From NCBI GenBank assembly GCA_947167215.1, contig CAMVHE010000002.1, forward strand, positions 1-64,000: a DNA stretch of 64,000 nucleotides, given 5' to 3'. Shown in pieces: positions 1-64,000 of the stretch. Each line of letters begins with the position of its first letter. Within the stretch, counting starts at the first letter, position 1. Below the pieces are notes generated by a model that was not told the origin of the DNA, made no database searches, and was given only the letters and a program-made list of their open reading frames with translations. Position numbers and translations under genes: made by a program. The stretch comes from an uncultured Clostridia bacterium (GTDB lineage: Bacteria > Bacillota > Clostridia > Christensenellales > Aristaeellaceae).

Positions 1-56
1 GTCCCAGGAAAAATGCGAGTACTGTCCTATAGTCCGGAAAATTGGGAAAGTATTAA

Positions 57-1170
57 TACAATATTGTTGATACGTGGTTTGTGGCACAGCTGGGAACACA
101 GGCAACCGCTGCTGTGGGGATCAGTTTTGCAATCATGGAGCTGATAAGCGCTCTGGGTTTTCTGTTTGGTACCGGCGGAGGTACGCGCATAGGACTGCTG
201 CTGGGGGTAAAGGACCGGGAAGAAGCTTCGGTTGTAGGATCGACTGCAGGCTTCTGTGCGGTGATGATTTCCTGCCTGCTGGCGGCTGCCGGGCTGGTGT
301 TTCTTTCCCCGCTGATGCGTCTGCTGGGCAGTTCTTCCACGATTCAGCCCTATGCCGAGGCATATGGGCGGTTTATGCTCCTGGGATTCCCTGCCATGTG
401 TCTGGCCATTGTATTGTCGACCTTCCTCCGAAGTGAAGGAAAAAACAGACTGTCCATGATCGGCATGGGGTGCGGAGGTGTGCTCAATATGCTGCTGGAT
501 CCGCTGCTGATATTTGGGTTCGGCATGGGGATAACCGGTGCATGCGCTTGCAACTTTTCTGAGCCAGCTTGTCAGCCTGGCCGTTCTGCTTTTTTTCTTT
601 CTTTCCGGCCGCACGGAAACGAAGCTGCGGCTGTCGTCCATCCGGGTATCCGTTCCCCTTCTCTGCAGCGTTGTGCGGACAGGACTGCCTTCGCTTTGCC
701 GCCATGGTGCAGGAACACTGTCTTCCGCATGCCTGAACATTGCCGCCGGAATGTATGGAGGCGACGCGCTGATTGCGGCTTTTTCCATTGTATCGAAGGT
801 CACGGCCTTTATCCTGGCGCTGATCAAGGGACTCTTTCAGGGAGCGCAGAGCGTTTATTCCTATAATAAAGGAGCAGGCAGGGACGACCGGATCAGGGAA
901 GCCTATGCTTTTACCCTCCGGGTAAACACGCTGATGGTGCTGCTGATTTTTGTTCTGATCTGGTTTCTCGCGCCTTTTATCGTCGGGCTTTTTTCAGCGA
1001 TGGACAGAGAAACATTTCTCTTTGGAGTAGAGGCGCTGCGCTTCCATGTGGCGGGACTGCTTTTCATGCCCTACGGTTTTTCCATGAATATTCTGCTGCA
1101 GGCAGTTGGCGAATCGGACAAATCCACCTTTCTGGCATCTTTGCCGCAGGGAATTGTCTGCCTTGCCTGC
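57..1170 (+). pseudogene. MATE family efflux transporter remnant (no start, internal frameshift, C-terminus replaced)
   Basis: Frame from ~57 reads YNIVDTWFVAQLGTQATAAVGISFAIMELISALGFLFGTGGGTRIG (MATE-like). It continues after a 1-nt shift near 543 as ALATFLSQLVSLAVLLFFF...GLPSLCRHGAGTLSSACLN...GFSMNILLQAVGESDKSTFLASLPQGI. Confidence 0.75.
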
Positions 1171-1977
1171 AATGTACTCAGCTTCTTCCTGGGCCATGGC
1201 ACCAAAGATACCTGGAACAATATCGTCAACGGCATTCAGGGTGGCAATTTTGCCGGCCTGAAGCAGCTCTGGAAGAGCATGATGGCCGGTGCCAAGTCTG
1301 CTGCTGAAATCGCAATTCCTACAGCTGCCTGCGGTATCATCATTGATGTAATGACGGAACAGACTTCTCTGGCTACCAATCTGTCCGGAGTAATCGCCGG
1401 TCTTGGCATGAGCAACCTCTTCTTTGCCCTGCTGATTGGCATGATCGGATGCATGCTGTTGGGTATGGCACTGCCCACGGTGGCGGCCTACCTGGTAGGT
1501 GTCACCCTGTTTGTTCCCACACTGCGCTCCCTGGGCATCCAGCCGCTTGTTGCCAATATGTTCGTGTTCTACTATGGCATTATGGCGCAGATCACGCCTC
1601 CGGTGTGCGTTGCATCGTATACCGCAGCAGGCATTGCCGGCGCGGATGCCATGAAAACCGGCCTGCGCGGCATGATGTTTGCACTGGTGGGCTTCCTGGT
1701 TCCCTTTGTGTTTGTTTACAATCCTGCCATTCTGCTGCAGGGTACGCCCGTTGAGATTGTTATCGGTGCTGCACAGCTGCTGGTCGGTACGTATTTCCTG
1801 GCGCTGGCAGTGTCCGGCTACTTCAAGCGTGAGCTGACCTGGTGGATGAGGGCGATCTTCTTTGTGGTCGCACTGGGCTTCATTGATCCCAACTGGGTCA
1901 CTACCCTGGCCGCTCTGGCGGTGGGCGTTGCACTTGCCGGATGGATTATCCTGAGCACCAAAAAAGCGAAAAACTGA
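1170..1977 (+). pseudogene. TRAP transporter large/fused permease (DctM or TAXI type), C-terminal part only, in frame with the MATE remnant
   Basis: Translation AGAKSAAEIAIPTAACGIIIDVMTEQTSLATNLSGVIA...LLGMALPTVAAYLVGVTLFVPTLRSLGIQPLVANMFVFYYGIMAQITPPVCVASYTAAGIAGADAMKTG...PFVFVYNPAILL matches TRAP permease motifs. No own start codon. Confidence 0.75.
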
Positions 1978-1992
1978 TATTGCAGATTTTCA

Positions 1993-2022
1993 CCTCCTGG
2001 TAATATGCCAGGAGGTTTTTTG
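1993..2022 (+). terminator. Rho-independent terminator
   Basis: CCTCCTGG-TAATATG-CCAGGAGG followed by TTTTTT, just after the stop at 1977. Confidence 0.85.
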
Positions 2023-2228
2023 TTTCATTATTTTCTGCCGGACAACTTTGGAAGAAGGGAATCTTTTCATGAGATTTTTGGAAAAATGGAAATGAAAGGA
2101 GAAAGAAAAATAAGAAATTGAATAATTCGATATATTTTCGTAAGAAAAAAAAGGCGATATACTGACTGCATCAAAGAAGTCCGGGACGGAAGGGCTTCTT
2201 GTAGTTATTACGACAAGGAGGTATTCTT

Positions 2229-3494
2229 ATGAAAAAACTGGTAACTCTGTTGTTGGCGCTTGCAATGCTGGCTTCCCTGTGGAGTTTCGCCTGCGCGGAA
2301 GAGGAGATCACGCTCACTGTTTTCCACTACATGGCACAGGACGCAAAACAGGCAGGTCTTGCGGCAATTGAGGATGCCTACACGGCGCTTCATCCCAATG
2401 TCAAGTTCTCAAACATCTACTACAACCAAGGAACAGACTACTTCCCGCAGCTGTCTACAGCATTGTCTTCCGGCGAACAGCCCAATATCATCATGGGCAA
2501 TCCGGGACTGTATCCGGACCTGGTCGCGGAAGGCTTCGTCATGGACCTGACCGACAATGAGACCATCAAGGCGATGAACCTGCCGGCAGGCGACCTGGGC
2601 GACGTGTCAGCGAATGGCCGCATTTATGGCTTCCCGATTGACTTCAAGACCTGGGGCATTTTCTACAACACGAAGATCTTTGAAGAGAACGGACTTGAGG
2701 TGCCGAAGACCCTCACGGAGCTGAATGCCCTGCAGGACAAGCTTGTAGAACTTGGCATTGATCCCTATGTCCATTCTTTCAATGATGCGGTTTACGGCGA
2801 CATCGAATGGCGCAATACCTTCTGGACCCGTGCAGTCGCTGCCGGTGATACAGACATCTTTGAGCGTCTGATGAACGGCGATGCGAAGTGGGTTGATCTT
2901 CCCTATGCAGCAGAAGCTCTTGAAAATATTGCTGCCAGGCTGTCCCATCCCCGTGCAGATGCAATGTCCAATACGCAGGACATGGCTCTGGAAGTTTTCT
3001 GCTCCGGCGGTGCAGCAATGCGGTATGATGGATCCTGGAATATCGGCTCCATGCTGAACAAGAATCCTGCGTTCGAAATCGGATTCTTCCTCGTTCCGAT
3101 CGATGATGAAGGTTCTGCAAAGCTGAATGTTCAGGTTGACCAGAGCTTCATGGTGAACCCGCAGGCGGAGAATGCAGAAGTTGCACTGGACTTCATGGAG
3201 TACTGGCTGAGCCAGGGCGTTGCCTGGTCCGAAATCTCCCAGATGCCTCTGAACACCGGTGTTGTTTCAGACAACCTGCTGCCCATGGTAAAGACACTGG
3301 CAGAAATGAAGAAGTCCGGGGATATTGCCCATTATGGTGCTTTCACGAAGCCTTTCACCTCTGCTTATACGACGGCACTGCGCTCTGAGCTCACTTCCTA
3401 TGTGGAGAGCTGCATTACCGGCGGCGGCATGACCGTGACCCAGGCCCTCGAGAATCTGGACAGCGCATTTGAGGATGTCCGTGCTCTTAACTGA
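2229..3494 (+). CDS. ABC transporter extracellular sugar-binding protein (family 1 SBP)
   Basis: Signal peptide MKKLVTLLLALAMLASLWSFACA; SBP-like body; followed by two sugar ABC permeases; RBS AAGGAGG upstream. Confidence 0.9.
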   Translation: MKKLVTLLLALAMLASLWSFACAEEEITLTVFHYMAQDAKQAGLAAIEDAYTALHPNVKFSNIYYNQGTDYFPQLSTALSSGEQPNIIMGNPGLYPDLVAEGFVMDLTDNETIKAMNLPAGDLGDVSANGRIYGFPIDFKTWGIFYNTKIFEENGLEVPKTLTELNALQDKLVELGIDPYVHSFNDAVYGDIEWRNTFWTRAVAAGDTDIFERLMNGDAKWVDLPYAAEALENIAARLSHPRADAMSNTQDMALEVFCSGGAAMRYDGSWNIGSMLNKNPAFEIGFFLVPIDDEGSAKLNVQVDQSFMVNPQAENAEVALDFMEYWLSQGVAWSEISQMPLNTGVVSDNLLPMVKTLAEMKKSGDIAHYGAFTKPFTSAYTTALRSELTSYVESCITGGGMTVTQALENLDSAFEDVRALN

Positions 3495-3527
3495 CAGAAA
3501 CCCTTGAATCCGATGTGAACCCGTTAT

Positions 3528-3562
3528 GGGCCGCTCGTGTGCTTTGACGGGCGGCCCTTTTT
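3528..3562 (+). terminator. Hairpin with T-tract between SBP and permeases (terminator/attenuator)
   Basis: GGGCCGC.CGT...ACG.GCGGCCC followed by TTTTT. Confidence 0.75.
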
Positions 3563-3637
3563 CCATCACGAGGAAACAGTTGTTTGAAACAGTAAGTAAG
3601 TTTTTATCCCGTATGAACGAACTGGCACCGGCAGGAG

Positions 3638-4537
3638 ATGAAGAGAATGAAAGATACAAAGAAGACCAGTAAGGGGAAAAAAACTCCTACAATCTACGCA
3701 ATCCGAGAGCATGGCGGAAATATCCTTTTTATGCTGCCGGCATTTATTCTGTTTGCCTTTGTGGAACTGGTTCCGTTCATACAGAGTATTCCCATTTCCT
3801 TTACGGATAAAAAGGCGATCTTTGCCAAGACCTGGAATTTTGTAGGACTTGAAAACTACATCAAGCTGCTGACCAATAAGACCTTTCGGCAGACGTTTCT
3901 CAATACGGCAAACTTTACGATTCTTTACATCATCGGTGCCAATGTGCTGGGACTGCTTTTTGCACTCCTGATCTGGCGCTCAGGGCGGTTCAACAATCTT
4001 ATCCGCACATTGCTCTTCATGCCGTTTACGGTATCGCTGGTTGCATCGACCAAAGTCTGGAGCTATGTTTATACGGATGTTCTGATGCCGCTGACGGGGA
4101 GTCCCAGCCCGCTCGGAATATCGGGGCAGGTGATTGCCGGGCTTGCGGTGATTGCCATCTGGAGGGATATGGGATACTGCATGCTGATCTATATCGCAGG
4201 TCTGCAGTCCATTTCCAGGGACTACTATGAGGCTGCGGACGTGGAAGGTGCAGGTTTCGCCACCAAGTTCTTCCGGATTACGATTCCCATGCTGATGCCG
4301 GCAATTACTTCCAATGTTACCCTGATCCTGGCATGGGGCCTGCGGTGCTTTGACTATTCCCAGATGGTCATTACGATGAAAGCCGCGAAAACGACCGCTG
4401 TCTTTGTATATGAGTATATCTTCGGAAATTCCCGTGCCGGTATCGGACAGGCAGCCGCGATAATACTGACTGCGGTACTGGTGGTTCTGACCAATGTAAT
4501 CACCACGATTCTTCGGAAGAGGGAGGTTGAACTATGA
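3638..4537 (+). CDS. Sugar ABC transporter permease (MalF/UgpA-like)
   Basis: Polytopic; EAA-type loop YYEAADVEGAGFATKFFRITIPMLMP. Confidence 0.9.
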   Translation: MKRMKDTKKTSKGKKTPTIYAIREHGGNILFMLPAFILFAFVELVPFIQSIPISFTDKKAIFAKTWNFVGLENYIKLLTNKTFRQTFLNTANFTILYIIGANVLGLLFALLIWRSGRFNNLIRTLLFMPFTVSLVASTKVWSYVYTDVLMPLTGSPSPLGISGQVIAGLAVIAIWRDMGYCMLIYIAGLQSISRDYYEAADVEGAGFATKFFRITIPMLMPAITSNVTLILAWGLRCFDYSQMVITMKAAKTTAVFVYEYIFGNSRAGIGQAAAIILTAVLVVLTNVITTILRKREVEL

Positions 4538-5412
4538 TGGCAGACACCGTAAAGGAAAGAAAATATGTGATGAGCGCGTCTGCCAGAAAAGCAAAACGCC
4601 TGGACATAGTCAGAGCCGCCTTTCTGGTGATCGCTGTCCTTATTGTGCTGATTCCCTTTTATATCAGCTTCCTGTATTCCATCAAAACGCATTCGGATAT
4701 AAGCCTGAACAGACTGGCCTGGCCCAATCACCCGACGATCAACAACTATGTCCGGGTGATCCGGGAAAACAAATATGTGGCGATCGGATTCCGGAACAGT
4801 CTGCTGACAACCATTCCCACCGTGGTGATTCTGCTCTTTTCGACGTCCATGGCAGCATATGTGCTCGCCAGAAACCATGGACCATTTTATAAGATCATGT
4901 ATTCGATTTTTATCAGCGGTGTGCTGGTTCCCTTTCAGTGCATCATGCTGCCGCTGTACATGAATATTTATAATATGGGACTGGTCAGTACAAACCTGGG
5001 GTTCATTCTTGCCCGTTCCGGGCTGCAGGTATCCATCAGCGTGCTTGCCATTACGGGGTTTGTGAAAAGCATACCACGGGAGCTGGAACAGGCAGCATAC
5101 ATTGACGGATGCAGTAAATTCGGAACATTCTGGCGTATTGTTTTCCCGCTCATGACTCCGATCAATGTGACGCAGGGGGTACTGAATACGCTTTACGTGT
5201 GGAATGACTATTCCACTGCGGTGGTTCTTCTCCGGGAAGACAGCAGCAGAACGCTGCCGCTGGCCCAGATCATTTACTTTGGCGAAAATATGAGCGAACT
5301 TAACCTGGCCTTTGCTTTCTTCATGCTTGCCATGCTGCCCGTACTTATTCTGTACCTCTGTACACAGCGGTTCATTGTATCGGGAATCATGGCGGGAGCC
5401 GTTAAAGGATAA
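4534..5412 (+). CDS. Sugar ABC transporter permease (MalG/UgpE-like)
   Basis: EAA-type loop LEQAAYIDGCSKFGTFWRIVFPLMTP; ATGA overlap with the previous gene. Confidence 0.9.
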   Translation: MMADTVKERKYVMSASARKAKRLDIVRAAFLVIAVLIVLIPFYISFLYSIKTHSDISLNRLAWPNHPTINNYVRVIRENKYVAIGFRNSLLTTIPTVVILLFSTSMAAYVLARNHGPFYKIMYSIFISGVLVPFQCIMLPLYMNIYNMGLVSTNLGFILARSGLQVSISVLAITGFVKSIPRELEQAAYIDGCSKFGTFWRIVFPLMTPINVTQGVLNTLYVWNDYSTAVVLLREDSSRTLPLAQIIYFGENMSELNLAFAFFMLAMLPVLILYLCTQRFIVSGIMAGAVKG

Positions 5413-5433
5413 AAATGGGAAAAGAATATCAGG

Positions 5434-5470
5434 CACGGTAAATCTGCAGGTTCGGGTTTACCGTGTTTTT
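5434..5470 (+). terminator. Rho-independent terminator
   Basis: CACGGTAAA...TTTACCGTG followed by TTTTT. Confidence 0.85.
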
Positions 5471-5596
5471 ATGCGGTTTTTCGATGACGGCGGGGGAATG
5501 TACCGGAAGGCTGGCAGAATGAACGGTCGAAGAAAAGAAAAAATCCCGGATATTTGCAGAAATTATATCGTAAATCTACAATTATTTGACAGAATA

Positions 5597-5605
5597 TGGT
5601 ATGAT
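5597..5605 (+). promoter_or_regulatory. Extended -10 promoter candidate (TGGTATGAT) upstream of the two-component system
   Basis: TG-N-TATGAT motif, ~425 nt upstream of the response regulator start. Confidence 0.5.
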
Positions 5606-6029
5606 AGTTACTAAGGGTTTTCAAAGTGAATACAAAAAACTGTGCTTTCCTACCGAATGGAATATTGCCGGGAAGCCCTTGGGTTTATCGGGAAGGCAAT
5701 TTCCTCCGGGCAGAGGCTTTCCGGGAATGGAAGGAAAACTGTGAATCAGTTCATCCCTGACCCTCTCCTGCTTTCGTCAGCGGAGGGAAGAAGAGAAAAG
5801 TCTCACCGGCTAAAACGCAGCAATGAAGCATACGGTACGAGTAAACGGCAGAACTCTCTGGGAGATGTATCCCGGGTTGATGCCTGTTCATCCGAAGACA
5901 CGAACGGAAAATAGCAGCCTGCAAAAATATAGGGCAGAACGGCAGAGACTGGCGAATGGCAGAAATGCAGGAAAGATGCGTTTTTCATCTGGCAGAACAG
6001 GAGACACCGGAAAGGCTGAGGAGGGCAAA

Positions 6030-7550
6030 ATGAAGCTGAGCGTTGTGATAGTTGAAGATAATCCGCTGACGGTACGTTCTCTGGTACAGACCATGGACTG
6101 GAACTCGCTGAATTGTGAAGTGGCAGGAACCGCGATGGATGGAGAATCCGGAAAGAAGCTGATTCTTGAAACCCACCCGGATATTCTGCTGATGGACATC
6201 CGGATGCCGCAGTGCAGCGGGATAGACATGCTGGAGGCAGTGCGGGAAGAAATCCCGGACAGCAAGGCAATTATCATCACGGGCTATGACCACTTCCAGT
6301 ATGCCAGTAAAGCGATCAAACTCGGAGTGTTTGACTATCTTCTCAAGCCGATCCGCAATGATGAAGTGGCAGACTCCATCCGCAAGGCCAGGGCGGAAAT
6401 TGAACGCAGCAGAGTAGCCGCAGAGACAGAACTGCAGGAGGACACTTTCCGACGCCAGGCGCAGCTGCTGTCTCTGCTTACCAATCCTTCCCAGCGGGGA
6501 CAGGGAGTGCACCAGGTTCTGGAAGACCTTCATCTCCGCTTTGAGGCATATTACATCATGACCGTTCAGATCCGCGGAGAGGAAACTTTCAATCAGGGTA
6601 CGCTCAACCATCTGGAACGGATTATCGCCTCATGGAATCTGCATGCGGTGCCGGTTCTTCTTTATGATGCCATGGTTATTTTCGTGATGCGGGATACGCA
6701 GGATGAAGGCTGGAAAAGTGAAGCTGCTTCCCTGTCAGAGCGCGTTGCGGAGGAAATGGTGTCGCCGGTATGTATCGGTATCAGCAGCCAGGGAAGTTCC
6801 CTGCATGCGATTCGCCAGATATATCAGCAGGCACGGCAGGCAATGTGGGAAGCAAACCTGAGCCCGCAGCAGGGGACCATGATTACCTTCTTTGAGCCCA
6901 ATGATAAAAGATCCCATCCAAGCCCGCAGGTGGCGGAATTCAATCAGAGACTTGCGAGCCTGATTGAAAAAGCAGAACTCAGCGATGAATCGGCAAGAGA
7001 AGCAGCCAAAGAACTGATTGAACTCAGCGGACACCAGTACAGTCAGCTGCGTGCCATGATTGCGATGTATTCCCTGGCGCTTCGCAATAAATTCGGAGCG
7101 CCTTCCGATCTTCAGACGGATGCGGTCATGTATGAAAGCTGGTTTGTCACCAGTCCGGAAGAAACGGAAAAATGTCTGCTCAGAATGTGCGCGGCGCTGA
7201 GGAGCAATACCCGGGAACAGCAGTATTCGCTGCTGACCAGGAACACGCTTCAGTATATCAAACTTCATGCGGTGGAAGGACTTACCCTCGGGAGTGTGGC
7301 GGATGCGATGTTTGTCAGCAGCAATTACCTCTCGGCGCTGATCCGAAAAGAAACCGGCATCACTTTCCATGAGCATGTCCTGTATGCAAAAATGGCGGTT
7401 GCCAGGGGCATGCTTTCCGATCCGCGGATTCTGGTGGAAGAAGTGGCCAGGGCAGTTGGGTACAGCAATTATATTTCTTTTTACAATGCGTTTAAACGCG
7501 TGGAACACATGACTCCCACAGAATACCGCAACGGGAAGGTGAGAGCGTGA
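6030..7550 (+). CDS. Response regulator with AraC-type DNA-binding domain (YesN-like)
   Basis: MKLSVVIVEDNPLTVRSL...DILLMDIRMPQCSGIDML...LLKPI receiver; C-terminal HTH VEEVARAVGYSNYISFYNAFKRVEHMTPTEYR. ATG 6030 chosen over ORF start 5823 because of receiver N-terminus and RBS GAGGAGG. Confidence 0.92.
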   Translation: MKLSVVIVEDNPLTVRSLVQTMDWNSLNCEVAGTAMDGESGKKLILETHPDILLMDIRMPQCSGIDMLEAVREEIPDSKAIIITGYDHFQYASKAIKLGVFDYLLKPIRNDEVADSIRKARAEIERSRVAAETELQEDTFRRQAQLLSLLTNPSQRGQGVHQVLEDLHLRFEAYYIMTVQIRGEETFNQGTLNHLERIIASWNLHAVPVLLYDAMVIFVMRDTQDEGWKSEAASLSERVAEEMVSPVCIGISSQGSSLHAIRQIYQQARQAMWEANLSPQQGTMITFFEPNDKRSHPSPQVAEFNQRLASLIEKAELSDESAREAAKELIELSGHQYSQLRAMIAMYSLALRNKFGAPSDLQTDAVMYESWFVTSPEETEKCLLRMCAALRSNTREQQYSLLTRNTLQYIKLHAVEGLTLGSVADAMFVSSNYLSALIRKETGITFHEHVLYAKMAVARGMLSDPRILVEEVARAVGYSNYISFYNAFKRVEHMTPTEYRNGKVRA

Positions 7551-9298
7551 AACAAAAAAGAAGGACCAGCTACCGCTTTAAGCTGTCGCTGGTCTTTGGT
7601 ATTTGCATTCTGTTTGTGACGGCAGTACTGACGCTTACCATGATTGCACAATCCTACCAGTACATGGAAAGCAATCTGAAATCGCACCTGGAACTGCTGA
7701 CGGAGCAGTCTCTCCTGAGCGTGGAGAGGGAAACCAGCGCCATCTCCCTGCAGTTCATTAACCAGCTTTCGGTGAAGAGAATTCCGAATTTGATGTTTGA
7801 AATGATGGAGGGAGAGAGCATCTCACTGATGCGAACCCGGGAAATCACGGAAGCGCTCAGCATGGTGATTACTGCCAGCAGCGGATATGACAGTGTCTAT
7901 ATCCGGGGGCTGAATGGTTTGTCCTTTGCGAATCCCTTTGCGGAAGATGCTTTCATCAAAACCGCATCAGAGCTGTTGGAAACGCATGGAGAAAAGACTT
8001 ACGGAACACCTGTCTGGGTGAGAACGGAGAATGGGGAACTGTACCTCATCCGGGATGTCTATCATCAGGATCCTTTCCGATTTGTGGGAAAAGCGGTTGC
8101 ACGCCTCCGGAATTCTTCCGTGGTCAGGCTGGGAGACGATAAGCTCAGCCGGCAGAGCACCCTGTTTTTCTTTCTGCACGACCAGCTGGTCATTGTCAGC
8201 GGGGTGAATGACACACTGGCGGAGAAGACGGCGATTGAAGTGAAAGAGGGCAAAGAAGCGCAACGAAGAGCTTTCATGATAGCTGAAAAGCGCCTTGGGA
8301 ACTGGGAAGCGGTTGGCCTGCTTCCGAACAGGGTAATGGCTGAAATGAGCCGGAACGTGCTGAGCGCGGGCCTCATGATCGGTGTGTTTGGCATGGTCCT
8401 GGGGATTGTGGTGATTTTTGTGGCTACCCACAGCATGACGCGGCAGATCAGCAACCTGGTAAAAACCACGGATGATGCGGCGGCCGGGCATATGAGTGCA
8501 CGCGTTTCCGTAACGAGCAATGACGAGATCGGCTATCTGGCAGACCGTTTCAATGCGATGATGGAAAGCAACCAGGAACTCATGGAACGGGTTGTCCAGG
8601 AGGAACGAAAGAAAGACAAGGCGGAATATGACGCCCTGGAGTACAAGTACCGGTCCCTGCAGTCACAGATCAATCCCCACTTTATCTACAACGCCATGGA
8701 GGTGGTCAATGCCATGGCAAAGCTCGCAGGACAGAAGGAAATTGGAGAGGTGGTTACGCATATTTCTTCCTTTTTCCGTCAGAATACGCATAATATGGAA
8801 AAACGCTTTATCACGGTAAGGCGGGAATTCAACAGTCTGGGAGAATATGCATATATTTTCAGACAGATTTACGGAAATGCACTGGAAACACCGTTTACCT
8901 GCCAGCCCGAGGTGGAGGACGCGCTTATTCCAACCATGATTTTACAGCCGCTGCTGGAAAATGCCCTGGTGCATGGTGTGAGGGCAGATCATGCAGTAGT
9001 CGCCATTGGTGCGCAGAAGTATGAGGAAAATCTGCAGATTACCGTAAAGGACAATGGGACAGGCATGAGTGAAAAACTGCTTTCAGAGATCATGGAAAAC
9101 CTCGACGGAGAAAACGGGGAAGGGAAAAAGCCGGCAAGCGGTGTGGGAATCCGCAACGTGAGAAACCGTCTGATGCTGATTTACCATAACAATGCAGGCT
9201 TTGAGATTGTGAGCGCGCCGGGAAAGGGAACGACGGTGTCGATTTCGATTCCGCTGGTGTATGCGGAGCAGGACCTTGTCCGTTATACCTATGCGTGA
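7547..9298 (+). CDS. Sensor histidine kinase (YesM-like, HAMP + HisKA_7TM-type His_kinase)
   Basis: N-terminal TM, HAMP-like region, SLQSQINPHFIYNAMEVVNAMA, MILQPLLENALVHGV, DNGTGM...GVGIRNVRNRL. Confidence 0.92.
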   Translation: MKQKRRTSYRFKLSLVFGICILFVTAVLTLTMIAQSYQYMESNLKSHLELLTEQSLLSVERETSAISLQFINQLSVKRIPNLMFEMMEGESISLMRTREITEALSMVITASSGYDSVYIRGLNGLSFANPFAEDAFIKTASELLETHGEKTYGTPVWVRTENGELYLIRDVYHQDPFRFVGKAVARLRNSSVVRLGDDKLSRQSTLFFFLHDQLVIVSGVNDTLAEKTAIEVKEGKEAQRRAFMIAEKRLGNWEAVGLLPNRVMAEMSRNVLSAGLMIGVFGMVLGIVVIFVATHSMTRQISNLVKTTDDAAAGHMSARVSVTSNDEIGYLADRFNAMMESNQELMERVVQEERKKDKAEYDALEYKYRSLQSQINPHFIYNAMEVVNAMAKLAGQKEIGEVVTHISSFFRQNTHNMEKRFITVRREFNSLGEYAYIFRQIYGNALETPFTCQPEVEDALIPTMILQPLLENALVHGVRADHAVVAIGAQKYEENLQITVKDNGTGMSEKLLSEIMENLDGENGEGKKPASGVGIRNVRNRLMLIYHNNAGFEIVSAPGKGTTVSISIPLVYAEQDLVRYTYA

Positions 9299-9359
9299 GC
9301 ATGGAAGATGGGGAGAATGCCTGCCGGACCTTACAGCATGCCGGGAAACAGAAAAAACG

Positions 9360-9392
9360 GCAGCCGGCTCCTGATGATCTGAGAACCGGCTG
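9360..9392. terminator. Hairpin between convergent genes
   Basis: CAGCCGG-CTC...GAG-CCGGCTG inverted repeat, no clear T-tract. Confidence 0.4.
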
Positions 9393-9495
9393 CAGATAAT
9401 GCGAAATATCCATTTTGTCTGGGGACTGCAGTCCGAAAGCTGCAGCCCTCTTTTGGTTTTGCAGAGAGCCCTCCGGAGCAGGATGCTTCTCTGCT

Positions 9496-10221
9496 TCATT
9501 TCAGGGGAGGGACTTCTCTTGCCCAGTCGGGCCATCCGCTCCGGCGCGGCGCAGCTGCCCAGCGGACAGCGGAAAGAAGGATGGACTGGACCTCTTTCTG
9601 ATAGTATACGGGATAGGTTTCATGCCCGGAGGCAAAGTAGAAAATCCGCCCCTGTCCGCGGTACCAGCAGCACCCGCTGCGCAGTACTTCCCCGCCGGAG
9701 GAGGCGGTCAGGAAGACCAGGTCATCCGGAGCAGGAATTTCGAAGTATTCTCCGTAGGTTTCATCCTGAGGGATCGTGAAGAATTCTCCGGAAAGGACGG
9801 AGGCAATGGGATGGGAGGGCATGACAGTGAAAACCCGCTGCTGTTCGTCATTCTCCCGCCAGCGCAGGCACGGGGTCCGTGTGCCCATGAGACGGGAGAA
9901 AATGAGACTGGCGTGGGAGGAGTGCAGAAGAATAAGTCCCATGCCGCCAAGAACACGCTGCTGCATGGCGGAAACGCGGTCTTCTGCAATTTCCCGCCAG
10001 TGCTTGTGCGAAAAATAGACAAGCACATCTGCCCAGAGAAGGGATTCATCCGACAGGCCCTGCTCGGGGTCCTGCATGACGGCCATGCGGACTTCCATGT
10101 CAGGCTCTGCGGAAAACAGGGCGCCAAGCAGGCCGTGGATGCCCTGAGGGTAAATCCGGTGTTCTGCCTCCCGGGCTTCCGGGAGCGGCATATTTTCATA
10201 CCATACAAGCACGTGGATCAT
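9496..10221 (-). CDS. ThuA-like (trehalose utilization domain, GATase1-like fold) protein
   Basis: MIHVLVWYENMPLPEAREAEHRIYPQGIHGLL...DVLVYFSHKHW...GMGLILLHSSH...GRIFYFASGHETYPVYY; ATGA overlap with the upstream Gfo/Idh gene. Confidence 0.85.
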   Translation of the reverse strand: MIHVLVWYENMPLPEAREAEHRIYPQGIHGLLGALFSAEPDMEVRMAVMQDPEQGLSDESLLWADVLVYFSHKHWREIAEDRVSAMQQRVLGGMGLILLHSSHASLIFSRLMGTRTPCLRWRENDEQQRVFTVMPSHPIASVLSGEFFTIPQDETYGEYFEIPAPDDLVFLTASSGGEVLRSGCCWYRGQGRIFYFASGHETYPVYYQKEVQSILLSAVRWAAAPRRSGWPDWAREVPPLK

Positions 10222-11306
10222 GTGAGTACCTCCTCAAAGCGGTGGGTATGGGAAGAACGGACGCAGGCTTCTACGAAGGCAAGGCGCTCGCAGCCCTCCT
10301 CCAGGGTAGCGTGGAAAGAAGGACGGTCAGAGTCCAGACTGTCATAAAAAGACTGCATGGCGTTGCGCAGGGCATCCGACCAGCCCATCATATGGCCGGC
10401 AGGAAGGGTCACAAAGGGCCGGACAGCCGGCTGACAGGTTGTGCGGTTCATCATGAAGGTGGCTGGGCCCATGCCGCGATGGTACAGCAGAAGACGGTCC
10501 GGTATCTCCTGCTGCCAGGTCATTCCGTATTCCGTGCCCCACAGGGAGAGCATCTGGTCATTGAGGTGTCCGCAGCAGGATTTGGAAATGGTGACCTGCC
10601 CCGGAGTACCGTCTGCAAAACGCAGGAGAACGAATGCCGTGTCCTCCGTATCCATGACGTGCGATTCGCCGGAGGAATAGCGGACAGGGTGATGAATATG
10701 AAGGTCGGCAAGGACGGATACAATGGGCATGCCAAGAACATGGCATGCGGTATCTGCCCAGTGCGTTCCGATATCTGCCAATGCCCTTGAGATGCCGGTG
10801 TTCTCCATGCGGCTGCTCCAGTCGGTTTCCCGGGTGCCGGATTCTTGAAGATAATGCCCGGTGACGGAAAGGATTCTGCCGGGAAGTCCCAGGCGGACAC
10901 GCTCTCGCATCTCCTGCACGGCGGCATTCATGCGGTACTGATGATTGACGGCAGCCTTAAGAGACCGGGATTTCGCAAGGGAGGCAACGGCTTTTCCGCC
11001 TTCCAGTGTCAGTGAAAGCGGTTTCTCGCAGTAGAGGTGTTTATTGGCGGACAGCACGGCGAGGTTTACCTCGTCGTGAAGGGAGACGGGGAGACAGTCA
11101 TGGACCACATCCACGGAGGGATCGGAGAGAATGGAATGCCAGTCCGTGCAGGGCTCCGCTCCGATGCGGGAGGCAAAATCACGGGCCAGTTCTTCCCTGG
11201 AATCACAGACATATGCGATTTCTGCCTGGGGAATGCGGAGCAGCGTGTCTACATGTTCAGCACCGATGAGCCCGAGGCCGAGGACGGCAGAACGGTATTT
11301 CTTCAT
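10218..11306 (-). CDS. Gfo/Idh/MocA family NAD(P)-dependent oxidoreductase
   Basis: MKKYRSAVLGLGLIGAEHVDTLLR Rossmann motif; YCEKPLSLTLEGG; start moved to ATG 11306, downstream of ORF start 11432. Confidence 0.9.
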   Translation of the reverse strand: MKKYRSAVLGLGLIGAEHVDTLLRIPQAEIAYVCDSREELARDFASRIGAEPCTDWHSILSDPSVDVVHDCLPVSLHDEVNLAVLSANKHLYCEKPLSLTLEGGKAVASLAKSRSLKAAVNHQYRMNAAVQEMRERVRLGLPGRILSVTGHYLQESGTRETDWSSRMENTGISRALADIGTHWADTACHVLGMPIVSVLADLHIHHPVRYSSGESHVMDTEDTAFVLLRFADGTPGQVTISKSCCGHLNDQMLSLWGTEYGMTWQQEIPDRLLLYHRGMGPATFMMNRTTCQPAVRPFVTLPAGHMMGWSDALRNAMQSFYDSLDSDRPSFHATLEEGCERLAFVEACVRSSHTHRFEEVLT

Positions 11307-11573
11307 GGAAGAGCCTCCTTTCGGAAAAGGGAAATCCCCCCCCCGGAAAACCGGAGAAAAAGATGCTTCGAATAAGAAAATTATATGCTGAGGCTTGATT
11401 TTCATACATATATCAAAGTTATCAAAAAGCATTATAAATTCATGAAAACGATATATTCACAGGGTAAAAGCCCTGTCCTACAATACAGTCAGGACTATTG
11501 TTGGCAGGAGCGAGCTGTTCCTTTGCCGGATCGGGAATAAGCAACGAGGATAACGAGGAAAGAAGGAAAGTCT

Positions 11574-12980
11574 ATGCTGGATTATCATGTCAAAATTGGC
11601 CTGGCACCGATGCGCCGTGATGTGACGCCGCGCCCGGGAATTTTCAACTGGGAAAAGGGTGAGGAACGCGGCAGGAGAGCGGTGGAATATATTGAGAAGC
11701 ACTTTGCTTCGGAACACGTCTCCTTTGTGGACCTTGCGGGAATCAACGATGTGGATGTGATGTTCTGTGATGCAGACGCGGAAAAGGTGATCCGACGCTT
11801 CAGGGACGAAGAAGTTGATGCGGTGCTCATTATCAACGGCAACTTCGGCAATGAGGAGATTGCGGGCCAGGTGGCCAGGGGTGTCGGGAAACCGGTGTGC
11901 ATTTACGCCATGGAGGATGAGGAATTCCTGCCGGACGGTTCCCGGTTTACGGACAGCCAGTGCGGCATCTTCGGCGTCAGCAGACAGCTCCAGCGGCTGC
12001 ATGTCCCTTTCAGCTTTATTGAAACCAGCAAAGTGGACAGCGATGTTTTTGCAAGGGACTTCATGACCTTCGTGCGCGTCAGCTGCATGGTAAAGAACTT
12101 TACCGGAATGCGCATTGCCCAGGTGGGAATGCGGCCCAAGCCCTTCTGCTCCGTGATTTTCAATGAGGGAGAACTCATGGAAAAATTCGGCCTGCAGATT
12201 GTGCCGGTCAATCTTGCAGTGATTGTCGACCAGTATCAGCGGATACTGAAGGAACGGGACGAGGAACTGACGGCCGGTGCCGCCATGCTGATGGAACGTT
12301 ATGAGATGGATGAGCTGACGCCTCCGCTGCTGAAGAAGGTTTATGCCTTTGTGCTGCTGTATCAGTGGGTATTTGAAACTTACCGTGTGGATGCGGTTTC
12401 AGCGGAATGCTGGACAGCCATGCAGCTGGCGGTGGGGGCAATGCCGTGCACGGCTTACAGTGTACTGGCCGATATGGGCTACATTGTTTCCTGCGAGAGC
12501 GATATGCACGCGGCGATTACCATGGCGTTGCTTTCCTGTGCGACACTGGGCGAAAAGGTGCCGTTCCTTGGAGAATTTACGGTGCGGCATCCCGAAAACC
12601 GGAATGCAGAACTGCTCTGGCACTGCGGACCTTTTGCTTACAGTCTCAAGAAGGAAGGCAGCCCCTGCAAGAATGTGAATATGCGGCAGTGGTTTGCCGT
12701 CAAAGACGGCGAGTATACCGTGGCAAGAATGGACCAGGATAACGGAAATTACAGCATTCTGGCCGGGACCTGTCATTCCACGGAAGGACCGTACACGTTT
12801 GGAACATATCTCTGGGCAGAGTTTTCAGACCTTCCGGCATGGGAGCGGAAGCTGATCGAGGGCCCCTATATCCACCATATGTGCGAGATTGAAGGGGACT
12901 ATACCCGGGAAATCCGGGAGTTCTGCCGCTTTGTGCCTCAGCTTTCTCCGGATGCGGTAGAGGGAGGAAAAACATGTTAG
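11574..12980 (+). CDS. L-fucose/L-arabinose isomerase-like sugar isomerase
   Basis: 468 aa; FucI/AraA-like layout (DAVLIINGNFGNEEIA...; AVSAECWTAMQLAVGAMPCTAYSVLADMGYIVSCESDMHAAITMALL). Confidence 0.75.
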   Translation: MLDYHVKIGLAPMRRDVTPRPGIFNWEKGEERGRRAVEYIEKHFASEHVSFVDLAGINDVDVMFCDADAEKVIRRFRDEEVDAVLIINGNFGNEEIAGQVARGVGKPVCIYAMEDEEFLPDGSRFTDSQCGIFGVSRQLQRLHVPFSFIETSKVDSDVFARDFMTFVRVSCMVKNFTGMRIAQVGMRPKPFCSVIFNEGELMEKFGLQIVPVNLAVIVDQYQRILKERDEELTAGAAMLMERYEMDELTPPLLKKVYAFVLLYQWVFETYRVDAVSAECWTAMQLAVGAMPCTAYSVLADMGYIVSCESDMHAAITMALLSCATLGEKVPFLGEFTVRHPENRNAELLWHCGPFAYSLKKEGSPCKNVNMRQWFAVKDGEYTVARMDQDNGNYSILAGTCHSTEGPYTFGTYLWAEFSDLPAWERKLIEGPYIHHMCEIEGDYTREIREFCRFVPQLSPDAVEGGKTC

Positions 12981-13807
12981 TAAGCCTTAAAAATGTCCTC
13001 GGCACGGCAGAAAAAAGAGGCTGTGCCATTCCGGCGTTTAATGTCTATAATGCCGAAACCGCCATGGGCGTGCTTCAGGCGGCGGAGAAAAGCAATGCCT
13101 GCGTAATACTGCAGATGTACAGCCGCCTGTTTTCCAATACGGAAGCCGAATTCATGATGCCGGCGCTTGTGGCGGCGGCCAGACGTTCCACGGTACGGGT
13201 TGCCATACACCTGGATCATGGTGCGGATGAAACGGTTGTGATGCGCGCGCTTCGATGGGGATGCACCGGGGTCATGAGGGATGCCAGCACCCTGCCCTTT
13301 GAAGAGAATGCAGCGATTCTGCGCAAAGTGGTTGCGATGGCGCATGCCGTGGGAGTGGATGTGGAAGGAGAACTGGGACACATCGGCGCTGCAAAGGACG
13401 GAGTGCCCACGGACTATACGCAGGTGGAAGAGGCAGCACAGTTTGTGAAGGAAACCGGCGTGGATGCGCTGGCCATTCTGGTGGGAACTGCCCATGGACG
13501 GTATCCCAAGGCGCCGAAAATCGCAATTGACCGCATACGGGAAATTCATGCGGCGGTACCGGACTGCGCCCTGGTTCTCCATGGCGGAAGCGGCGTGCCG
13601 GATGACCAGATTCGCGCGGCAGTGGAGGCAGGCATCCGCAAAATCAACTTCGGAACCGATGTATGCTATGCCTTCCTGGACAGCGTGTTTAACGTCAGCC
13701 GGGAGATTTATGCGGTGGACCTCTTCATGAAGGATCCGGTTTCTTCCGTTGCAGCTTTTGCCGCGGAGAAGATCGCTTTGCTTGGAGCGGAGAATAGCAA
13801 TGGATGA
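12974..13807 (+). CDS. Class II fructose-bisphosphate/tagatose-bisphosphate-type aldolase
   Basis: AIPAFNVYNAETAMGVLQAAEK; IHLDHGAD; VDVEGELGHIG; DALAILVGTAHG; LVLHGGSGVPDDQIRAAVEAGIRKINFGTD. Confidence 0.92.
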   Translation: MLVSLKNVLGTAEKRGCAIPAFNVYNAETAMGVLQAAEKSNACVILQMYSRLFSNTEAEFMMPALVAAARRSTVRVAIHLDHGADETVVMRALRWGCTGVMRDASTLPFEENAAILRKVVAMAHAVGVDVEGELGHIGAAKDGVPTDYTQVEEAAQFVKETGVDALAILVGTAHGRYPKAPKIAIDRIREIHAAVPDCALVLHGGSGVPDDQIRAAVEAGIRKINFGTDVCYAFLDSVFNVSREIYAVDLFMKDPVSSVAAFAAEKIALLGAENSNG

Positions 13808-14738
13808 AAGGAAACAATGGCCGCAGATCGTGGGAATTGGCAGCAGTGTATATGATACGCTCATGGTAACCCCGCGGTTTCCGGAGGAAGATACGAAAAT
13901 ACAGGGGATCGAGACCAAAATCCAGGGCGGGGGTCCGTGTGCTACGGCACTGGTGGCCGCCAGCAAGCTGGGAGTCCGCACGGCGTATATGGGAACGCTG
14001 GGAGATGACCCCTTCGGTACATTCATGAAGGCGGACTTCGAAAAGTATGGTGTGGATACCCGGGCGGTGATCATGGTACCGGGAGGAGTATCGTTTCATT
14101 CCGTAGTTTTGCTAAGCCGGGAGAGTGCCAGCCGGACATGTATTTGGAACCGGGGTACGGTGCCCCCGCCGGAAAAGGGACAGCTTGATCTTCCCATGCT
14201 GATGCATGCGAAAATCCTCCATGTGGACGGACACATGCTGGAGGCGGCCATGTATGCGGCGCAGAAGGTGCATGAAGCCGGCGGGAAAGTCAGCTACGAT
14301 GCCGGCGGAACCTATCCAGGCGTGGAGGAACTGCTTCCCATGGCAGACTATCTGATTCCCTCAGAAGAGTTTGCACGGAAGATGACCGGGGCTGATGCGG
14401 CGGAAGAAGCGGCAGAAATCCTCTACAGGTGCTTCCGGCCGGAAGTGCTGGTGATTACCGAGGGAAAGAAGGGAGGCATCCTGCTGGACGGGCAGGGACT
14501 CCGGCGCTATGAGAGCTATCCGGTGGAAGCAGTGGATACGAACGGCTGCGGGGATACTTTCCATGGTGCATTTGCGGCTGCCAAGATTTATGGGATGGAT
14601 AACGACAGAGCCTGCAGGTATGCCAGTGCAGCTGCAGCAATGAAGTGCATGCGGCTGGGAGCCAGAGAGGCAATTCCGACCGATTCGGCGTGCCGCGCAT
14701 TCCTGCGGGACCGGGGCGTCGTACTTGAAGAGGAGTAG
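13800..14738 (+). CDS. PfkB/ribokinase-family carbohydrate kinase
   Basis: GIGSSVYDTLMVTPRFPEEDTK...GGGPCATALVAASKLG; C-terminal DTNGCGDTFHGAFAAA. Confidence 0.9.
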   Translation: MDERKQWPQIVGIGSSVYDTLMVTPRFPEEDTKIQGIETKIQGGGPCATALVAASKLGVRTAYMGTLGDDPFGTFMKADFEKYGVDTRAVIMVPGGVSFHSVVLLSRESASRTCIWNRGTVPPPEKGQLDLPMLMHAKILHVDGHMLEAAMYAAQKVHEAGGKVSYDAGGTYPGVEELLPMADYLIPSEEFARKMTGADAAEEAAEILYRCFRPEVLVITEGKKGGILLDGQGLRRYESYPVEAVDTNGCGDTFHGAFAAAKIYGMDNDRACRYASAAAAMKCMRLGAREAIPTDSACRAFLRDRGVVLEEE

Positions 14739-14748
14739 GAGGGAGACA

Positions 14749-16179
14749 ATGGAAAAAAGAGCATTCATGGGGACGATGATCCAGACGGAACTGGAAGATG
14801 TTGTGGGTGTGGAGAATGTCTCCGTTTCGTTGAGTGATCGGGCGACCTATGGCGTGGATTATTTCTGGATCGGACGGATGTGGGTGGACCGCGGACAGAC
14901 GCCGCCGATGCCGGACTGGATTGTGCGTCCGGGGTGTACGGAGGAAGTAAGCAAAATCCTGAAGATTGCCAACTACTACCGGATCCCGGTGCATATCTGG
15001 GGAGGCGGAAGCGGATCCCAGGGAGGCGCGCTTCCCATGGCGGGCGGCATCCTTATGGACATGAAGCGCATGAATCATCTGATCCGGCTGGATGAAGTGA
15101 GCAGAACCATAACCGCAGAGGCGGGCATGATCTTCCAGCAGCTTGAATGGTATGCGAATGAAAAGGGATACTCCTGCCAGCATATTCCTTCGTGTCTGAC
15201 GTGCGGCACCATCGGCGGCGCGCTGGGACACCGGGGAATCGGGATCATGAGCACAAAGTACGGCAAAATCGACGACATGTGCATTTCCATGGAAGTGGTG
15301 CTGCCGAACGGAGACATCATCCATACGCTGCCGGTACCGAAGCATGCGGCAGGACCGGACCTGAATCAGATCTTTATCGGCTCAGAAGGCACCCTCGGGG
15401 TAATTACCAAGGCTACCTTCAAGCTTTTTGAACAGCCGGAAAGCCGGCAGTTCCGGGCGTTCCTTTTCCCGGATATGCATTCCGGCTATATGGCGGGCAG
15501 GGATCTCATGCAGAAGGTAAAGCCTTCCATCCTGCGGTTCTTTGATGAGGCGGAAACCGTTTCCATCATCAAGAAGATCCTGGGCTTTGAGAAAAAGGGA
15601 TGCTTCATGAACCTTGCCGTGGAAGGCATCCGCAGGATTGTGGACATTGAGATGGAAACCATTGTGGAGATAGCAGCACAGTGGGGCGGAGAGGACCTGG
15701 GGAGCGAATACGGGGAAAAGTGGTATGAGAACCGGATTACCTTCTTCTATCCGGGACATATCATGGACATCCCGCAGATGTTTGGAACCATGGACACCGT
15801 GGCAACCTACGACAACATCGAGAAGATCTACTGGGCAATGAAGAAAGCTGTCGAAGAGAACTTCCCCTTTGTCCGCTATATTTCCCATTCCAGTCACTGG
15901 TATGAATGGGGATGCATGAACTATACCCGCTTCATTGTGGATCCCAAGGATGTGCCGAAAGATCCGGAAGAAGCGATAAGGCTCCATAACCAGATCTGGA
16001 ATGTGGGCGTACGGGCAGCCATGGAAAACGGCGGCGTGATCAATGACCATCATGGAATCGGCCTGAAACTGTCAAGGCTGATGAAGGAGCAGTATGGTCC
16101 GGCCATGCAGGTGATGGAAGGACTTAAAAAGTCACTGGATCCCAACGGCATCCTGAATCCCTATAAACTGGGGCTGTGA
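14749..16179 (+). CDS. FAD-binding oxidase (GlcD/LctD/AGPS-like 2-hydroxyacid dehydrogenase family)
   Basis: PGCTEEVSKILKIANYYRIPVHIWGGGSGSQGGALP; GSEGTLGVIT; GGVINDHHGIG; DPNGILNPYKL. Confidence 0.88.
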   Translation: MEKRAFMGTMIQTELEDVVGVENVSVSLSDRATYGVDYFWIGRMWVDRGQTPPMPDWIVRPGCTEEVSKILKIANYYRIPVHIWGGGSGSQGGALPMAGGILMDMKRMNHLIRLDEVSRTITAEAGMIFQQLEWYANEKGYSCQHIPSCLTCGTIGGALGHRGIGIMSTKYGKIDDMCISMEVVLPNGDIIHTLPVPKHAAGPDLNQIFIGSEGTLGVITKATFKLFEQPESRQFRAFLFPDMHSGYMAGRDLMQKVKPSILRFFDEAETVSIIKKILGFEKKGCFMNLAVEGIRRIVDIEMETIVEIAAQWGGEDLGSEYGEKWYENRITFFYPGHIMDIPQMFGTMDTVATYDNIEKIYWAMKKAVEENFPFVRYISHSSHWYEWGCMNYTRFIVDPKDVPKDPEEAIRLHNQIWNVGVRAAMENGGVINDHHGIGLKLSRLMKEQYGPAMQVMEGLKKSLDPNGILNPYKLGL

Positions 16180-16192
16180 GGAGGAGAAGACG

Positions 16193-17275
16193 ATGTTCAG
16201 TGAAAAAGCCAGAAAAAATGCAGATGCATGCCGGTTCTGCTGGATGTGTCGGCATCTGTGCCCGGTGCAGCTGGTGACCGGAAAGGAAACCAACACGCCC
16301 AGGGCAAAGGGACTGCAGGTCAGCATGCTGGAGCGCGGCATGCCCATGGACATGGATTGCGCCAGGACCATGTATGAATGCCTGCTCTGCGGAGCATGCA
16401 CCAACGACTGCGCAACCGGATATGATCCGCTTGTCTACATTCGGGAGGCCAGAACGGAGGCGAACGTACTCGGACTGGTCCCGCCGGAGGTGGAGCATGT
16501 GCTGGATTTAATTGCCGGGACCGGGAATCTGTACGGCAGCAAGGAGTGCGGGCTTCCGCTGGAGAACATTCCGGAAGAGGGGAAAATCCTGGTATGGCTC
16601 GGAGAGACAGCCCGGTATTCCCGGCCGGAGGTGGCAGAAGCACTGCTTTCCATTCTCGAAAAAGCAGGCGTGAAGGCCGCAGTACTGAAGGATGAACCGC
16701 AGAGCGGGAACACGCTAGGCGACCTCATGGGTTATATCGAGGATGTACGCCAGGCTGCAAAGCATGCAGCGAAAGCGATTGCCCGCAGCGGTGCGGAAAA
16801 GGTGATAGTCCTTGACAGCTATGATGCGGCGTTCATGCGTCATGCTTTCCCGGAATGGGGAATAGCCCTTCCGGAAATAGAGACGGCAACCTCCTTTGTG
16901 GCGGAACTGGTCCGTACGGGCAGGCTGACGCCCAAAAAGGACAGCGGGATTGTGACATACCATGATGGCAGCAGGCTGGCCAGGGACCTTGATGAACATG
17001 AGCCGGCCAGGGAAATTCTGAGGGCCATGGGGTATGAAATCCATGAAATGTGGCAGAACCGCCGCCTGGCAAAATGCTGCGGAACATCGGTGATGCGTGC
17101 ATTATTCCCGGAAATCTGGAAGGGAACAGCGGAAAACCGGTGGCAGGATGTGAAACGGACAGATGCCCGGGTACTGGTGGCAGCATGCCCGCAGAGCACG
17201 GAGGCACTTTCGGCAACGGTGCCGGAAGGATACCGTTATGAGGATCTGTTTGTGCTGCTGAATGCGCACCTGTGA
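16193..17275 (+). CDS. (Fe-S)-binding protein, GlcF/HdrD-like
   Basis: Two CxxCxxCxxxC clusters (CRFCWMCRHLC, CLLCGACTNDC) and a CCG-type region (AKCCGTS). Confidence 0.85.
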   Translation: MFSEKARKNADACRFCWMCRHLCPVQLVTGKETNTPRAKGLQVSMLERGMPMDMDCARTMYECLLCGACTNDCATGYDPLVYIREARTEANVLGLVPPEVEHVLDLIAGTGNLYGSKECGLPLENIPEEGKILVWLGETARYSRPEVAEALLSILEKAGVKAAVLKDEPQSGNTLGDLMGYIEDVRQAAKHAAKAIARSGAEKVIVLDSYDAAFMRHAFPEWGIALPEIETATSFVAELVRTGRLTPKKDSGIVTYHDGSRLARDLDEHEPAREILRAMGYEIHEMWQNRRLAKCCGTSVMRALFPEIWKGTAENRWQDVKRTDARVLVAACPQSTEALSATVPEGYRYEDLFVLLNAHL

Positions 17276-17278
17276 TGG

Positions 17279-17310
17279 AAACAGCGCAGACTGCAGTGTC
17301 TGCGCTGTTT
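17279..17310 (+). other. Perfect 13-bp intercistronic hairpin
   Basis: AAACAGCGCAGAC-TGCAGT-GTCTGCGCTGTTT between the GlcF-like and FGGY kinase genes. Confidence 0.85.
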
Positions 17311-17329
17311 GTGCCAGAGGAGTAAAAAG

Positions 17330-18805
17330 ATGGAATATTTGCTGGGAATAGACTTCGGCGGCAGTGCATCGAAAGCGACATTATTGGGAACGGACGGAAA
17401 GGTGTATGCCACTTCGGAGCGGGAATATCCGACGTATTATCCGGAAAACGGCTGGGCGGAACAGGATGTGATGGACAGCTATTCCGCCATGACCGGGAAT
17501 ATCCGGGAGATCCTGGATAAAACCGGCATTTCGCCGGAATCGGTTCTGGCGCTGTGCCTGGATGCCGCTACGCATACGGCGGTGCTGGTCGGAAAAGACG
17601 GAGCTCCGGTGCGCCGTGCCATTTACTGGACGGATACCCGTGCCCACGAGGAAGCGGAAGAACTTCAGAGGAGCATGGGGAGCACCCTGATGCAGACGTG
17701 CTATAACGGCGTATCCAGCCTGTGGACGCTGCCGCAGCTGATGTGGCTCCGCAGACATGAACCGGAAGTCCTGCAGAAGACCTGGAAAATCATGGCCGTG
17801 AAGGATTATGTGCGCTATCTGCTGACCGGGGACGCAGTTACGGACAACATCGAAGCCATGGGGTTCATGCTCTATGACGTAAAAAAGGAAGAATGGAGCG
17901 GCCGTTTCTGTGAACTTGCCGGAATCCGGGCGGAACAGATGCCGGGAGTCGTTGATCCCCTGCAGTTTATGTCTCCGCTGACGAAAAAGGCCCGGCAGGA
18001 TACCGGACTTACGGAACGAACGCAGGTAATTGCCGGAGCAACCGATACCGTGATGGAAGTATATGCGGCTGGGGCAGTGTCCTGCAGGCAGGCTACGGTA
18101 AAACTGGCAACCGCGGGAAGAATCTGTGCAATAACGGACCATGCGGTGGTGGATCCCAGACTGGTGACTTACCGGCATGTGGTGAAAGGGATGTGGTATC
18201 CAGGCACGGCAACCAGGTCCTGTGCAGCCAGCAACCGCTGGTACCGGGATACCTTTGGCGGCACCTACGAGGAAATGAGTGCGGCAGCAGCAGAAGTCGG
18301 CAGAGGCAGTGCGGGGCTCTTCTTTCATCCCTACCTTCAGGGGGAAATCACCCCGTATCTGAATGATAAACTGCGTGCCAGCTTTATCGGTGCGACAGGA
18401 TTCCACACGAAGGCGCATTTCAACAGGGCGGTGCTGGAGGGTGTGGCCTATTCCATGAAGGACTGTTATGAGGTTCTGAAAGAACTGTCCATTGCTCCGG
18501 GAGAAGCCGTTGCCATAGGAGGGGGAGCCAAGTCGCCGCTCTGGCGTCAGATTCTGGCGGATATGCTGAATATACCGCTCCGGAGTGTCCGGAATGTGGA
18601 CAGTTCCCTGGGCAGTGCCATGCTGGCAGGAGTTGCCGCCGGTGTTTTCGCAGATCATGCGGAGGCTGTAAAATGCTGTGTTCATGAGACGGGGGTTACG
18701 ATGCCGGACCCGGAAGGCGTAGCATTTTATGAGGAAGGCTTTGAAATCTACAAGGCAATCGTGAAGGCGCTGACTCCTGTCTACGAGATGTGGGGGAAAA
18801 AATGA
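17330..18805 (+). CDS. FGGY-family carbohydrate kinase (xylulokinase-like)
   Basis: MEYLLGIDFGGSASKATLLG; AIYWTDTRAHEEA; GATDTVMEVYAAGA; AIGGGAKSPLWRQILADM. Confidence 0.9.
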   Translation: MEYLLGIDFGGSASKATLLGTDGKVYATSEREYPTYYPENGWAEQDVMDSYSAMTGNIREILDKTGISPESVLALCLDAATHTAVLVGKDGAPVRRAIYWTDTRAHEEAEELQRSMGSTLMQTCYNGVSSLWTLPQLMWLRRHEPEVLQKTWKIMAVKDYVRYLLTGDAVTDNIEAMGFMLYDVKKEEWSGRFCELAGIRAEQMPGVVDPLQFMSPLTKKARQDTGLTERTQVIAGATDTVMEVYAAGAVSCRQATVKLATAGRICAITDHAVVDPRLVTYRHVVKGMWYPGTATRSCAASNRWYRDTFGGTYEEMSAAAAEVGRGSAGLFFHPYLQGEITPYLNDKLRASFIGATGFHTKAHFNRAVLEGVAYSMKDCYEVLKELSIAPGEAVAIGGGAKSPLWRQILADMLNIPLRSVRNVDSSLGSAMLAGVAAGVFADHAEAVKCCVHETGVTMPDPEGVAFYEEGFEIYKAIVKALTPVYEMWGKK

Positions 18806-19560
18806 TAATTCTCGTTTTCGTCAAGCAGGTGCCGGAAATGACGGACGTGCCGATGCAGGACGATTACACGCTGGACCGGGAGCAGGGCGCCCAGATCCTC
18901 AATCCGGCAGATGAATCGGCCCTGGAATGGGCGCTTGCACAGGAAGGAGAGGTGACGGTTGTCAGCATGGGTCCGCCGAGGGCGGAAAACATGCTGCGGG
19001 AATGCCTTTCCCGTGGCGCGGATCATGCAGTACTGCTGTCCGACCCGGCGTTTGCCGGTGCGGATTCCCTGGTGACGGCCAGATGTCTTGCAAGGGCAGC
19101 GGAAGTGCTTTCCCCTTTTGATATCATCTCCTGCGGAAGGCGGTCCCTGGACGGGGAAACCGGGCAGGTGGGGCCGATGGTGGCCTCCCTGCTGGAGCTT
19201 CCCTGCCTGCCGAACCTGGTGTCGGCGGAAAGGAAGGAAGCGGTGGAAGGAATCCAGCTGACAGAGCGGGGAACCTGCCGCTGGCGGTGCACCATGCCGG
19301 CAGTGCTTACTTTCTGTGAATGGAGCTATTCGCTTCGACTGCCGACCATGCAGGGAATGAGGCGCGCCAGAAAGGAAGAGATAACCATCCTGAAAGCAGC
19401 GGACCTGTCGCTTTCCCCATCGGAATGCGGTCTTGCCGCATCCCCGACCCGGGTCGTACGTGCAGAGATGCATGAACCGGGAATCCGACATTGCAGGAAA
19501 ATGTCGCCGGCAGAGCTTGTGCAGACACTGAAGCTGCAGGTTCCGGAGGTGATGGAATGA
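18802..19560 (+). CDS. etfB: Electron transfer flavoprotein beta subunit
   Basis: MIILVFVKQVPEMTDV...LNPADESALEWAL...DIISCGRRSLDGETGQVGPMVASLLELPCLPNL. Confidence 0.9.
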   Translation: MIILVFVKQVPEMTDVPMQDDYTLDREQGAQILNPADESALEWALAQEGEVTVVSMGPPRAENMLRECLSRGADHAVLLSDPAFAGADSLVTARCLARAAEVLSPFDIISCGRRSLDGETGQVGPMVASLLELPCLPNLVSAERKEAVEGIQLTERGTCRWRCTMPAVLTFCEWSYSLRLPTMQGMRRARKEEITILKAADLSLSPSECGLAASPTRVVRAEMHEPGIRHCRKMSPAELVQTLKLQVPEVME

Positions 19561-20492
19561 TCATTGCCGTTTATTGCGAGAAGGGGGAAGATACCGGCTA
19601 TGCATTGACTGCAATGGCGAGACAGATGGCTCCGGAAGCATCCGTTGCGGTTGTTGCGGAAGGGGAGGACACTGCAGGCAGGGCACTGGAAAGCGGTGCG
19701 GATGATGCATATGTTCTTCCGGTATTTCCGGATTTCTGCAGGCAGGGCAGCGCAATCGCGCAGACGGTAAAGCGGCTGTCGCCGGATATTGTCCTGTTCC
19801 CTGCTACCCTCCGGGGAAGATTTCTTTCCAGCTGGGTGGCAGCGAAACTCCAGACCGGCCTCACGGCGGACTGCACGAAGCTTTCCCTGACGGAAGAGGG
19901 AATCCTGCTGCAGACACGGCCGGCCTATGGAGGAAACCGGCTTGCGGAGATCGTGTGCCGGGAAAGAAGGCCGCAGATGGCCAGCGTACGGCCGGGAATC
20001 TATCCGGTACCGGAAACCGTCTCCATTCCTGCGAAGAAACCGGTGCCCGTGACCCTGGATGCGCTCCCGGATTTTGTGACCCTGATGGAAGAAACAAGAC
20101 AGCAGCAGGGAGTTTCTCTGCAGAAGGCGAAGGTGATTATTGCCGGAGGCAGGGGAATCGGAGGAAAGGAAGGCTTTGAAGTTCTGCATACGCTGGCGGA
20201 AGCGATGGGAGGAACCGTTGGTGCTTCCAGGAGCGCTGTGGATGCGGGATACATTTCCTATGCGCACCAGATTGGCCAGACCGGGGCAATTGTGCGTCCT
20301 GCCCTGTATATTGCCTTCGGTATCAGCGGGATGATCCAGCACGTGGTGGGGATGCGCAGTTCCGGGATTGTGGTGGCAGTCAATACGGATGAAAGAGCTC
20401 CTGTTTTCCGGGTGGCAGATTATGGCATAGTTGCAGACTGGCGGGAAACCGCAGAAGAAATGATAAAGATCATCAAAGAAAGGAAGCAGTAA
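19557..20492 (+). CDS. etfA: Electron transfer flavoprotein alpha subunit (no N-terminal ferredoxin domain)
   Basis: C-terminal FAD domain AKVIIAGGRGIGGKEGFEVL...ASRSAVDAGYISYAHQIGQTGAIVRPALYIAFGISGMIQHVVGM...AVNTDERAPVFRVADYGIVAD; ATGA overlap with etfB. Confidence 0.92.
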   Translation: MIIAVYCEKGEDTGYALTAMARQMAPEASVAVVAEGEDTAGRALESGADDAYVLPVFPDFCRQGSAIAQTVKRLSPDIVLFPATLRGRFLSSWVAAKLQTGLTADCTKLSLTEEGILLQTRPAYGGNRLAEIVCRERRPQMASVRPGIYPVPETVSIPAKKPVPVTLDALPDFVTLMEETRQQQGVSLQKAKVIIAGGRGIGGKEGFEVLHTLAEAMGGTVGASRSAVDAGYISYAHQIGQTGAIVRPALYIAFGISGMIQHVVGMRSSGIVVAVNTDERAPVFRVADYGIVADWRETAEEMIKIIKERKQ

Positions 20493-20493
20493 A

Positions 20494-21309
20494 ATGAACT
20501 TTAAGAAAACGTATGTTCCTCAGGAAGGGTACACGCCCCTGTGCGAAATCGGGAAGTGTTCACTCAAAAATCTGGAATTCGGAATACTGGAACTGGGATA
20601 CCATGGAAAATACACTTTTGATACCCGGGACCGGGAAGTGGCATTTGTTATTCTTTCCGGGTCTGCGTATTTTTCTGCCAACGGCGTTGATTACGGCAGG
20701 CTGGGCGTCCGGACTACGGTTTTTGCAAGCCCGAAGGCGGAATGCTTTTATGCAGGCAGGGAGACTCAGGTAAACATCTGCAGCGAATTCAAGACGAAGA
20801 TTGCAGTATGTGCCACTCCGATTGACGAGAAGACAGAACCGCAGGCGATTCACCAGGCGGATGTAAGGGTGACGAGACTGGGAGTAAAACCCTGGGAAAG
20901 AGATACTTCGTTTATCGTGGACGGGAACACGCATGCGAAGAAGCTGACCATTGGAGAGGCATATGTGACGCCGGGCAACTGGGCAGGATTCCCACCGCAC
21001 AAACATGACATCGACAATATGCCTGCGGAATGTGTTGCCGAGGAAATCTACTATTTCCTGTTTGATCCTCAGCAGGGATTCGGCGTGCAGTGCCTTTATA
21101 CGGCAGACGGTTCCATTGATGAAGCCTACCGGGTAAAGAATGACGAACTGGTTGAATTCCCGTATGGATATCATACAACCGTCGGGGCGCCCGGATACAA
21201 TACATATTTCCTCTGGCTGATGGCAGGAGACCATCAGGGATTCTGCCGCACCAATGATCCTGCACATGCATGGGTCGCAGCGGTGGAGAACCTGATCAAA
21301 AAGAGCTGA
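20494..21309 (+). CDS. IolB-like (5-deoxy-glucuronate isomerase family) bicupin
   Basis: WAGFPPHKHDIDNMPAECVAEEIYYFLFDPQQGFGVQCLYTADGS; EFPYGYHTTVGAPGYNTYFLWLMAG. Confidence 0.85.
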   Translation: MNFKKTYVPQEGYTPLCEIGKCSLKNLEFGILELGYHGKYTFDTRDREVAFVILSGSAYFSANGVDYGRLGVRTTVFASPKAECFYAGRETQVNICSEFKTKIAVCATPIDEKTEPQAIHQADVRVTRLGVKPWERDTSFIVDGNTHAKKLTIGEAYVTPGNWAGFPPHKHDIDNMPAECVAEEIYYFLFDPQQGFGVQCLYTADGSIDEAYRVKNDELVEFPYGYHTTVGAPGYNTYFLWLMAGDHQGFCRTNDPAHAWVAAVENLIKKS

Positions 21310-21341
21310 TAAGGAATGAGCATCTGATAAGGAATGAGCAT
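21306..21341 (+). repeat. Perfect 18-bp tandem duplication (CTGATAAGGAATGAGCAT x2) at the IolB-like/LarA-like junction
   Basis: Copies at 21306-21323 and 21324-21341 are identical. Confidence 0.97.
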
Positions 21342-22611
21342 AATGAGGGAAATAAAGATCCCCTACGGGAAAGGCTTCCAATATCTGCATATTGAAGAGG
21401 AGAAGTTGCATGCCGTTCTCTGTCCTGAGAAACTCCCGAGGAGTATACGGGAAGAAGACGATATTGTGGAAGAGGCGCTCGCTAATCCGATTGCATCGGC
21501 CCGTCTCCGCGAACTGGTGAAGGGGAAAAACCACATTCTTCTGATTACCAGTGATCACACGAGGCCTGTTCCGAGCAGAATTACCATCCCTCATCTGATG
21601 AAGGAAATCCGGGAGGGCAACCCGCAGGCAGAGGTGATCGTTCTCATCGCAACAGGGATGCACCGCAGGACGACGCAGGAAGAACTTGCTGCAAGATTTG
21701 GGGAGAAGTTCATACGGGAGGAAAAAATCCTGATCCATGATGCCTATGATGAGAGCAGCATGCGTTTCTTCGGGACGCTTCCTTCCGGAGGCGAGCTCTG
21801 GCTCAATGGGAAACTGGCCTGGGCTGACCTGGTAATTGCGGAAGGATTCATTGAACCTCATTTCTTTGCCGGTTTTTCAGGGGGCAGAAAAGCGATCCTG
21901 CCGGGCATTGCCGCAGAAAAAACCGTAAGGTATAACCATAATGCCCGCTTTATTGCCAGCCCGATGGCAAGACAGGGCTCCCTGACGGAAAACCCCATTC
22001 ATCAGGACATGCTCTATGCGGCCAAACAGGCAGGCCTGGCATTCATTCTGAATGTGATCCTGGATGAAGAGAAGCGAATCTGTGCTGCAGTGGCGGGAGA
22101 TCCCGAAAAAGCACATCTTGAGGGATGCCGTATCTGTGAAACCGGCAAACGGCTCACTCCGGTTCCGTCTGAGATCGCAGTCACTTCCAACGGAGGCTAT
22201 CCGCTCGATCAGAATGTCTATCAGTCTGTAAAAGGCATGACCGCAGGTGAAGCATGCGTGAAACCGGGAGGCGTTCTCATTATGAATGCGGCACTGGGAG
22301 ACGGACATGGAGGCGAACATTTCTTCCGATGGTTTGCGGACCGTGCTGATCCGGATGCCGTGATGGACGACATTATCCACGTGGCTCCGGAGGAAACGCA
22401 TTTTGACCAGTGGGAGGCGCAGATTCTGGCGAGAGTTCTGCAAAAGGCATCCTGCATCTTTGTAACCGGCGAAGAAAACCGGGCACTGATTGAACAGATG
22501 CACATGCAGTGGGCACCGGATGCAGATACTGCCCTGTCCGCGGCTTTATCCATCACAGGTCCTGAGAGCAAGGTTACGGTGATTCCGGACGGGGTCGGGG
22601 TGATCTTCTGA
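21334..22611 (+). CDS. LarA-family nickel-pincer-type 2-hydroxyacid racemase homolog
   Basis: SDHTRPVPS; ATGMHRRTTQEE; GFIEPHFFAGFSGGRKAILPGIAAEKTVRYNHN, which retains His/Lys positions associated with LarA. Confidence 0.85.
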   Translation: MSIMREIKIPYGKGFQYLHIEEEKLHAVLCPEKLPRSIREEDDIVEEALANPIASARLRELVKGKNHILLITSDHTRPVPSRITIPHLMKEIREGNPQAEVIVLIATGMHRRTTQEELAARFGEKFIREEKILIHDAYDESSMRFFGTLPSGGELWLNGKLAWADLVIAEGFIEPHFFAGFSGGRKAILPGIAAEKTVRYNHNARFIASPMARQGSLTENPIHQDMLYAAKQAGLAFILNVILDEEKRICAAVAGDPEKAHLEGCRICETGKRLTPVPSEIAVTSNGGYPLDQNVYQSVKGMTAGEACVKPGGVLIMNAALGDGHGGEHFFRWFADRADPDAVMDDIIHVAPEETHFDQWEAQILARVLQKASCIFVTGEENRALIEQMHMQWAPDADTALSAALSITGPESKVTVIPDGVGVIF

Positions 22612-22674
22612 ATCTTCCTGATTAAACCCGGAAAGCGCCGTGCATGGTGAAAAATGGCCACAATATCGTGCTGT

Positions 22675-22725
22675 CATACAAACACAGGGGATCCGCAGTG
22701 CATTGCGGATCCCTGTGTTTGTATG
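22675..22725. other. Long hairpin, 22-bp stem with a single-base bulge
   Basis: CATACAAACACAGG(G)GATCCGCA ... TGCGGATCCCTGTGTTTGTATG; no T-tract. Confidence 0.9.
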
Positions 22726-22863
22726 TGGGAAGGAGCGATGGAAGCGGCATATCCGGGGAATCCCGTTGCAGATTTAAGGTGTTTCGCAGATGGCTTTTGT
22801 GATGGCAGACGGAGGATTACAGCAGGCTGTGATGGGCCGGGCAGTGGAAAAAACGAAACAGAC

Positions 22864-22892
22864 TTGACATTCCGGATGTGCGGCATTATCTT
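22864..22892 (+). promoter_or_regulatory. Sigma70-type promoter candidate
   Basis: TTGACA-17 nt-TATCTT upstream of the D-2-hydroxyacid dehydrogenase. Confidence 0.6.
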
Positions 22893-22981
22893 AAAGACCA
22901 CAATTATGCTTTCAAGGATTATCCTGATCCTGGAAACCTGTGGAAGCAGATTCCTGGATTCCTGCCTGGGAGGAAAACAAT

Positions 22982-23947
22982 ATGAAGATTGTTGTGCTGG
23001 ATGGATACACGGAAAACCCGGGGGATATTTCCTGGGCACCGATTGAAGCTCTGGGGGAAGTTGCGGTATATGACCGTACTGCCTATGCGGAGTCCCCGCT
23101 CATTGCGGAACGCATCGGTGATGCGGACGTTGCCGTGACCAACAAGACGCCCATCAGCAGGGAAACCCTGTCCCGCTGTCCGAATCTCAAAGCGATTGCG
23201 GTGCTGGCGACCGGTTATAACGTGGTGGATACTGCGGCTGCCCGGGAAAAGAATATACCGGTTATGAATGTGCCGGTCTATGGAACCGACAATGTCAGTC
23301 AGTTTGCTATCGGTCTGCTGCTGGAAGCCTGTTCGCACATTGGCGCTCACAGCGACAGCGTTTTTGCCGGCGAATGGAAAGCCAGAGGAGAATTCTGCTA
23401 CTGGAATTCGCCGCTGATCGAGGTTTCCGGAAAAACGGCCGGGATTATCGGACTGGGACGCATCGGCTACAATACTGCGCTTGTCCTCAATGCCCTTCAT
23501 GTTCATGTTCTGGCATATGATAAATATCCCAGTGACCGGGGGCGTGAAGTTGCGGAGTATGTGGATCTGGATACTCTGTTTGCCAGGTCTGACTTTGTTT
23601 TCCTGCATTGCCCGCTTTTCCCGGAAGTGGCAGGGATAATCAACCGCGACAATATTGCAAAAATGAAGGACGGGGTTATTCTCATCAATAACAGCCGCGG
23701 CGGCCTTGTGAATGAGAAGGATCTGGCGGAAGCCCTTAATTCCGGGAAGGTGGCTGCTGCAGCGTTGGATGTTGTTTCCACAGAACCGATCCGGGATGAC
23801 AATCCCCTGCTTTCGGCAAGAAACTGTATCATTACGCCGCACATCTCCTGGGCAACCAGGGAAGCCCGGGAGCGTATCATGCAGACCACTGCGGAGAATA
23901 TTCGCGCCTTCCAGAATGGAAGTCCAGTCAACGTTGTAAACGAATAA
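22982..23947 (+). CDS. D-2-hydroxyacid dehydrogenase (NAD-dependent)
   Basis: GKTAGIIGLGRIGYNTALVLNALHVHVLAYDKYP; INNSRGGLVNEKDLAEALNSGKVAAAALDVVSTEP; ITPHISWATREAR. Start moved to ATG 22982. Confidence 0.92.
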   Translation: MKIVVLDGYTENPGDISWAPIEALGEVAVYDRTAYAESPLIAERIGDADVAVTNKTPISRETLSRCPNLKAIAVLATGYNVVDTAAAREKNIPVMNVPVYGTDNVSQFAIGLLLEACSHIGAHSDSVFAGEWKARGEFCYWNSPLIEVSGKTAGIIGLGRIGYNTALVLNALHVHVLAYDKYPSDRGREVAEYVDLDTLFARSDFVFLHCPLFPEVAGIINRDNIAKMKDGVILINNSRGGLVNEKDLAEALNSGKVAAAALDVVSTEPIRDDNPLLSARNCIITPHISWATREARERIMQTTAENIRAFQNGSPVNVVNE

Positions 23948-23968
23948 ACCAAATCAGTTTTATAAAAG

Positions 23969-23997
23969 CGCCTTCATGTCTGCCATGAAGGCGTTTT
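23969..23997 (+). terminator. Rho-independent terminator
   Basis: CGCCTTCATG...CATGAAGGCG followed by TTTT. Confidence 0.85.
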
Positions 23998-24144
23998 CCG
24001 TTATTTCGGGGAGAGCAGCGTTTCACAGATGCGGAGGGAAGAGATGGAAAGCAGAAGCATGTTTCCCGCTGGATAATGCGGTACAGAAGGGAATCCGGAG
24101 AGGAAGACAGTGCAACGGCATCCGGGAGAAATGCGCCCCGCAAT

Positions 24145-24173
24145 GCTTGCAAACCTAAGGGCTTCATGTTATG
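24145..24173 (+). promoter_or_regulatory. Promoter candidate sharing a spacer motif with the one at ~27682
   Basis: TTGCAA-ACCTAAGGGCTTCATGT(17)-TATGAT. Confidence 0.65.
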
Positions 24174-24195
24174 ATACACACGCTTTTATCAAAGA

Positions 24196-26529
24196 TTGAA
24201 AGGACTTTTTGCAAAAAAAGTGATGAATAAAAAAAGCCGCAGATTGCTGCTGTGCTGGCTGCTGGTCTTCTGTGCTGCGTGGCTCTTTTCCGATCGGGAA
24301 GCGCAGACGTATGTGTTTGAAAATGAAATGCTTGCCGCGTTTGTGGAAAGCCGGGAAGAGGCAGATCAGGCAGAAAAAGACGCGAAGGACCAGATGTATC
24401 TGGTGCAGGCCGAGGCAGCACGACGCACGGACAGCGGTCTCTGGGGCGATGACGGGATAAGCGGAAAAGAAAGCGCAGAGATTGCAAAGCGGGCTGTGGA
24501 TGAGAATGGCCTCAACCTTATGTGGGGAATGTATGATATCGCTATTACCCTGGAGGATGACGCATTGTTTGAAGGGAGCATTGTCTGTGCCGGAAAACAG
24601 CGCCTGATCCGTCAGGGGGAGATATCGGGAACCGCAGACGGGTCCGGGCAGGTCCACAGCCGTTTTACCGTGACGGATACCGTGGAGAACATCCGGATGG
24701 CAACGGATATGCCGGAGCGGGTGAGCAGGGTCACGGTATCCCGCTGCGGGACAACCCGGGTGGACCCGGACAGAATGGCGTACATGATTCTTCTGGGCGC
24801 TGCACTGACGGTGCTGATTCTTCTTTCGGAAGAAAAACGGCCGGATAACCGGGAACGGCTCGGTACGGCGGCGATGCTCATGCTTCTGATTGTCTTTACG
24901 TCCGCACCCGTTATGTGGAGAGGAATATATGACGGCCGCGGGCATGATCTGCTGTTTCATGTCAACCGGATTGAAGGAATTGCTTCGGGGCTTCGGGCCG
25001 GACAGTTCCCGGTGCGCATTCATGCTTCTACTCTGCAGGGATATGGATACGCGGCATCCGAGTTCTATCCGGAGCTTTTCCTGTATTTTCCGGCGATGCT
25101 GCGGAACCTGGGCGTTACTCTGGACGGCGCGCTCCGCATTTTCATGGTAGCCATCAACGCGGCGACAGTTTTAAGCTGCTATATCAGCATGATGGGAATC
25201 ACGGGACGCAGAGATGCGGCAGTGGGGATAACCGTGCTTTATGCCACCAGCATTTACCGGCTGGTCAATCTGTATACCCGTTCCGCATACGGGGAAGGCC
25301 TGGCTATGATTTTCTTCCCGCTGCTGATCTGGGCAATGTGGGAAATTCTGGCAGGGGATGAAGGCCGGTGGCCGCTTCTGGCACTGGCAATGACAGGCAT
25401 CTGCGCCTCTCACCTGCTCAGCGTGCTGTTCTGCACCCTGTTCTGTGCACTGGCCGCCCTGCTGTGCCTGCCGGAACTCCTTCGGAAGAAAAAAAGAATA
25501 GGAGCGATCTTTCTGGCTGCCGGCGTAACGGCTGCCTGTTTTGCAGGTTTTCTCATCCCGATGCTGGACTATATCCGGGAGGGAATCAATACCAATGTAG
25601 CCCTGGAACCGGAGGAACATACCCTTACATTGGGCTCCTTCTTCATTGCTTTTGCAGGCGACAGGGGCAAGGTTATGGAAGGCGCCGAAGACTATGCGTA
25701 TACCATTGGCGTGGTTCCCGGACTGGCAATCATGGCAGGCATGGCACTCTTCGGCGTGCAGCGCTATCGGGAAGGGAAGAAAGCAGAAGAAAAAATGGAC
25801 AGAATCAGCGGGAAACTGCTTTTGCTGGGCTGCATTGCTCTGCTGCTGACGACGGACCTTTTCCCATGGAAGTTCTTCCGGATCCACCGACCGTTCTCCC
25901 TGGTTGCGGGACAGATGCAGTTCCCATGGCGCATGATCGGGATTGCAGTTCCCATGCTGGCCGTGCCGGCCGTCTGGGGGGCGCTGCGGGAAGAAAAATG
26001 GAAAAAGCCTGCCATGGCTGCCCTGATGACCATCAGTGTGCTTACTTCATCCTATACCATGCAGGCACAGGTGGAAGACCTTCCTGCAATATACCAGGAC
26101 AGCTGTACGACAACGTCCATTGGACAATATGAGTATCTTTATGTGCTCACGCAAAAAGATGCCCTGTGGCCGGGGGATCTGCGGATGAGGGGATTGGATC
26201 CCTGGGAAATTACGGCTTACGAAAAAAACGGGACGAACCTGACCTTTACGGTGCGTTCTACGCCGGGAGAGCACAGCATGGTTCTTCCGCTTCTGTACTA
26301 TAAGGGATATGAGGCAGAAGGAGAGGGATGCGGAAGCATCACGCTGACCCGGGGCAATAACAATGTGCTTATGCTGACAGCAGAGGATATGACCGGGGAG
26401 TCTACGTTCCGAGTCTGGTTCCGGACACCTCTGAAATGGTGGATAGCGACGGCAGTCAGTGCCTGCAGCGGAATCCTGCTCCTTTTCCTCGTGGTGAGGG
26501 ACAGCCGGAGATGCCGCAGAAGGAACTGA
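24196..26529 (+). CDS. Large polytopic membrane protein, GT-C-like (6-pyruvoyl-tetrahydropterin synthase-related membrane family); start could be 24223
   Basis: 777 aa, many TM segments; DGRGHDLLFHVNRIEGIASGLRAGQFPVRIHASTLQGYGYAASEFYPELFLY motif typical of these proteins. Confidence 0.65.
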   Translation: MKGLFAKKVMNKKSRRLLLCWLLVFCAAWLFSDREAQTYVFENEMLAAFVESREEADQAEKDAKDQMYLVQAEAARRTDSGLWGDDGISGKESAEIAKRAVDENGLNLMWGMYDIAITLEDDALFEGSIVCAGKQRLIRQGEISGTADGSGQVHSRFTVTDTVENIRMATDMPERVSRVTVSRCGTTRVDPDRMAYMILLGAALTVLILLSEEKRPDNRERLGTAAMLMLLIVFTSAPVMWRGIYDGRGHDLLFHVNRIEGIASGLRAGQFPVRIHASTLQGYGYAASEFYPELFLYFPAMLRNLGVTLDGALRIFMVAINAATVLSCYISMMGITGRRDAAVGITVLYATSIYRLVNLYTRSAYGEGLAMIFFPLLIWAMWEILAGDEGRWPLLALAMTGICASHLLSVLFCTLFCALAALLCLPELLRKKKRIGAIFLAAGVTAACFAGFLIPMLDYIREGINTNVALEPEEHTLTLGSFFIAFAGDRGKVMEGAEDYAYTIGVVPGLAIMAGMALFGVQRYREGKKAEEKMDRISGKLLLLGCIALLLTTDLFPWKFFRIHRPFSLVAGQMQFPWRMIGIAVPMLAVPAVWGALREEKWKKPAMAALMTISVLTSSYTMQAQVEDLPAIYQDSCTTTSIGQYEYLYVLTQKDALWPGDLRMRGLDPWEITAYEKNGTNLTFTVRSTPGEHSMVLPLLYYKGYEAEGEGCGSITLTRGNNNVLMLTAEDMTGESTFRVWFRTPLKWWIATAVSACSGILLLFLVVRDSRRCRRRN

Positions 26530-26594
26530 TCATTTCCTGCAGACGGTGAGAAGGAAAGCCTGAAAATGCTTGAAAGAGAAGGAGAAACTACAGG

Positions 26595-27413
26595 ATGAAT
26601 ATTGTACAGAAGGCAGAATGGAAACTGCGTTATTATGCATTCCGCGCTTTGGGAAAAATGGGAGGAGTGTTAAACGGAACACAATATTATTGCAATCTGT
26701 GCGGCAAGTCTTCCCGGGTTTTCCTCTCATACGGAACCAAGAGCGAAGTTGCACTGGATATGATCGGCTCCGGTGTGCGCAGGCACTGTGAGTGCCCCCG
26801 CTGCTTTTCCCATGACCGCTTCCGCTGGATCTATGAAGTCCTTCTGCGCTATACGGATATTCTTTCGCCGGATAGAAAGCGCAGCCTTTGCGTGATGCAC
26901 ATTGCGGCAGAGCCGGGAGTGCGGAAACGCCTTGCGGAGAAGGCGGGGGAAGGCCTGACCTACCTGACGGGAGACCTTGAACAGAAATATTCGGACCTTC
27001 GCGTGGATGTAACGGACATGCATCAGTTTGAAGATGGCACCTTTGATTACTTCATCATTAACCATGTGATGGAACATGTGCCGGATGAAGCGGCTGCCAT
27101 GCGCGAGATCCGCCGCGTTCTGAAGCCGGACGGCGTTCTGATCATCTCCTTCCCGATGTGCCTGACCAGAAAGACCTTCGAAGACCCGACCATTGTGACT
27201 CCCAAAGGACGCCTGGATGCTTATGGCCAGGAGGACCATGTCCGGCTGTATGGGACGGACAGTGAAGAGAGACTGAAGGGCTTCGGCTTTGAAGTCACCC
27301 CGCTGGTTGTCAAGGAACAGCTTCCGGAGGAGGAAATCCGCCGCATGGCACTGATTCCGGAGGACACGATTTTCCTCTGCCGCCCGGGCAAAGAGGGAAG
27401 TGCGTCCGTCTGA
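26595..27413 (+). CDS. SAM-dependent methyltransferase (class I) with N-terminal Zn-ribbon-like segment
   Basis: CNLCGKSSR...CECPRC; DVTDMHQFEDGTFDYFIINHVMEHVPDEAAAMREIRRVLKPDGVLIISFPM. Confidence 0.85.
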   Translation: MNIVQKAEWKLRYYAFRALGKMGGVLNGTQYYCNLCGKSSRVFLSYGTKSEVALDMIGSGVRRHCECPRCFSHDRFRWIYEVLLRYTDILSPDRKRSLCVMHIAAEPGVRKRLAEKAGEGLTYLTGDLEQKYSDLRVDVTDMHQFEDGTFDYFIINHVMEHVPDEAAAMREIRRVLKPDGVLIISFPMCLTRKTFEDPTIVTPKGRLDAYGQEDHVRLYGTDSEERLKGFGFEVTPLVVKEQLPEEEIRRMALIPEDTIFLCRPGKEGSASV

Positions 27414-27605
27414 CCGGCCTGCTGTTACAGCCCGGCAGCGGGACGTCTTCGGATGAAGAGACAAAGCCGGTCCGGCATGGGGATTTCCAGGCATTTTTCT
27501 GAGACATGGCAGTGCGCCGCGTGCAGAACCGGCGGGAGGGAGAACTGATGAACAGGTTCGGTGGTTCCCGCCCACACTGAAAAAGTAAAGTTTGTGTTTT
27601 TGCAT

Positions 27606-27639
27606 ACACCACGGATTCGATGGAATCGGTGGTGTTTTT
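27606..27639 (+). terminator. Rho-independent terminator
   Basis: ACACCAC.ATTC-GATG-GAAT.GTGGTGT followed by TTTT. Confidence 0.8.
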
Positions 27640-27681
27640 CTGTACGTGCTGGTCCTAGACAGGGACGAAGCCCTCACAATG

Positions 27682-27710
27682 CTTGCAAATACAGGGGCTT
27701 CATGCTATCA
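27682..27710 (+). promoter_or_regulatory. Promoter candidate sharing a spacer motif with the one at ~24145
   Basis: TTGCAA-ATACAGGGGCTTCATGC(17)-TATCAT. Confidence 0.65.
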
Positions 27711-27805
27711 TGAGCTGAATTTTCCGAAATGAAAGGCCTGCATACAGGCTGCGGCATGTCGGAAATCATGGCGTGGATTCTGCTGAAGCTGCGAGGGCAA
27801 ATGGG

Positions 27806-30139
27806 ATGGACAGAGAAAGAACAACGATCCGCATCAGCGTTCGTAACGTGGTGGAATTCACATGCCATGACAGTGACCTGACGCCTGCGGGCGGTGTGGT
27901 TTCAAGGATGCAGGAGGGCACACGGGCCCATAAGGCCAGGCAGGGCGCGGGAAAAGAACAGTTTGCAGATTATCAGGCGGAGGTCAGCCTGGCTGCAGAC
28001 TATATAACAGACGACCTTGTACTTCATGTGGAAGGACGGGCAGACGCACTTTATACGGATGAAGACGGCATGACCGTGGTTGAGGAGATCAAGCTGGGAA
28101 GTGTGGAATCGCCGCTTACCGAAGCGCATCGCATGCAGGCTGCCTTTTACGGGCATATGCTTTGCGTGAAAGGGGAGAAAGCGGTACGGCTCCGAGTCCT
28201 TTATGTGAATGAAAAGGGTATGTCGTTAATGACCTATACCGAGGAGCATTCAGCAGAAGTCCTGCGGGGATTTTTTGAAATGCTCTGTGAACCGGCGGCA
28301 ACCTTCGAAAAGGAAAAGGCAGCCTGGCGGAACAGACGGAATGAAAGCATTGCCCATCTGGCATTTCCATTCCCGGAATACCGGCCGGGACAGCGCCGCT
28401 TTGCAGGAGCGGTATATGGAGCAATCCGGGATAAGAAGCGGCTTTTTGCGCAGGCGCCGACAGGAACCGGAAAGACGATGGCGGCCCTTTTCCCGGCAGT
28501 TCATGCGCTGGCAAAAGGATACTGCCAGCGGATCTTTTATCTGACCGCCCGCACCACAGGCAGGGAAACTGCGCTGGATGCGATAAGGCGGCTGGAGAAT
28601 GGCGGAGCATGTCTGCATACCGTGGAAATTGCAGCCAAGGACAAGGTCTGCCCCCGGGAAACAAGGGACTGCAGACCGGAAGTCTGTCCCTATGCAAGCG
28701 GGTATTATGACCGCCTGCCTCATGCCCTGGAGGCTGCAGCAGGCAGGAAGCAGATATGGAGTGTGTCCGTAACAGCGGAGCTGGCAGAAGAATATATGCT
28801 CTGTCCGTTTGAGCTGTCCCTTGCGCTGGCCGGGGTGGCGGATATCATTGTGGGGGATATCAATTATGCTTTTGATCCCGCTGTTTCTCTGCAGGTTCTG
28901 CTTCCCGGTTCAACCCTGCTGGTGGATGAAGCACATCAGCTGGCAGACAGGGTCCGGGATGCATATTCCGCGGAAATTTCTGCAGAGGTTTTGCGGGAAC
29001 TTCGACGTGAAACGGGGAAAAGCCTGAAGCGGAAGAGCCGGCTGTACAGAAGCCTCACCGAAGCAATACGCGTGATGGAGTCATTGCCCGGAACGGAAAA
29101 GGAGCCGCCGGAGGCGGTAACCCAGGCAATGACGGAAGTTATGGAAGCTTCCAGGGAAGCTCTCGGGACAAGTCCGGATTCCGGAGCGGTGCTGGAGGTG
29201 TTCATGACAGCCAGAGCCTACTGCCTGGCTGCCGGACGATATGATGACCGTTATGATTTCAGCGAGGAAGGTATTGGGAAAAATGCGGTTCTTCATATCC
29301 ATATGCTGGATGCGGCTCCGGAAATTCTGAGTGTAACAAAGCAGGCAAAAGGGACCGTTTACTTCTCGGCCACCCTTTCTCCTGTAGAACTGACGGCGGG
29401 AATGCTGGGAGCGCTGCCCGGCGACGTGCAGGTCAACCTTTCTTCACCGTTTGACGTTCATCATCTGCAGGTGGAAATTGCACCGGTTGAAGTGCGGTAC
29501 AGCCAGAGAGAAAAAAATGCAGGACGGGTGGCGGATTCCATCACCGCATTTCTGCATTCGCACGCAGGCAATACCCTCATCTTTTTTTCCTCATATGCCT
29601 ATCTGCAGACGGTATATGAACAGATGCGGGAGAAGCTCCAGAACCGGACGGTATACCTTGAGACCCGGGGAATGGACGAGAAGGAGAAACAGGAACGCAT
29701 TTCTGCCTTTTACAGGGAAGACAATCTGGTGATGCTCTGTGTGCTGGGCGGAGCCTACGGAGAAGGCATTGACCTGCGCGGAGATGCATTGCGGAACGTG
29801 ATAGTGGTTTCGCTGGGGATGCCGACCCCGGACGCCAGAACGCTGGCGATGCAGCGGTATTATGACAGCCGGGGACAGAACGGTTTTCTGCTGTCCATGG
29901 TATGGCCGGGCATCATCCGGGTGATTCAGGCGGCGGGAAGACTCATCCGCAGCGAAACGGATGAAGGGTCCCTGCTGCTCATCGATGCCAGATATATGAG
30001 GAAAGATATTCGCGCATTATTTTCAGGTACGCTGATTGGAGATGCCATGGATCGGAGGACGAAACATGAAGAAATACTGGATATTGGGTCTGATACTGGC
30101 AATGACCTGCCAGGGGGCCAGGGCGGAAATGCCTTTTGA
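27806..30139 (+). CDS. PD-(D/E)XK nuclease-like domain fused to DinG/XPD-like Fe-S helicase
   Basis: HVEGRADALYTDEDGMTVVEEIKLG...HRMQAAFYGHML (Cas4/RecB-type); QAPTGTGKTMAALFP (Walker A); DKVCPRETRDCRPEVCPYASGYYDR...MLCPFELSL (Fe-S Cys); VDEAHQL (DEAH). Confidence 0.88.
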   Translation: MDRERTTIRISVRNVVEFTCHDSDLTPAGGVVSRMQEGTRAHKARQGAGKEQFADYQAEVSLAADYITDDLVLHVEGRADALYTDEDGMTVVEEIKLGSVESPLTEAHRMQAAFYGHMLCVKGEKAVRLRVLYVNEKGMSLMTYTEEHSAEVLRGFFEMLCEPAATFEKEKAAWRNRRNESIAHLAFPFPEYRPGQRRFAGAVYGAIRDKKRLFAQAPTGTGKTMAALFPAVHALAKGYCQRIFYLTARTTGRETALDAIRRLENGGACLHTVEIAAKDKVCPRETRDCRPEVCPYASGYYDRLPHALEAAAGRKQIWSVSVTAELAEEYMLCPFELSLALAGVADIIVGDINYAFDPAVSLQVLLPGSTLLVDEAHQLADRVRDAYSAEISAEVLRELRRETGKSLKRKSRLYRSLTEAIRVMESLPGTEKEPPEAVTQAMTEVMEASREALGTSPDSGAVLEVFMTARAYCLAAGRYDDRYDFSEEGIGKNAVLHIHMLDAAPEILSVTKQAKGTVYFSATLSPVELTAGMLGALPGDVQVNLSSPFDVHHLQVEIAPVEVRYSQREKNAGRVADSITAFLHSHAGNTLIFFSSYAYLQTVYEQMREKLQNRTVYLETRGMDEKEKQERISAFYREDNLVMLCVLGGAYGEGIDLRGDALRNVIVVSLGMPTPDARTLAMQRYYDSRGQNGFLLSMVWPGIIRVIQAAGRLIRSETDEGSLLLIDARYMRKDIRALFSGTLIGDAMDRRTKHEEILDIGSDTGNDLPGGQGGNAF

Positions 30140-31241
30140 TCTTCCAACGGACCACGTAACGGTGATACAGAATTCCGAGGAAATACCGGTGGATGAAACA
30201 GAGCAGCTGTCTCTCGAGGAAATCATGGGGGCAGAGGAAGCACTGTCGCTGGAAGAGCTTGACAATGCACAGGAGGCGCTCCCGATAGAGGAAGCCGTAC
30301 CGTCGGCGCCTGTATGGCCGCAGACTTTCGTCATTACCTGCGGAGGAGATACGACGCTTGGCTCAACCGACGATCTGCGCAAGCGGGATGACTGCTTTGA
30401 AGCAGTCCTGTCCGACAGGGGATATGACTGGTTTTTTTCGGGGCTTCTGCCGATCTTCAGCTCGGATGACCTGACGCTGGTCAATTTCGAGGGAACGCTC
30501 ACGGAGGAAACCACAAAAAAGGAAAAGAAATTCAACTTTAAAGGACCGGCCGAGTATACGGAAATCCTGACCTCCGGAAGCGTGGAAGCGGTAAATGTGG
30601 CGAATAACCATACCCTTGACTACGGGGAAAAGGGCAGGACGGATACCATTGCAAATCTGGAGGCGGCGGGAATCATTGTCTCAGGCAACGGCCAGCTGGG
30701 GATTTTTGAGAAAAACGGCGTCAAGGTGGGAATGACGGGATACTGCTTCCCCTACAGCAATGGAAAGAAGGACATTTCCAAGGATATCCGACAGTTGCGG
30801 GACGCAGGGTGTCAGATTGTGATTGCCTCCTTCCACTGGGGAAGTGAGTACCGGGACGATTTTACCGCAGAGCAGCGGAATATCGGAAGAGCGGCCCTGA
30901 AAGCCGGGGCGGATATTGTCATCGGACACCATCCCCATATTGTCCAGGGCGTGGAAGCCTACCAGGACAGCTATATCCTTTATTCCCTGGGAAACCTGGT
31001 GTTTGGCGGCAATGTGGACCCGGATGACCGGGACAGCGTGCTTGCAAGGCTGACTTTTACAGTGTACGAAGATCATGCGGACGCACCGAAGCTGACGCTG
31101 GTGCCGATCCGCCTGACAGAGCTGAGCAAGGGAACGGATTACCGGCCGGTACCGGCGGAAGGGGAAGAAGGAACGCGGATTGTCAACCGGATCCTGAAAC
31201 GTTCTTCCGGCATGGATCAGTTCGAAAATGGCACATGGTGA
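30066..31241 (+). CDS. CapA-like (PGA_cap metallophosphatase family) lipoprotein/secreted protein
   Basis: Signal peptide MKKYWILGLILAMTCQGARA; ITCGGDTTLGS; VNFEGTLTE; NVANNHTLDYG; IGHHPHIVQGVEAYQDSYILYSLGNLVFG. Confidence 0.88.
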   Translation: MKKYWILGLILAMTCQGARAEMPFDLPTDHVTVIQNSEEIPVDETEQLSLEEIMGAEEALSLEELDNAQEALPIEEAVPSAPVWPQTFVITCGGDTTLGSTDDLRKRDDCFEAVLSDRGYDWFFSGLLPIFSSDDLTLVNFEGTLTEETTKKEKKFNFKGPAEYTEILTSGSVEAVNVANNHTLDYGEKGRTDTIANLEAAGIIVSGNGQLGIFEKNGVKVGMTGYCFPYSNGKKDISKDIRQLRDAGCQIVIASFHWGSEYRDDFTAEQRNIGRAALKAGADIVIGHHPHIVQGVEAYQDSYILYSLGNLVFGGNVDPDDRDSVLARLTFTVYEDHADAPKLTLVPIRLTELSKGTDYRPVPAEGEEGTRIVNRILKRSSGMDQFENGTW

Positions 31242-31250
31242 GGAGGAAAC

Positions 31251-32216
31251 ATGGCCTATTTTGCATTATTTGCAGATCTTGAAAACTGCGGAGGAAAGAA
31301 AAGCGTTCTGATGGATGTTATTGAGCGGGTTAAAATCCGCGGGGATATCCTGATTGGAAAAGTATACGGATATACGGACAGCTATTCAGACCTCAAGGAA
31401 ATCCTGCTTTCCAATACTTTCGCAGTGGTTCCGTCCCTGCGCTATGGACGAAGCCAGAAAAACAGCATGGACATCCAGCTGGTCATTGATGCCCTGGATG
31501 TGGCGTTTACCAACCCCCTGATTGACAGTTTCTGTATCGTTTCCGGAGACAGTGATTATGTGCCGCTGGTGGGCAAACTGAAGAGCATGGGCAAGTTTGT
31601 GCTTGGCATTTCCCGAAGCGAAGCTGCCTCAAATGTATTCATGAGCGCCTGCTCGGAGTTCCAGTTTCTGGAGAGTGTTTCCACCAGCAACAAGCAGCGC
31701 AACAAGACGGAATCGCTGGATGTACTGACGCTGCAGGATGTCAATGATCTGCTGGTGACCATTCTGAAGGAAACGGACAGCGGGGAAATGCTGGCAGCAG
31801 AAGCAAAGAACGTGCTTTTGCGGCTGCGGCCTAACTTTTCTGAAAAAAGCGTGGGATATTCCACCTTTGGCAAGCTGGTCAGCAGACTGTCCCAGGAATT
31901 CGGGGAGTTTTCCGTGGTGACGGAACAGTACAATGTAAAGCTGCGCCTGGCGCAGTCCGTCAGCATGGGAGAACAGCTGACCAAGGACAACTATGTAAAG
32001 ATTCTTTCAAAAATGCTGAGCGAATATAAGCGGGACGGCTTTGACCGGGTGAACCCCTCCATCCTGAAGGCTTCCCTGCTGACTGCTTACCCGGATTTTA
32101 CGGAGCGGCAGATCGGACACCGGCGTTTCTCGGATGTATTGCGCGCACTTGAAAAGGAGCATTTGCTGCGGATAGAAATGGATGAAAGCGGCAACATGCT
32201 GGTGCGTATTCTGTGA
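31251..32216 (+). CDS. NYN-domain (PIN-like) putative RNase with two C-terminal OST-HTH/LOTUS domains
   Basis: FALFADLENCGG...SMDIQLVIDALD...DSFCIVSGDSDYVPLVGKLKSMGKFVLGIS; two tandem LOTUS-like segments (~aa 165-240, 245-321). Confidence 0.85.
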   Translation: MAYFALFADLENCGGKKSVLMDVIERVKIRGDILIGKVYGYTDSYSDLKEILLSNTFAVVPSLRYGRSQKNSMDIQLVIDALDVAFTNPLIDSFCIVSGDSDYVPLVGKLKSMGKFVLGISRSEAASNVFMSACSEFQFLESVSTSNKQRNKTESLDVLTLQDVNDLLVTILKETDSGEMLAAEAKNVLLRLRPNFSEKSVGYSTFGKLVSRLSQEFGEFSVVTEQYNVKLRLAQSVSMGEQLTKDNYVKILSKMLSEYKRDGFDRVNPSILKASLLTAYPDFTERQIGHRRFSDVLRALEKEHLLRIEMDESGNMLVRIL

Positions 32217-33724
32217 AGCGTCTGTTCTGGAGGGGAATTCTGCTGCTGATGCTTCTTCTGCCGATGACGGGAAGGACCCAGACACTGCGGATGGAAGAAG
32301 CGCAGGTGGCTTTTACGTATCCGGATACCTGGCAGGTGGTCAGCCCGCAGCTGTGTACGGTTTATGAGCCGGTGCTCAAAGCAGCGGGACTCGATGTGAT
32401 CGCACTGTCTGATGAACTGGAGGATCAGCATGTTCTGTCCAGGGGATACAAGCCCGGCTATCAGGAGTTTTATCAGGTGCTGACCCGGGACGATGATCTG
32501 GCCATTGAAATTTTTCAGATGGATCTGGCGAGCCAGGATGACCGGAAGCGGATCCGCCGGCAGGTGGAAAACAACGATTTATGGGAAAGCACGGGATTCC
32601 GGACGCAGGATACCGCCTGGCAGGTGGAAGGAGGCCGCTACTGGCTCTATATTCATTACCTGAAAACGATATCCGGGAATACCGTGGGCAGGGGTATCCG
32701 ATACCTGACGGTCTTCAACGGAAAGTACCTGATCATTGACTGGCAGAGGGCGGAGGGCCGGTTTACCAACCGGGAGCTGTCTTCTTTCAGAGGCATGCTG
32801 TCCGGGGTCTTTTTCCTGGAGATGGCCAAGGAGCCGATACGAAGAACGGTCCTTGAGGCAGAGCTGCCTACCGAAAGCAATAAAGCGGAAATCAAGATCA
32901 CGGGCACAGCAACGCCGGAAGCCGTGATCACGCTGTCTGCACTGAAGGAATACGATCAGGAAGCCACACAGGTGGAAACGGTTGCTTCTGCCCGGGGCAG
33001 TTTTACGGTATCGCTGAAACTTTACACGGAAGGCAACTATGATCTGACCCTCAGCGCTGCGGCGACAGGCATGCTGGAAAATACGATGAGCAGCGCACTT
33101 TTCTACAGTGAAAAAACCATACCGGTATCCGGTATTCCTGAAGTTCAGACGGTAACGGAGGATAAGGTAGTCGTTTCCGGTACGACCCTGGGAGGTACTG
33201 CGCTGCAGCTGGTGACCCCCTTCGGCCTTTCCAAGAAACGCTCGGCAAACGATGGAAGCTTTTCCTTTGAGCTGAGTACGGAAGATGAAGGTACGTACAA
33301 TTACACCCTGATTCTGGACCGCTCCGGCTATGTGCAGCGGCGGATTCAGTTTACCATTGTGCGCATTAAGACGGATGACCAGCAGCGGAGTGAAATCCGC
33401 AGGACCGCCGTAAAGATCGCCTACCGCGAGCTGCAGAAAAACCTTGAACGCAATACAGGCAAGGTGCTGTCTCTGTACGGACCGGTGGAAGAGGTCAGTA
33501 CCGGCGGGGAAAATACGTATATCCGGCTGATGTTTAACCGGGATACGGGAAACAAATGGTACAATCCGGTGGTTATTGTTACGGATCAGAAGGTGGATGT
33601 AAAGGCCGGGGATATGCTGACGGCAGTGGTCCGCGTAGCAGGCGTTTACGAGGAACAGGACAACGGCGGTAATATGGTGAACATTCCACGCTTGGAGCTG
33701 TTGTTTATTGACAGAGTAGACTGA
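32213..33724 (+). CDS. Secreted protein of unknown function with Ig/bacterial-adhesion-like repeats
   Basis: GTG start overlapping the NYN gene stop (GTGA); signal peptide MKRLFWRGILLLMLLLPMTGRT; beta-rich ITGTATPEAVITLSA...VVSGTTLGGTALQLVTP. Confidence 0.7.
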   Translation: MKRLFWRGILLLMLLLPMTGRTQTLRMEEAQVAFTYPDTWQVVSPQLCTVYEPVLKAAGLDVIALSDELEDQHVLSRGYKPGYQEFYQVLTRDDDLAIEIFQMDLASQDDRKRIRRQVENNDLWESTGFRTQDTAWQVEGGRYWLYIHYLKTISGNTVGRGIRYLTVFNGKYLIIDWQRAEGRFTNRELSSFRGMLSGVFFLEMAKEPIRRTVLEAELPTESNKAEIKITGTATPEAVITLSALKEYDQEATQVETVASARGSFTVSLKLYTEGNYDLTLSAAATGMLENTMSSALFYSEKTIPVSGIPEVQTVTEDKVVVSGTTLGGTALQLVTPFGLSKKRSANDGSFSFELSTEDEGTYNYTLILDRSGYVQRRIQFTIVRIKTDDQQRSEIRRTAVKIAYRELQKNLERNTGKVLSLYGPVEEVSTGGENTYIRLMFNRDTGNKWYNPVVIVTDQKVDVKAGDMLTAVVRVAGVYEEQDNGGNMVNIPRLELLFIDRVD

Positions 33725-33738
33725 TGGGATGACGAAAT

Positions 33739-34473
33739 ATGGATGAAAACAGAATTGTACAGAGCAATGTACAGGTATTTATGCGGGGCGTAAGGGACGG
33801 CATCCCGGTCGCTCTCGGCTATCTGGCGGTTGCCTTTTCTCTTGGAATAGCAGCCCGCAATGCAGGCCTCGGGCCGTTTCAGGGCTTCATCACCAGCATG
33901 CTGAACATGGCGTCTGCCGGTGAATACGCAGGCTTCACATCCATGGCCGCCGACGCTACGTATATCGAACTGGCGGCAGTAACCTTTATTGCCAATGCAC
34001 GCTATCTGCTGATGAGTGCCTCTCTTTCCCAGAAGGTGGGACCGCAGACACCTGCAGTGCACCGCTATCTGATGGGCTTTGCGGTGACGGATGAACTCTT
34101 CGGTCTTTCCATCGCTCAGAAGGGCTGGCTGAACCCGTTTTATCTCTATGGCGCTTATATGATTTCCATGCCTGCCTGGTCATCCGGTACGGCGATCGGC
34201 ATTATCGTTGGAAATCTGCTGCCTCTGCGGGCGGTTTCGGCGCTCAGCGTGGCCCTTTACGGAATGTTCCTGGCAGTCATCATTCCCCCTGCAAGAAAGA
34301 GCCGTCGGATTCTGATCCTGGTGGCACTGAGCTTCGCATTGAGTGCCCTGTGTACCGTGCTGCCAGGCATTTCAACACTATCCTCAGGAAGCAGGACGAT
34401 TCTGCTGACGCTGCTGATTGCCGGCGGTGCAGCCGTTTTCTTCCCTGTCCGTGAAGAGGAGGAAGCCAAATGA
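33739..34473 (+). CDS. azlC: AzlC family branched-chain amino acid exporter subunit
   Basis: GVRDGIPVALGYLAVAFSLGIAARNAGLGPFQGFITSMLNMASAGEYAGF...FIANARYLLMSASLSQK. Confidence 0.9.
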   Translation: MDENRIVQSNVQVFMRGVRDGIPVALGYLAVAFSLGIAARNAGLGPFQGFITSMLNMASAGEYAGFTSMAADATYIELAAVTFIANARYLLMSASLSQKVGPQTPAVHRYLMGFAVTDELFGLSIAQKGWLNPFYLYGAYMISMPAWSSGTAIGIIVGNLLPLRAVSALSVALYGMFLAVIIPPARKSRRILILVALSFALSALCTVLPGISTLSSGSRTILLTLLIAGGAAVFFPVREEEEAK

Positions 34474-34778
34474 CACACAATACCTGGATCTATATCCTTA
34501 TCATGGCCGGTGTCAGCTATATGATCCGTGTGCTGCCTCTGACGCTGATCCGGAAGCCGATCACCAATCGTTTCCTGCGCTCCTTCCTGTATTACGTGCC
34601 GTATGTTACACTGGCCGTGATGACGTTTCCCGCCATCGTGCAGGCAACGCAGACCCCGGTTGCCGGGGCGGTTGCCCTTATTGCTGGCGTTCTGCTGGCA
34701 TGGTTCGGCTTCGACCTCTTTGTGGTGGCCGCATCCTGCTGCGGTGTGGTTCTGCTGCTGGAGTGGATGATCCTGTAG
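34470..34778 (+). CDS. azlD: AzlD domain protein
   Basis: Small 3-4 TM protein MAGVSYMIRVLPLTLIRKPITNRFLRSFLYYVPYVTLAVMTFPAIV; ATGA overlap with azlC. Confidence 0.88.
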   Translation: MTHNTWIYILIMAGVSYMIRVLPLTLIRKPITNRFLRSFLYYVPYVTLAVMTFPAIVQATQTPVAGAVALIAGVLLAWFGFDLFVVAASCCGVVLLLEWMIL

Positions 34779-34899
34779 AAGGAATCCCCCTGTGTCGGAA
34801 GGCTGGCAGAAGGCCGTGGGACGGAAGCTTTCCGGTTCTCCGTCCGCTGCCATTGCATGCGCAGTCCTGCTCATAAGATGAATCAGATGAATAAGCCAG

Positions 34900-34934
34900 C
34901 CGGCTCTGTGGAACAATCCATGGAGCCGGTTTTA
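34900..34934 (+). terminator. Rho-independent terminator
   Basis: CCGGCTC.TGGA-ACAA-TCCA.GAGCCGG followed by TTTT. Confidence 0.85.
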
Positions 34935-35087
34935 TTCCGAGAAGACCGGGAAGGTCGGGAATGCTTCCGATTTCGTGAATATGGATAGCCTGTCTCCGGA
35001 GCAGGCAGGACAGTGAAGAAGGAATTCTGATGGAAGGAAAGAAAAAAACAAGGCAGGCCGCGCAGAAGAAAAGTCAGTCAAAAGAAC

Positions 35088-35116
35088 TTGCAACAGAGGA
35101 GCAAATGCGATATGAT
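35088..35116 (+). promoter_or_regulatory. Sigma70-type promoter candidate
   Basis: TTGCAA-17 nt-TATGAT, ~48 nt upstream of the VanW gene. Confidence 0.65.
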
Positions 35117-35164
35117 ACGTATGTGAAATTATAGGAAAAGAAAACATATAACGGAGGTAAAACC

Positions 35165-36964
35165 GTGTCAGAAGGGCAAAAGCCTCAAAGACGCAGAAGA
35201 GTTCGGCCGCAGATTCCGGAAACACCGCAGGAGGAACCGCGCCGGATTGTCGTGAGTCATGAAGATGCACCTGACTGGATGGTTTCCGCAGGAGATGTAA
35301 CAGGCGCAGCATCCCGCAGAGTGGGAGGTTCCGGAATCATTTCGAACGGAACGGACAAGCGCAAGAAGGCTCCGACGCAGGGAAAGGAACCTGCGGCAGT
35401 GAAGCAGCCGAAGAATGCTCCGGCGGAAGACGTTCAGCAAGAAGAAGCAATACCGGGTCCCAGGAGGAAAACGGACTCGAAAGTGGTCCGCATGGAACCC
35501 GAAAAGCCCCGCAGCCGGGCGGGACACAAAAAGCAGAAGAAACTTCCGATTGCAAAAATTGTGGGTTTGTCTGCAGCGGGTATCTTGCTGGTGGCCGCAC
35601 TGGTGTCCGGCATTATGTACTTTAATCATCTGCTGGATATCAAGAGGACACTGGATCAGGGAAACAATGTATTCTATCCGAACATCTATATGAACGGAAT
35701 AGAACTGAAGGGAAAAACACTGGATGAGGCTGCAGCAGAAGTGACCAACCAGGTGAACTCCCTGATTTCCAACTTCCGGGTGACGCTGCGCACGCAGGAC
35801 GGGCGCCAGTGGGTTATTACGGGAGAAGATCTCAAAATGAACTATGACGTAGCGGACCAGCTGGATCAGGTATGGTCTATCGGTCATACGGGAAGCTCTG
35901 CGGAACGCTATGAACAGGTAAAGGCCATAGAGGAAAATCCGGTCAGCCGCTATACCACCCTGCGTTATGATCTCACCTCGATCAACCAGATTCTGGCGCA
36001 GATTAAAGCCGAGGTGGACGAGCCGGCAATCAATGCAACGCGCGTAGATGATGATACCAAATGGCCGCCGTATTCCTATACGGATGATGTGCCGGGACAG
36101 ACCCTGGATGTATCCGGACTGAATGATTACATCAGCGGCCTGGTGGAACGGCTGGAGTCGGGAACCGTGGATCTGGTGCCCACGCCGGTTACGGCAGCAG
36201 TAACGCGTGCGGAGCTTGAAGGACGCATCGTGAAGCTGGCCACCTATGAAACTGCTATCGGTGCGACATCCCATGAGGGACGCTTCAAGAATATTCAGGT
36301 AGGCACAGAGAAGTTCAACCATCTGGTGGTGCATGCCGGGGAAACGGTTTCCTTCAATAAAGTGGCCGGAAAGCGCACTGAGCTCAACGGCTATGTGGAA
36401 GCACCGGAAATTGCCTATGGCGAGTACGTAATGGGTATTGGCGGCGGCATCTGCCAGGTTTCGAGTACGCTGTATAATGCTGTGGTCAATGCTGGAATCC
36501 AGGTTGTGACCAGAGTCCAGCATTCCCTGGCGTCCAATTACGTGCCGAAGGGGCAGGACGCCACCGTCTCCGATGGACGTCTTGATTTTGTCTTCAAGAA
36601 TAATACCAACGCGGATCTGTTCTTTGAGACGCAGTACTATAAGAAGAAGAATTACTGGTATACCCAGTTCACGATTTACGGAAGACCGGACCCCAACGGA
36701 TATACCTACAAGATGGAGTCCCAGGTGCGGGAGGAAGTTCCCCTGCCGGAACCCACCTATATCCGGGATACCAAGGCACAGTACGTCGTCTATACGGATG
36801 AAACCTACCAGATCAGCAAAGGAGAGGTAGGATACATCGTGGATGTGTATCTTGTTACCATGGACAACCGGGGATTGGAACTGGGCAGAAAACTCTGGTA
36901 TACAGACAATTACAAGCCACGGGCGCCCAGCTACTATGTGGGCGTCACGCAGCGGGATAAATGA
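35165..36964 (+). CDS. VanW family membrane protein with PG-binding-4-like domain
   Basis: GTG start; cytoplasmic charged N-terminus, one TM; NIQVGTEKFNHLVVHAGETVSFNKVAGKRTELNGYVEAPEI...MGIGGGICQVSSTLYNAVVNAGIQVVTRVQHS. Confidence 0.9.
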   Translation: MSEGQKPQRRRRVRPQIPETPQEEPRRIVVSHEDAPDWMVSAGDVTGAASRRVGGSGIISNGTDKRKKAPTQGKEPAAVKQPKNAPAEDVQQEEAIPGPRRKTDSKVVRMEPEKPRSRAGHKKQKKLPIAKIVGLSAAGILLVAALVSGIMYFNHLLDIKRTLDQGNNVFYPNIYMNGIELKGKTLDEAAAEVTNQVNSLISNFRVTLRTQDGRQWVITGEDLKMNYDVADQLDQVWSIGHTGSSAERYEQVKAIEENPVSRYTTLRYDLTSINQILAQIKAEVDEPAINATRVDDDTKWPPYSYTDDVPGQTLDVSGLNDYISGLVERLESGTVDLVPTPVTAAVTRAELEGRIVKLATYETAIGATSHEGRFKNIQVGTEKFNHLVVHAGETVSFNKVAGKRTELNGYVEAPEIAYGEYVMGIGGGICQVSSTLYNAVVNAGIQVVTRVQHSLASNYVPKGQDATVSDGRLDFVFKNNTNADLFFETQYYKKKNYWYTQFTIYGRPDPNGYTYKMESQVREEVPLPEPTYIRDTKAQYVVYTDETYQISKGEVGYIVDVYLVTMDNRGLELGRKLWYTDNYKPRAPSYYVGVTQRDK

Positions 36965-36985
36965 AAAGGGTAAGGCGGGATGATT

Positions 36986-37570
36986 ATGAAAAGATGGATG
37001 AAAAATGTGCTCATAATGCTCTTTGCTCTGGCATTCCTGATGCCCGCCATGGCAATGGCAGGCAATACGGCTCCCTATTCTCTTAGCAGGGAGAATGTGG
37101 AGATGTCGAGGAGAGAAGATCTTGGCAAGGTTTCCCGCTTTACGGAAAATCGTGGTGTTTACCGCATTGCTGCGAGCAACGAATGGCTTTATCAAGTAAG
37201 ACTGGACAGTATTTCACTGAAACTTTCCCTCTATACGCCGGAAGGCAGGGGAGTACTTCTTCAGGAGAACCTGGTGAAAACGGGCGAGGGCAATAATGTG
37301 CGTCTGATCCTCCGACAGATCAATCGCCGGGGCGGCATGCTCCTGCAGATGGACCAGAAGGCAGTGGATACGCTGGAACGCCTTGGGATCACGGAAATCG
37401 TGGTAGCCGATTATGACCTGTATATTCAGAATGTCTATCAGGTGGCTGAACTGAAGGAAATCCGTTCCATGATGAATCTTAGAGAGACTGAGGAGCTTTG
37501 CGTACGCGGCGAAGGGGATCCGGTGACGGTGGTGGATGAAAACGGTGTCCGCCGCCTTCAGAACCCGTAA
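36986..37570 (+). CDS. Secreted protein of unknown function
   Basis: Signal peptide MKRWMKNVLIMLFALAFLMPAMAMA; good coding frame. Confidence 0.65.
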   Translation: MKRWMKNVLIMLFALAFLMPAMAMAGNTAPYSLSRENVEMSRREDLGKVSRFTENRGVYRIAASNEWLYQVRLDSISLKLSLYTPEGRGVLLQENLVKTGEGNNVRLILRQINRRGGMLLQMDQKAVDTLERLGITEIVVADYDLYIQNVYQVAELKEIRSMMNLRETEELCVRGEGDPVTVVDENGVRRLQNP

Positions 37571-37588
37571 GCAGCGGAAGGTGAGAAC

Positions 37589-38287
37589 ATGAAAAAGGTT
37601 GGAATGATCCTGTGTCTCCTGCTGACAGTTTTCTTTACGGCAGCGCTGGCAGACGGAGAACTGTCTGTCACCCAGACTGCCTGCAGTATTGTTTCTTCAG
37701 GAGAGACTTGCTTTATTTACTGTTATGCCCAGGTGCACAATAACACCAGTCAGGTGGTCAGTTTACACCAGGGGACCCTTACGCTGATGGAAGGCAATAC
37801 GCTGATTGCTGCCGAGGATGTGGGCAGAATGTGGCCTGCATTCCTGAACGGAGGGATGGACGGCTTTCTGTTTGATGTGGTGACCCTGGAATCCGAAAAT
37901 GGAGAACCGATCAATGCACCGGGCATTACCGCTGTCAACTATGATCTCAGCATACTGCCGCGGGACGCGGGTTCCGGCAATTTTTACCTGGACAGTACGG
38001 GAGAAATTACCGAACATGAGCACGGCGCGCTGGATGTTGAGTGTTACATTGAAAACCATGGAGAGGGTACTGCCTGGAGTCCTACCGTCACATGCTCTCT
38101 CTATACCAGCGGCGGTTCCATGATCTATGCGGATGCCATAACCCTGGATGATGTTGGGGTGCTGGCAGGAGAAGGCATGGGAGTTCGTTTTCACATCAGC
38201 AGCATTCTGAATGCTCAGTGGCATGATTATGGCGCATATCCGGCAGAAGTCCGGATTCAGGCGACTTACCGGGATGAACAAGACTGA
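37589..38287 (+). CDS. Secreted protein of unknown function (FxLYD-like beta-sandwich)
   Basis: Signal peptide MKKVGMILCLLLTVFFTAALA; CFIYCYAQVHNNTSQVVSLHQGTLTLMEGN pattern. Confidence 0.65.
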   Translation: MKKVGMILCLLLTVFFTAALADGELSVTQTACSIVSSGETCFIYCYAQVHNNTSQVVSLHQGTLTLMEGNTLIAAEDVGRMWPAFLNGGMDGFLFDVVTLESENGEPINAPGITAVNYDLSILPRDAGSGNFYLDSTGEITEHEHGALDVECYIENHGEGTAWSPTVTCSLYTSGGSMIYADAITLDDVGVLAGEGMGVRFHISSILNAQWHDYGAYPAEVRIQATYRDEQD

Positions 38288-38303
38288 CAAGAGGAAGAAA
38301 ACC

Positions 38304-39023
38304 ATGGAAAAGAAGACCATTTATTCGGGAATGCCTTTTATCTGCGGCGGAGTGGGTGTTTTGCTCTATGCGCTTGTTTTCGGCATCGGCTCGGTGCCAA
38401 GCTATCCCATCGCAGCAATTGTGGGGGTGGCAGCTTATTTCCTTGGGAAGCGCGTTTTTCCGGACCAGGTCATTGAAGTGGAAGCAGCACCGAAGTCAGG
38501 AAACGCGGAAGTGGATGCGCTGATTATGGAAGCCAGGGATCAGCTCCTGAGAATCTCCGAGGCAAATGCAGCCATTGCGGATCCGCAGCTTTCTGCACAG
38601 ATTGACGATATCAGTCTGACCTGTAAGGAGATTCTGCAGCGGCTTGAAGAACAGCCGAACCGCATGAATGAGCTGAGGACCTTCCTCCGCTATTATCTGC
38701 CGACGACGGAAAAACTCCTTGCGGCGAGGGCAAAACTGGAATCGGATGCTGCATCCGGCCACAACGGGGAAGTTATTTCCCGCATCCATGAAGCAGTGAA
38801 CCAGGTGCAGTCTGCGTTCCACAAGCAGCTGGAAGCCCTGAATGCATATCGTTTCCTTGATCTTGAGAGTGAAATGGATGTGCTGACCAGCATGCTGAAG
38901 AGCGACGGGCTTACCGGGGAAGCAGAGGATATCCCCGATGTTACCGAAGGACTCCAACAGGAAGCCGAAGAAAAGGTGGAAGATCCTTTTTCCGGTCTGT
39001 TTGCTAAGGGAGATAAAGGATGA
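38304..39023 (+). CDS. XpaC-like (5-bromo-4-chloroindolyl phosphate hydrolysis) family protein
   Basis: Two N-terminal TMs, then ARDQLLRISEANAAIADPQLSAQIDDISLTCKEILQRLEEQPNRMNELRTFLRYYLPTTEKLLAA; adjacent to TelA. Confidence 0.8.
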   Translation: MEKKTIYSGMPFICGGVGVLLYALVFGIGSVPSYPIAAIVGVAAYFLGKRVFPDQVIEVEAAPKSGNAEVDALIMEARDQLLRISEANAAIADPQLSAQIDDISLTCKEILQRLEEQPNRMNELRTFLRYYLPTTEKLLAARAKLESDAASGHNGEVISRIHEAVNQVQSAFHKQLEALNAYRFLDLESEMDVLTSMLKSDGLTGEAEDIPDVTEGLQQEAEEKVEDPFSGLFAKGDKG

Positions 39024-39970
39024 GCGAGTTTTCACAGCTTGCGCTGGTGCCGGAGCAGGGCATTGAGCCGAAAAAGGAGCAGCTGGATCGGGAAATGCAG
39101 CAGCGCATCGAAGAGACAGCTGCCCGGCTGAACATCCGGGACAGCGGCAGTGTGCTGGCATTTGGGGCAAAAGCACAGAAGGAAATGGGACGTTTCTCCG
39201 ATTTGGCACTGGCACAGATGCTGAAAAGCGATATCAAGCCGCTGGACAGTGTGATGAAAACCCTGACGGATGCCATCCGTTCCTGTTCTTTCAGCAGTGT
39301 ATCCAAGGGATTTCTCAAAAAACTATTTGGCAATGGAACCTCACTGGCAGATCTCCGGCTGACCTATGAAGCGGCAGAACCGCAGATTAACCGCTGTGCA
39401 GATGAACTGACGGACCGCAGGGTTGCCCTGCTCCGGGATTCAGCTCTGCTGGACCGGCTTTATGGGCGCAATGAGGAACTGTACCGGGAACTGTGCTCTC
39501 TGCTCGTGATCGGAGATGAGGCGCTCAGACAGGCCCGAACGTCGGGAGTGCCTGAGCATGCGCTTACCCAGATGGAACGGAGAATGCAGGATCTGAGGAC
39601 GACACGGATGGCAAGTACTCAGCTTGCTGCACAGATCCGCATGATTCAGAGCAATGATCAGCTGACCTGTGAGCGGCTTCAGAGTACGCTGGAAGTGACG
39701 ATACCGCTCTGGAAGGCACAGATGGCGACTGCGCTGGGACTTGCCCGGGCAAACGAGTCTCTGCAGAGACAGAAACAGGCAAGCGGCATGGCGGCACGGG
39801 GCGTGCGCGATACCGCTGCGGACATGCGGCGGCAGACCGGAAAACTGGCGAAAAATGTACAGGAAAGCGATCAGGAACGGGCAGAGGAAATCGCAGAGAC
39901 GCTCCTGAACGAGCTGGATGAAATCGAGAAATCGCTGAAAGAGCAGGAGCAACTGCGTCAGGGAATGTAA
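39020..39970 (+). CDS. TelA-like toxic anion resistance protein
   Basis: DSGSVLAFGAKAQKEMGRFSDLALAQM...RMIQSNDQLTCERLQSTLEVTIPLWKAQMATALGL. Confidence 0.88.
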   Translation: MSEFSQLALVPEQGIEPKKEQLDREMQQRIEETAARLNIRDSGSVLAFGAKAQKEMGRFSDLALAQMLKSDIKPLDSVMKTLTDAIRSCSFSSVSKGFLKKLFGNGTSLADLRLTYEAAEPQINRCADELTDRRVALLRDSALLDRLYGRNEELYRELCSLLVIGDEALRQARTSGVPEHALTQMERRMQDLRTTRMASTQLAAQIRMIQSNDQLTCERLQSTLEVTIPLWKAQMATALGLARANESLQRQKQASGMAARGVRDTAADMRRQTGKLAKNVQESDQERAEEIAETLLNELDEIEKSLKEQEQLRQGM

Positions 39971-39982
39971 GGGGGAAACAGC

Positions 39983-40588
39983 ATGGCAGCAATGGCTCAG
40001 GAAAAACAGAAAAAGACAGAGTCTTACAGCGAAACGGCCACCGGGGCGGCAAATTCCAGTCAGCAGCCCAAAAAGACGGTTTCCCGTAAGGTGGGAATTG
40101 TCATCATGGCGGTGATGCTGGTTCTTTCCCTGTTCATAGGCAATTTCAGGGCATTGCAGAAGGCAACTCCCACCGCTTTCCTGCGGCAGGGAGATGTAAA
40201 GTCCATTGTGGAAGACCGGGCGAATGCGGCGACCAATGCAATGACCGTTGCAAAGCGTTCTTCCGCGGATACGCTGTATATCAATGCAGTGGAAAGTGCC
40301 AATAAGGCCTTCTCCTCCGCCAAAACGGCGAGGGAACTGAGCAGAGCCAACCAGGAACTGACGGCTGCAGTCAGCGAAGCGGTGGCAGAGGCACAGAAGA
40401 CCCTGTCCGCAGACGATCAGAAGATGCTGACGCGGGCAATGGATACGTTTACGGAGCAGGGAAGTTTCCTGCGGCAGGAAGCCAGAGAGTACAACAGCCG
40501 GGCAGAAAAGGCAGTTAAACTTTATGAGAGTCTTCCTACCCGCTTTCTGCTGAGTGAACCGGATTATTATGAGGGCATCTCTCAGTGA
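39983..40588 (+). CDS. LemA-like membrane protein
   Basis: Single N-terminal TM; EYNSRAEKAVKLYESLPTRFLL LemA-like C-terminus; next to the TPM-domain gene. Confidence 0.7.
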   Translation: MAAMAQEKQKKTESYSETATGAANSSQQPKKTVSRKVGIVIMAVMLVLSLFIGNFRALQKATPTAFLRQGDVKSIVEDRANAATNAMTVAKRSSADTLYINAVESANKAFSSAKTARELSRANQELTAAVSEAVAEAQKTLSADDQKMLTRAMDTFTEQGSFLRQEAREYNSRAEKAVKLYESLPTRFLLSEPDYYEGISQ

Positions 40589-40851
40589 GAAGCATTTTTG
40601 ACGGATGGGACAGGGAAACCCTGACACAGCTTTACGGGATTGTGACAGGTTCCCCGACAGGACTGGTTGCCCTGGTGGCCCTCCTTCTCATTTTTGTTTT
40701 GCTGGTGGTGCTTATCGGCTTATATGTATCCCATCGGGTTTCCGGCTTCTATATCCGGATTCAGCAGGAAGAAGAAGATGCCAGACGGGAGGAAGAAGAA
40801 CGGGAAGCAGAGGATTCCCGGGAGGACGCGGACAGGGGGGACGATGCATGA
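40585..40851 (+). CDS. Small single-TM protein with Glu/Asp/Arg-rich tail
   Basis: GTG start; TM VALVALLLIFVLLVVLIGLYV; overlaps both neighbours by 4 nt. Confidence 0.65.
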   Translation: MRSIFDGWDRETLTQLYGIVTGSPTGLVALVALLLIFVLLVVLIGLYVSHRVSGFYIRIQQEEEDARREEEEREAEDSREDADRGDDA

Positions 40852-41843
40852 AAAAGATTGCAACAGTAGTATTTGCCTTGCTGGTCATGCTGGCCCTGAC
40901 AACAGGTGCCCTGGCCAAGGTGCCGGCAAAGCCCAGTACCTTTTCTTATATTGTAGACTATACGGATACGGTTTCCGCACGAAACCAGACAATCATCGGG
41001 GAATATGGCGAGGCTCTGAGAGAAGCAACGGGCTATTCCGTTGTGGGAGTGGTAGTCAATTTCCTGGATGGAATGGAAGCGGCGGATTATGCAACGGATA
41101 TCATCAATCAGTGGGGCATCGGCAGTGCAAGCGAGGATGACGGTGTGGTCGTTCTGCTGGCTGTCGGGGACCGGCAAATTCAGATCGGTACAGGCTCCGG
41201 CATTGACAGAGTGCTGACGGCTGCCCGATGCGGTGAACTGATTGATAATAATCTTGATTATTTTGCAGATAATAAGTTTGATCAGGGCATGGCTTCCCTC
41301 TATGTGGATGTCTGCAACTATCTCGCCTCAGCCCGGGGCAAGACACTGAATGTTTCAGGAAGCAGTACAAATTACAGCGGAGCATCCGATCCGCAGACCA
41401 GCAGCGAAGGAGGCGATGGCGTGGGCATTTTTTCGACGATCATTACCCTTCTGATCATTTATTTTATTGTGAGCGCCGTTATCAATGGTCTTTCCCGGAA
41501 TCGCGGCGGCGGTGGCTGCCTCAACTGGCTTTTCATGGGATGGCTGTTTAACCGCGGCAACCGCAGATCAAACCGGAATCCTCCAAGGCCGCCGATGGGC
41601 GGTTATCGCAATCCGCCGAGGCCCTCCAGCCGCGGAACACGGAATCCTCCGAGGCCAAGTGCCCCCAGGTCAAGGAATACCACATCCCGTCCCTCCAGCC
41701 GGAGTCCCTTTGGAGGAAGCGGCAGCTCCTTTGGCGGCAGCAGTTCGAGAAGCGGCAGTTCCTTTGGCGGCGGCAGTTCGAGGAGTGGCGGTTCCTTTGG
41801 CGGCGGCTCTTCACGGGGCGGCGGCGCAGGAAGAAAATTTTAA
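40848..41843 (+). CDS. TPM-domain (YgcG-type) protein with Arg-Pro and Gly-Ser repeat tail
   Basis: Signal peptide MKKIATVVFALLVMLALTTGALA; YIVDYTDTVSARNQTIIGEYGEALREATGYSVVGVVVNFLDG...DDGVVVLLAVGDRQIQIGTGSGID; tail (RNPPRP)n, (SSFGGGSSRSG)n. Confidence 0.85.
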   Translation: MKKIATVVFALLVMLALTTGALAKVPAKPSTFSYIVDYTDTVSARNQTIIGEYGEALREATGYSVVGVVVNFLDGMEAADYATDIINQWGIGSASEDDGVVVLLAVGDRQIQIGTGSGIDRVLTAARCGELIDNNLDYFADNKFDQGMASLYVDVCNYLASARGKTLNVSGSSTNYSGASDPQTSSEGGDGVGIFSTIITLLIIYFIVSAVINGLSRNRGGGGCLNWLFMGWLFNRGNRRSNRNPPRPPMGGYRNPPRPSSRGTRNPPRPSAPRSRNTTSRPSSRSPFGGSGSSFGGSSSRSGSSFGGGSSRSGGSFGGGSSRGGGAGRKF

Positions 41844-41865
41844 GCGGCATTCAGCCGCTTTTTTT
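41843..41865 (+). terminator. Rho-independent terminator
   Basis: AGCGGC-ATTCA-GCCGCT followed by TTTTTTT. Confidence 0.85.
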
Positions 41866-41910
41866 CTGTACATGGGAAGAAATAAAAATGCTCATTCGTA
41901 TTATTAGAGG

Positions 41911-42435
41911 ATGGGAGTGAGATCTTTGGAAAGTAGCGCACAGAATTCCGGCGTTAAGCCGGATTTTGAAACGCTGTATCAGCAATATGGTACGGAAGTA
42001 TTGCGAACTGCCTATTTCTATCTTGGAGATCGCGGACGTGCGGAAGATGTATGCCAGGAAGTATTTGTCAAGTACTGGGGACATGAGAAGGAAGTGCTTC
42101 CCGGAAAAGAAAAAGCCTGGCTGATGACCGTGACCATCAACCAGTGCCGGGATCTGTGGCGGAGTGCCTGGCTGAAGCGTGTGGTACTTGGACCGCCGAC
42201 CATGGAACTCATTCCCAGTGAAAAAGACATCATTGAAGAACGACAGGAAAAAGAGGAACTGATGGGAGCCGTTCAGAAGCTGCCCCAGCAGTTTCGGGAA
42301 GTGGTTCTGCTGTTTTATTATCAGGGATTTGGCATCAGTGAAGTAGCAAAGATTCTCGGGATATCGGAAGGAACGGTTGCGAGCCGGTTGTCCCGGGCAC
42401 GCAGTAAGCTGGAGAAAGCGCTGAAGGAGGTGTGA
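41911..42435 (+). CDS. ECF-type RNA polymerase sigma factor
   Basis: FETLYQQYGTEVLRTAYFYLGDRGRAEDVCQEVFVKYW; LPQQFREVVLLFYYQGFGISEVAKILGISEGTVASRLSRARSKLEKAL. Confidence 0.92.
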   Translation: MGVRSLESSAQNSGVKPDFETLYQQYGTEVLRTAYFYLGDRGRAEDVCQEVFVKYWGHEKEVLPGKEKAWLMTVTINQCRDLWRSAWLKRVVLGPPTMELIPSEKDIIEERQEKEELMGAVQKLPQQFREVVLLFYYQGFGISEVAKILGISEGTVASRLSRARSKLEKALKEV

Positions 42436-42438
42436 GAG

Positions 42439-43368
42439 ATGGAAAGCAAACTGGAAAATCTGCATGTGGTAACCGATGAAATGCTGGGCGGCATGAAGGC
42501 GGACGATGCAATGTACTGGCGTATCCGGCATCAGGCAGCTGAACGCCAGGCCGTAAACCGACGGCCTGTATACAGGAAGGGTGCCGTATATGCTCTTGCT
42601 GCTATGATCCTGGTCATGGTGGCGGTAGTTCCGCTGGTTCTGAACCGGAAGCCTTCGGTGACAAAAATCCCGGAGATTCAGACAATTGCAGCAGGCGGAC
42701 CGGATGAGACCATTTCTCCGGAAGAAAATGGGGTTGTCTCCGAATTGACGGCGACCCTTATCACGAATATTTCGGAAGGAAATACACTGTTTGAGGAAAT
42801 AGGAGAAGAGTATCCGGTTATCGTCCGGGACGGACGGGTCTATCGTATGCTCAAAAAAACCGCCGGTTTTCCAACTGGCGGAAAAGGGAACGAACTGTAT
42901 GAGATTTCCCTGTTTACCGAATACCCATCCATGGAGATTGCCATGGAGCAGACTGGCGCTTACAGCAACGTTGCATCCGTCGGTGCCAAGGTTTATGCGG
43001 CAGAAGGTCTCTCCGATCTGATGGTGGTTATTGCGGAAGTTAACGGGGAAGACCGTGCTTTCGAGAGAATCAGCTATTGCGGATTGGGACCGGGCGGACT
43101 GGGTCTGGAAGATGTGCTGGATATTCGGGACAAAGTGACCAGCATTTCCCTGGAAGGCCACAGGACGCTGGAAGGGGAAGAGGCGCAAAAAGCCATTCAG
43201 ACGCTGCTGGATGAGGCCATTCTTCAGGATGAAGACCCCGAACCCGGAAGCCAGGGACTGCGCATCACGCTGTCAGACGGCCTGACACTGCAGCTGACAT
43301 GCTCGGGTACACAGATTATCGGCTGCGGTGCCTGGTCCTGTTCACCTTTTTTTGCTCTGGTGCGTTAA
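42439..43368 (+). CDS. Putative cognate anti-sigma factor / membrane protein
   Basis: Directly after the ECF sigma gene; cytoplasmic N-terminus, one TM (AVYALAAMILVMVAVVPLVL), extracytoplasmic C-terminus. Confidence 0.7.
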   Translation: MESKLENLHVVTDEMLGGMKADDAMYWRIRHQAAERQAVNRRPVYRKGAVYALAAMILVMVAVVPLVLNRKPSVTKIPEIQTIAAGGPDETISPEENGVVSELTATLITNISEGNTLFEEIGEEYPVIVRDGRVYRMLKKTAGFPTGGKGNELYEISLFTEYPSMEIAMEQTGAYSNVASVGAKVYAAEGLSDLMVVIAEVNGEDRAFERISYCGLGPGGLGLEDVLDIRDKVTSISLEGHRTLEGEEAQKAIQTLLDEAILQDEDPEPGSQGLRITLSDGLTLQLTCSGTQIIGCGAWSCSPFFALVR

Positions 43369-44732
43369 AGGCGCTCCCAATTTAATAGTTTTCTTACGGA
43401 AGAAAAATCCGTACTGGCGAGGCGGCGAGTGGTTAGCTCGGCCTCGCCTTTTTGGTTGTCATAAGGGTCATGCCGCGCATACTGCATGGGAGGATCAAAG
43501 TGCTGCTGATAATCCGTTGCAAAAGGCAGGCGCCAGGGATCCAGATTGGCCGAGAAGAAATTCCAGGCAGTAAGATCGCCGCGGCGGTATGCAGATCCGC
43601 CCATGGAACAGTCACAGTAGAGCCAACCATAGGGTGCCACATAATACTGGGCCCAGTCATGGATGCCCACGTCTCCGGGCTCGGTATAGACTCCGGACTG
43701 CCACCTGGCGGGAATGCCGCAGATACGGCACAGGGTTATGAAGGTCAGGGCCTGAACGCCGCAGTCTCCCCGCAAATTCGAGGTGTAGTATTCGGGGATG
43801 CAGGGAAGAACCAGATAGGGGGGCATGAACCGGTAAGTGGCTTTTGTGGTAAGAAAATCATAAATTCTGCGTGCGATAATGAGGGGATTGGTTTCCGTAC
43901 CTTTGATTTCAGCTGCAAGGGCACGCAGATATGGTGAAAAGACAATGTGCGGTTCCAGCTGTTCCAGGTCCTCACTGTGTTCGTCCAGGATCACTTTTTC
44001 AGGCTGCGGATCTGCATAGGGAGCCGTAACGGTCCAGGAAAATTCGGCAGAAACGGAAAGACCTTCGCGATAGGGGACTTCCACCAGCGCCGTCCGCTGC
44101 CCGGCATTATCCGGAGCAATGTAGGTGGGTGCATCTGAAAAACTATTCAGGTTCACATCCGATACCTGAAAACCGGATACCGGCAGGGGAAGCCAGATCC
44201 GCACACGTTCCCCTTCGGAAATGGCATCGGAATGCACTTTGAAGGTTTCCTGAAGCGTAAAACGGATCTTTGCCTTGCCGTCTTTTTTCATGGCGGCAAT
44301 CATTTTTGCCTGATTCTGGTGGCTCTCTGCGGGATCGACATGGTATTCGGGATCCGTGCATCGCGCAGCATAATCGGAACGGGTTTTGAGCAGTGTATCG
44401 ACGGCACTGTCAATATAACGGACTTCCCCGCCGATGAGCCGCCAGTCCAGCGTACGGTCATCGATGAGGGGCTGCAGTTCTTCCTCCGAAAAGTCGGGGA
44501 TTTTTTCCCGGAGCTGTGAAAGCAGTGCATCCCGGGAGTCCGTATAGTTAAGGACATGCTCTTCAGCGCATAACAGCAGGTAATTCAGACGGCGCTTCAG
44601 AGCTTCCGGAGTTTTGGGATCAGCTGTACGCAGGGAAATAAGGCGGCGCATCTCCTCAAAATGACCGGAGACATAGCAGGCTTCGATGTCGTTTGGCAGC
44701 GGATATGCCAGGTAGGAAAGATCAATATGCAT
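43365..44732 (-). CDS. Transglutaminase-like (cysteine protease fold) domain protein
   Basis: LRGDCGVQALTFITLCRICGIPARWQSGVYTEPGDVGIHDWAQYYVAPYGWLYCDCSMGG: Cys-His-Asp pattern. Start at ATG 44732 with RBS GGAGG. Confidence 0.85.
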   Translation of the reverse strand: MHIDLSYLAYPLPNDIEACYVSGHFEEMRRLISLRTADPKTPEALKRRLNYLLLCAEEHVLNYTDSRDALLSQLREKIPDFSEEELQPLIDDRTLDWRLIGGEVRYIDSAVDTLLKTRSDYAARCTDPEYHVDPAESHQNQAKMIAAMKKDGKAKIRFTLQETFKVHSDAISEGERVRIWLPLPVSGFQVSDVNLNSFSDAPTYIAPDNAGQRTALVEVPYREGLSVSAEFSWTVTAPYADPQPEKVILDEHSEDLEQLEPHIVFSPYLRALAAEIKGTETNPLIIARRIYDFLTTKATYRFMPPYLVLPCIPEYYTSNLRGDCGVQALTFITLCRICGIPARWQSGVYTEPGDVGIHDWAQYYVAPYGWLYCDCSMGGSAYRRGDLTAWNFFSANLDPWRLPFATDYQQHFDPPMQYARHDPYDNQKGEAELTTRRLASTDFSSVRKLLNWERL

Positions 44733-44742
44733 AAGTACCTCC

Positions 44743-44770
44743 AAAAAAAGCTGCCACAGTTTGTGGCAGC
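44743..44770 (-). terminator. Rho-independent terminator downstream of the QueT-like gene
   Basis: Minus strand GCTGCCACA-AAC-TGTGGCAGC followed by TTTTTTT. Confidence 0.9.
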
Positions 44771-44848
44771 ATATGGCAATGGGACGTCAGGCAGACGGCG
44801 GGGCATCCTCATATGATAAAGCGGTCTGACCATGACGGGTATGCAGCG

Positions 44849-45349
44849 CTAGGACAACAGCTTTGGAGCGTATTTCTGGAGCGCTTTTACCAGTATGGTG
44901 CCAAAGAGATAGCAGGCGATGGCCTCTCCCACAGCAACAGACAGCATGCAAAGAGTCAGGGGCATCGCGGGTGCATAACAGACGTGGACGACAATGCCGA
45001 CCAGAATGCCGTTGGAAATCACGGGCATGGAGGCGGCAAGCCAGTAACGCTTGCGCAGAACAGAAGTCAGAACGGCAGCAAGCAGGGTAGCACATGTCCC
45101 TACCACAATGTCGACCATCATGGATCCGCCAAGAATATTGGCGAGCAGACAGCCAACGGTCACGCCCAGCACCGCCTCAGGCATCAGAATGGGAAGCAGA
45201 GTCAGCGCCTCGGAGACGCGGACCTGAATCTCTCCATAGCTGATAGGCGCCAGGAGCAGGGTAAGGACAGTGTACAGAGCGGCGATGATGGCTGCCCGTG
45301 TCAGAGAACGGGCATCTTGGGGGATATAACTGATTTTTTCCTTTTGCAT
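44849..45349 (-). CDS. queT: QueT transporter family (queuosine-precursor ECF S component)
   Basis: RAAIIAALYTVLTLLLAPISYGEIQVRVSEALTLLPILMPEAVLGVTVGCLLANILGG; supported by the preQ1-I-like leader. Confidence 0.88.
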   Translation of the reverse strand: MQKEKISYIPQDARSLTRAAIIAALYTVLTLLLAPISYGEIQVRVSEALTLLPILMPEAVLGVTVGCLLANILGGSMMVDIVVGTCATLLAAVLTSVLRKRYWLAASMPVISNGILVGIVVHVCYAPAMPLTLCMLSVAVGEAIACYLFGTILVKALQKYAPKLLS

Positions 45350-45460
45350 TGTTTACACCTTTCTGTACACTACAGGCAGTTATTCGACATTTCTGCGAAT
45401 ATGCCCCCCAGGAGAACAATGTCAAGAGGAGACAGTTTTAGGCGCAGAAAAAGCGCCGGC

Positions 45461-45500
45461 CCGTAGTTTTGTTTATAGACTGGATGGTTTCGAACAGTCT
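45461..45500 (-). ncRNA. preQ1-I riboswitch
   Basis: Minus strand AGACUG-UUCGAAACCAUC-CAGUCU-AUAAACAAAACUACGG: 6-bp P1, C/A-rich loop and A-rich pseudoknot tail like known preQ1-I aptamers; upstream of a QueT-like gene. Confidence 0.85.
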
Positions 45501-45520
45501 TGGCGAGGATGCCGGGCCGT

Positions 45521-45549
45521 ATTATAGCAAAAGGCCCCTTCCAATGCAA
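45521..45549 (-). promoter_or_regulatory. Sigma70-type promoter for the riboswitch-queT transcript
   Basis: Minus strand TTGCAT-17 nt-TATAAT, placing the start site ~15 nt before the aptamer. Confidence 0.75.
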
Positions 45550-45717
45550 GCGGATCCTGCAGTGGAAAAAATTCCCGGAGGGGAAAGATGGTTCCGGAAA
45601 AGCTCCTTTCCGGACGGGGCATCCCGGAGAAGAGGACATTCAGAATGAAATGCAGTCGAAATTCCTTCTGCGGGCAAAAGAAAAAGGAATCTGTCATGGG
45701 CAGCAGCAGAGTGGGAA

Positions 45718-45746
45718 TTGTGAAAGCACTGCAATTCTGGTAAAAT
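45718..45746 (+). promoter_or_regulatory. Sigma70-type promoter candidate
   Basis: TTGTGA-17 nt-TAAAAT upstream of the GT-C giant gene. Confidence 0.45.
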
Positions 45747-45790
45747 GTACGGGTGTCAAAAGCAGCAGCGGAAAACAGGCGAGGAAATAG

Positions 45791-45961
45791 ACTTCTTTGC
45801 TGAAGCATGGACAGCGCTGCTTTTCGGAGATCGATTTGGAAGCATGGGCGGCAGATCATCTGCGGCAGGGAGATTTTGCGGACCGGTACGGTGCAATCAG
45901 CCTGCTGAGAGAGAACCTGGAATGCAAAAGATTTTATAAAAGGCTAGGATGTTATCCGTGA
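45791..45961 (+). pseudogene. Possible GNAT acetyltransferase C-terminal remnant
   Basis: Open frame without start ending LLRENLECKRFYKRLGCYP*, similar to GNAT C-termini (..N..A..FYEKLGF). Confidence 0.35.
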
Positions 45962-48900
45962 ATAAGAAGAAAAGAATTGTAATCCTTGTTTTGGTGCTGT
46001 TATGCGCTGCAGTGGGAGTCTTTATGCTCCGCAGGCCGCATGCCTCGCAGGAGATGGCCGGAAATCTGGTCAGGAACGGAGATTTTTCCAGGGTGACCGA
46101 AGGAATGCCGGAAGACTGGGATACGGGCATGTGGGTGACCAGTTATGGTACTTCTTTCCTGGAAGCGACGAAGGAGGACGGCCGGGATGCTGTCCTCATC
46201 GAAAATGCTGCGGCCAATGATGCCCGTTTCGAACAGACAATTCAGGTTGCTGAGAATGCGAATTACCTGCTGACTGCTCTGGTGAAGGCTGATTCATGCC
46301 GGGGCGGGGCGGGTGCCAACCTGTCATTTCTGGGCGTTTATGGCAGCAGCGAAACGGTGTTTGATACGGAAGGAGAATGGAAAAGGCTCAGCGTTTATGC
46401 CCACACCGGAGAAGGACAGAAAGAAATAACCATTGCGGCCAGACTGGGAGGCTATGGTGCAGAGAGCATCGGACGGGCATGGTTTGCAGAGGTGTCTCTG
46501 ACACAGGTCGAAGAAGTACCGGTGGGAAGCACGGTTATAACGCTTCGGACGCCGGAGCCTGAGCAGAAAGCCGAAAACGAGGAAACGGGCGGGACAATTC
46601 TGCTTCTCTTTGCTTCTGCTGTTGCCTATGTCCTTATAGCTGCAATCATTCTGTATGCAGCCAGAGGAAGGGAAACAGGAACAGAGACTGCCGTTGTAGC
46701 GGTTTTGCTGGTACTGGCTATGGCAATGCGCTTTGTACTGGCAGTACATGTACCCGGGTATGGGGTGGATATCAACTGCTTTACTGCCTGGGCGTTTAAA
46801 ATGGCGGAAAACGGTCCCATGGGCTTCTATAAGCCGGGATATTTCTGCGATTATCCCCCGGCCTATATGCTGGTATTGGGAATGATCGGCCTTGTAGCAA
46901 AGGGACTGTCTATCCCCTATGACAGTGTTGCCATGCAGGTGCTGCTGAAGACGATTCCCATGCTTTGCGATCTTGCACTTGCCGTGATTCTTTACCTTGT
47001 GGCAGAGAAGCGGCAGGGCAGGAGGGCGGCTGCAGCATTGGCCATTCTGATCATTGTCAATCCGGCGCTTATTATCGCATCCTCCTGCTCGGGACAGATT
47101 GATGCCGTCGTTGCCGTGCAGATGGTGGCATTCCTGCTTGCAGCTTCTGCCGGTGACTGGCATGTTGCCATTCCGGTCTTTGCACTGGCGGTGCTGACCA
47201 AGCCACAGGCGGGTCTGCTGGCTCCGCTGGGCATTGCAGCACTCATCAAGGCAGTGAGAAAGTTACCGGAACAGCGAAAACATATCCTGCAGGGGCTTGG
47301 AGGCGGCGTACTGGTTACACTGCTGATAGTCATCCCGTTCAGCATCCGCCAGGAATCTCCTTTCTGGTGGCTGGTGTACAAATACCGGGATACACTGAGC
47401 AGCTACCAGTATGCAACACTGTCCACCGGAAATCTCATGTTTCTGCTGGGAGGAAACTGGAAGGAACTCGGGGAGGCCTTGGGCCCGGTGACCTTTGGGC
47501 AGATGGGCACCTTCCTGATGGTACTCTGCTTCCTGTTCGGAATACTGGTTTACTGGAAATGCGAGGGGGAGCATGCTGTCTTCCTGGCGGCGTCGGTCAC
47601 ATTGCAGATGCTCTTCGCCTTTGGCGTAAAGATGCATGAGCGCTATGTGATTCCGGCACTTGTGCTGCTGTTTGCGGCTTATATCATGAGTGGAGACATC
47701 CGGCTGCTGATATCCGGCATAGTGGCCAGCGCTGCTACATTCATCAATATCGGCATTGTTCTGGAGTATGACTATCTGATTGCCCCCAATCTGTGGGCGG
47801 GTTATCTCCTTGGCATTCTGCAGATCGGCTCCACCATACTGACCATGATGACAGCCGTAAGCCTGATGCGGGGGGAGGAACCGGTCCGGATCCTGTGGCG
47901 CAGACCGGAGGCCGCTGTCCGCCGGAAGGAAAGCGTTCCCCAAGAGGAGCAGCTGTTCCGGGATCTTTACCATCCAAAGGATGCCGGACTGCATATGAGC
48001 AGAAAAGATCTGGGGATACTGGCAGCGGTCACCCTGATCTATTCGGCCGTTGCATTCTATGACCTTGGCGCAATGAAAGCCCCCCAGACGGGGTATACGT
48101 CCTCTGCGGCAGAGGAAAGTGTAACTCTGGACCTGGGATCCGTACAGAAGGACTTCAGGATCTACTACTACGGCGGAATCTCCGACACACAGTTTTCCTT
48201 TGCAGCGTCGGAGGATGGCGTTTCCTACTCAAAGGCGGTTCCTGCGTACTTTGACCGGGGCGAATGCTTCAAGTGGCAGGCCGTTCGGACGCCGTCGGTG
48301 GATGACCGGGGCGTGGTTACCGGGGCAAGCGGCGGAATGCTGCTGTTCTCCGGACGATATGTACGCATTACCTTCAACGGGGCCGGCTCTGCCCTCTGGG
48401 AAGTGGCGGCGGTGGACGAAAACGGGAATGCACTGCCAGTGTCCGGAGCAGCTGCGGAAGGAGCGCTTTCAGGGCGGGAAGCAGATCCCAAGATGCTGGT
48501 GGATGAGCAGGACACGGTGCCGCTCAAACCAACATATCATAACAGCATGTATTTCGATGAGATATACCATGCAAGGACCGGATATGAACATGCCAACAGT
48601 CTTTCAACCTATGAAACTACGCACCCGCCGCTGGGAAAGGTCTTCATGAGCCTGTGCATCCGTGCTCTGGGCATGACGCCTTTTGCGTGGCGTCTGGCAG
48701 GCACGGTTACCGGCATTCTCATGATTCCTGCAATTTACCTGCTGGCGCTGCAGCTCCTGCATGATAAGCGTGCGGCACTGCTGTGTGCGCTGCTCATGGC
48801 CTGTGACTGCATGCATTTTACGCAGACCCGCATTGCGACTATTGACTCTTTCCCCGTATTGTTCATGATGCTCATGTTCTTTTTCATGGCCAGATGGATG

Positions 48901-49845
48901 CAGATGGATTTCTATGGGGACAGTTTCCGGAAAACCCTGGTTCCGCTGGTTTTCTCCGGGATATTCATGGGACTGGCCATTGCATCCAAGTGGATCGGGT
49001 GCTATGGTGCCGTGGGGCTTGCCGTGCTATTCTTCATCCGCTACTTCCATCTTTACCGGCAGTATCTGGCGGCAGGAAAAGCGGCAAAGGATGCAAAAAT
49101 GGAGACCGTAAGAAAGGTCTTCTGGCACCGTACGGGCGTGACAGCCGCCGTGTGCGTCGTTTCGTTTATTATCCTGCCCATCCTCATCTATGTTCTCAGC
49201 TATATTCCTTACCTTTCCTACTTTGGAAAGGTGCAGTGGAATGCTAAGACCCTGGAGCGGATATGGGATGCCCAGGTGCTGATGTTTGATTATCACAGAA
49301 ATCTGGTGGCAACCCATTATTTCGCGTCACCCTGGTATGAATGGCCGCTGATCATCAAGCCGATGTGGTATTATTCGGGCTCCTTTAATGAACCGGGAAT
49401 GGTATCCTCCATCATGGCCTTCGGAAATCCTGCAGTATGGTGGACGGGACTGGCAGCCATGATAGCCGTCTTGGGAATGAGCATCCGCTGCCGTCTGCTG
49501 CCGATGCTGGGAGTTCTGCCATACAGGGAAGAAGAAGAGGACAGCAGCTGCCTTACCGTGGTGGTGATCGGCTTCCTGTCTGCCTACCTTCCCTGGGTAC
49601 TGGTTTCCAGACTTACCTTTATCTATCATTATTTTGCCAGTGTTCCCTTTATCATTCTTTCGACAGCCATCTGTCTGAAGGCCCTTTCCCGGCGCAGGCC
49701 GCGGATGGTCAGGGCAGCGGGGATTGTGCTGGTAATTCTCTCCATTATCCTCTTTATTGCTTTCTATCCGCTGGCTTCCGGCCACGAAGTACCCAGGGGA
49801 TGGTGCGATGCAATGAACTGGTTTGACGGCTGGATGTGGTATTGA
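45949..49845 (+). CDS. Giant double GT-C protein: N-terminal beta-sandwich, GT-C glycosyltransferase, second beta-sandwich, C-terminal PMT/GT39-like mannosyltransferase
   Basis: NLVRNGDFSRVTEGMPEDWD (CBM-like); GYGVDINCFTAWAFKMAENGPMGFYKPGYFCDYPPAYMLVLG (GT-C 1); VTLDLGSVQKDFRIYYYGGISDTQFSFAASEDG (second sandwich); NSMYFDEIYHARTGYEHANSLSTYETTHPPLGKVFMSL (PMT). Confidence 0.85.
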   Translation: MLSVNKKKRIVILVLVLLCAAVGVFMLRRPHASQEMAGNLVRNGDFSRVTEGMPEDWDTGMWVTSYGTSFLEATKEDGRDAVLIENAAANDARFEQTIQVAENANYLLTALVKADSCRGGAGANLSFLGVYGSSETVFDTEGEWKRLSVYAHTGEGQKEITIAARLGGYGAESIGRAWFAEVSLTQVEEVPVGSTVITLRTPEPEQKAENEETGGTILLLFASAVAYVLIAAIILYAARGRETGTETAVVAVLLVLAMAMRFVLAVHVPGYGVDINCFTAWAFKMAENGPMGFYKPGYFCDYPPAYMLVLGMIGLVAKGLSIPYDSVAMQVLLKTIPMLCDLALAVILYLVAEKRQGRRAAAALAILIIVNPALIIASSCSGQIDAVVAVQMVAFLLAASAGDWHVAIPVFALAVLTKPQAGLLAPLGIAALIKAVRKLPEQRKHILQGLGGGVLVTLLIVIPFSIRQESPFWWLVYKYRDTLSSYQYATLSTGNLMFLLGGNWKELGEALGPVTFGQMGTFLMVLCFLFGILVYWKCEGEHAVFLAASVTLQMLFAFGVKMHERYVIPALVLLFAAYIMSGDIRLLISGIVASAATFINIGIVLEYDYLIAPNLWAGYLLGILQIGSTILTMMTAVSLMRGEEPVRILWRRPEAAVRRKESVPQEEQLFRDLYHPKDAGLHMSRKDLGILAAVTLIYSAVAFYDLGAMKAPQTGYTSSAAEESVTLDLGSVQKDFRIYYYGGISDTQFSFAASEDGVSYSKAVPAYFDRGECFKWQAVRTPSVDDRGVVTGASGGMLLFSGRYVRITFNGAGSALWEVAAVDENGNALPVSGAAAEGALSGREADPKMLVDEQDTVPLKPTYHNSMYFDEIYHARTGYEHANSLSTYETTHPPLGKVFMSLCIRALGMTPFAWRLAGTVTGILMIPAIYLLALQLLHDKRAALLCALLMACDCMHFTQTRIATIDSFPVLFMMLMFFFMARWMQMDFYGDSFRKTLVPLVFSGIFMGLAIASKWIGCYGAVGLAVLFFIRYFHLYRQYLAAGKAAKDAKMETVRKVFWHRTGVTAAVCVVSFIILPILIYVLSYIPYLSYFGKVQWNAKTLERIWDAQVLMFDYHRNLVATHYFASPWYEWPLIIKPMWYYSGSFNEPGMVSSIMAFGNPAVWWTGLAAMIAVLGMSIRCRLLPMLGVLPYREEEEDSSCLTVVVIGFLSAYLPWVLVSRLTFIYHYFASVPFIILSTAICLKALSRRRPRMVRAAGIVLVILSIILFIAFYPLASGHEVPRGWCDAMNWFDGWMWY

Positions 49846-49856
49846 TCCGGCATGCG

Positions 49857-49865
49857 TGCTATAAT
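49857..49865 (+). promoter_or_regulatory. Extended -10 promoter candidate
   Basis: TGCTATAAT upstream of the GT2 gene at 49894. Confidence 0.55.
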
Positions 49866-49893
49866 TGACGAATAAATTTCGTGGGAGGAGCTT

Positions 49894-50931
49894 ATGATGC
49901 AGCTTCCGAATGTTTCTATTGTTTTGCCGGTGCGCAACGAAGAGCGATATATTGAGGCTTGTGTAGCCTCAATTTTTGCCCAGGATTACCCGCAGGACAA
50001 GATGCAGGTGATTTTTGTGGATGGCCGCTCTGAAGACCGCACGGTGGAGCTGCTGAAGAAAGCGCAGACAGTACATCCGCAGATCAGCATATATGACAAT
50101 CCCAACCGGACGGTGCCCTATGCCATGAATATCGGCATTTCGCATTGCACGGCACCGGTCATGGTGCGGCTGGATGCCCACGCGGAGTATCCGCCGGACT
50201 ATGTGCGGCTGTCGGTGGAAACCCTGCTGACCCGGGAATGCGAGAATGTGGGCGGTGTGTTTGATACGCGTGGCAGGGGTTTTGTCGGAGAGGCCGTGGC
50301 AGCCATGCTTCGGACGCCGCTGGGGGTGGGCAATACCGCCTACCGGCTCAGCGATAAGGAAGAGTATGTCGATACGGTATCCTTCGGCTGCTTTCATACA
50401 GACCTGTTTGCCCGCATTGGCGGTTTTGATGAGCGCCTGACCCGCAACCAGGATAATGAAATGAACTACCGCATCCGCAAAAACGGCGGAAAGGTGCTTT
50501 TCAATCCCCGGATCCGGGTTATCTATTACTGCCGGGATACCATGAAAGGTATTCTGAAAATGGGCTTCATGAACGGCAAGTGGAATGTCATTACCATGTA
50601 TCTGGTTCCGGGATCCATGGGGGTACGGCACTTCGTGCCGCTTCTCTTTGTGCTTTCCACGATCTTCCTTGTACTGACAACCATCCTGTCCCATGGTTTC
50701 CTGCTTTTTTCCGGACTTCTTGGACTGGAATGGGGAGCGTACCTGCTTCTTGACTTTTTCTATTCCTTTGAGATTGCCAAGGAGAAAGGGCCGCGTTTCT
50801 TTCCTCTTGAGGTGATCCTTTATCCGCTGTTCCATTTTGCCTACGGATTCGGGTCCCTGCGGGGCATTACCGCTTTGCCGGCATTTATCCGGGATGAGCA
50901 CCGAAAGAAGACGGAGGGAAAGCGGAAGTGA
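49894..50931 (+). CDS. GT2 family glycosyltransferase (ExoA-like)
   Basis: VSIVLPVRNEERYIEACVASIFAQDYPQDKMQVIFVDGRSEDRT...VRLDAHAEYP...YRIRKNGGKVLFNP; C-terminal TMs. Confidence 0.9.
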   Translation: MMQLPNVSIVLPVRNEERYIEACVASIFAQDYPQDKMQVIFVDGRSEDRTVELLKKAQTVHPQISIYDNPNRTVPYAMNIGISHCTAPVMVRLDAHAEYPPDYVRLSVETLLTRECENVGGVFDTRGRGFVGEAVAAMLRTPLGVGNTAYRLSDKEEYVDTVSFGCFHTDLFARIGGFDERLTRNQDNEMNYRIRKNGGKVLFNPRIRVIYYCRDTMKGILKMGFMNGKWNVITMYLVPGSMGVRHFVPLLFVLSTIFLVLTTILSHGFLLFSGLLGLEWGAYLLLDFFYSFEIAKEKGPRFFPLEVILYPLFHFAYGFGSLRGITALPAFIRDEHRKKTEGKRK

Positions 50932-52028
50932 GAATACTGCATATCTGCCGCAATCTGGCAGGGTCCACGGTTTTCCCGCAGATGTTTGATGCCGTTGCGG
51001 AACTGGGGATTCCGCAGCTGATCTTTGCTCCCGAGGACAAACCGCAGAACCTGGGCAGGAATATTCCGGAACACGTGGAGACCCATTATGCCCTGACGCT
51101 GCGGAAAACAGACCCCATCTTCTTCTTCCGCAAATGGCAGCGCTCCCTGCCGGAAGTCCGTAAACTGGACCTGTCGGGAGTCACCATGATTCACGGGCAT
51201 ACGCTTTTTACCGACGGATCCATTGCGATGCGGCTTGCCGGGGAACTGGGAGTTCCCTACATGGTCACTGTCCGCTATTCCGACCTGGCAGCAATATGGA
51301 AATATGAACCGCACCTGCGTCCGCTGGCCAGGCAGGTGCTTCGAGGCGCTTCCCGCGTGGTCTTTTTAAATGAAAAAGCCCGCCAGCAGGTGCTGAAAGG
51401 CTGGGTGAAAGGGGAGGAAGCTGCAAGAATTTCTCCCCGGACTGCCGTGATTCCCAACGGAATTTCCGATGTCTGGCTGGACGGACAGCCGCGCAGGAAC
51501 CCGGGGGAGAAGGTTGTGGTAGGCTTTGCCGGCCTGATGAATGCCAGAAAGCGCCCGCTTGACGCGCTTTCGGCCGTGCATGCGGCAGGAGAAAAGTATG
51601 CCATGCTGGCCTGCGGAACCGGTGCGCTTGCAGAGGAAATGCAGCGGCGCATGCGTCCGGGAGACCGGTATCTGGGACGGATCAGCGGAACGGAAGCCAT
51701 GAAGGAATTCTACCGAAGCTGTGACATACTGCTTGTGCCTTCCGTAGCCGAGACTTTCGGAATGGTGTACCTTGAAGCCATGAGCCAGGGCCTTCCGGTT
51801 CTGTATACAAGAGATCAGGGCTTTGACGGCCAGTTCCCGGAAGGGGAGGTCGGCTATTCGGTGGAAAGCGGAAATATCGAAGAGCAGGCGTCCATGATCC
51901 GGAGGATTGCCGAAGGAGATTATGCCCGCATGTCCCGGAACTGTGTGGAGCATGCTTCCTCTTTCCGCTGGGAGGTAATAGCGCAGCGGTGGCGGGAACT
52001 GTATCAGTCAGTGGAGGATGAAAAATGA
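50928..52028 (+). CDS. GT4 family glycosyltransferase
   Basis: GTG start; VIPNGISDVWLDG; LLVPSVAETFGMVYLEAMSQGLPVLYT. Confidence 0.88.
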   Translation: MRILHICRNLAGSTVFPQMFDAVAELGIPQLIFAPEDKPQNLGRNIPEHVETHYALTLRKTDPIFFFRKWQRSLPEVRKLDLSGVTMIHGHTLFTDGSIAMRLAGELGVPYMVTVRYSDLAAIWKYEPHLRPLARQVLRGASRVVFLNEKARQQVLKGWVKGEEAARISPRTAVIPNGISDVWLDGQPRRNPGEKVVVGFAGLMNARKRPLDALSAVHAAGEKYAMLACGTGALAEEMQRRMRPGDRYLGRISGTEAMKEFYRSCDILLVPSVAETFGMVYLEAMSQGLPVLYTRDQGFDGQFPEGEVGYSVESGNIEEQASMIRRIAEGDYARMSRNCVEHASSFRWEVIAQRWRELYQSVEDEK

Positions 52029-53239
52029 GTACATATCGCATACTCATGATGATCCATCGGCTGGATGATGCCTCTCCTTACTGTTTTTTTGTTCATGAAC
52101 AGGCGAAAGCTCTGCGGGAGATGGGACATGACGTAGTGGTGATTTCTCCCGTGTGCGAGATGCCTCTGGCGGGGCTTCTGGGAAGGCGTTCTCCGGTTTT
52201 TGAAAGGACGCCTGAAAAGGATGTGCTGGATGGCATTCCCATCTATTTCCCCCGCTGTCACACCTATGGAAACCGGGCGGAACGGATACTGGGCGGCAGC
52301 CTGATGGCCCGGGCGATTCTGCCGATTGCCAGAAGACTGCATGCAGAAAAGCCTTTTGACCTGATCCATGCACATATGCTGGACAGAGACGGGCATGCGG
52401 GGCTGCTGGTGGGAAAAAAGCTGCACCTGCCGGTTGCCCTGACCGTCCACGGGACGGATGTCCTTCACTATTTTGAACCGGGGAAAAAACCGCTTCCCCG
52501 CAATGCGGCAATTGCCGCGGAAGTAGATGCCCTGATGGCGGTTTCCTCCAGTCTGATGAAACGGGTGCAGCCCTACAGGGCCGCGGATGCGATCTCCGAA
52601 GTGGTGCCAAACGGTGTGGACCTTTCCCTGGTACCCGATAAAACGAAGAACCGTCCGGGGGCCATTGTTTCCATCGGAACGCTGAAAGAGCGCAAATGCA
52701 TGGACCGGACAATCGATGCATTTGCACACCTGGCGCCGGATTATCCCTCTGCAACGCTCAAGATTGTCGGCGTTGGGGAGCTGGACGGCGTCCTGCGGGA
52801 ACAGGTGGAAAGGCTGCACATGACGGACAGAATTACTTTTACCGGAGGCATTTCGCATCCGGCGGTGCTGTCGCTTCTGGCTGACAGTGACATGATGGTT
52901 CTTCCCAGCTGGGGAGAAGGATACGGCATCGTTTATATTGAGGCCATGGCTGCAGGATGCATTGCAGTGGGTGCACAGGGAGAAGGAATCGAGGACACCA
53001 TTACGGACGGTGTCAACGGTTTTCTGATTCCTGCCGGAGATACGGCAGCAACGGAAGCTGTGATGCGGAAGGTGCTCGACAGCCCTCAGAAATATGCTGC
53101 ATTGCGGGAACGCGGCAGGCAGGATGCAAGACACCTGACCTGGCGGCGCAATGCGCAGCAGGTAACGGAGATTTATCGCAGGATGCTTGCACACTCTGCG
53201 GTCAGGGAGGATGCATATGCAAAAGAAAAAAGGCATTGA
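52025..53239 (+). CDS. GT4 family glycosyltransferase
   Basis: LIHAHMLDRDGHAGLLVGKKLHLPVALTVHGTD; VVPNGVDLSLV; MVLPSWGEGYGIVYIEAMAAGCIAVGAQGEGIED. Confidence 0.9.
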   Translation: MSTYRILMMIHRLDDASPYCFFVHEQAKALREMGHDVVVISPVCEMPLAGLLGRRSPVFERTPEKDVLDGIPIYFPRCHTYGNRAERILGGSLMARAILPIARRLHAEKPFDLIHAHMLDRDGHAGLLVGKKLHLPVALTVHGTDVLHYFEPGKKPLPRNAAIAAEVDALMAVSSSLMKRVQPYRAADAISEVVPNGVDLSLVPDKTKNRPGAIVSIGTLKERKCMDRTIDAFAHLAPDYPSATLKIVGVGELDGVLREQVERLHMTDRITFTGGISHPAVLSLLADSDMMVLPSWGEGYGIVYIEAMAAGCIAVGAQGEGIEDTITDGVNGFLIPAGDTAATEAVMRKVLDSPQKYAALRERGRQDARHLTWRRNAQQVTEIYRRMLAHSAVREDAYAKEKRH

Positions 53240-54533
53240 TGGTACGCGGCTGCGGGATACTTATGACCGCGTCACGGGGATATTCAATGAAATTTTTGAT
53301 GTCCGGCTGCTGACGGTGGCACTGTTTGCCCTGATCGGGTACTGTGCGCTGTTTACGCAGCGGAAGTTCCCGCTGCGGTGGATGATCTTTATCCTGTTCG
53401 GCATGATTCTGCAGGTCTTTGTGACGCTGACGGCCAGAACCGGAGACCGGCGTCCCGTGCATTTTCATAAGGGAATGGTGTTCCTGTGGTTTGCACTCCA
53501 CATCATGATGGTGATTTCGGGACTGTTCTATCAGGACTGGCTGCCGGAGAGCGTGCCGCTCCTGCTCTGTTATCCCGTGATTTTCTCCGTGTTTGCTTCC
53601 CGGGATGATACGGAGACATTCCGCGCCATCCTGCGGGGGGCATTCTTCGCGGTGCTTCCTTTTGTCGTCATCAGCTACATCCGGGTGCCGGTGAACATCG
53701 GGTATCCGGGCTATCGTGGCATCTTCTATGATGCCAATCCTTTCGCCATGTGCTGCATCGTTATGGCCACCAGCGGCTTCCTGCTTGCGTATGCCTTCTT
53801 TAAGGAGCAGCGGAAGAAATCCTGTATTTTCTACCTGGCCGGCGGCCTGCTGGCTTCCGTGACGCTGGTGCTGACGCTTTCCCGCTCCGGCCTGCTGGCT
53901 TTTGCCGGTGTATGCGTTATCCTGACCGGTGCAATTGTGGCAGGCACGGCAAAGAAGCCGGGAAGGTGGATTGCCCTGCTGTGCATACTGCTGGCGCTGG
54001 CCGTCGCCGGGGGCGGTTTCATGACGATGCACAAAATCCGGGAAGCCTATGAAGAGGATTACGCACTGGCGGTTTACAACCATGAAACCTATGGCAATCC
54101 TATCCTGGTGCCGAAGCCGGAAGAGCGCAGCCTGTCCATGGATGACCTGACCTCAGACCGCTGGGGCATCTGGACAACGATCCTGGAGAATCTTACCTGG
54201 AACGGGCATGAAACCTCCGTGGTGCAGGAATGGGTGGCCAAGGACGGGGCGGGGGACCGTCTGTTCAATGCGCATAATGCTTTCCTTGGCGTCACCTACA
54301 ACAACGGCGTCATTGCCGGAGTACTGCTGGTGGCGTATACGCTCATGGCCTTTATCCGGGCCTTGGGGTATTACTGGAGGAACCGGACAGAGAGCGCGTT
54401 TGCGGCAACCCCGCTGGCCTTCTGCACGGTGTTTATCCTGGTCGGCCTCTTTGAATCGGTTTACGCTCCGTTTTCCATTATCGGATGCACATATCTTCTG
54501 GTTCAGGCTCCGCTGTGGCGCATCCGTGAATAA
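53217..54533 (+). CDS. Polytopic O-antigen ligase/polymerase-like protein
   Basis: ~10-12 TMs; LTLSRSGLLAFAGVCVIL; LFNAHNAFLGVTYNNGVIAGVLLV (Wzy/WaaL C-terminal motif). Confidence 0.82.
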   Translation: MQKKKGIDGTRLRDTYDRVTGIFNEIFDVRLLTVALFALIGYCALFTQRKFPLRWMIFILFGMILQVFVTLTARTGDRRPVHFHKGMVFLWFALHIMMVISGLFYQDWLPESVPLLLCYPVIFSVFASRDDTETFRAILRGAFFAVLPFVVISYIRVPVNIGYPGYRGIFYDANPFAMCCIVMATSGFLLAYAFFKEQRKKSCIFYLAGGLLASVTLVLTLSRSGLLAFAGVCVILTGAIVAGTAKKPGRWIALLCILLALAVAGGGFMTMHKIREAYEEDYALAVYNHETYGNPILVPKPEERSLSMDDLTSDRWGIWTTILENLTWNGHETSVVQEWVAKDGAGDRLFNAHNAFLGVTYNNGVIAGVLLVAYTLMAFIRALGYYWRNRTESAFAATPLAFCTVFILVGLFESVYAPFSIIGCTYLLVQAPLWRIRE

Positions 54534-54545
54534 GAGGAAGAGCAT

Positions 54546-55574
54546 ATGGAAAAACCATTGGTTTCCATCATAATACCGGTTTATCATTCCCGCCCCTATC
54601 TGGAGGAATGCCTGTCTTCGCTCCGTTCGCAGACGCTTCGGGATATCGAGATGATCTTTGTGGACGATGCCGGCGGGGACGGATCCCTGGAATACCTGGA
54701 GGAGGCTTCCCGGGAAGATTTCCGGATCCGGGTTATTTCCTTTCCGGAAAACCGGGGGGTTTCTGTAGCCCGCAATGCTGGTATTGAAGCGGCGGCGGGA
54801 GCATATATCGGTTTCTGTGATGCAGACGACTGGGTGGAGCCGCAGATGTTCGAGAAGCTTCTGTCTGCGTGTCTGGAGAAGGATGCTGATATTTCCTTCT
54901 GCCGGGTATTCAAGGACCGGGGAGAACGATCGGAAAATGTGCCGCTGGGCTTTGACAATGGTACGGTTTTCGAAAGGGATGCCATCCGGGAAACGCTGAT
55001 TCCGGCGATGCTTGCACTCCCCAGGGACGGAAATGAGATTCCGCTGTCCGGCTATACTCCGAGAAACCTTTTCAGGCGCGAGGTCCTGGGGGAGGAGCGC
55101 TTCCGCCCGGACATCCGGTACGCCGAGGATCTGCTGTTCATTGTTTCCTGTCTTCTGCAGGCAGGGAAGGCCGTGGCGGTGGATGAGGCATATTACCATT
55201 ACAGATTTCATGCGGGCTCAGTCACCAAGCGCTACAGTCCGTATGTACCGGAATCCTTTGACCGGTCCAATGAGGCGCTGGCCGGACTGCTGTCCTCCTA
55301 TCCGGAATGCATGCGGCGCATGAATATCCGGCGCAGAAAAATGGCGGTGGACGCGGTGCGCAACTACTGCATGCAGGGCAGTCCGTACGGCCCGCTGAAA
55401 CGTCTTCATGTGGTCCGGGAATATATGAAAAGAGCAGATGTGAGGGATGCATTCAAAGGACTTGAACTCCGTAGCCTTTCCCTTCGCGCAGGGATTCGTC
55501 TTGGGCTGGTGAAGTACCGCCTTGCCATCCTGTCCTGTCTTCTTTTCTCAACAATTTTTCAAAGCCGAATGTGA
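54546..55574 (+). CDS. GT2 family glycosyltransferase
   Basis: PLVSIIIPVYHSRPYLEECLSSLRSQTLRDIEMIFVDDAGGDGSLEYLEEA...GVSVARNAGIEAAAGAYIGFCDADDWVEPQMFEKL. Confidence 0.93.
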   Translation: MEKPLVSIIIPVYHSRPYLEECLSSLRSQTLRDIEMIFVDDAGGDGSLEYLEEASREDFRIRVISFPENRGVSVARNAGIEAAAGAYIGFCDADDWVEPQMFEKLLSACLEKDADISFCRVFKDRGERSENVPLGFDNGTVFERDAIRETLIPAMLALPRDGNEIPLSGYTPRNLFRREVLGEERFRPDIRYAEDLLFIVSCLLQAGKAVAVDEAYYHYRFHAGSVTKRYSPYVPESFDRSNEALAGLLSSYPECMRRMNIRRRKMAVDAVRNYCMQGSPYGPLKRLHVVREYMKRADVRDAFKGLELRSLSLRAGIRLGLVKYRLAILSCLLFSTIFQSRM

Positions 55575-55582
55575 GGAATAGC

Positions 55583-56338
55583 ATGAAAAAGACTCTGTTT
55601 TGCCTTCTGGCGGCGATGCTGGTTTTTCTGTCAGTATCCGCTCTGGGAGATACGGCACCGGTCAGCATGACGGAGGGCCCCAGTCAGGGATTTACCCAGG
55701 AAGAAGGGGAACTGGAAACATATGATCTGACTTTTCCGGAGGAGATGCCCCTGGTCAACCGGAACTTTGTGCTGCTGGCGAGGGCTCAGTTTGAGGCCCA
55801 TCCTTTCGAGCGCCTGCCCAAAGCCAATGATTATACCAAGTGGTATTATCATGATAAACGGGAAATCGGCTGGTGCTCCGTTTTCCAGATCTGGTGCGCA
55901 TATCACAGCGGACTCCCGCTTATCCGGCTCAAGCAGGATATCGATGTTTCCCAGGAACCATTTTCTGTGATGGAAGGGCGGGTCGGCAATGTCTATCTGG
56001 GATTTGAAGCACAGGGGAGATGGCTGAGCGGCACGGAAGGCGCAGTTCCCAAACCGGGCTATCTGGTCATCTACGGGGTGCGCGGTTCTACTCCGTACAC
56101 GCATGTAGCCATTGTGGAAAGCGTAACCCCGCGGGGAGATGACCGCTATGAACTGACGACCATCGAGGGAAATCTGGGCTCCACCATCAAACGCATAAAC
56201 TACCTTTATGATGCCAACCCCAAAAAGAAATATGTCAACATGTTCACCATCCCGGAAAACGAAATAACACGTCAGAACTGCCAGTATACTCTGCAGAAGG
56301 ACAACTGGTATATTACGGGCTTTGGTGCGACCTGGTAA
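55583..56338 (+). CDS. Secreted CHAP-domain amidase-like protein
   Basis: Signal peptide; IGWCSVFQIWCAYHSGL (catalytic Cys) and PKPGYLVIYGVRGSTPYTHVAIVESV (catalytic His). Confidence 0.8.
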   Translation: MKKTLFCLLAAMLVFLSVSALGDTAPVSMTEGPSQGFTQEEGELETYDLTFPEEMPLVNRNFVLLARAQFEAHPFERLPKANDYTKWYYHDKREIGWCSVFQIWCAYHSGLPLIRLKQDIDVSQEPFSVMEGRVGNVYLGFEAQGRWLSGTEGAVPKPGYLVIYGVRGSTPYTHVAIVESVTPRGDDRYELTTIEGNLGSTIKRINYLYDANPKKKYVNMFTIPENEITRQNCQYTLQKDNWYITGFGATW

Positions 56339-56414
56339 AACAGCGGCATGGAAGGATGCTGCTTTCAGGACACATGCAGAAGCGCCCCTTCTTTGAAGAG
56401 GCGCATTTTACATG

Positions 56415-56741
56415 TCAGGAAAGGCTTCGGACCATATGGCAGACCTGCGGATTTCCGGAGGGGGTTTCCTGAAAGCCCAGGGAGTGATGCAGAGCGAGGG
56501 AAGCAGCATTATCGGGAAGGATGTCTACCTGAACCTGCCGGTAGCCGCGCTCCCGGAGCAGAGGAAAAAGAAGAGTCAGGGCAGCGGCGGCAATTCCGCG
56601 GCGCCGCATTGCAGGAGCAATGGCAATGCCATAGGAGACTGCATCGCCGCAGGCGGAATGCAGGGTAATGCCGCCGGCATGCCGGCCGTCTGCACGGATG
56701 AAAAAACGGTCCGAATCAATGGGGATGAGTTTGACGTTCAT
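56415..56741 (-). CDS. GNAT family N-acetyltransferase
   Basis: VSYGIAIAPAMRRRGIAAAALTLLFPLLRERGYRQVQVDILPDNAASLALHHSLGFQE. Confidence 0.85.
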   Translation of the reverse strand: MNVKLIPIDSDRFFIRADGRHAGGITLHSACGDAVSYGIAIAPAMRRRGIAAAALTLLFPLLRERGYRQVQVDILPDNAASLALHHSLGFQETPSGNPQVCHMVRSLS

Positions 56742-56765
56742 AATTGTCCCTTTCCTGGTCGCGGA

Positions 56766-56794
56766 TTGACCCGACTATTTGGCAATGATATAAT
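56766..56794 (+). promoter_or_regulatory. Sigma70-type promoter
   Basis: TTGACC-17 nt-TATAAT, ~40 nt upstream of the GtrA-like gene. Confidence 0.75.
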
Positions 56795-56833
56795 ACGCAA
56801 GGCCTCATGGGCTTATAACAAAGGAGAAATAAC

Positions 56834-57334
56834 ATGGAAAAAATAGGAAAAACCCTATGGCACGGGATAGATGTGCTGGCCAGGGCAGTCATCGGCCTGA
56901 TTTCGAAGATTGCCCCCGGCGTTGGGAAAAAGTGTCTGGAACTCTGGGAAAATGAGGAACTGGTAAGCTATCTTTTCGTTGGAGTGGCCACCACCGTGGT
57001 CAATTACGTGGTCTATGTTCTGGTGACCCGCCTGGGGCATATGACATACATGGCGGGAACATGGGTGGCATGGGTCTGCGCGGTGGCCTTCGGATACTGG
57101 GCCAACAAGACTTTCGTATTCAAGACCCACTGCGACAGCGTTCCTGCACTGGTTAAGGAATGCGCCAGCTTCTTTGCTATGCGGCTGGTGTCGCTGGGCA
57201 TGGAAACTTTCCTGATGTGGCTCACGGTGGGCGTGCTCCACTGGCCGGATCTGGTCATGAAGATTGTCATCAACTTTGTGGTGATTGTATTGAATTATCT
57301 GTTTTCCAAGCTGTTTATTTTCCGAAAGAAATAA
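56834..57334 (+). CDS. GtrA-like flippase family protein
   Basis: SYLFVGVATTVVNYVVYVLVTRLG...WVAWVCAVAFGYWANKTFVF...NYLFSKLFIFRKK. Confidence 0.9.
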   Translation: MEKIGKTLWHGIDVLARAVIGLISKIAPGVGKKCLELWENEELVSYLFVGVATTVVNYVVYVLVTRLGHMTYMAGTWVAWVCAVAFGYWANKTFVFKTHCDSVPALVKECASFFAMRLVSLGMETFLMWLTVGVLHWPDLVMKIVINFVVIVLNYLFSKLFIFRKK

Positions 57335-57344
57335 GGAGGCAAAA

Positions 57345-58125
57345 ATGAAAAAACGCATGCTGGCCGTTCTGCTCGTTCTTCTGGTCTGCACGGTAAGTGC
57401 TTTTGCAGACGGCATCCGTGTGAATCCACGGGAAACCATTGCCAACCGGAACCTGTCCGGAGATGTTACCAACATTCTGATTCTGCTCCAGGATGGAGAT
57501 GCAACCAACCTCTGCGCGATCGCCTCCATTAACGGAAAGAGCGGCAAGGGAGTCATAACACAGCTGGACCCGGACCTCATGGTTAATGTGCCGGAAGCGG
57601 GGGATGTGCGCCTAGGTGATGTATACAGCCTGGGAGATGCGAAGAGCCGGGGATTCCTGACAGTTCGGACGGTCAACCAGCTTCTGGATCTCAACATTGC
57701 TACCTATGTAGCCCTTGATATGACCCAGATCCCTGCCCTGGTGGATGCTCTGGAAGGATTTATCTTTACCCCCAGCAAGGAAGAAGATGCTGCCCTGGGC
57801 TTTGATGAGGATACGTGGGCACTCGATGGCGAGCAGACCCTTGCTTATATGCGCCTGAAGCTTGACAGCGAATACCAGGGTTGCGATGGTTCGTCAGGCG
57901 ATGTACGGGGATGTCCTCGGACTGATGGGAGTGGGTTCGGGACTGCTCAAGTCCATGGATACCAACCTGAATGCGATGAGTGCTATTGGCTTTGCCACCT
58001 CGATCCGGGGTGGAAGCGAACACATTGAAATGTCTCTGCCCCGGCCGGAAGATGTGACAGGAACCGATCCGCTGACTGCAGACACGGAGTCCATGCGCGC
58101 CTTCTTTGCGGGTGTCGTATACTGA
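57345..58125 (+). pseudogene. Secreted LytR-CpsA-Psr (LCP)-like protein with apparent 1-nt frameshift at ~57875
   Basis: Signal peptide MKKRMLAVLLVLLVCTVSAFA; LCP layout ending WALDGEQTLAYMRLKLDSEY, then the +1 frame RVAMVRQAMYGDVLGLMG...FFAGVVY*. Confidence 0.7.
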
Positions 58126-58138
58126 GGGAGGAAGAGAA

Positions 58139-58369
58139 ATGCGTTGCGGATGCCCGGAATGCGGCACTTACATGATACAGTCCGAAGGGGATGGCTTTGG
58201 CTGCGTCTGCCCGGATTGCCTGTACCGTTGCCGTGCATGTATGGGGACCAATACGGTGGTCAGCCGGGAGAATCTCCGTTTTTTACAGTTTACTGACAGA
58301 ACCGTGGCAGAGGAGGAACCGGCGGATGAGCCGGAGGGTCCTGTCCGCCCGGAGGACTATATTGACTAG
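58139..58369 (+). CDS. Small Cys-rich (zinc-ribbon-like) protein
   Basis: MRCGCPECGTYMIQSEGDGFGCVCPDCLYRCRACMGTN; RBS GGAGGAAGAG. Confidence 0.7.
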   Translation: MRCGCPECGTYMIQSEGDGFGCVCPDCLYRCRACMGTNTVVSRENLRFLQFTDRTVAEEEPADEPEGPVRPEDYID

Positions 58370-58381
58370 GAGGAAACAGAA

Positions 58382-58831
58382 ATGCTGGCTTTGGGAAGCG
58401 ATCATGCGGGTTTGCCGCTCAAGCGGGAGATTATGGGCTTTCTGGATGAAAATGGCATAGAATACAAGGATTTCGGCACATATACGGAAGACAGCTGCGA
58501 TTATGCGGTGTTTGCAGAACGGGTCTGCCTGGCGATTCAGTCGGGCGAGTGTGAGCAGGGCGTGCTCTGCTGCGGCACCGGTGTGGGCATCAGCATGGCT
58601 GCCAATAAGATGCGCGGCATCCGCTGCGTTGTCTGTACGGACTGCTATTCGGCAAAAATGTCCAGAGAACATAACAACGCCAATGTGCTTGCCATGGGTT
58701 CCCGGGTCGTCGGAGCGGAACTTGCCAAGATGATCGTCGACACCTTCCTGAAAACCGGTTTCCTGGGAGGAAGGCATGAAAGACGGGTTCAGCAGATCAT
58801 GGCGCTCGAGCGTGGAGAGACGCTCCAGTAA
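58382..58831 (+). CDS. rpiB: Ribose-5-phosphate isomerase B
   Basis: LALGSDHAGLPLKREIMGFLDENG...GVLCCGTGVGISMAANKMRGIRCVVCTDCYSAKMSREHNNANVLAMGSRVVG. Confidence 0.95.
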   Translation: MLALGSDHAGLPLKREIMGFLDENGIEYKDFGTYTEDSCDYAVFAERVCLAIQSGECEQGVLCCGTGVGISMAANKMRGIRCVVCTDCYSAKMSREHNNANVLAMGSRVVGAELAKMIVDTFLKTGFLGGRHERRVQQIMALERGETLQ

Positions 58832-58852
58832 CGGAAATAGAGAGAGGTATAC

Positions 58853-61078
58853 ATGGATATCAATGCCTTTATCGCTGCAGAATTTGGAATCAGCGAGAAG
58901 ATAGCATCACAGATTACAGAACTGATTGACGAAGGAAACACCATTCCGTTCATTGCCCGCTACCGCAAGGAACAGACGGGGGAGATGGATGACCAGGGCC
59001 TTCGTGCATTTGGAGAACGGCTGGAGTATCTGCGGGGGCTGAATAAGCGCCGGGACACCATCCTGGCTTCCATTGAGGAGCAGGGCAAGCTGACGCCGGA
59101 ACTGCGCACGAAGATTGAAGAAGCGGCGACCCTGGCCACTCTGGAAGACCTTTATCTGCCTTACCGGCCGAAGCGCCGCACCCGGGCAAGCATTGCCAAG
59201 GAAAAGGGACTTGAGCCGCTGGCGGAGCAGCTGATGCTTCAGCAGCCCCAGGATGATCCGATGCAGCTTGCCGGGGCCTATGTGAATGCGGAACTGGGTG
59301 TGGAAACGGCGGAGGATGCCCTGCAGATGGCAAGGGACATCATCGCCGAAAATATCTCAGACAATGCAGATGCCCGCAGTGATCTGCGCGCGTTGATCCG
59401 GCGCACCGGAGAAATCAGCAGCAAGAAAACGGAAAAGAAGAGCACTGCAGACCGGAAAAAGAAGGGCAATGATGCGGAGGAAGAGGATATTGAAACCAAT
59501 ACCCGCCGCACTGCCGACATTTATGCCCAATATGAGGATTATCACGAGCGTGTGGCTACGGTTGCCAATCACCGGATACTGGCGGTGAACCGCGGCGAAA
59601 AGGAAGGCTTTCTGAAGGTGTCCGTTCTCTGTGATGAAGAGGGTGCGGTTGCACTCCTCTGCAAGCGCTTTATGCGTGGGAACGGCGGATGTGCGCAGCA
59701 GGTCCGGGCTGCGGCAGAGGATGCATGGGAGCGCCTGATTTTCCCGTCACTGGAGCGGGAACTGCGTACCGAGCTGACGGACCGCGCCAATGACGGCGCT
59801 ATCCGGGTATTTGGAGAGAATCTGCATCAGCTGCTGATGCAGCCGCCCATTGCCGGCCATGTGACGCTGGGAATTGACCCGGGATACCAGCATGGATGTA
59901 AGCTTGCCGTCGTGGATGAAACCGGCAAGGTGCTGGATACGGGCATTGCCTACTTTACCCTGCCGGGAAATGAAAAAGGCAAGGAACGCGCGCGCCAGAT
60001 GATCAGCGGTTTCATCCGCAGGTACCATGTGACCGCTATTTCCATCGGCAACGGTACGGCTTCCCGGGAGAGCGAGCAGTTTGTGGCAGATCTGCTGACC
60101 CAGTTCCCCGGTGTTGCTTATATGATAGTCAATGAGGCAGGTGCCAGCGTATGGTCGGCATCGGAAGATGCTACCAAGGAGCTGCCCGATTATACCGTGC
60201 TGGAGCGCGGTGCCATTTCCATTGCAAGACGCATGCAGGATCCGCTTGCGGAACTGGTAAAGATTGATCCGAAGGCGATCGGCGTCGGACAGTATCAGCA
60301 TGATCTCAAACAGGCAGAGCTGGAGAAGACGCTGGCTGGCGTGGTGGAAGACTGTGTGGCGTCTGTCGGCGTGGATATGTCGACGGCTTCTGCTGCACTG
60401 CTGACCCATGTGGCAGGAATCGGAAGGACGCTGGCGGATAACATCGTCGCCTATCGTCAGGAAAACGGCCTCACTTCAAGAGCACAGCTTAAGAAGGTGC
60501 CGAAGCTGGGACCGAAAGCCTTTGAACAGTGTGCGGGCTTCCTGCGGGTACGGGGCTCCGAACCGCTGGATGCCACTGCGGTCCATCCGGAAAGCTATGC
60601 CACTGCCAGGGCGCTGCTGTCCAGGCTGAATATTCCGATGGAAGCTGTCATGGCAGGAGGAATCAAGGGCTTCAAGAGCAAGGTGGAAGACATGGGTGTG
60701 GAGCGGCTTGCAGAGGAACTGGGAGTCGGCGTGCCGACCCTTCGGGATATTGCCAGTGAACTGGAGAAGCCGGGAAGGGATCCGCGTGAGGATCTGCCCC
60801 AGCCCATTCTCCGGCATGACGTGCTGAGCATGGAAGACCTGACTCCGGGAATGAAACTGAAGGGCACGGTCCGCAATGTAACAGACTTTGGAGCGTTCGT
60901 GGACATCGGTGTACACCAGGACGGGCTTGTGCATATCTCCCGGCTGGCGGACCGCTTTGTGCGTAACCCAGGCGATGTGGTCAAGGTAGGCGATCTGGTG
61001 GACGTATGGGTTGTTTCGGTGGATGTCAAGCGCCATCGTATTGCACTTTCCATGGTGGAAAGCAAGATCAATAACTGA
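58853..61078 (+). CDS. tex: Tex family transcription accessory protein (S1 domain)
   Basis: NTIPFIARYRKEQTGEMDDQ; LGIDPGYQHGCKLAVVDETGKVLDT; C-terminal S1 domain GMKLKGTVRNVTDFGAFVDIGVHQDGLVHISRL. Confidence 0.95.
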   Translation: MDINAFIAAEFGISEKIASQITELIDEGNTIPFIARYRKEQTGEMDDQGLRAFGERLEYLRGLNKRRDTILASIEEQGKLTPELRTKIEEAATLATLEDLYLPYRPKRRTRASIAKEKGLEPLAEQLMLQQPQDDPMQLAGAYVNAELGVETAEDALQMARDIIAENISDNADARSDLRALIRRTGEISSKKTEKKSTADRKKKGNDAEEEDIETNTRRTADIYAQYEDYHERVATVANHRILAVNRGEKEGFLKVSVLCDEEGAVALLCKRFMRGNGGCAQQVRAAAEDAWERLIFPSLERELRTELTDRANDGAIRVFGENLHQLLMQPPIAGHVTLGIDPGYQHGCKLAVVDETGKVLDTGIAYFTLPGNEKGKERARQMISGFIRRYHVTAISIGNGTASRESEQFVADLLTQFPGVAYMIVNEAGASVWSASEDATKELPDYTVLERGAISIARRMQDPLAELVKIDPKAIGVGQYQHDLKQAELEKTLAGVVEDCVASVGVDMSTASAALLTHVAGIGRTLADNIVAYRQENGLTSRAQLKKVPKLGPKAFEQCAGFLRVRGSEPLDATAVHPESYATARALLSRLNIPMEAVMAGGIKGFKSKVEDMGVERLAEELGVGVPTLRDIASELEKPGRDPREDLPQPILRHDVLSMEDLTPGMKLKGTVRNVTDFGAFVDIGVHQDGLVHISRLADRFVRNPGDVVKVGDLVDVWVVSVDVKRHRIALSMVESKINN

Positions 61079-61094
61079 ACGAGAGAGGAATTGC

Positions 61095-62483
61095 ATGAAG
61101 ACGGATGTCCTTATAATCGGTGCCGGTCCTGCCGGCATTTTTACAGCACTGGAAATGCTTCGCAAGGGAACCCGGAAGAGCATTGTGATGATTGAAAAGG
61201 GACAGCCGGTGGAAAAACGCCACTGCCCCAAGGCAGTGACGGGCAAGTGCCAGAACTGCCGGCCCTATTGTCATATTACCACCGGATTTTCCGGCGCCGG
61301 CGCTTTTTCGGATGGGAAACTCTCTCTTTCCTGTGAAGTGGGAGGCGATTTCCCGACCCTGGTGGGTACGGAGTTTGCGCAGCAGATTATTGACTACACA
61401 GATGGCATTTACCTGGAATACGGGGCAGATGTTCATGTGGAAGGGATAGGCAATCCGGAAGAAGTACGGGAAATCCGCAAGCGGGCTATCCGGGCGGGTC
61501 TCAAACTGGTGGACTGCCCTATCCGGCATCTTGGTACAGAAAAGGCACAGCGGCTGTATCAGAACCTGGAAGAAGCCCTGTTACAAAAAGGGGTTGAGAT
61601 CCGCTTCGGCACGGAATGCGAAACGCTCATCATGCGGGACGGGGTCTGTCTTGGCGCGGTGGTCCGTAAAGGCCAGCAGCAGGAAGAAATCTTTGCCGAC
61701 CATGTCGTGGTGGCTACCGGCAGACGCGGAGCGGACTGGCTGGAAAAGCTCTGTGCCGCTTACGGCATTGCCCATCAGCCCGGTACGGTGGATATCGGTG
61801 TACGGGTGGAGTGCCGCAATGAAGTCATGGAAGAGGTTAACCGGGTGCTCTATGAGAGCAAGCTTATCGGCTATCCGAAGCCCTTTAAGAATAAAGTGCG
61901 GACCTTCTGCCAGAATCCCGGCGGTTTTGTCAGTCAGGAAAACTATGACAATGACCTGGCGGTGGTTAATGGCCATTCCTATAAAGAGGTCAAGAGCGAC
62001 AATACCAACGTGTCCATCCTCTGCTCCCACAACTTCTCCATCCCCTTTAACCAGCCGATTGCCTATGCGCAGAAGGTGGGCGAGCTGACCAATATGCTGG
62101 CAAACGGACATATTCTGGTGCAGCGCTTTGGCGACATTCTGGATGGAAAACGTACCTGGCAGCAGGAACTCAGCCAGTCCAACGTGAAGCCGACCCTGCC
62201 GGATGCCGTGGCGGGAGATATTACGGCGGCCATGCCGTACCGGGCGATGATCAACATCATTCACTTCATTGAGGCACTGGATATTGTAGTCCCCGGATTT
62301 GCTGCGGCGGAAACGCTGCTCTATTCTCCGGAACTCAAGTTCTATTCCAACCGCGTCAAAATGGATGCGGACCTTAATACCAATGTGCCGGGGCTTCATT
62401 GCCTGGGCGACTCTTCCGGCTGGACCCGCGGTTTGATGATGGCCTCCGCCATGGGCGTGCTGATGGGACGCAAACTTGCTTAA
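61095..62483 (+). CDS. FAD-dependent dehydrogenase (COG2509-type)
   Basis: TDVLIIGAGPAGIFTALEML; GFSGAGAFSDGKLSLS; PGLHCLGDSSGWTRGLMMASAMGVLMG. Start moved to ATG 61095. Confidence 0.9.
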   Translation: MKTDVLIIGAGPAGIFTALEMLRKGTRKSIVMIEKGQPVEKRHCPKAVTGKCQNCRPYCHITTGFSGAGAFSDGKLSLSCEVGGDFPTLVGTEFAQQIIDYTDGIYLEYGADVHVEGIGNPEEVREIRKRAIRAGLKLVDCPIRHLGTEKAQRLYQNLEEALLQKGVEIRFGTECETLIMRDGVCLGAVVRKGQQQEEIFADHVVVATGRRGADWLEKLCAAYGIAHQPGTVDIGVRVECRNEVMEEVNRVLYESKLIGYPKPFKNKVRTFCQNPGGFVSQENYDNDLAVVNGHSYKEVKSDNTNVSILCSHNFSIPFNQPIAYAQKVGELTNMLANGHILVQRFGDILDGKRTWQQELSQSNVKPTLPDAVAGDITAAMPYRAMINIIHFIEALDIVVPGFAAAETLLYSPELKFYSNRVKMDADLNTNVPGLHCLGDSSGWTRGLMMASAMGVLMGRKLA

Positions 62484-63340
62484 AGCAGGGATGCAAGTTC
62501 AGGCGGAAGCGGCTCCGTGATTTCCAGTGTCTTTCCCGTAATGGGCTGCATGCAGCACAGACGTGCGGAATGAAGGGCAAAACGGTCCTGCAGGGACGCA
62601 AGAGGGGTGCCGTAAAGGTAGTCTCCCACCAGCGGACAGCCGATGGAAGCCAGGTGGACCCGGATCTGGTGCGTCCGCCCGGTTTCCAGCCGCAGACGGA
62701 CCAGGGCCCTGTGATGGTGCGCCTCAAGAACGGTATAATGCGTGATGGCAGGCTTTCCGTCAGGATCTACCATGCGTCTTGCTCCGGTGCCGGCTTTGGA
62801 TATGGGTGCGGAGATGACAGCGGATTCCGGTTCGGGAATGCCTTCCGTTATGGCGAGATACTCCCGCAAAAAGGTATTTGAGTGCAGCTGTGTGCTGAGC
62901 AGCCGCTGTGCGTGTGCATGCCGTGCAACGACAAGAAGGCCGGAGGTTCCCTTGTCCAGCCGGTTGACGGGATGAAAGACAAAGCTGCCCGGTTCCTGAT
63001 GAAGTGCATCCGCCAGCAATTCCCGCAGCGTGACCCCGTGATCTCTGCCCGGAAGGGTTGCCAGAGGGGCCGGCTTGCAGACGATGATCATGTCTTCGTC
63101 CAGGTAGCGGATGAGCGGGGAAGACTCGGAGGCGGTTTCCTGGGTTTCAAGACACAGGGTGATCTGATCTCCCGCATGCAGAAGAAACGAGGCATGGACA
63201 GGTTCACCGTTCACGAGAATGCCCTGGTTTACTTTCAGACGGCGGAAAGCATGAGTACCCAGCTGAAAGATTCGCGGTACCAGCGTGCGAACGGGACGCC
63301 CCTCTTCTTCCGGACGGACGACATGGGTAAGTGTGCGCAT
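62480..63340 (-). CDS. RluA family pseudouridine synthase
   Basis: S4-like N-terminus; FHPVNRLDKGTSGLLVVARHAHAQRLL; LRLETGRTHQIRVHLASIGCPLVGDYLYG. Confidence 0.93.
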   Translation of the reverse strand: MRTLTHVVRPEEEGRPVRTLVPRIFQLGTHAFRRLKVNQGILVNGEPVHASFLLHAGDQITLCLETQETASESSPLIRYLDEDMIIVCKPAPLATLPGRDHGVTLRELLADALHQEPGSFVFHPVNRLDKGTSGLLVVARHAHAQRLLSTQLHSNTFLREYLAITEGIPEPESAVISAPISKAGTGARRMVDPDGKPAITHYTVLEAHHHRALVRLRLETGRTHQIRVHLASIGCPLVGDYLYGTPLASLQDRFALHSARLCCMQPITGKTLEITEPLPPELASLL

Positions 63341-63462
63341 AGGCGCTCCTTTCTGTTTGTCAAAGCGGGAAACTGCTGAAACCAAATTGCGGGGAGCGGG
63401 ATGAAAAACAAACGATAATCCGTTTAGTTAGTGAAATGAGAAAAGATTGCGAGGGGATGAAC

Positions 63463-64000
63463 ATGAAGAAGCGCGGAATACTTCTTGGAATTCTGGCGGT
63501 AATACTGGCATGCCTGCCGATGCTGGCATTTGCCTCTGAATATCAGGCACAGATGGCGGCAGGTTTTGCCATCGTGACGAACGGGCGGCTTAATCTGCGC
63601 TCGACAGCATCCTCTGCAAGTACAAGCCTTGGTGTCTATTCCGGCGGATCCTGGGTCCGGCTGATGGGCTATCCCTCCAATGGATGGTGGCCGGTTTCCA
63701 CCACGGACGGCAAGAGCGGCTATATGTACGGTTCCTATCTGACCTTTGCTTCTGCGGAACAAAGCGGACAGGTACGTTACGCCAATGGCGGCTATGTGAA
63801 TCTGCGCAGCGGCCCTTCGCTGGATTACAGCATTGTCGTACAGGTGACCTCCGGAACCAGCCTGACCATTCTGGATGCCTCTTCCGAATGGCTTTATGTG
63901 CGGGCAATCGTGTATGGAGTTTCCTATCAGGGCTATATGCATGAATCCCTTGTCAACAGAGGTTCCGGTTATGCCCAGGTAAGTACCCGCCACGGCGGAA
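63463..64000 (+). CDS. Secreted bacterial SH3-domain protein, truncated by the window edge
   Basis: MKKRGILLGILAVILACLPMLAFAS signal peptide; two SH3 repeats (NGRLNLRSTASSASTSLGVYSGG...; NGGYVNLRSGPSLDYSIVVQVTSG...); no stop before 64000. Confidence 0.85.
   Translation, partial: MKKRGILLGILAVILACLPMLAFASEYQAQMAAGFAIVTNGRLNLRSTASSASTSLGVYSGGSWVRLMGYPSNGWWPVSTTDGKSGYMYGSYLTFASAEQSGQVRYANGGYVNLRSGPSLDYSIVVQVTSGTSLTILDASSEWLYVRAIVYGVSYQGYMHESLVNRGSGYAQVSTRHGG

Follow-up and report, generated by a model that had tools for sequence, protein, structure and literature searches.

The locus described here raises the question of why two GT-C glycosyltransferases should be carried on one polypeptide, and on which acceptor they act. 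The window, a stretch of 64,000 nucleotides from an uncultured gut bacterium of the Clostridia, contains a long reading frame for which the initial annotation claimed a single protein with two GT-C cores and two beta-sandwich domains, and the frame itself, the profile searches and Foldseek bear this out (Table 1). A signal anchor is followed by a CBM4/16-like sandwich, GT-C core 1, and then a PMT half enclosing a CBM32-like sandwich. The transmembrane, profile and fold evidence agrees with the order first proposed (CBM-like, GT-C, F5/8-like sandwich, PMT/GT39-like), with the refinement that the second sandwich, rather than standing free between the enzymes, is carried by outside loop 1 of the PMT half, where TM1 (aa 688-706) and the catalytic DE flank it. 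The Foldseek searches with the AlphaFold models return a GT-C fold for both halves. The models are of moderate quality (mean pLDDT 70.8 and 69.1, pTM 0.67 and 0.49, 9-10 alignment rows), so that the packing of the N-half against the C-half cannot be read from them, and half-to-half packing in the 1094-aa model (pTM 0.49) was left out of the analysis.

Table 1. Features of the fused protein and of the genes downstream, in window coordinates.
Feature	Position	Strand	Evidence
Fused dual GT-C glycosyltransferase, 1298 aa	45949..49845	+	ORF, ATG start; genus homologues
N-terminal signal anchor, aa 9-27	45973..46029	+	Hydropathy 2.9; helix 6-27 in AlphaFold model
Sandwich 1, CBM4/16-like, about aa 30-190	46036..46518	+	Foldseek CBM16 2zey, CBM4 1gui
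TM helix separating sandwich 1 from core 1, aa 214-237	46588..46659	+	Hydropathy, model
GT-C core 1 (PIG-M/ALG3/ALG6/PimE-like), aa 246-640	46684..47868	+	Foldseek; profile
D274, outside-loop-1 acid of core 1 (GYGVD)	46768..46770	+	Invariant 56/56, also 39/39 in wider set
D301-Y-P-P304 motif of core 1	46849..46860	+	Invariant 56/56; few diverged rows differ in wider set
Inter-enzyme linker, aa 641-687	47869..48009	+	Gene split point in other genomes
TM1 of PMT half, aa 688-706	48010..48066	+	Hydropathy, model
Sandwich 2, CBM32/F5-8-like, about aa 718-850	48100..48498	+	Profile CBM32 4a42 E 3.4e-5; Foldseek 4a42, 7d29
Predicted catalytic D870-E871 of PMT half	48556..48561	+	Invariant 56/56; equals DE motif with MtPMT D74 (PMC12331936)
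PMT domain PF02366, aa 911-1083, incl. R961-x4-D966	48679..49197	+	Pfam 54.5 bits vs cut-off 22.7
PMT_4TMC domain PF16192, aa 1102-1295, incl. R1221-x2-F1224	49252..49833	+	E 5e-32, 111.5 bits vs cut-off 32.4
GT2 glycosyltransferase	49894..50931	+	Pfam; adjoins fused gene across genus; 48 bp gap
Two GT4 glycosyltransferases	50928..53239	+	Pfam; genus synteny
Wzy_C / O-antigen-ligase family membrane protein	53187..54533	+	Pfam; genus synteny
Second GT2 glycosyltransferase	54546..55574	+	Pfam; genus synteny
GtrA-family candidate polyprenyl-P-sugar flippase	56834..57334	+	Genome's best GtrA match, 79 bits vs cut-off 26.1

By sequence profile and predicted fold, core 2 groups with Pmt1/Pmt4. The best-scoring Foldseek match of the C-half, on a moderate-confidence model, is Pmt4 (E 4e-8), with Pmt1 also matched, and the PDB profile search finds Pmt1 (E 1.9e-22). 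In MtPMT, D74 of the DE motif, D176 of R-x4-D, and R441-x2-Y444 near the donor phosphate give these PMT motifs their meaning (PMC12331936), and their counterparts in the C-half are fully or nearly invariant among 56 full-length sequences: R961-x4-D966 and R1221 are present in all of them and F1224 in 54. The claim that each half has its own acidic loop motif holds as well, D274, D301 and D870-E871 being invariant throughout this set. The GT39 PMTs (yeast Pmt1/2/4, M. tuberculosis PMT) share with the C-half the fold, the PMT and PMT_4TMC domains and the DE, R-x4-D and R-x2-F/Y motifs, whereas the C-half has no MIR domain, carries a CBM32-like domain in loop 1 and is fused to a second GT-C. Since it scores 41.4 bits against the cut-off of 800 for the NCBIfam protein O-mannosyltransferase equivalog NF058602, we class it as GT39/PMT-like and not as an orthologue of the proteins of that model.

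Core 1 groups, again by profile and predicted fold, with PIG-M/ALG3/ALG6/PimE. The Foldseek matches include ALG3 (9s6r, TM 0.69 by target), GPI-MT-I (9wno), ALG6 (6snh) and PimE, and the best sequence matches are GPI mannosyltransferase 1 (E 7.8e-14) and ALG6 (E 6.5e-6). PIG-M/Gpi14, ALG3, ALG6 and mycobacterial PimE are polyprenyl-P-sugar-using GT-C enzymes with glycolipid acceptors. Their likeness to the N-half lies in fold and profile, at a low identity of 11-18%, and the N-half differs in being fused to a PMT and in having a CBM-like domain of its own.

The explanation we favour, with some confidence, is a bifunctional lipid-P-sugar-dependent glycosyltransferase on the outer face of the cytoplasmic membrane, most likely serving protein O-glycosylation. 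A cytoplasmic GT2 of the PgfS/GtrB/ArnC type would load the sugar onto undecaprenyl phosphate, and a GtrA-type protein would aid the loaded sugar across the membrane. The PMT-like C-half would then start the glycan by placing one sugar on Ser/Thr residues in secreted proteins, and the PIG-M/ALG3/PimE-like N-half would extend it by another, drawing on a donor of the same type. The initial annotation had suggested sequential transfers by a tandem two-enzyme arrangement; both cores keep their motifs, and we infer the order of the steps. Both sandwiches probably keep the acceptor close to the active sites. The protein also occurs in a short form of roughly 1050 aa lacking sandwich 1, a domain that is found elsewhere stand-alone or attached to separate C-half genes.

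The link to protein glycosylation comes from Caldicellulosiruptor bescii, where deletion of the GT39 gene Cbes_1864 abolished all detectable protein glycosylation (PMC6151902). A 566-aa protein matching Cbes_1864 aligns end to end with our C-half, loop-1 sandwich included (hhalign E 9.5e-79), and the next gene encodes an N-half homologue (E 4.4e-42). The cellulase neighbours and the four-gene cluster of this C-then-N pair match the published Cbes_1861-1864 locus, the assignment of these loci to Caldicellulosiruptor being by locus anatomy. They differ from the protein described here, one chain with the N-half first, in having two genes in the order C-then-N, in lacking sandwich 1, and in the WG-repeat and foldase genes 3' of the pair. 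The available part of the paper does not handle the gene beside Cbes_1864 as a partner glycosyltransferase (PMC6151902). Of the bacterial protein O-mannosylation system proposed at first, the O-glycosylation link is supported by this C-half homology and matching locus; the sugar transferred may be mannose or another.

The surrounding genes allow another reading, in which the downstream genes make a secreted polysaccharide or wall polymer that the fused protein would then decorate or lengthen, the PMT-like half having a glycan acceptor. Within the genus, the fused gene heads a GT2-GT4-GT4-Wzy-GT2 cluster, in the same order in the loci with enough downstream sequence, with the next gene 48 bp off and GtrA about 7 kb downstream, and both sandwiches resemble carbohydrate-binding modules. 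GT2+GtrA+GT-C systems are moreover known to modify wall polymers in Gram-positives (PMC8035078), with teichoic acids and wall polysaccharides among the targets of such multi-component transmembrane systems. The heading of a conserved cluster keeps this polymer-directed role in consideration as a rival. Outside the genus, however, the neighbours are PgfS/GtrA, or else rnhB/yifB/dprA/topA or other unrelated genes, so that the cluster does not belong to the core function of the protein. The originally proposed link with the neighbouring polysaccharide genes accordingly holds within the genus and not beyond it. As the C-half also bears the PMT family's own motifs and has a homologue required for protein glycosylation (PMC6151902), we regard a polymer acceptor as rather unlikely.

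Protein O-glycosylation also fits the genes that accompany relatives of the fused protein. Many of them have a linked polyprenyl-P-sugar synthase (PgfS/GtrB-like) and GtrA flippase: 23 of the 76 fetched loci encode a PgfS/GtrB-like GT2 on the same strand and no more than 5.5 kb away, compared with about 0.5% expected from genome density, and GtrA is linked in 14 of the 76. In the genome of the window, PgfS-like GT2 genes are found on other contigs, and only GtrA is within reach at the locus. Such sets of GT2, GtrA and GT-C resemble multi-component transmembrane systems such as CsbB-GtcA-YfhO (PMC8035078), which have one GT-C and wall-polymer acceptors, whereas the fused protein has two GT-C cores in one chain. 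Similar in arrangement is the Pgf system of S. mutans, with a PgfS-like GT2 beside two GT-C-type membrane proteins, PgfM1 and PgfM2, which together with PgfS act on one adhesin; unlike the two halves here, these are separate proteins and similar to each other (PMC5856776).

Only the PMT half might be catalytic, the N-half being a non-catalytic partner that would stabilise the PMT and bind either lipid or acceptor. PIG-U, a subunit of GPI transamidase and not a transferase, is among the fold matches of core 1, and some loci have a C-half without a linked N-half. We nevertheless consider this improbable, as D274, D301YPP and the GQ, KPQ and HxRY motifs are invariant over the 56 full-length sequences, which is an active-site pattern, and the best sequence matches of the N-half are transferases. 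D274 is a candidate catalytic acid of outside loop 1; the printed PDB alignments of core 1 leave out the residue that is catalytic in the characterised enzymes.

An artefact of assembly or gene calling, which the separate genes for the halves in many genomes and the 204-contig draft state of the window's genome might suggest, is ruled out by independent assemblies, in which 24 genomes of the genus, and others of the family and the order, have the frame at full length. Homologues occur in 28 same-genus genomes, and the four partial ones include at least three at contig ends; among the 24 full-length frames, 23 are stop-free and one has a single TAG. The initial annotation would have been refuted by two-gene orthologues with an artefactual fusion, or by a half lacking the GT-C fold; many orthologues are indeed split, but both halves have the fold and the fusion is conserved, a search for the same architecture recovering it in genus, family and order relatives. 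The halves are fused in 40 of the 76 loci and neighbouring genes in 22, and two genomes of one genus (loci L164 and L165) have them fused in one and adjacent in the other. On the tree, fused and split states interchange repeatedly, the label "fused" needing at least seven changes, two of them forced by starred branches. A recent internal duplication was also rejected, since the alignment of the two core profiles spans only 143 columns (probability 45%) and the cores resemble different groups of GT-C enzymes.

The protein is probably the form, common among Clostridia, of a protein-glycosylation machine for which earlier tests had covered only one of the two halves. It joins two distant GT-C types, and we found no description of such dual GT-C fusions in the literature searched. 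More tentatively, it may represent a two-step assembly line in one chain, with an initiator of PMT type and an extender of ALG/PIG type, both bearing a CBM-like module of their own, building a glycan of at least two sugars on secreted proteins; the pair, fused or split, with a PgfS-like GT2 and GtrA, could form a general O-glycosylation system of Clostridia that includes cellulases among its targets. Secreted cellulases and surface proteins are glycosylated in Clostridia, and one deletion mutant is the sole basis for the pathway in the literature we found. The fusion and the recurring gene pair single out the gene that follows Cbes_1864, with its counterparts, as a likely second glycosyltransferase, and also point to a likely donor maker and flippase, so that the pathway can be tested in species that are culturable and have workable genetics.

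The fused protein of the window is a single chain whose Pfam matches are confined to the second half: PMT (residues 911 to 1083), PMT_2, and PMT_4TMC (residues 1102 to 1295, 5e-32). Hydropathy gives an anchor at residues 9 to 27, a helix at residues 217 to 235, and a membrane core up to about residue 640, followed by a soluble linker, a helix at residues 688 to 706, and another membrane core that starts near residue 916 and runs to the C-terminal end. Two separate AlphaFold models, with the window protein and the sequences closest to it as input, cover residues 1 to 660 (mean pLDDT 70.8, pTM 0.67) and 205 to 1298 (mean pLDDT 69.1, pTM 0.49). For the first, Foldseek places the membrane core with ALG3, GPI mannosyltransferase I, ALG6, and PIG-U, and the beta-sandwich (sandwich 1) with CBM16/CBM4; the second matches Pmt4 and Pmt1-Pmt2, again ALG3 and GPI mannosyltransferase I, and PimE, with CBM32 for sandwich 2. 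Sequence profiles of 39 N-terminal cores (GPI mannosyltransferase 1, 7.8e-14; ALG6, 6.5e-6) and 38 C-terminal halves (Pmt1, 1.9e-22; Pmt4; CBM32 4a42, 3.4e-5) agree with Foldseek for both halves, bearing out the two GT-C cores and two sandwiches of the initial annotation. Sandwich 2 follows TM1 of the PMT half and precedes its DE motif, within outside loop 1, where sandwiches are known from Emb arabinosyltransferases; the extra MIR domain of yeast PMTs is in a later loop.

Across 56 full-length sequences, the C-terminal half keeps Y-F-D870-E871-x-Y-H-x-R-T, H892-P, R961-x4-D966, K1014-W, H1116, and R1221-x2-F1224. All three positions tested functionally in the Mycobacterium tuberculosis PMT, D74 (DE motif), D176 (R-x4-6-D), and R441-x2-Y444 (PMC12331936), have counterparts here. 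The N-terminal half conserves D274, W281, Y294, D301-Y-P-P, Q383, K418-P-Q, Y486, N495, and M-H563-x-R-Y. Judged by sequence, both halves look like working enzymes. By domain, motif, and fold the C-terminal half is a GT39/PMT-like enzyme; since it falls below the strict NCBI PMT equivalog cut-off, we withhold the name protein O-mannosyltransferase. Fold and profile place the N-terminal half among GT-C enzymes of the ALG/PIG kind.

The fusion is real; the initial annotation had named an assembly artefact among the outcomes that would refute it. Full-length frames with 55 to 60% identity occur in 24 of the 28 same-genus genomes searched, and the remaining four contain fragments only, of which three or more lie at contig ends. 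Genomes of the family and order have fused versions of about 1270 to 1480 residues, and public MAG contigs, some from the same genomes as those searched, also contain the fused gene; the genus also takes in entries labelled Candidatus Ventricola and Christensenella sp. UBA4263. A shorter fused form in the wider class (about 1000 to 1130 residues) has sandwich 2 without sandwich 1. One same-genus genome has a second, partial copy beside the full-length gene, with most of core 1 missing and sandwich 1 and the PMT half in separate frames.

Among 76 fetched class and order loci with a core, picked from matches and not independent, the halves are fused in 40 and encoded by adjacent genes in 22; 10 loci have the C-terminal half only, and 4 the N-terminal half only. 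Orthologues encoded as two genes had initially been named as evidence against the fusion; they are common, but the fusion is conserved. The split point corresponds to the linker of the fused form, and in several pairs (L072, L073, L079, L092, L096, L125, and L126) each gene has its own copy of sandwich 1. A tree of 82 C-terminal halves implies at least seven changes of the label "fused", two of them forced by starred branches. A genus from another part of the phylum includes one genome with the fused form (L164, 1273 residues) and one with separate overlapping genes (L165), a recent fusion or a recent split. The Caldicellulosiruptor-like loci have two genes in reversed order, C-terminal half first, whereas the window protein is one chain with the N-terminal half first; the pair is therefore not simply one gene broken in two. 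Separate secreted proteins of about 285 residues, with a single sandwich 1 domain, adjoin GT-C genes in some loci.

Locations of the features discussed (L, fetched loci of relatives; G008:C151, contig of a same-genus genome)
Feature	Location	Strand	Remark
Fused dual GT-C protein	window 45949-49845	+	reading frame, 1298 aa
Wzy_C family membrane protein	window 53187-54533		adjacent cluster
GtrA	window 56834-57334		
Predicted ECF sigma factor, then membrane anti-sigma factor	window 41911-43368		
Second, partial copy	G008:C151:26863-29227		same-genus genome
Fused gene	L164:3730-7551		relative genome
Two overlapping genes	L165:4156-8179		second genome, same genus as L164
Sandwich-1-only protein	L079:3881-4741		TM tail; adjoins GT-C genes
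Sandwich-1-only protein	L122:4838-5686		adjoins GT-C genes
Sandwich-1-only protein	L123:7420-8271		adjoins GT-C genes
Sandwich-1-only protein	L168:2227-3078		adjoins GT-C genes
FAD amine-oxidase-family protein	L106:7806-9104		between GtrA and PgfS-like GT2
WG-repeat protein and SurA/PrsA-like foldase	L160:4112-6744	one orientation	after two GT-C genes
Region with SurA/PrsA-like foldase	L162:4669-7311	one orientation	after two GT-C genes

In many loci a neighbouring gene encodes a GT2 with PgfS as its top NCBIfam model, at about 308 bits and thus below the equivalog threshold of 500 bits; this GT2 matches ArnC as well. A GtrA-family protein is another neighbour in many loci. The PgfS-like GT2 lies within 5.5 kb on the same strand in 23 of the 76 loci, against roughly half a percent expected from its genome-wide density (some 80 hits across 79 genomes of the class), and GtrA is found in 14. 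The closest GT2 versions (at least 54% identity) are all in genomes that also have the C-terminal half, and the window genome has its PgfS-like GT2 genes on other contigs. In one Clostridia family a FAD amine-oxidase-family protein is encoded between GtrA and the GT2, with a like-sized gene in L097, L107, L108, and L109; this protein may act on the donor sugar, or it may have no connection with the pathway.

The simplest reading is a three-component route that employs two transferases, in which the GT2 would load the sugar as undecaprenyl-P-sugar, GtrA would carry it outward, the PMT half would start a glycan on Ser/Thr, and the ALG/PIG-like half would extend it. This order, PMT half first, is suggested by family membership, because PMTs act on protein and ALG/PIG/PimE enzymes on existing glycans. 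A precedent for two GT-C-type membrane proteins acting on one protein is the Streptococcus mutans pgf operon, where the adhesin Cnm is partly glycosylated without PgfM2 and not at all without PgfM1 (PMC5856776).

The fused protein may instead act on a polymer acceptor in this genus, though this is the less likely reading. The fused gene of same-genus loci is followed after 48 bp by GT2-GT4-GT4-Wzy-GT2, an order unchanged in relatives with enough downstream sequence, which would suit such an acceptor; outside the genus, however, it adjoins rnhB, yifB, dprA, topA, or other unrelated genes. The proposed tie to polysaccharide genes thus holds as a conserved cluster within the genus and dissolves beyond it. 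Members of the Wzy_C family include O-oligosaccharyltransferases of proteins, and the whole adjacent cluster might serve protein glycosylation. The family also includes O-antigen ligases. Elsewhere in the window, a predicted ECF sigma factor is followed by its predicted membrane anti-sigma factor.

All parts of the fused protein are of known kinds; in the literature searched, we found no description of a fused or split GT-C pair with two carbohydrate-binding-like inserts spread over Clostridia. Cbes_1864 is the single GT39 gene of Caldicellulosiruptor bescii, lies in a four-gene cluster adjoining cellulase genes, and encodes a 556-residue enzyme with a carbohydrate-binding-like domain in loop 1; its deletion leaves no detectable protein glycosylation and makes the cellulase CelA less stable (PMC6151902). 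The phylum search returned a C-terminal-half homologue of 565 to 566 residues in four genomes of one genus, flanked on one side by GH9-CBM3-GH5 cellulases (with an extra GH5-CBM3-GH5 in L162) and on the other by an N-terminal-half homologue. In the two loci checked, L160 and L162, a SurA/PrsA-like foldase follows in the same orientation, with a WG-repeat protein in L160. This locus matches the published Cbes_1864 locus, the species name being inferred and the length differing by about 10 residues. Both halves of the window protein align nearly end to end with the pair (E values of 9.5e-79 for the C-terminal and 4.4e-42 for the N-terminal half). Very likely, the gene after Cbes_1864 encodes the second glycosyltransferase of that pathway, and the window protein is a fused form of the same pair.
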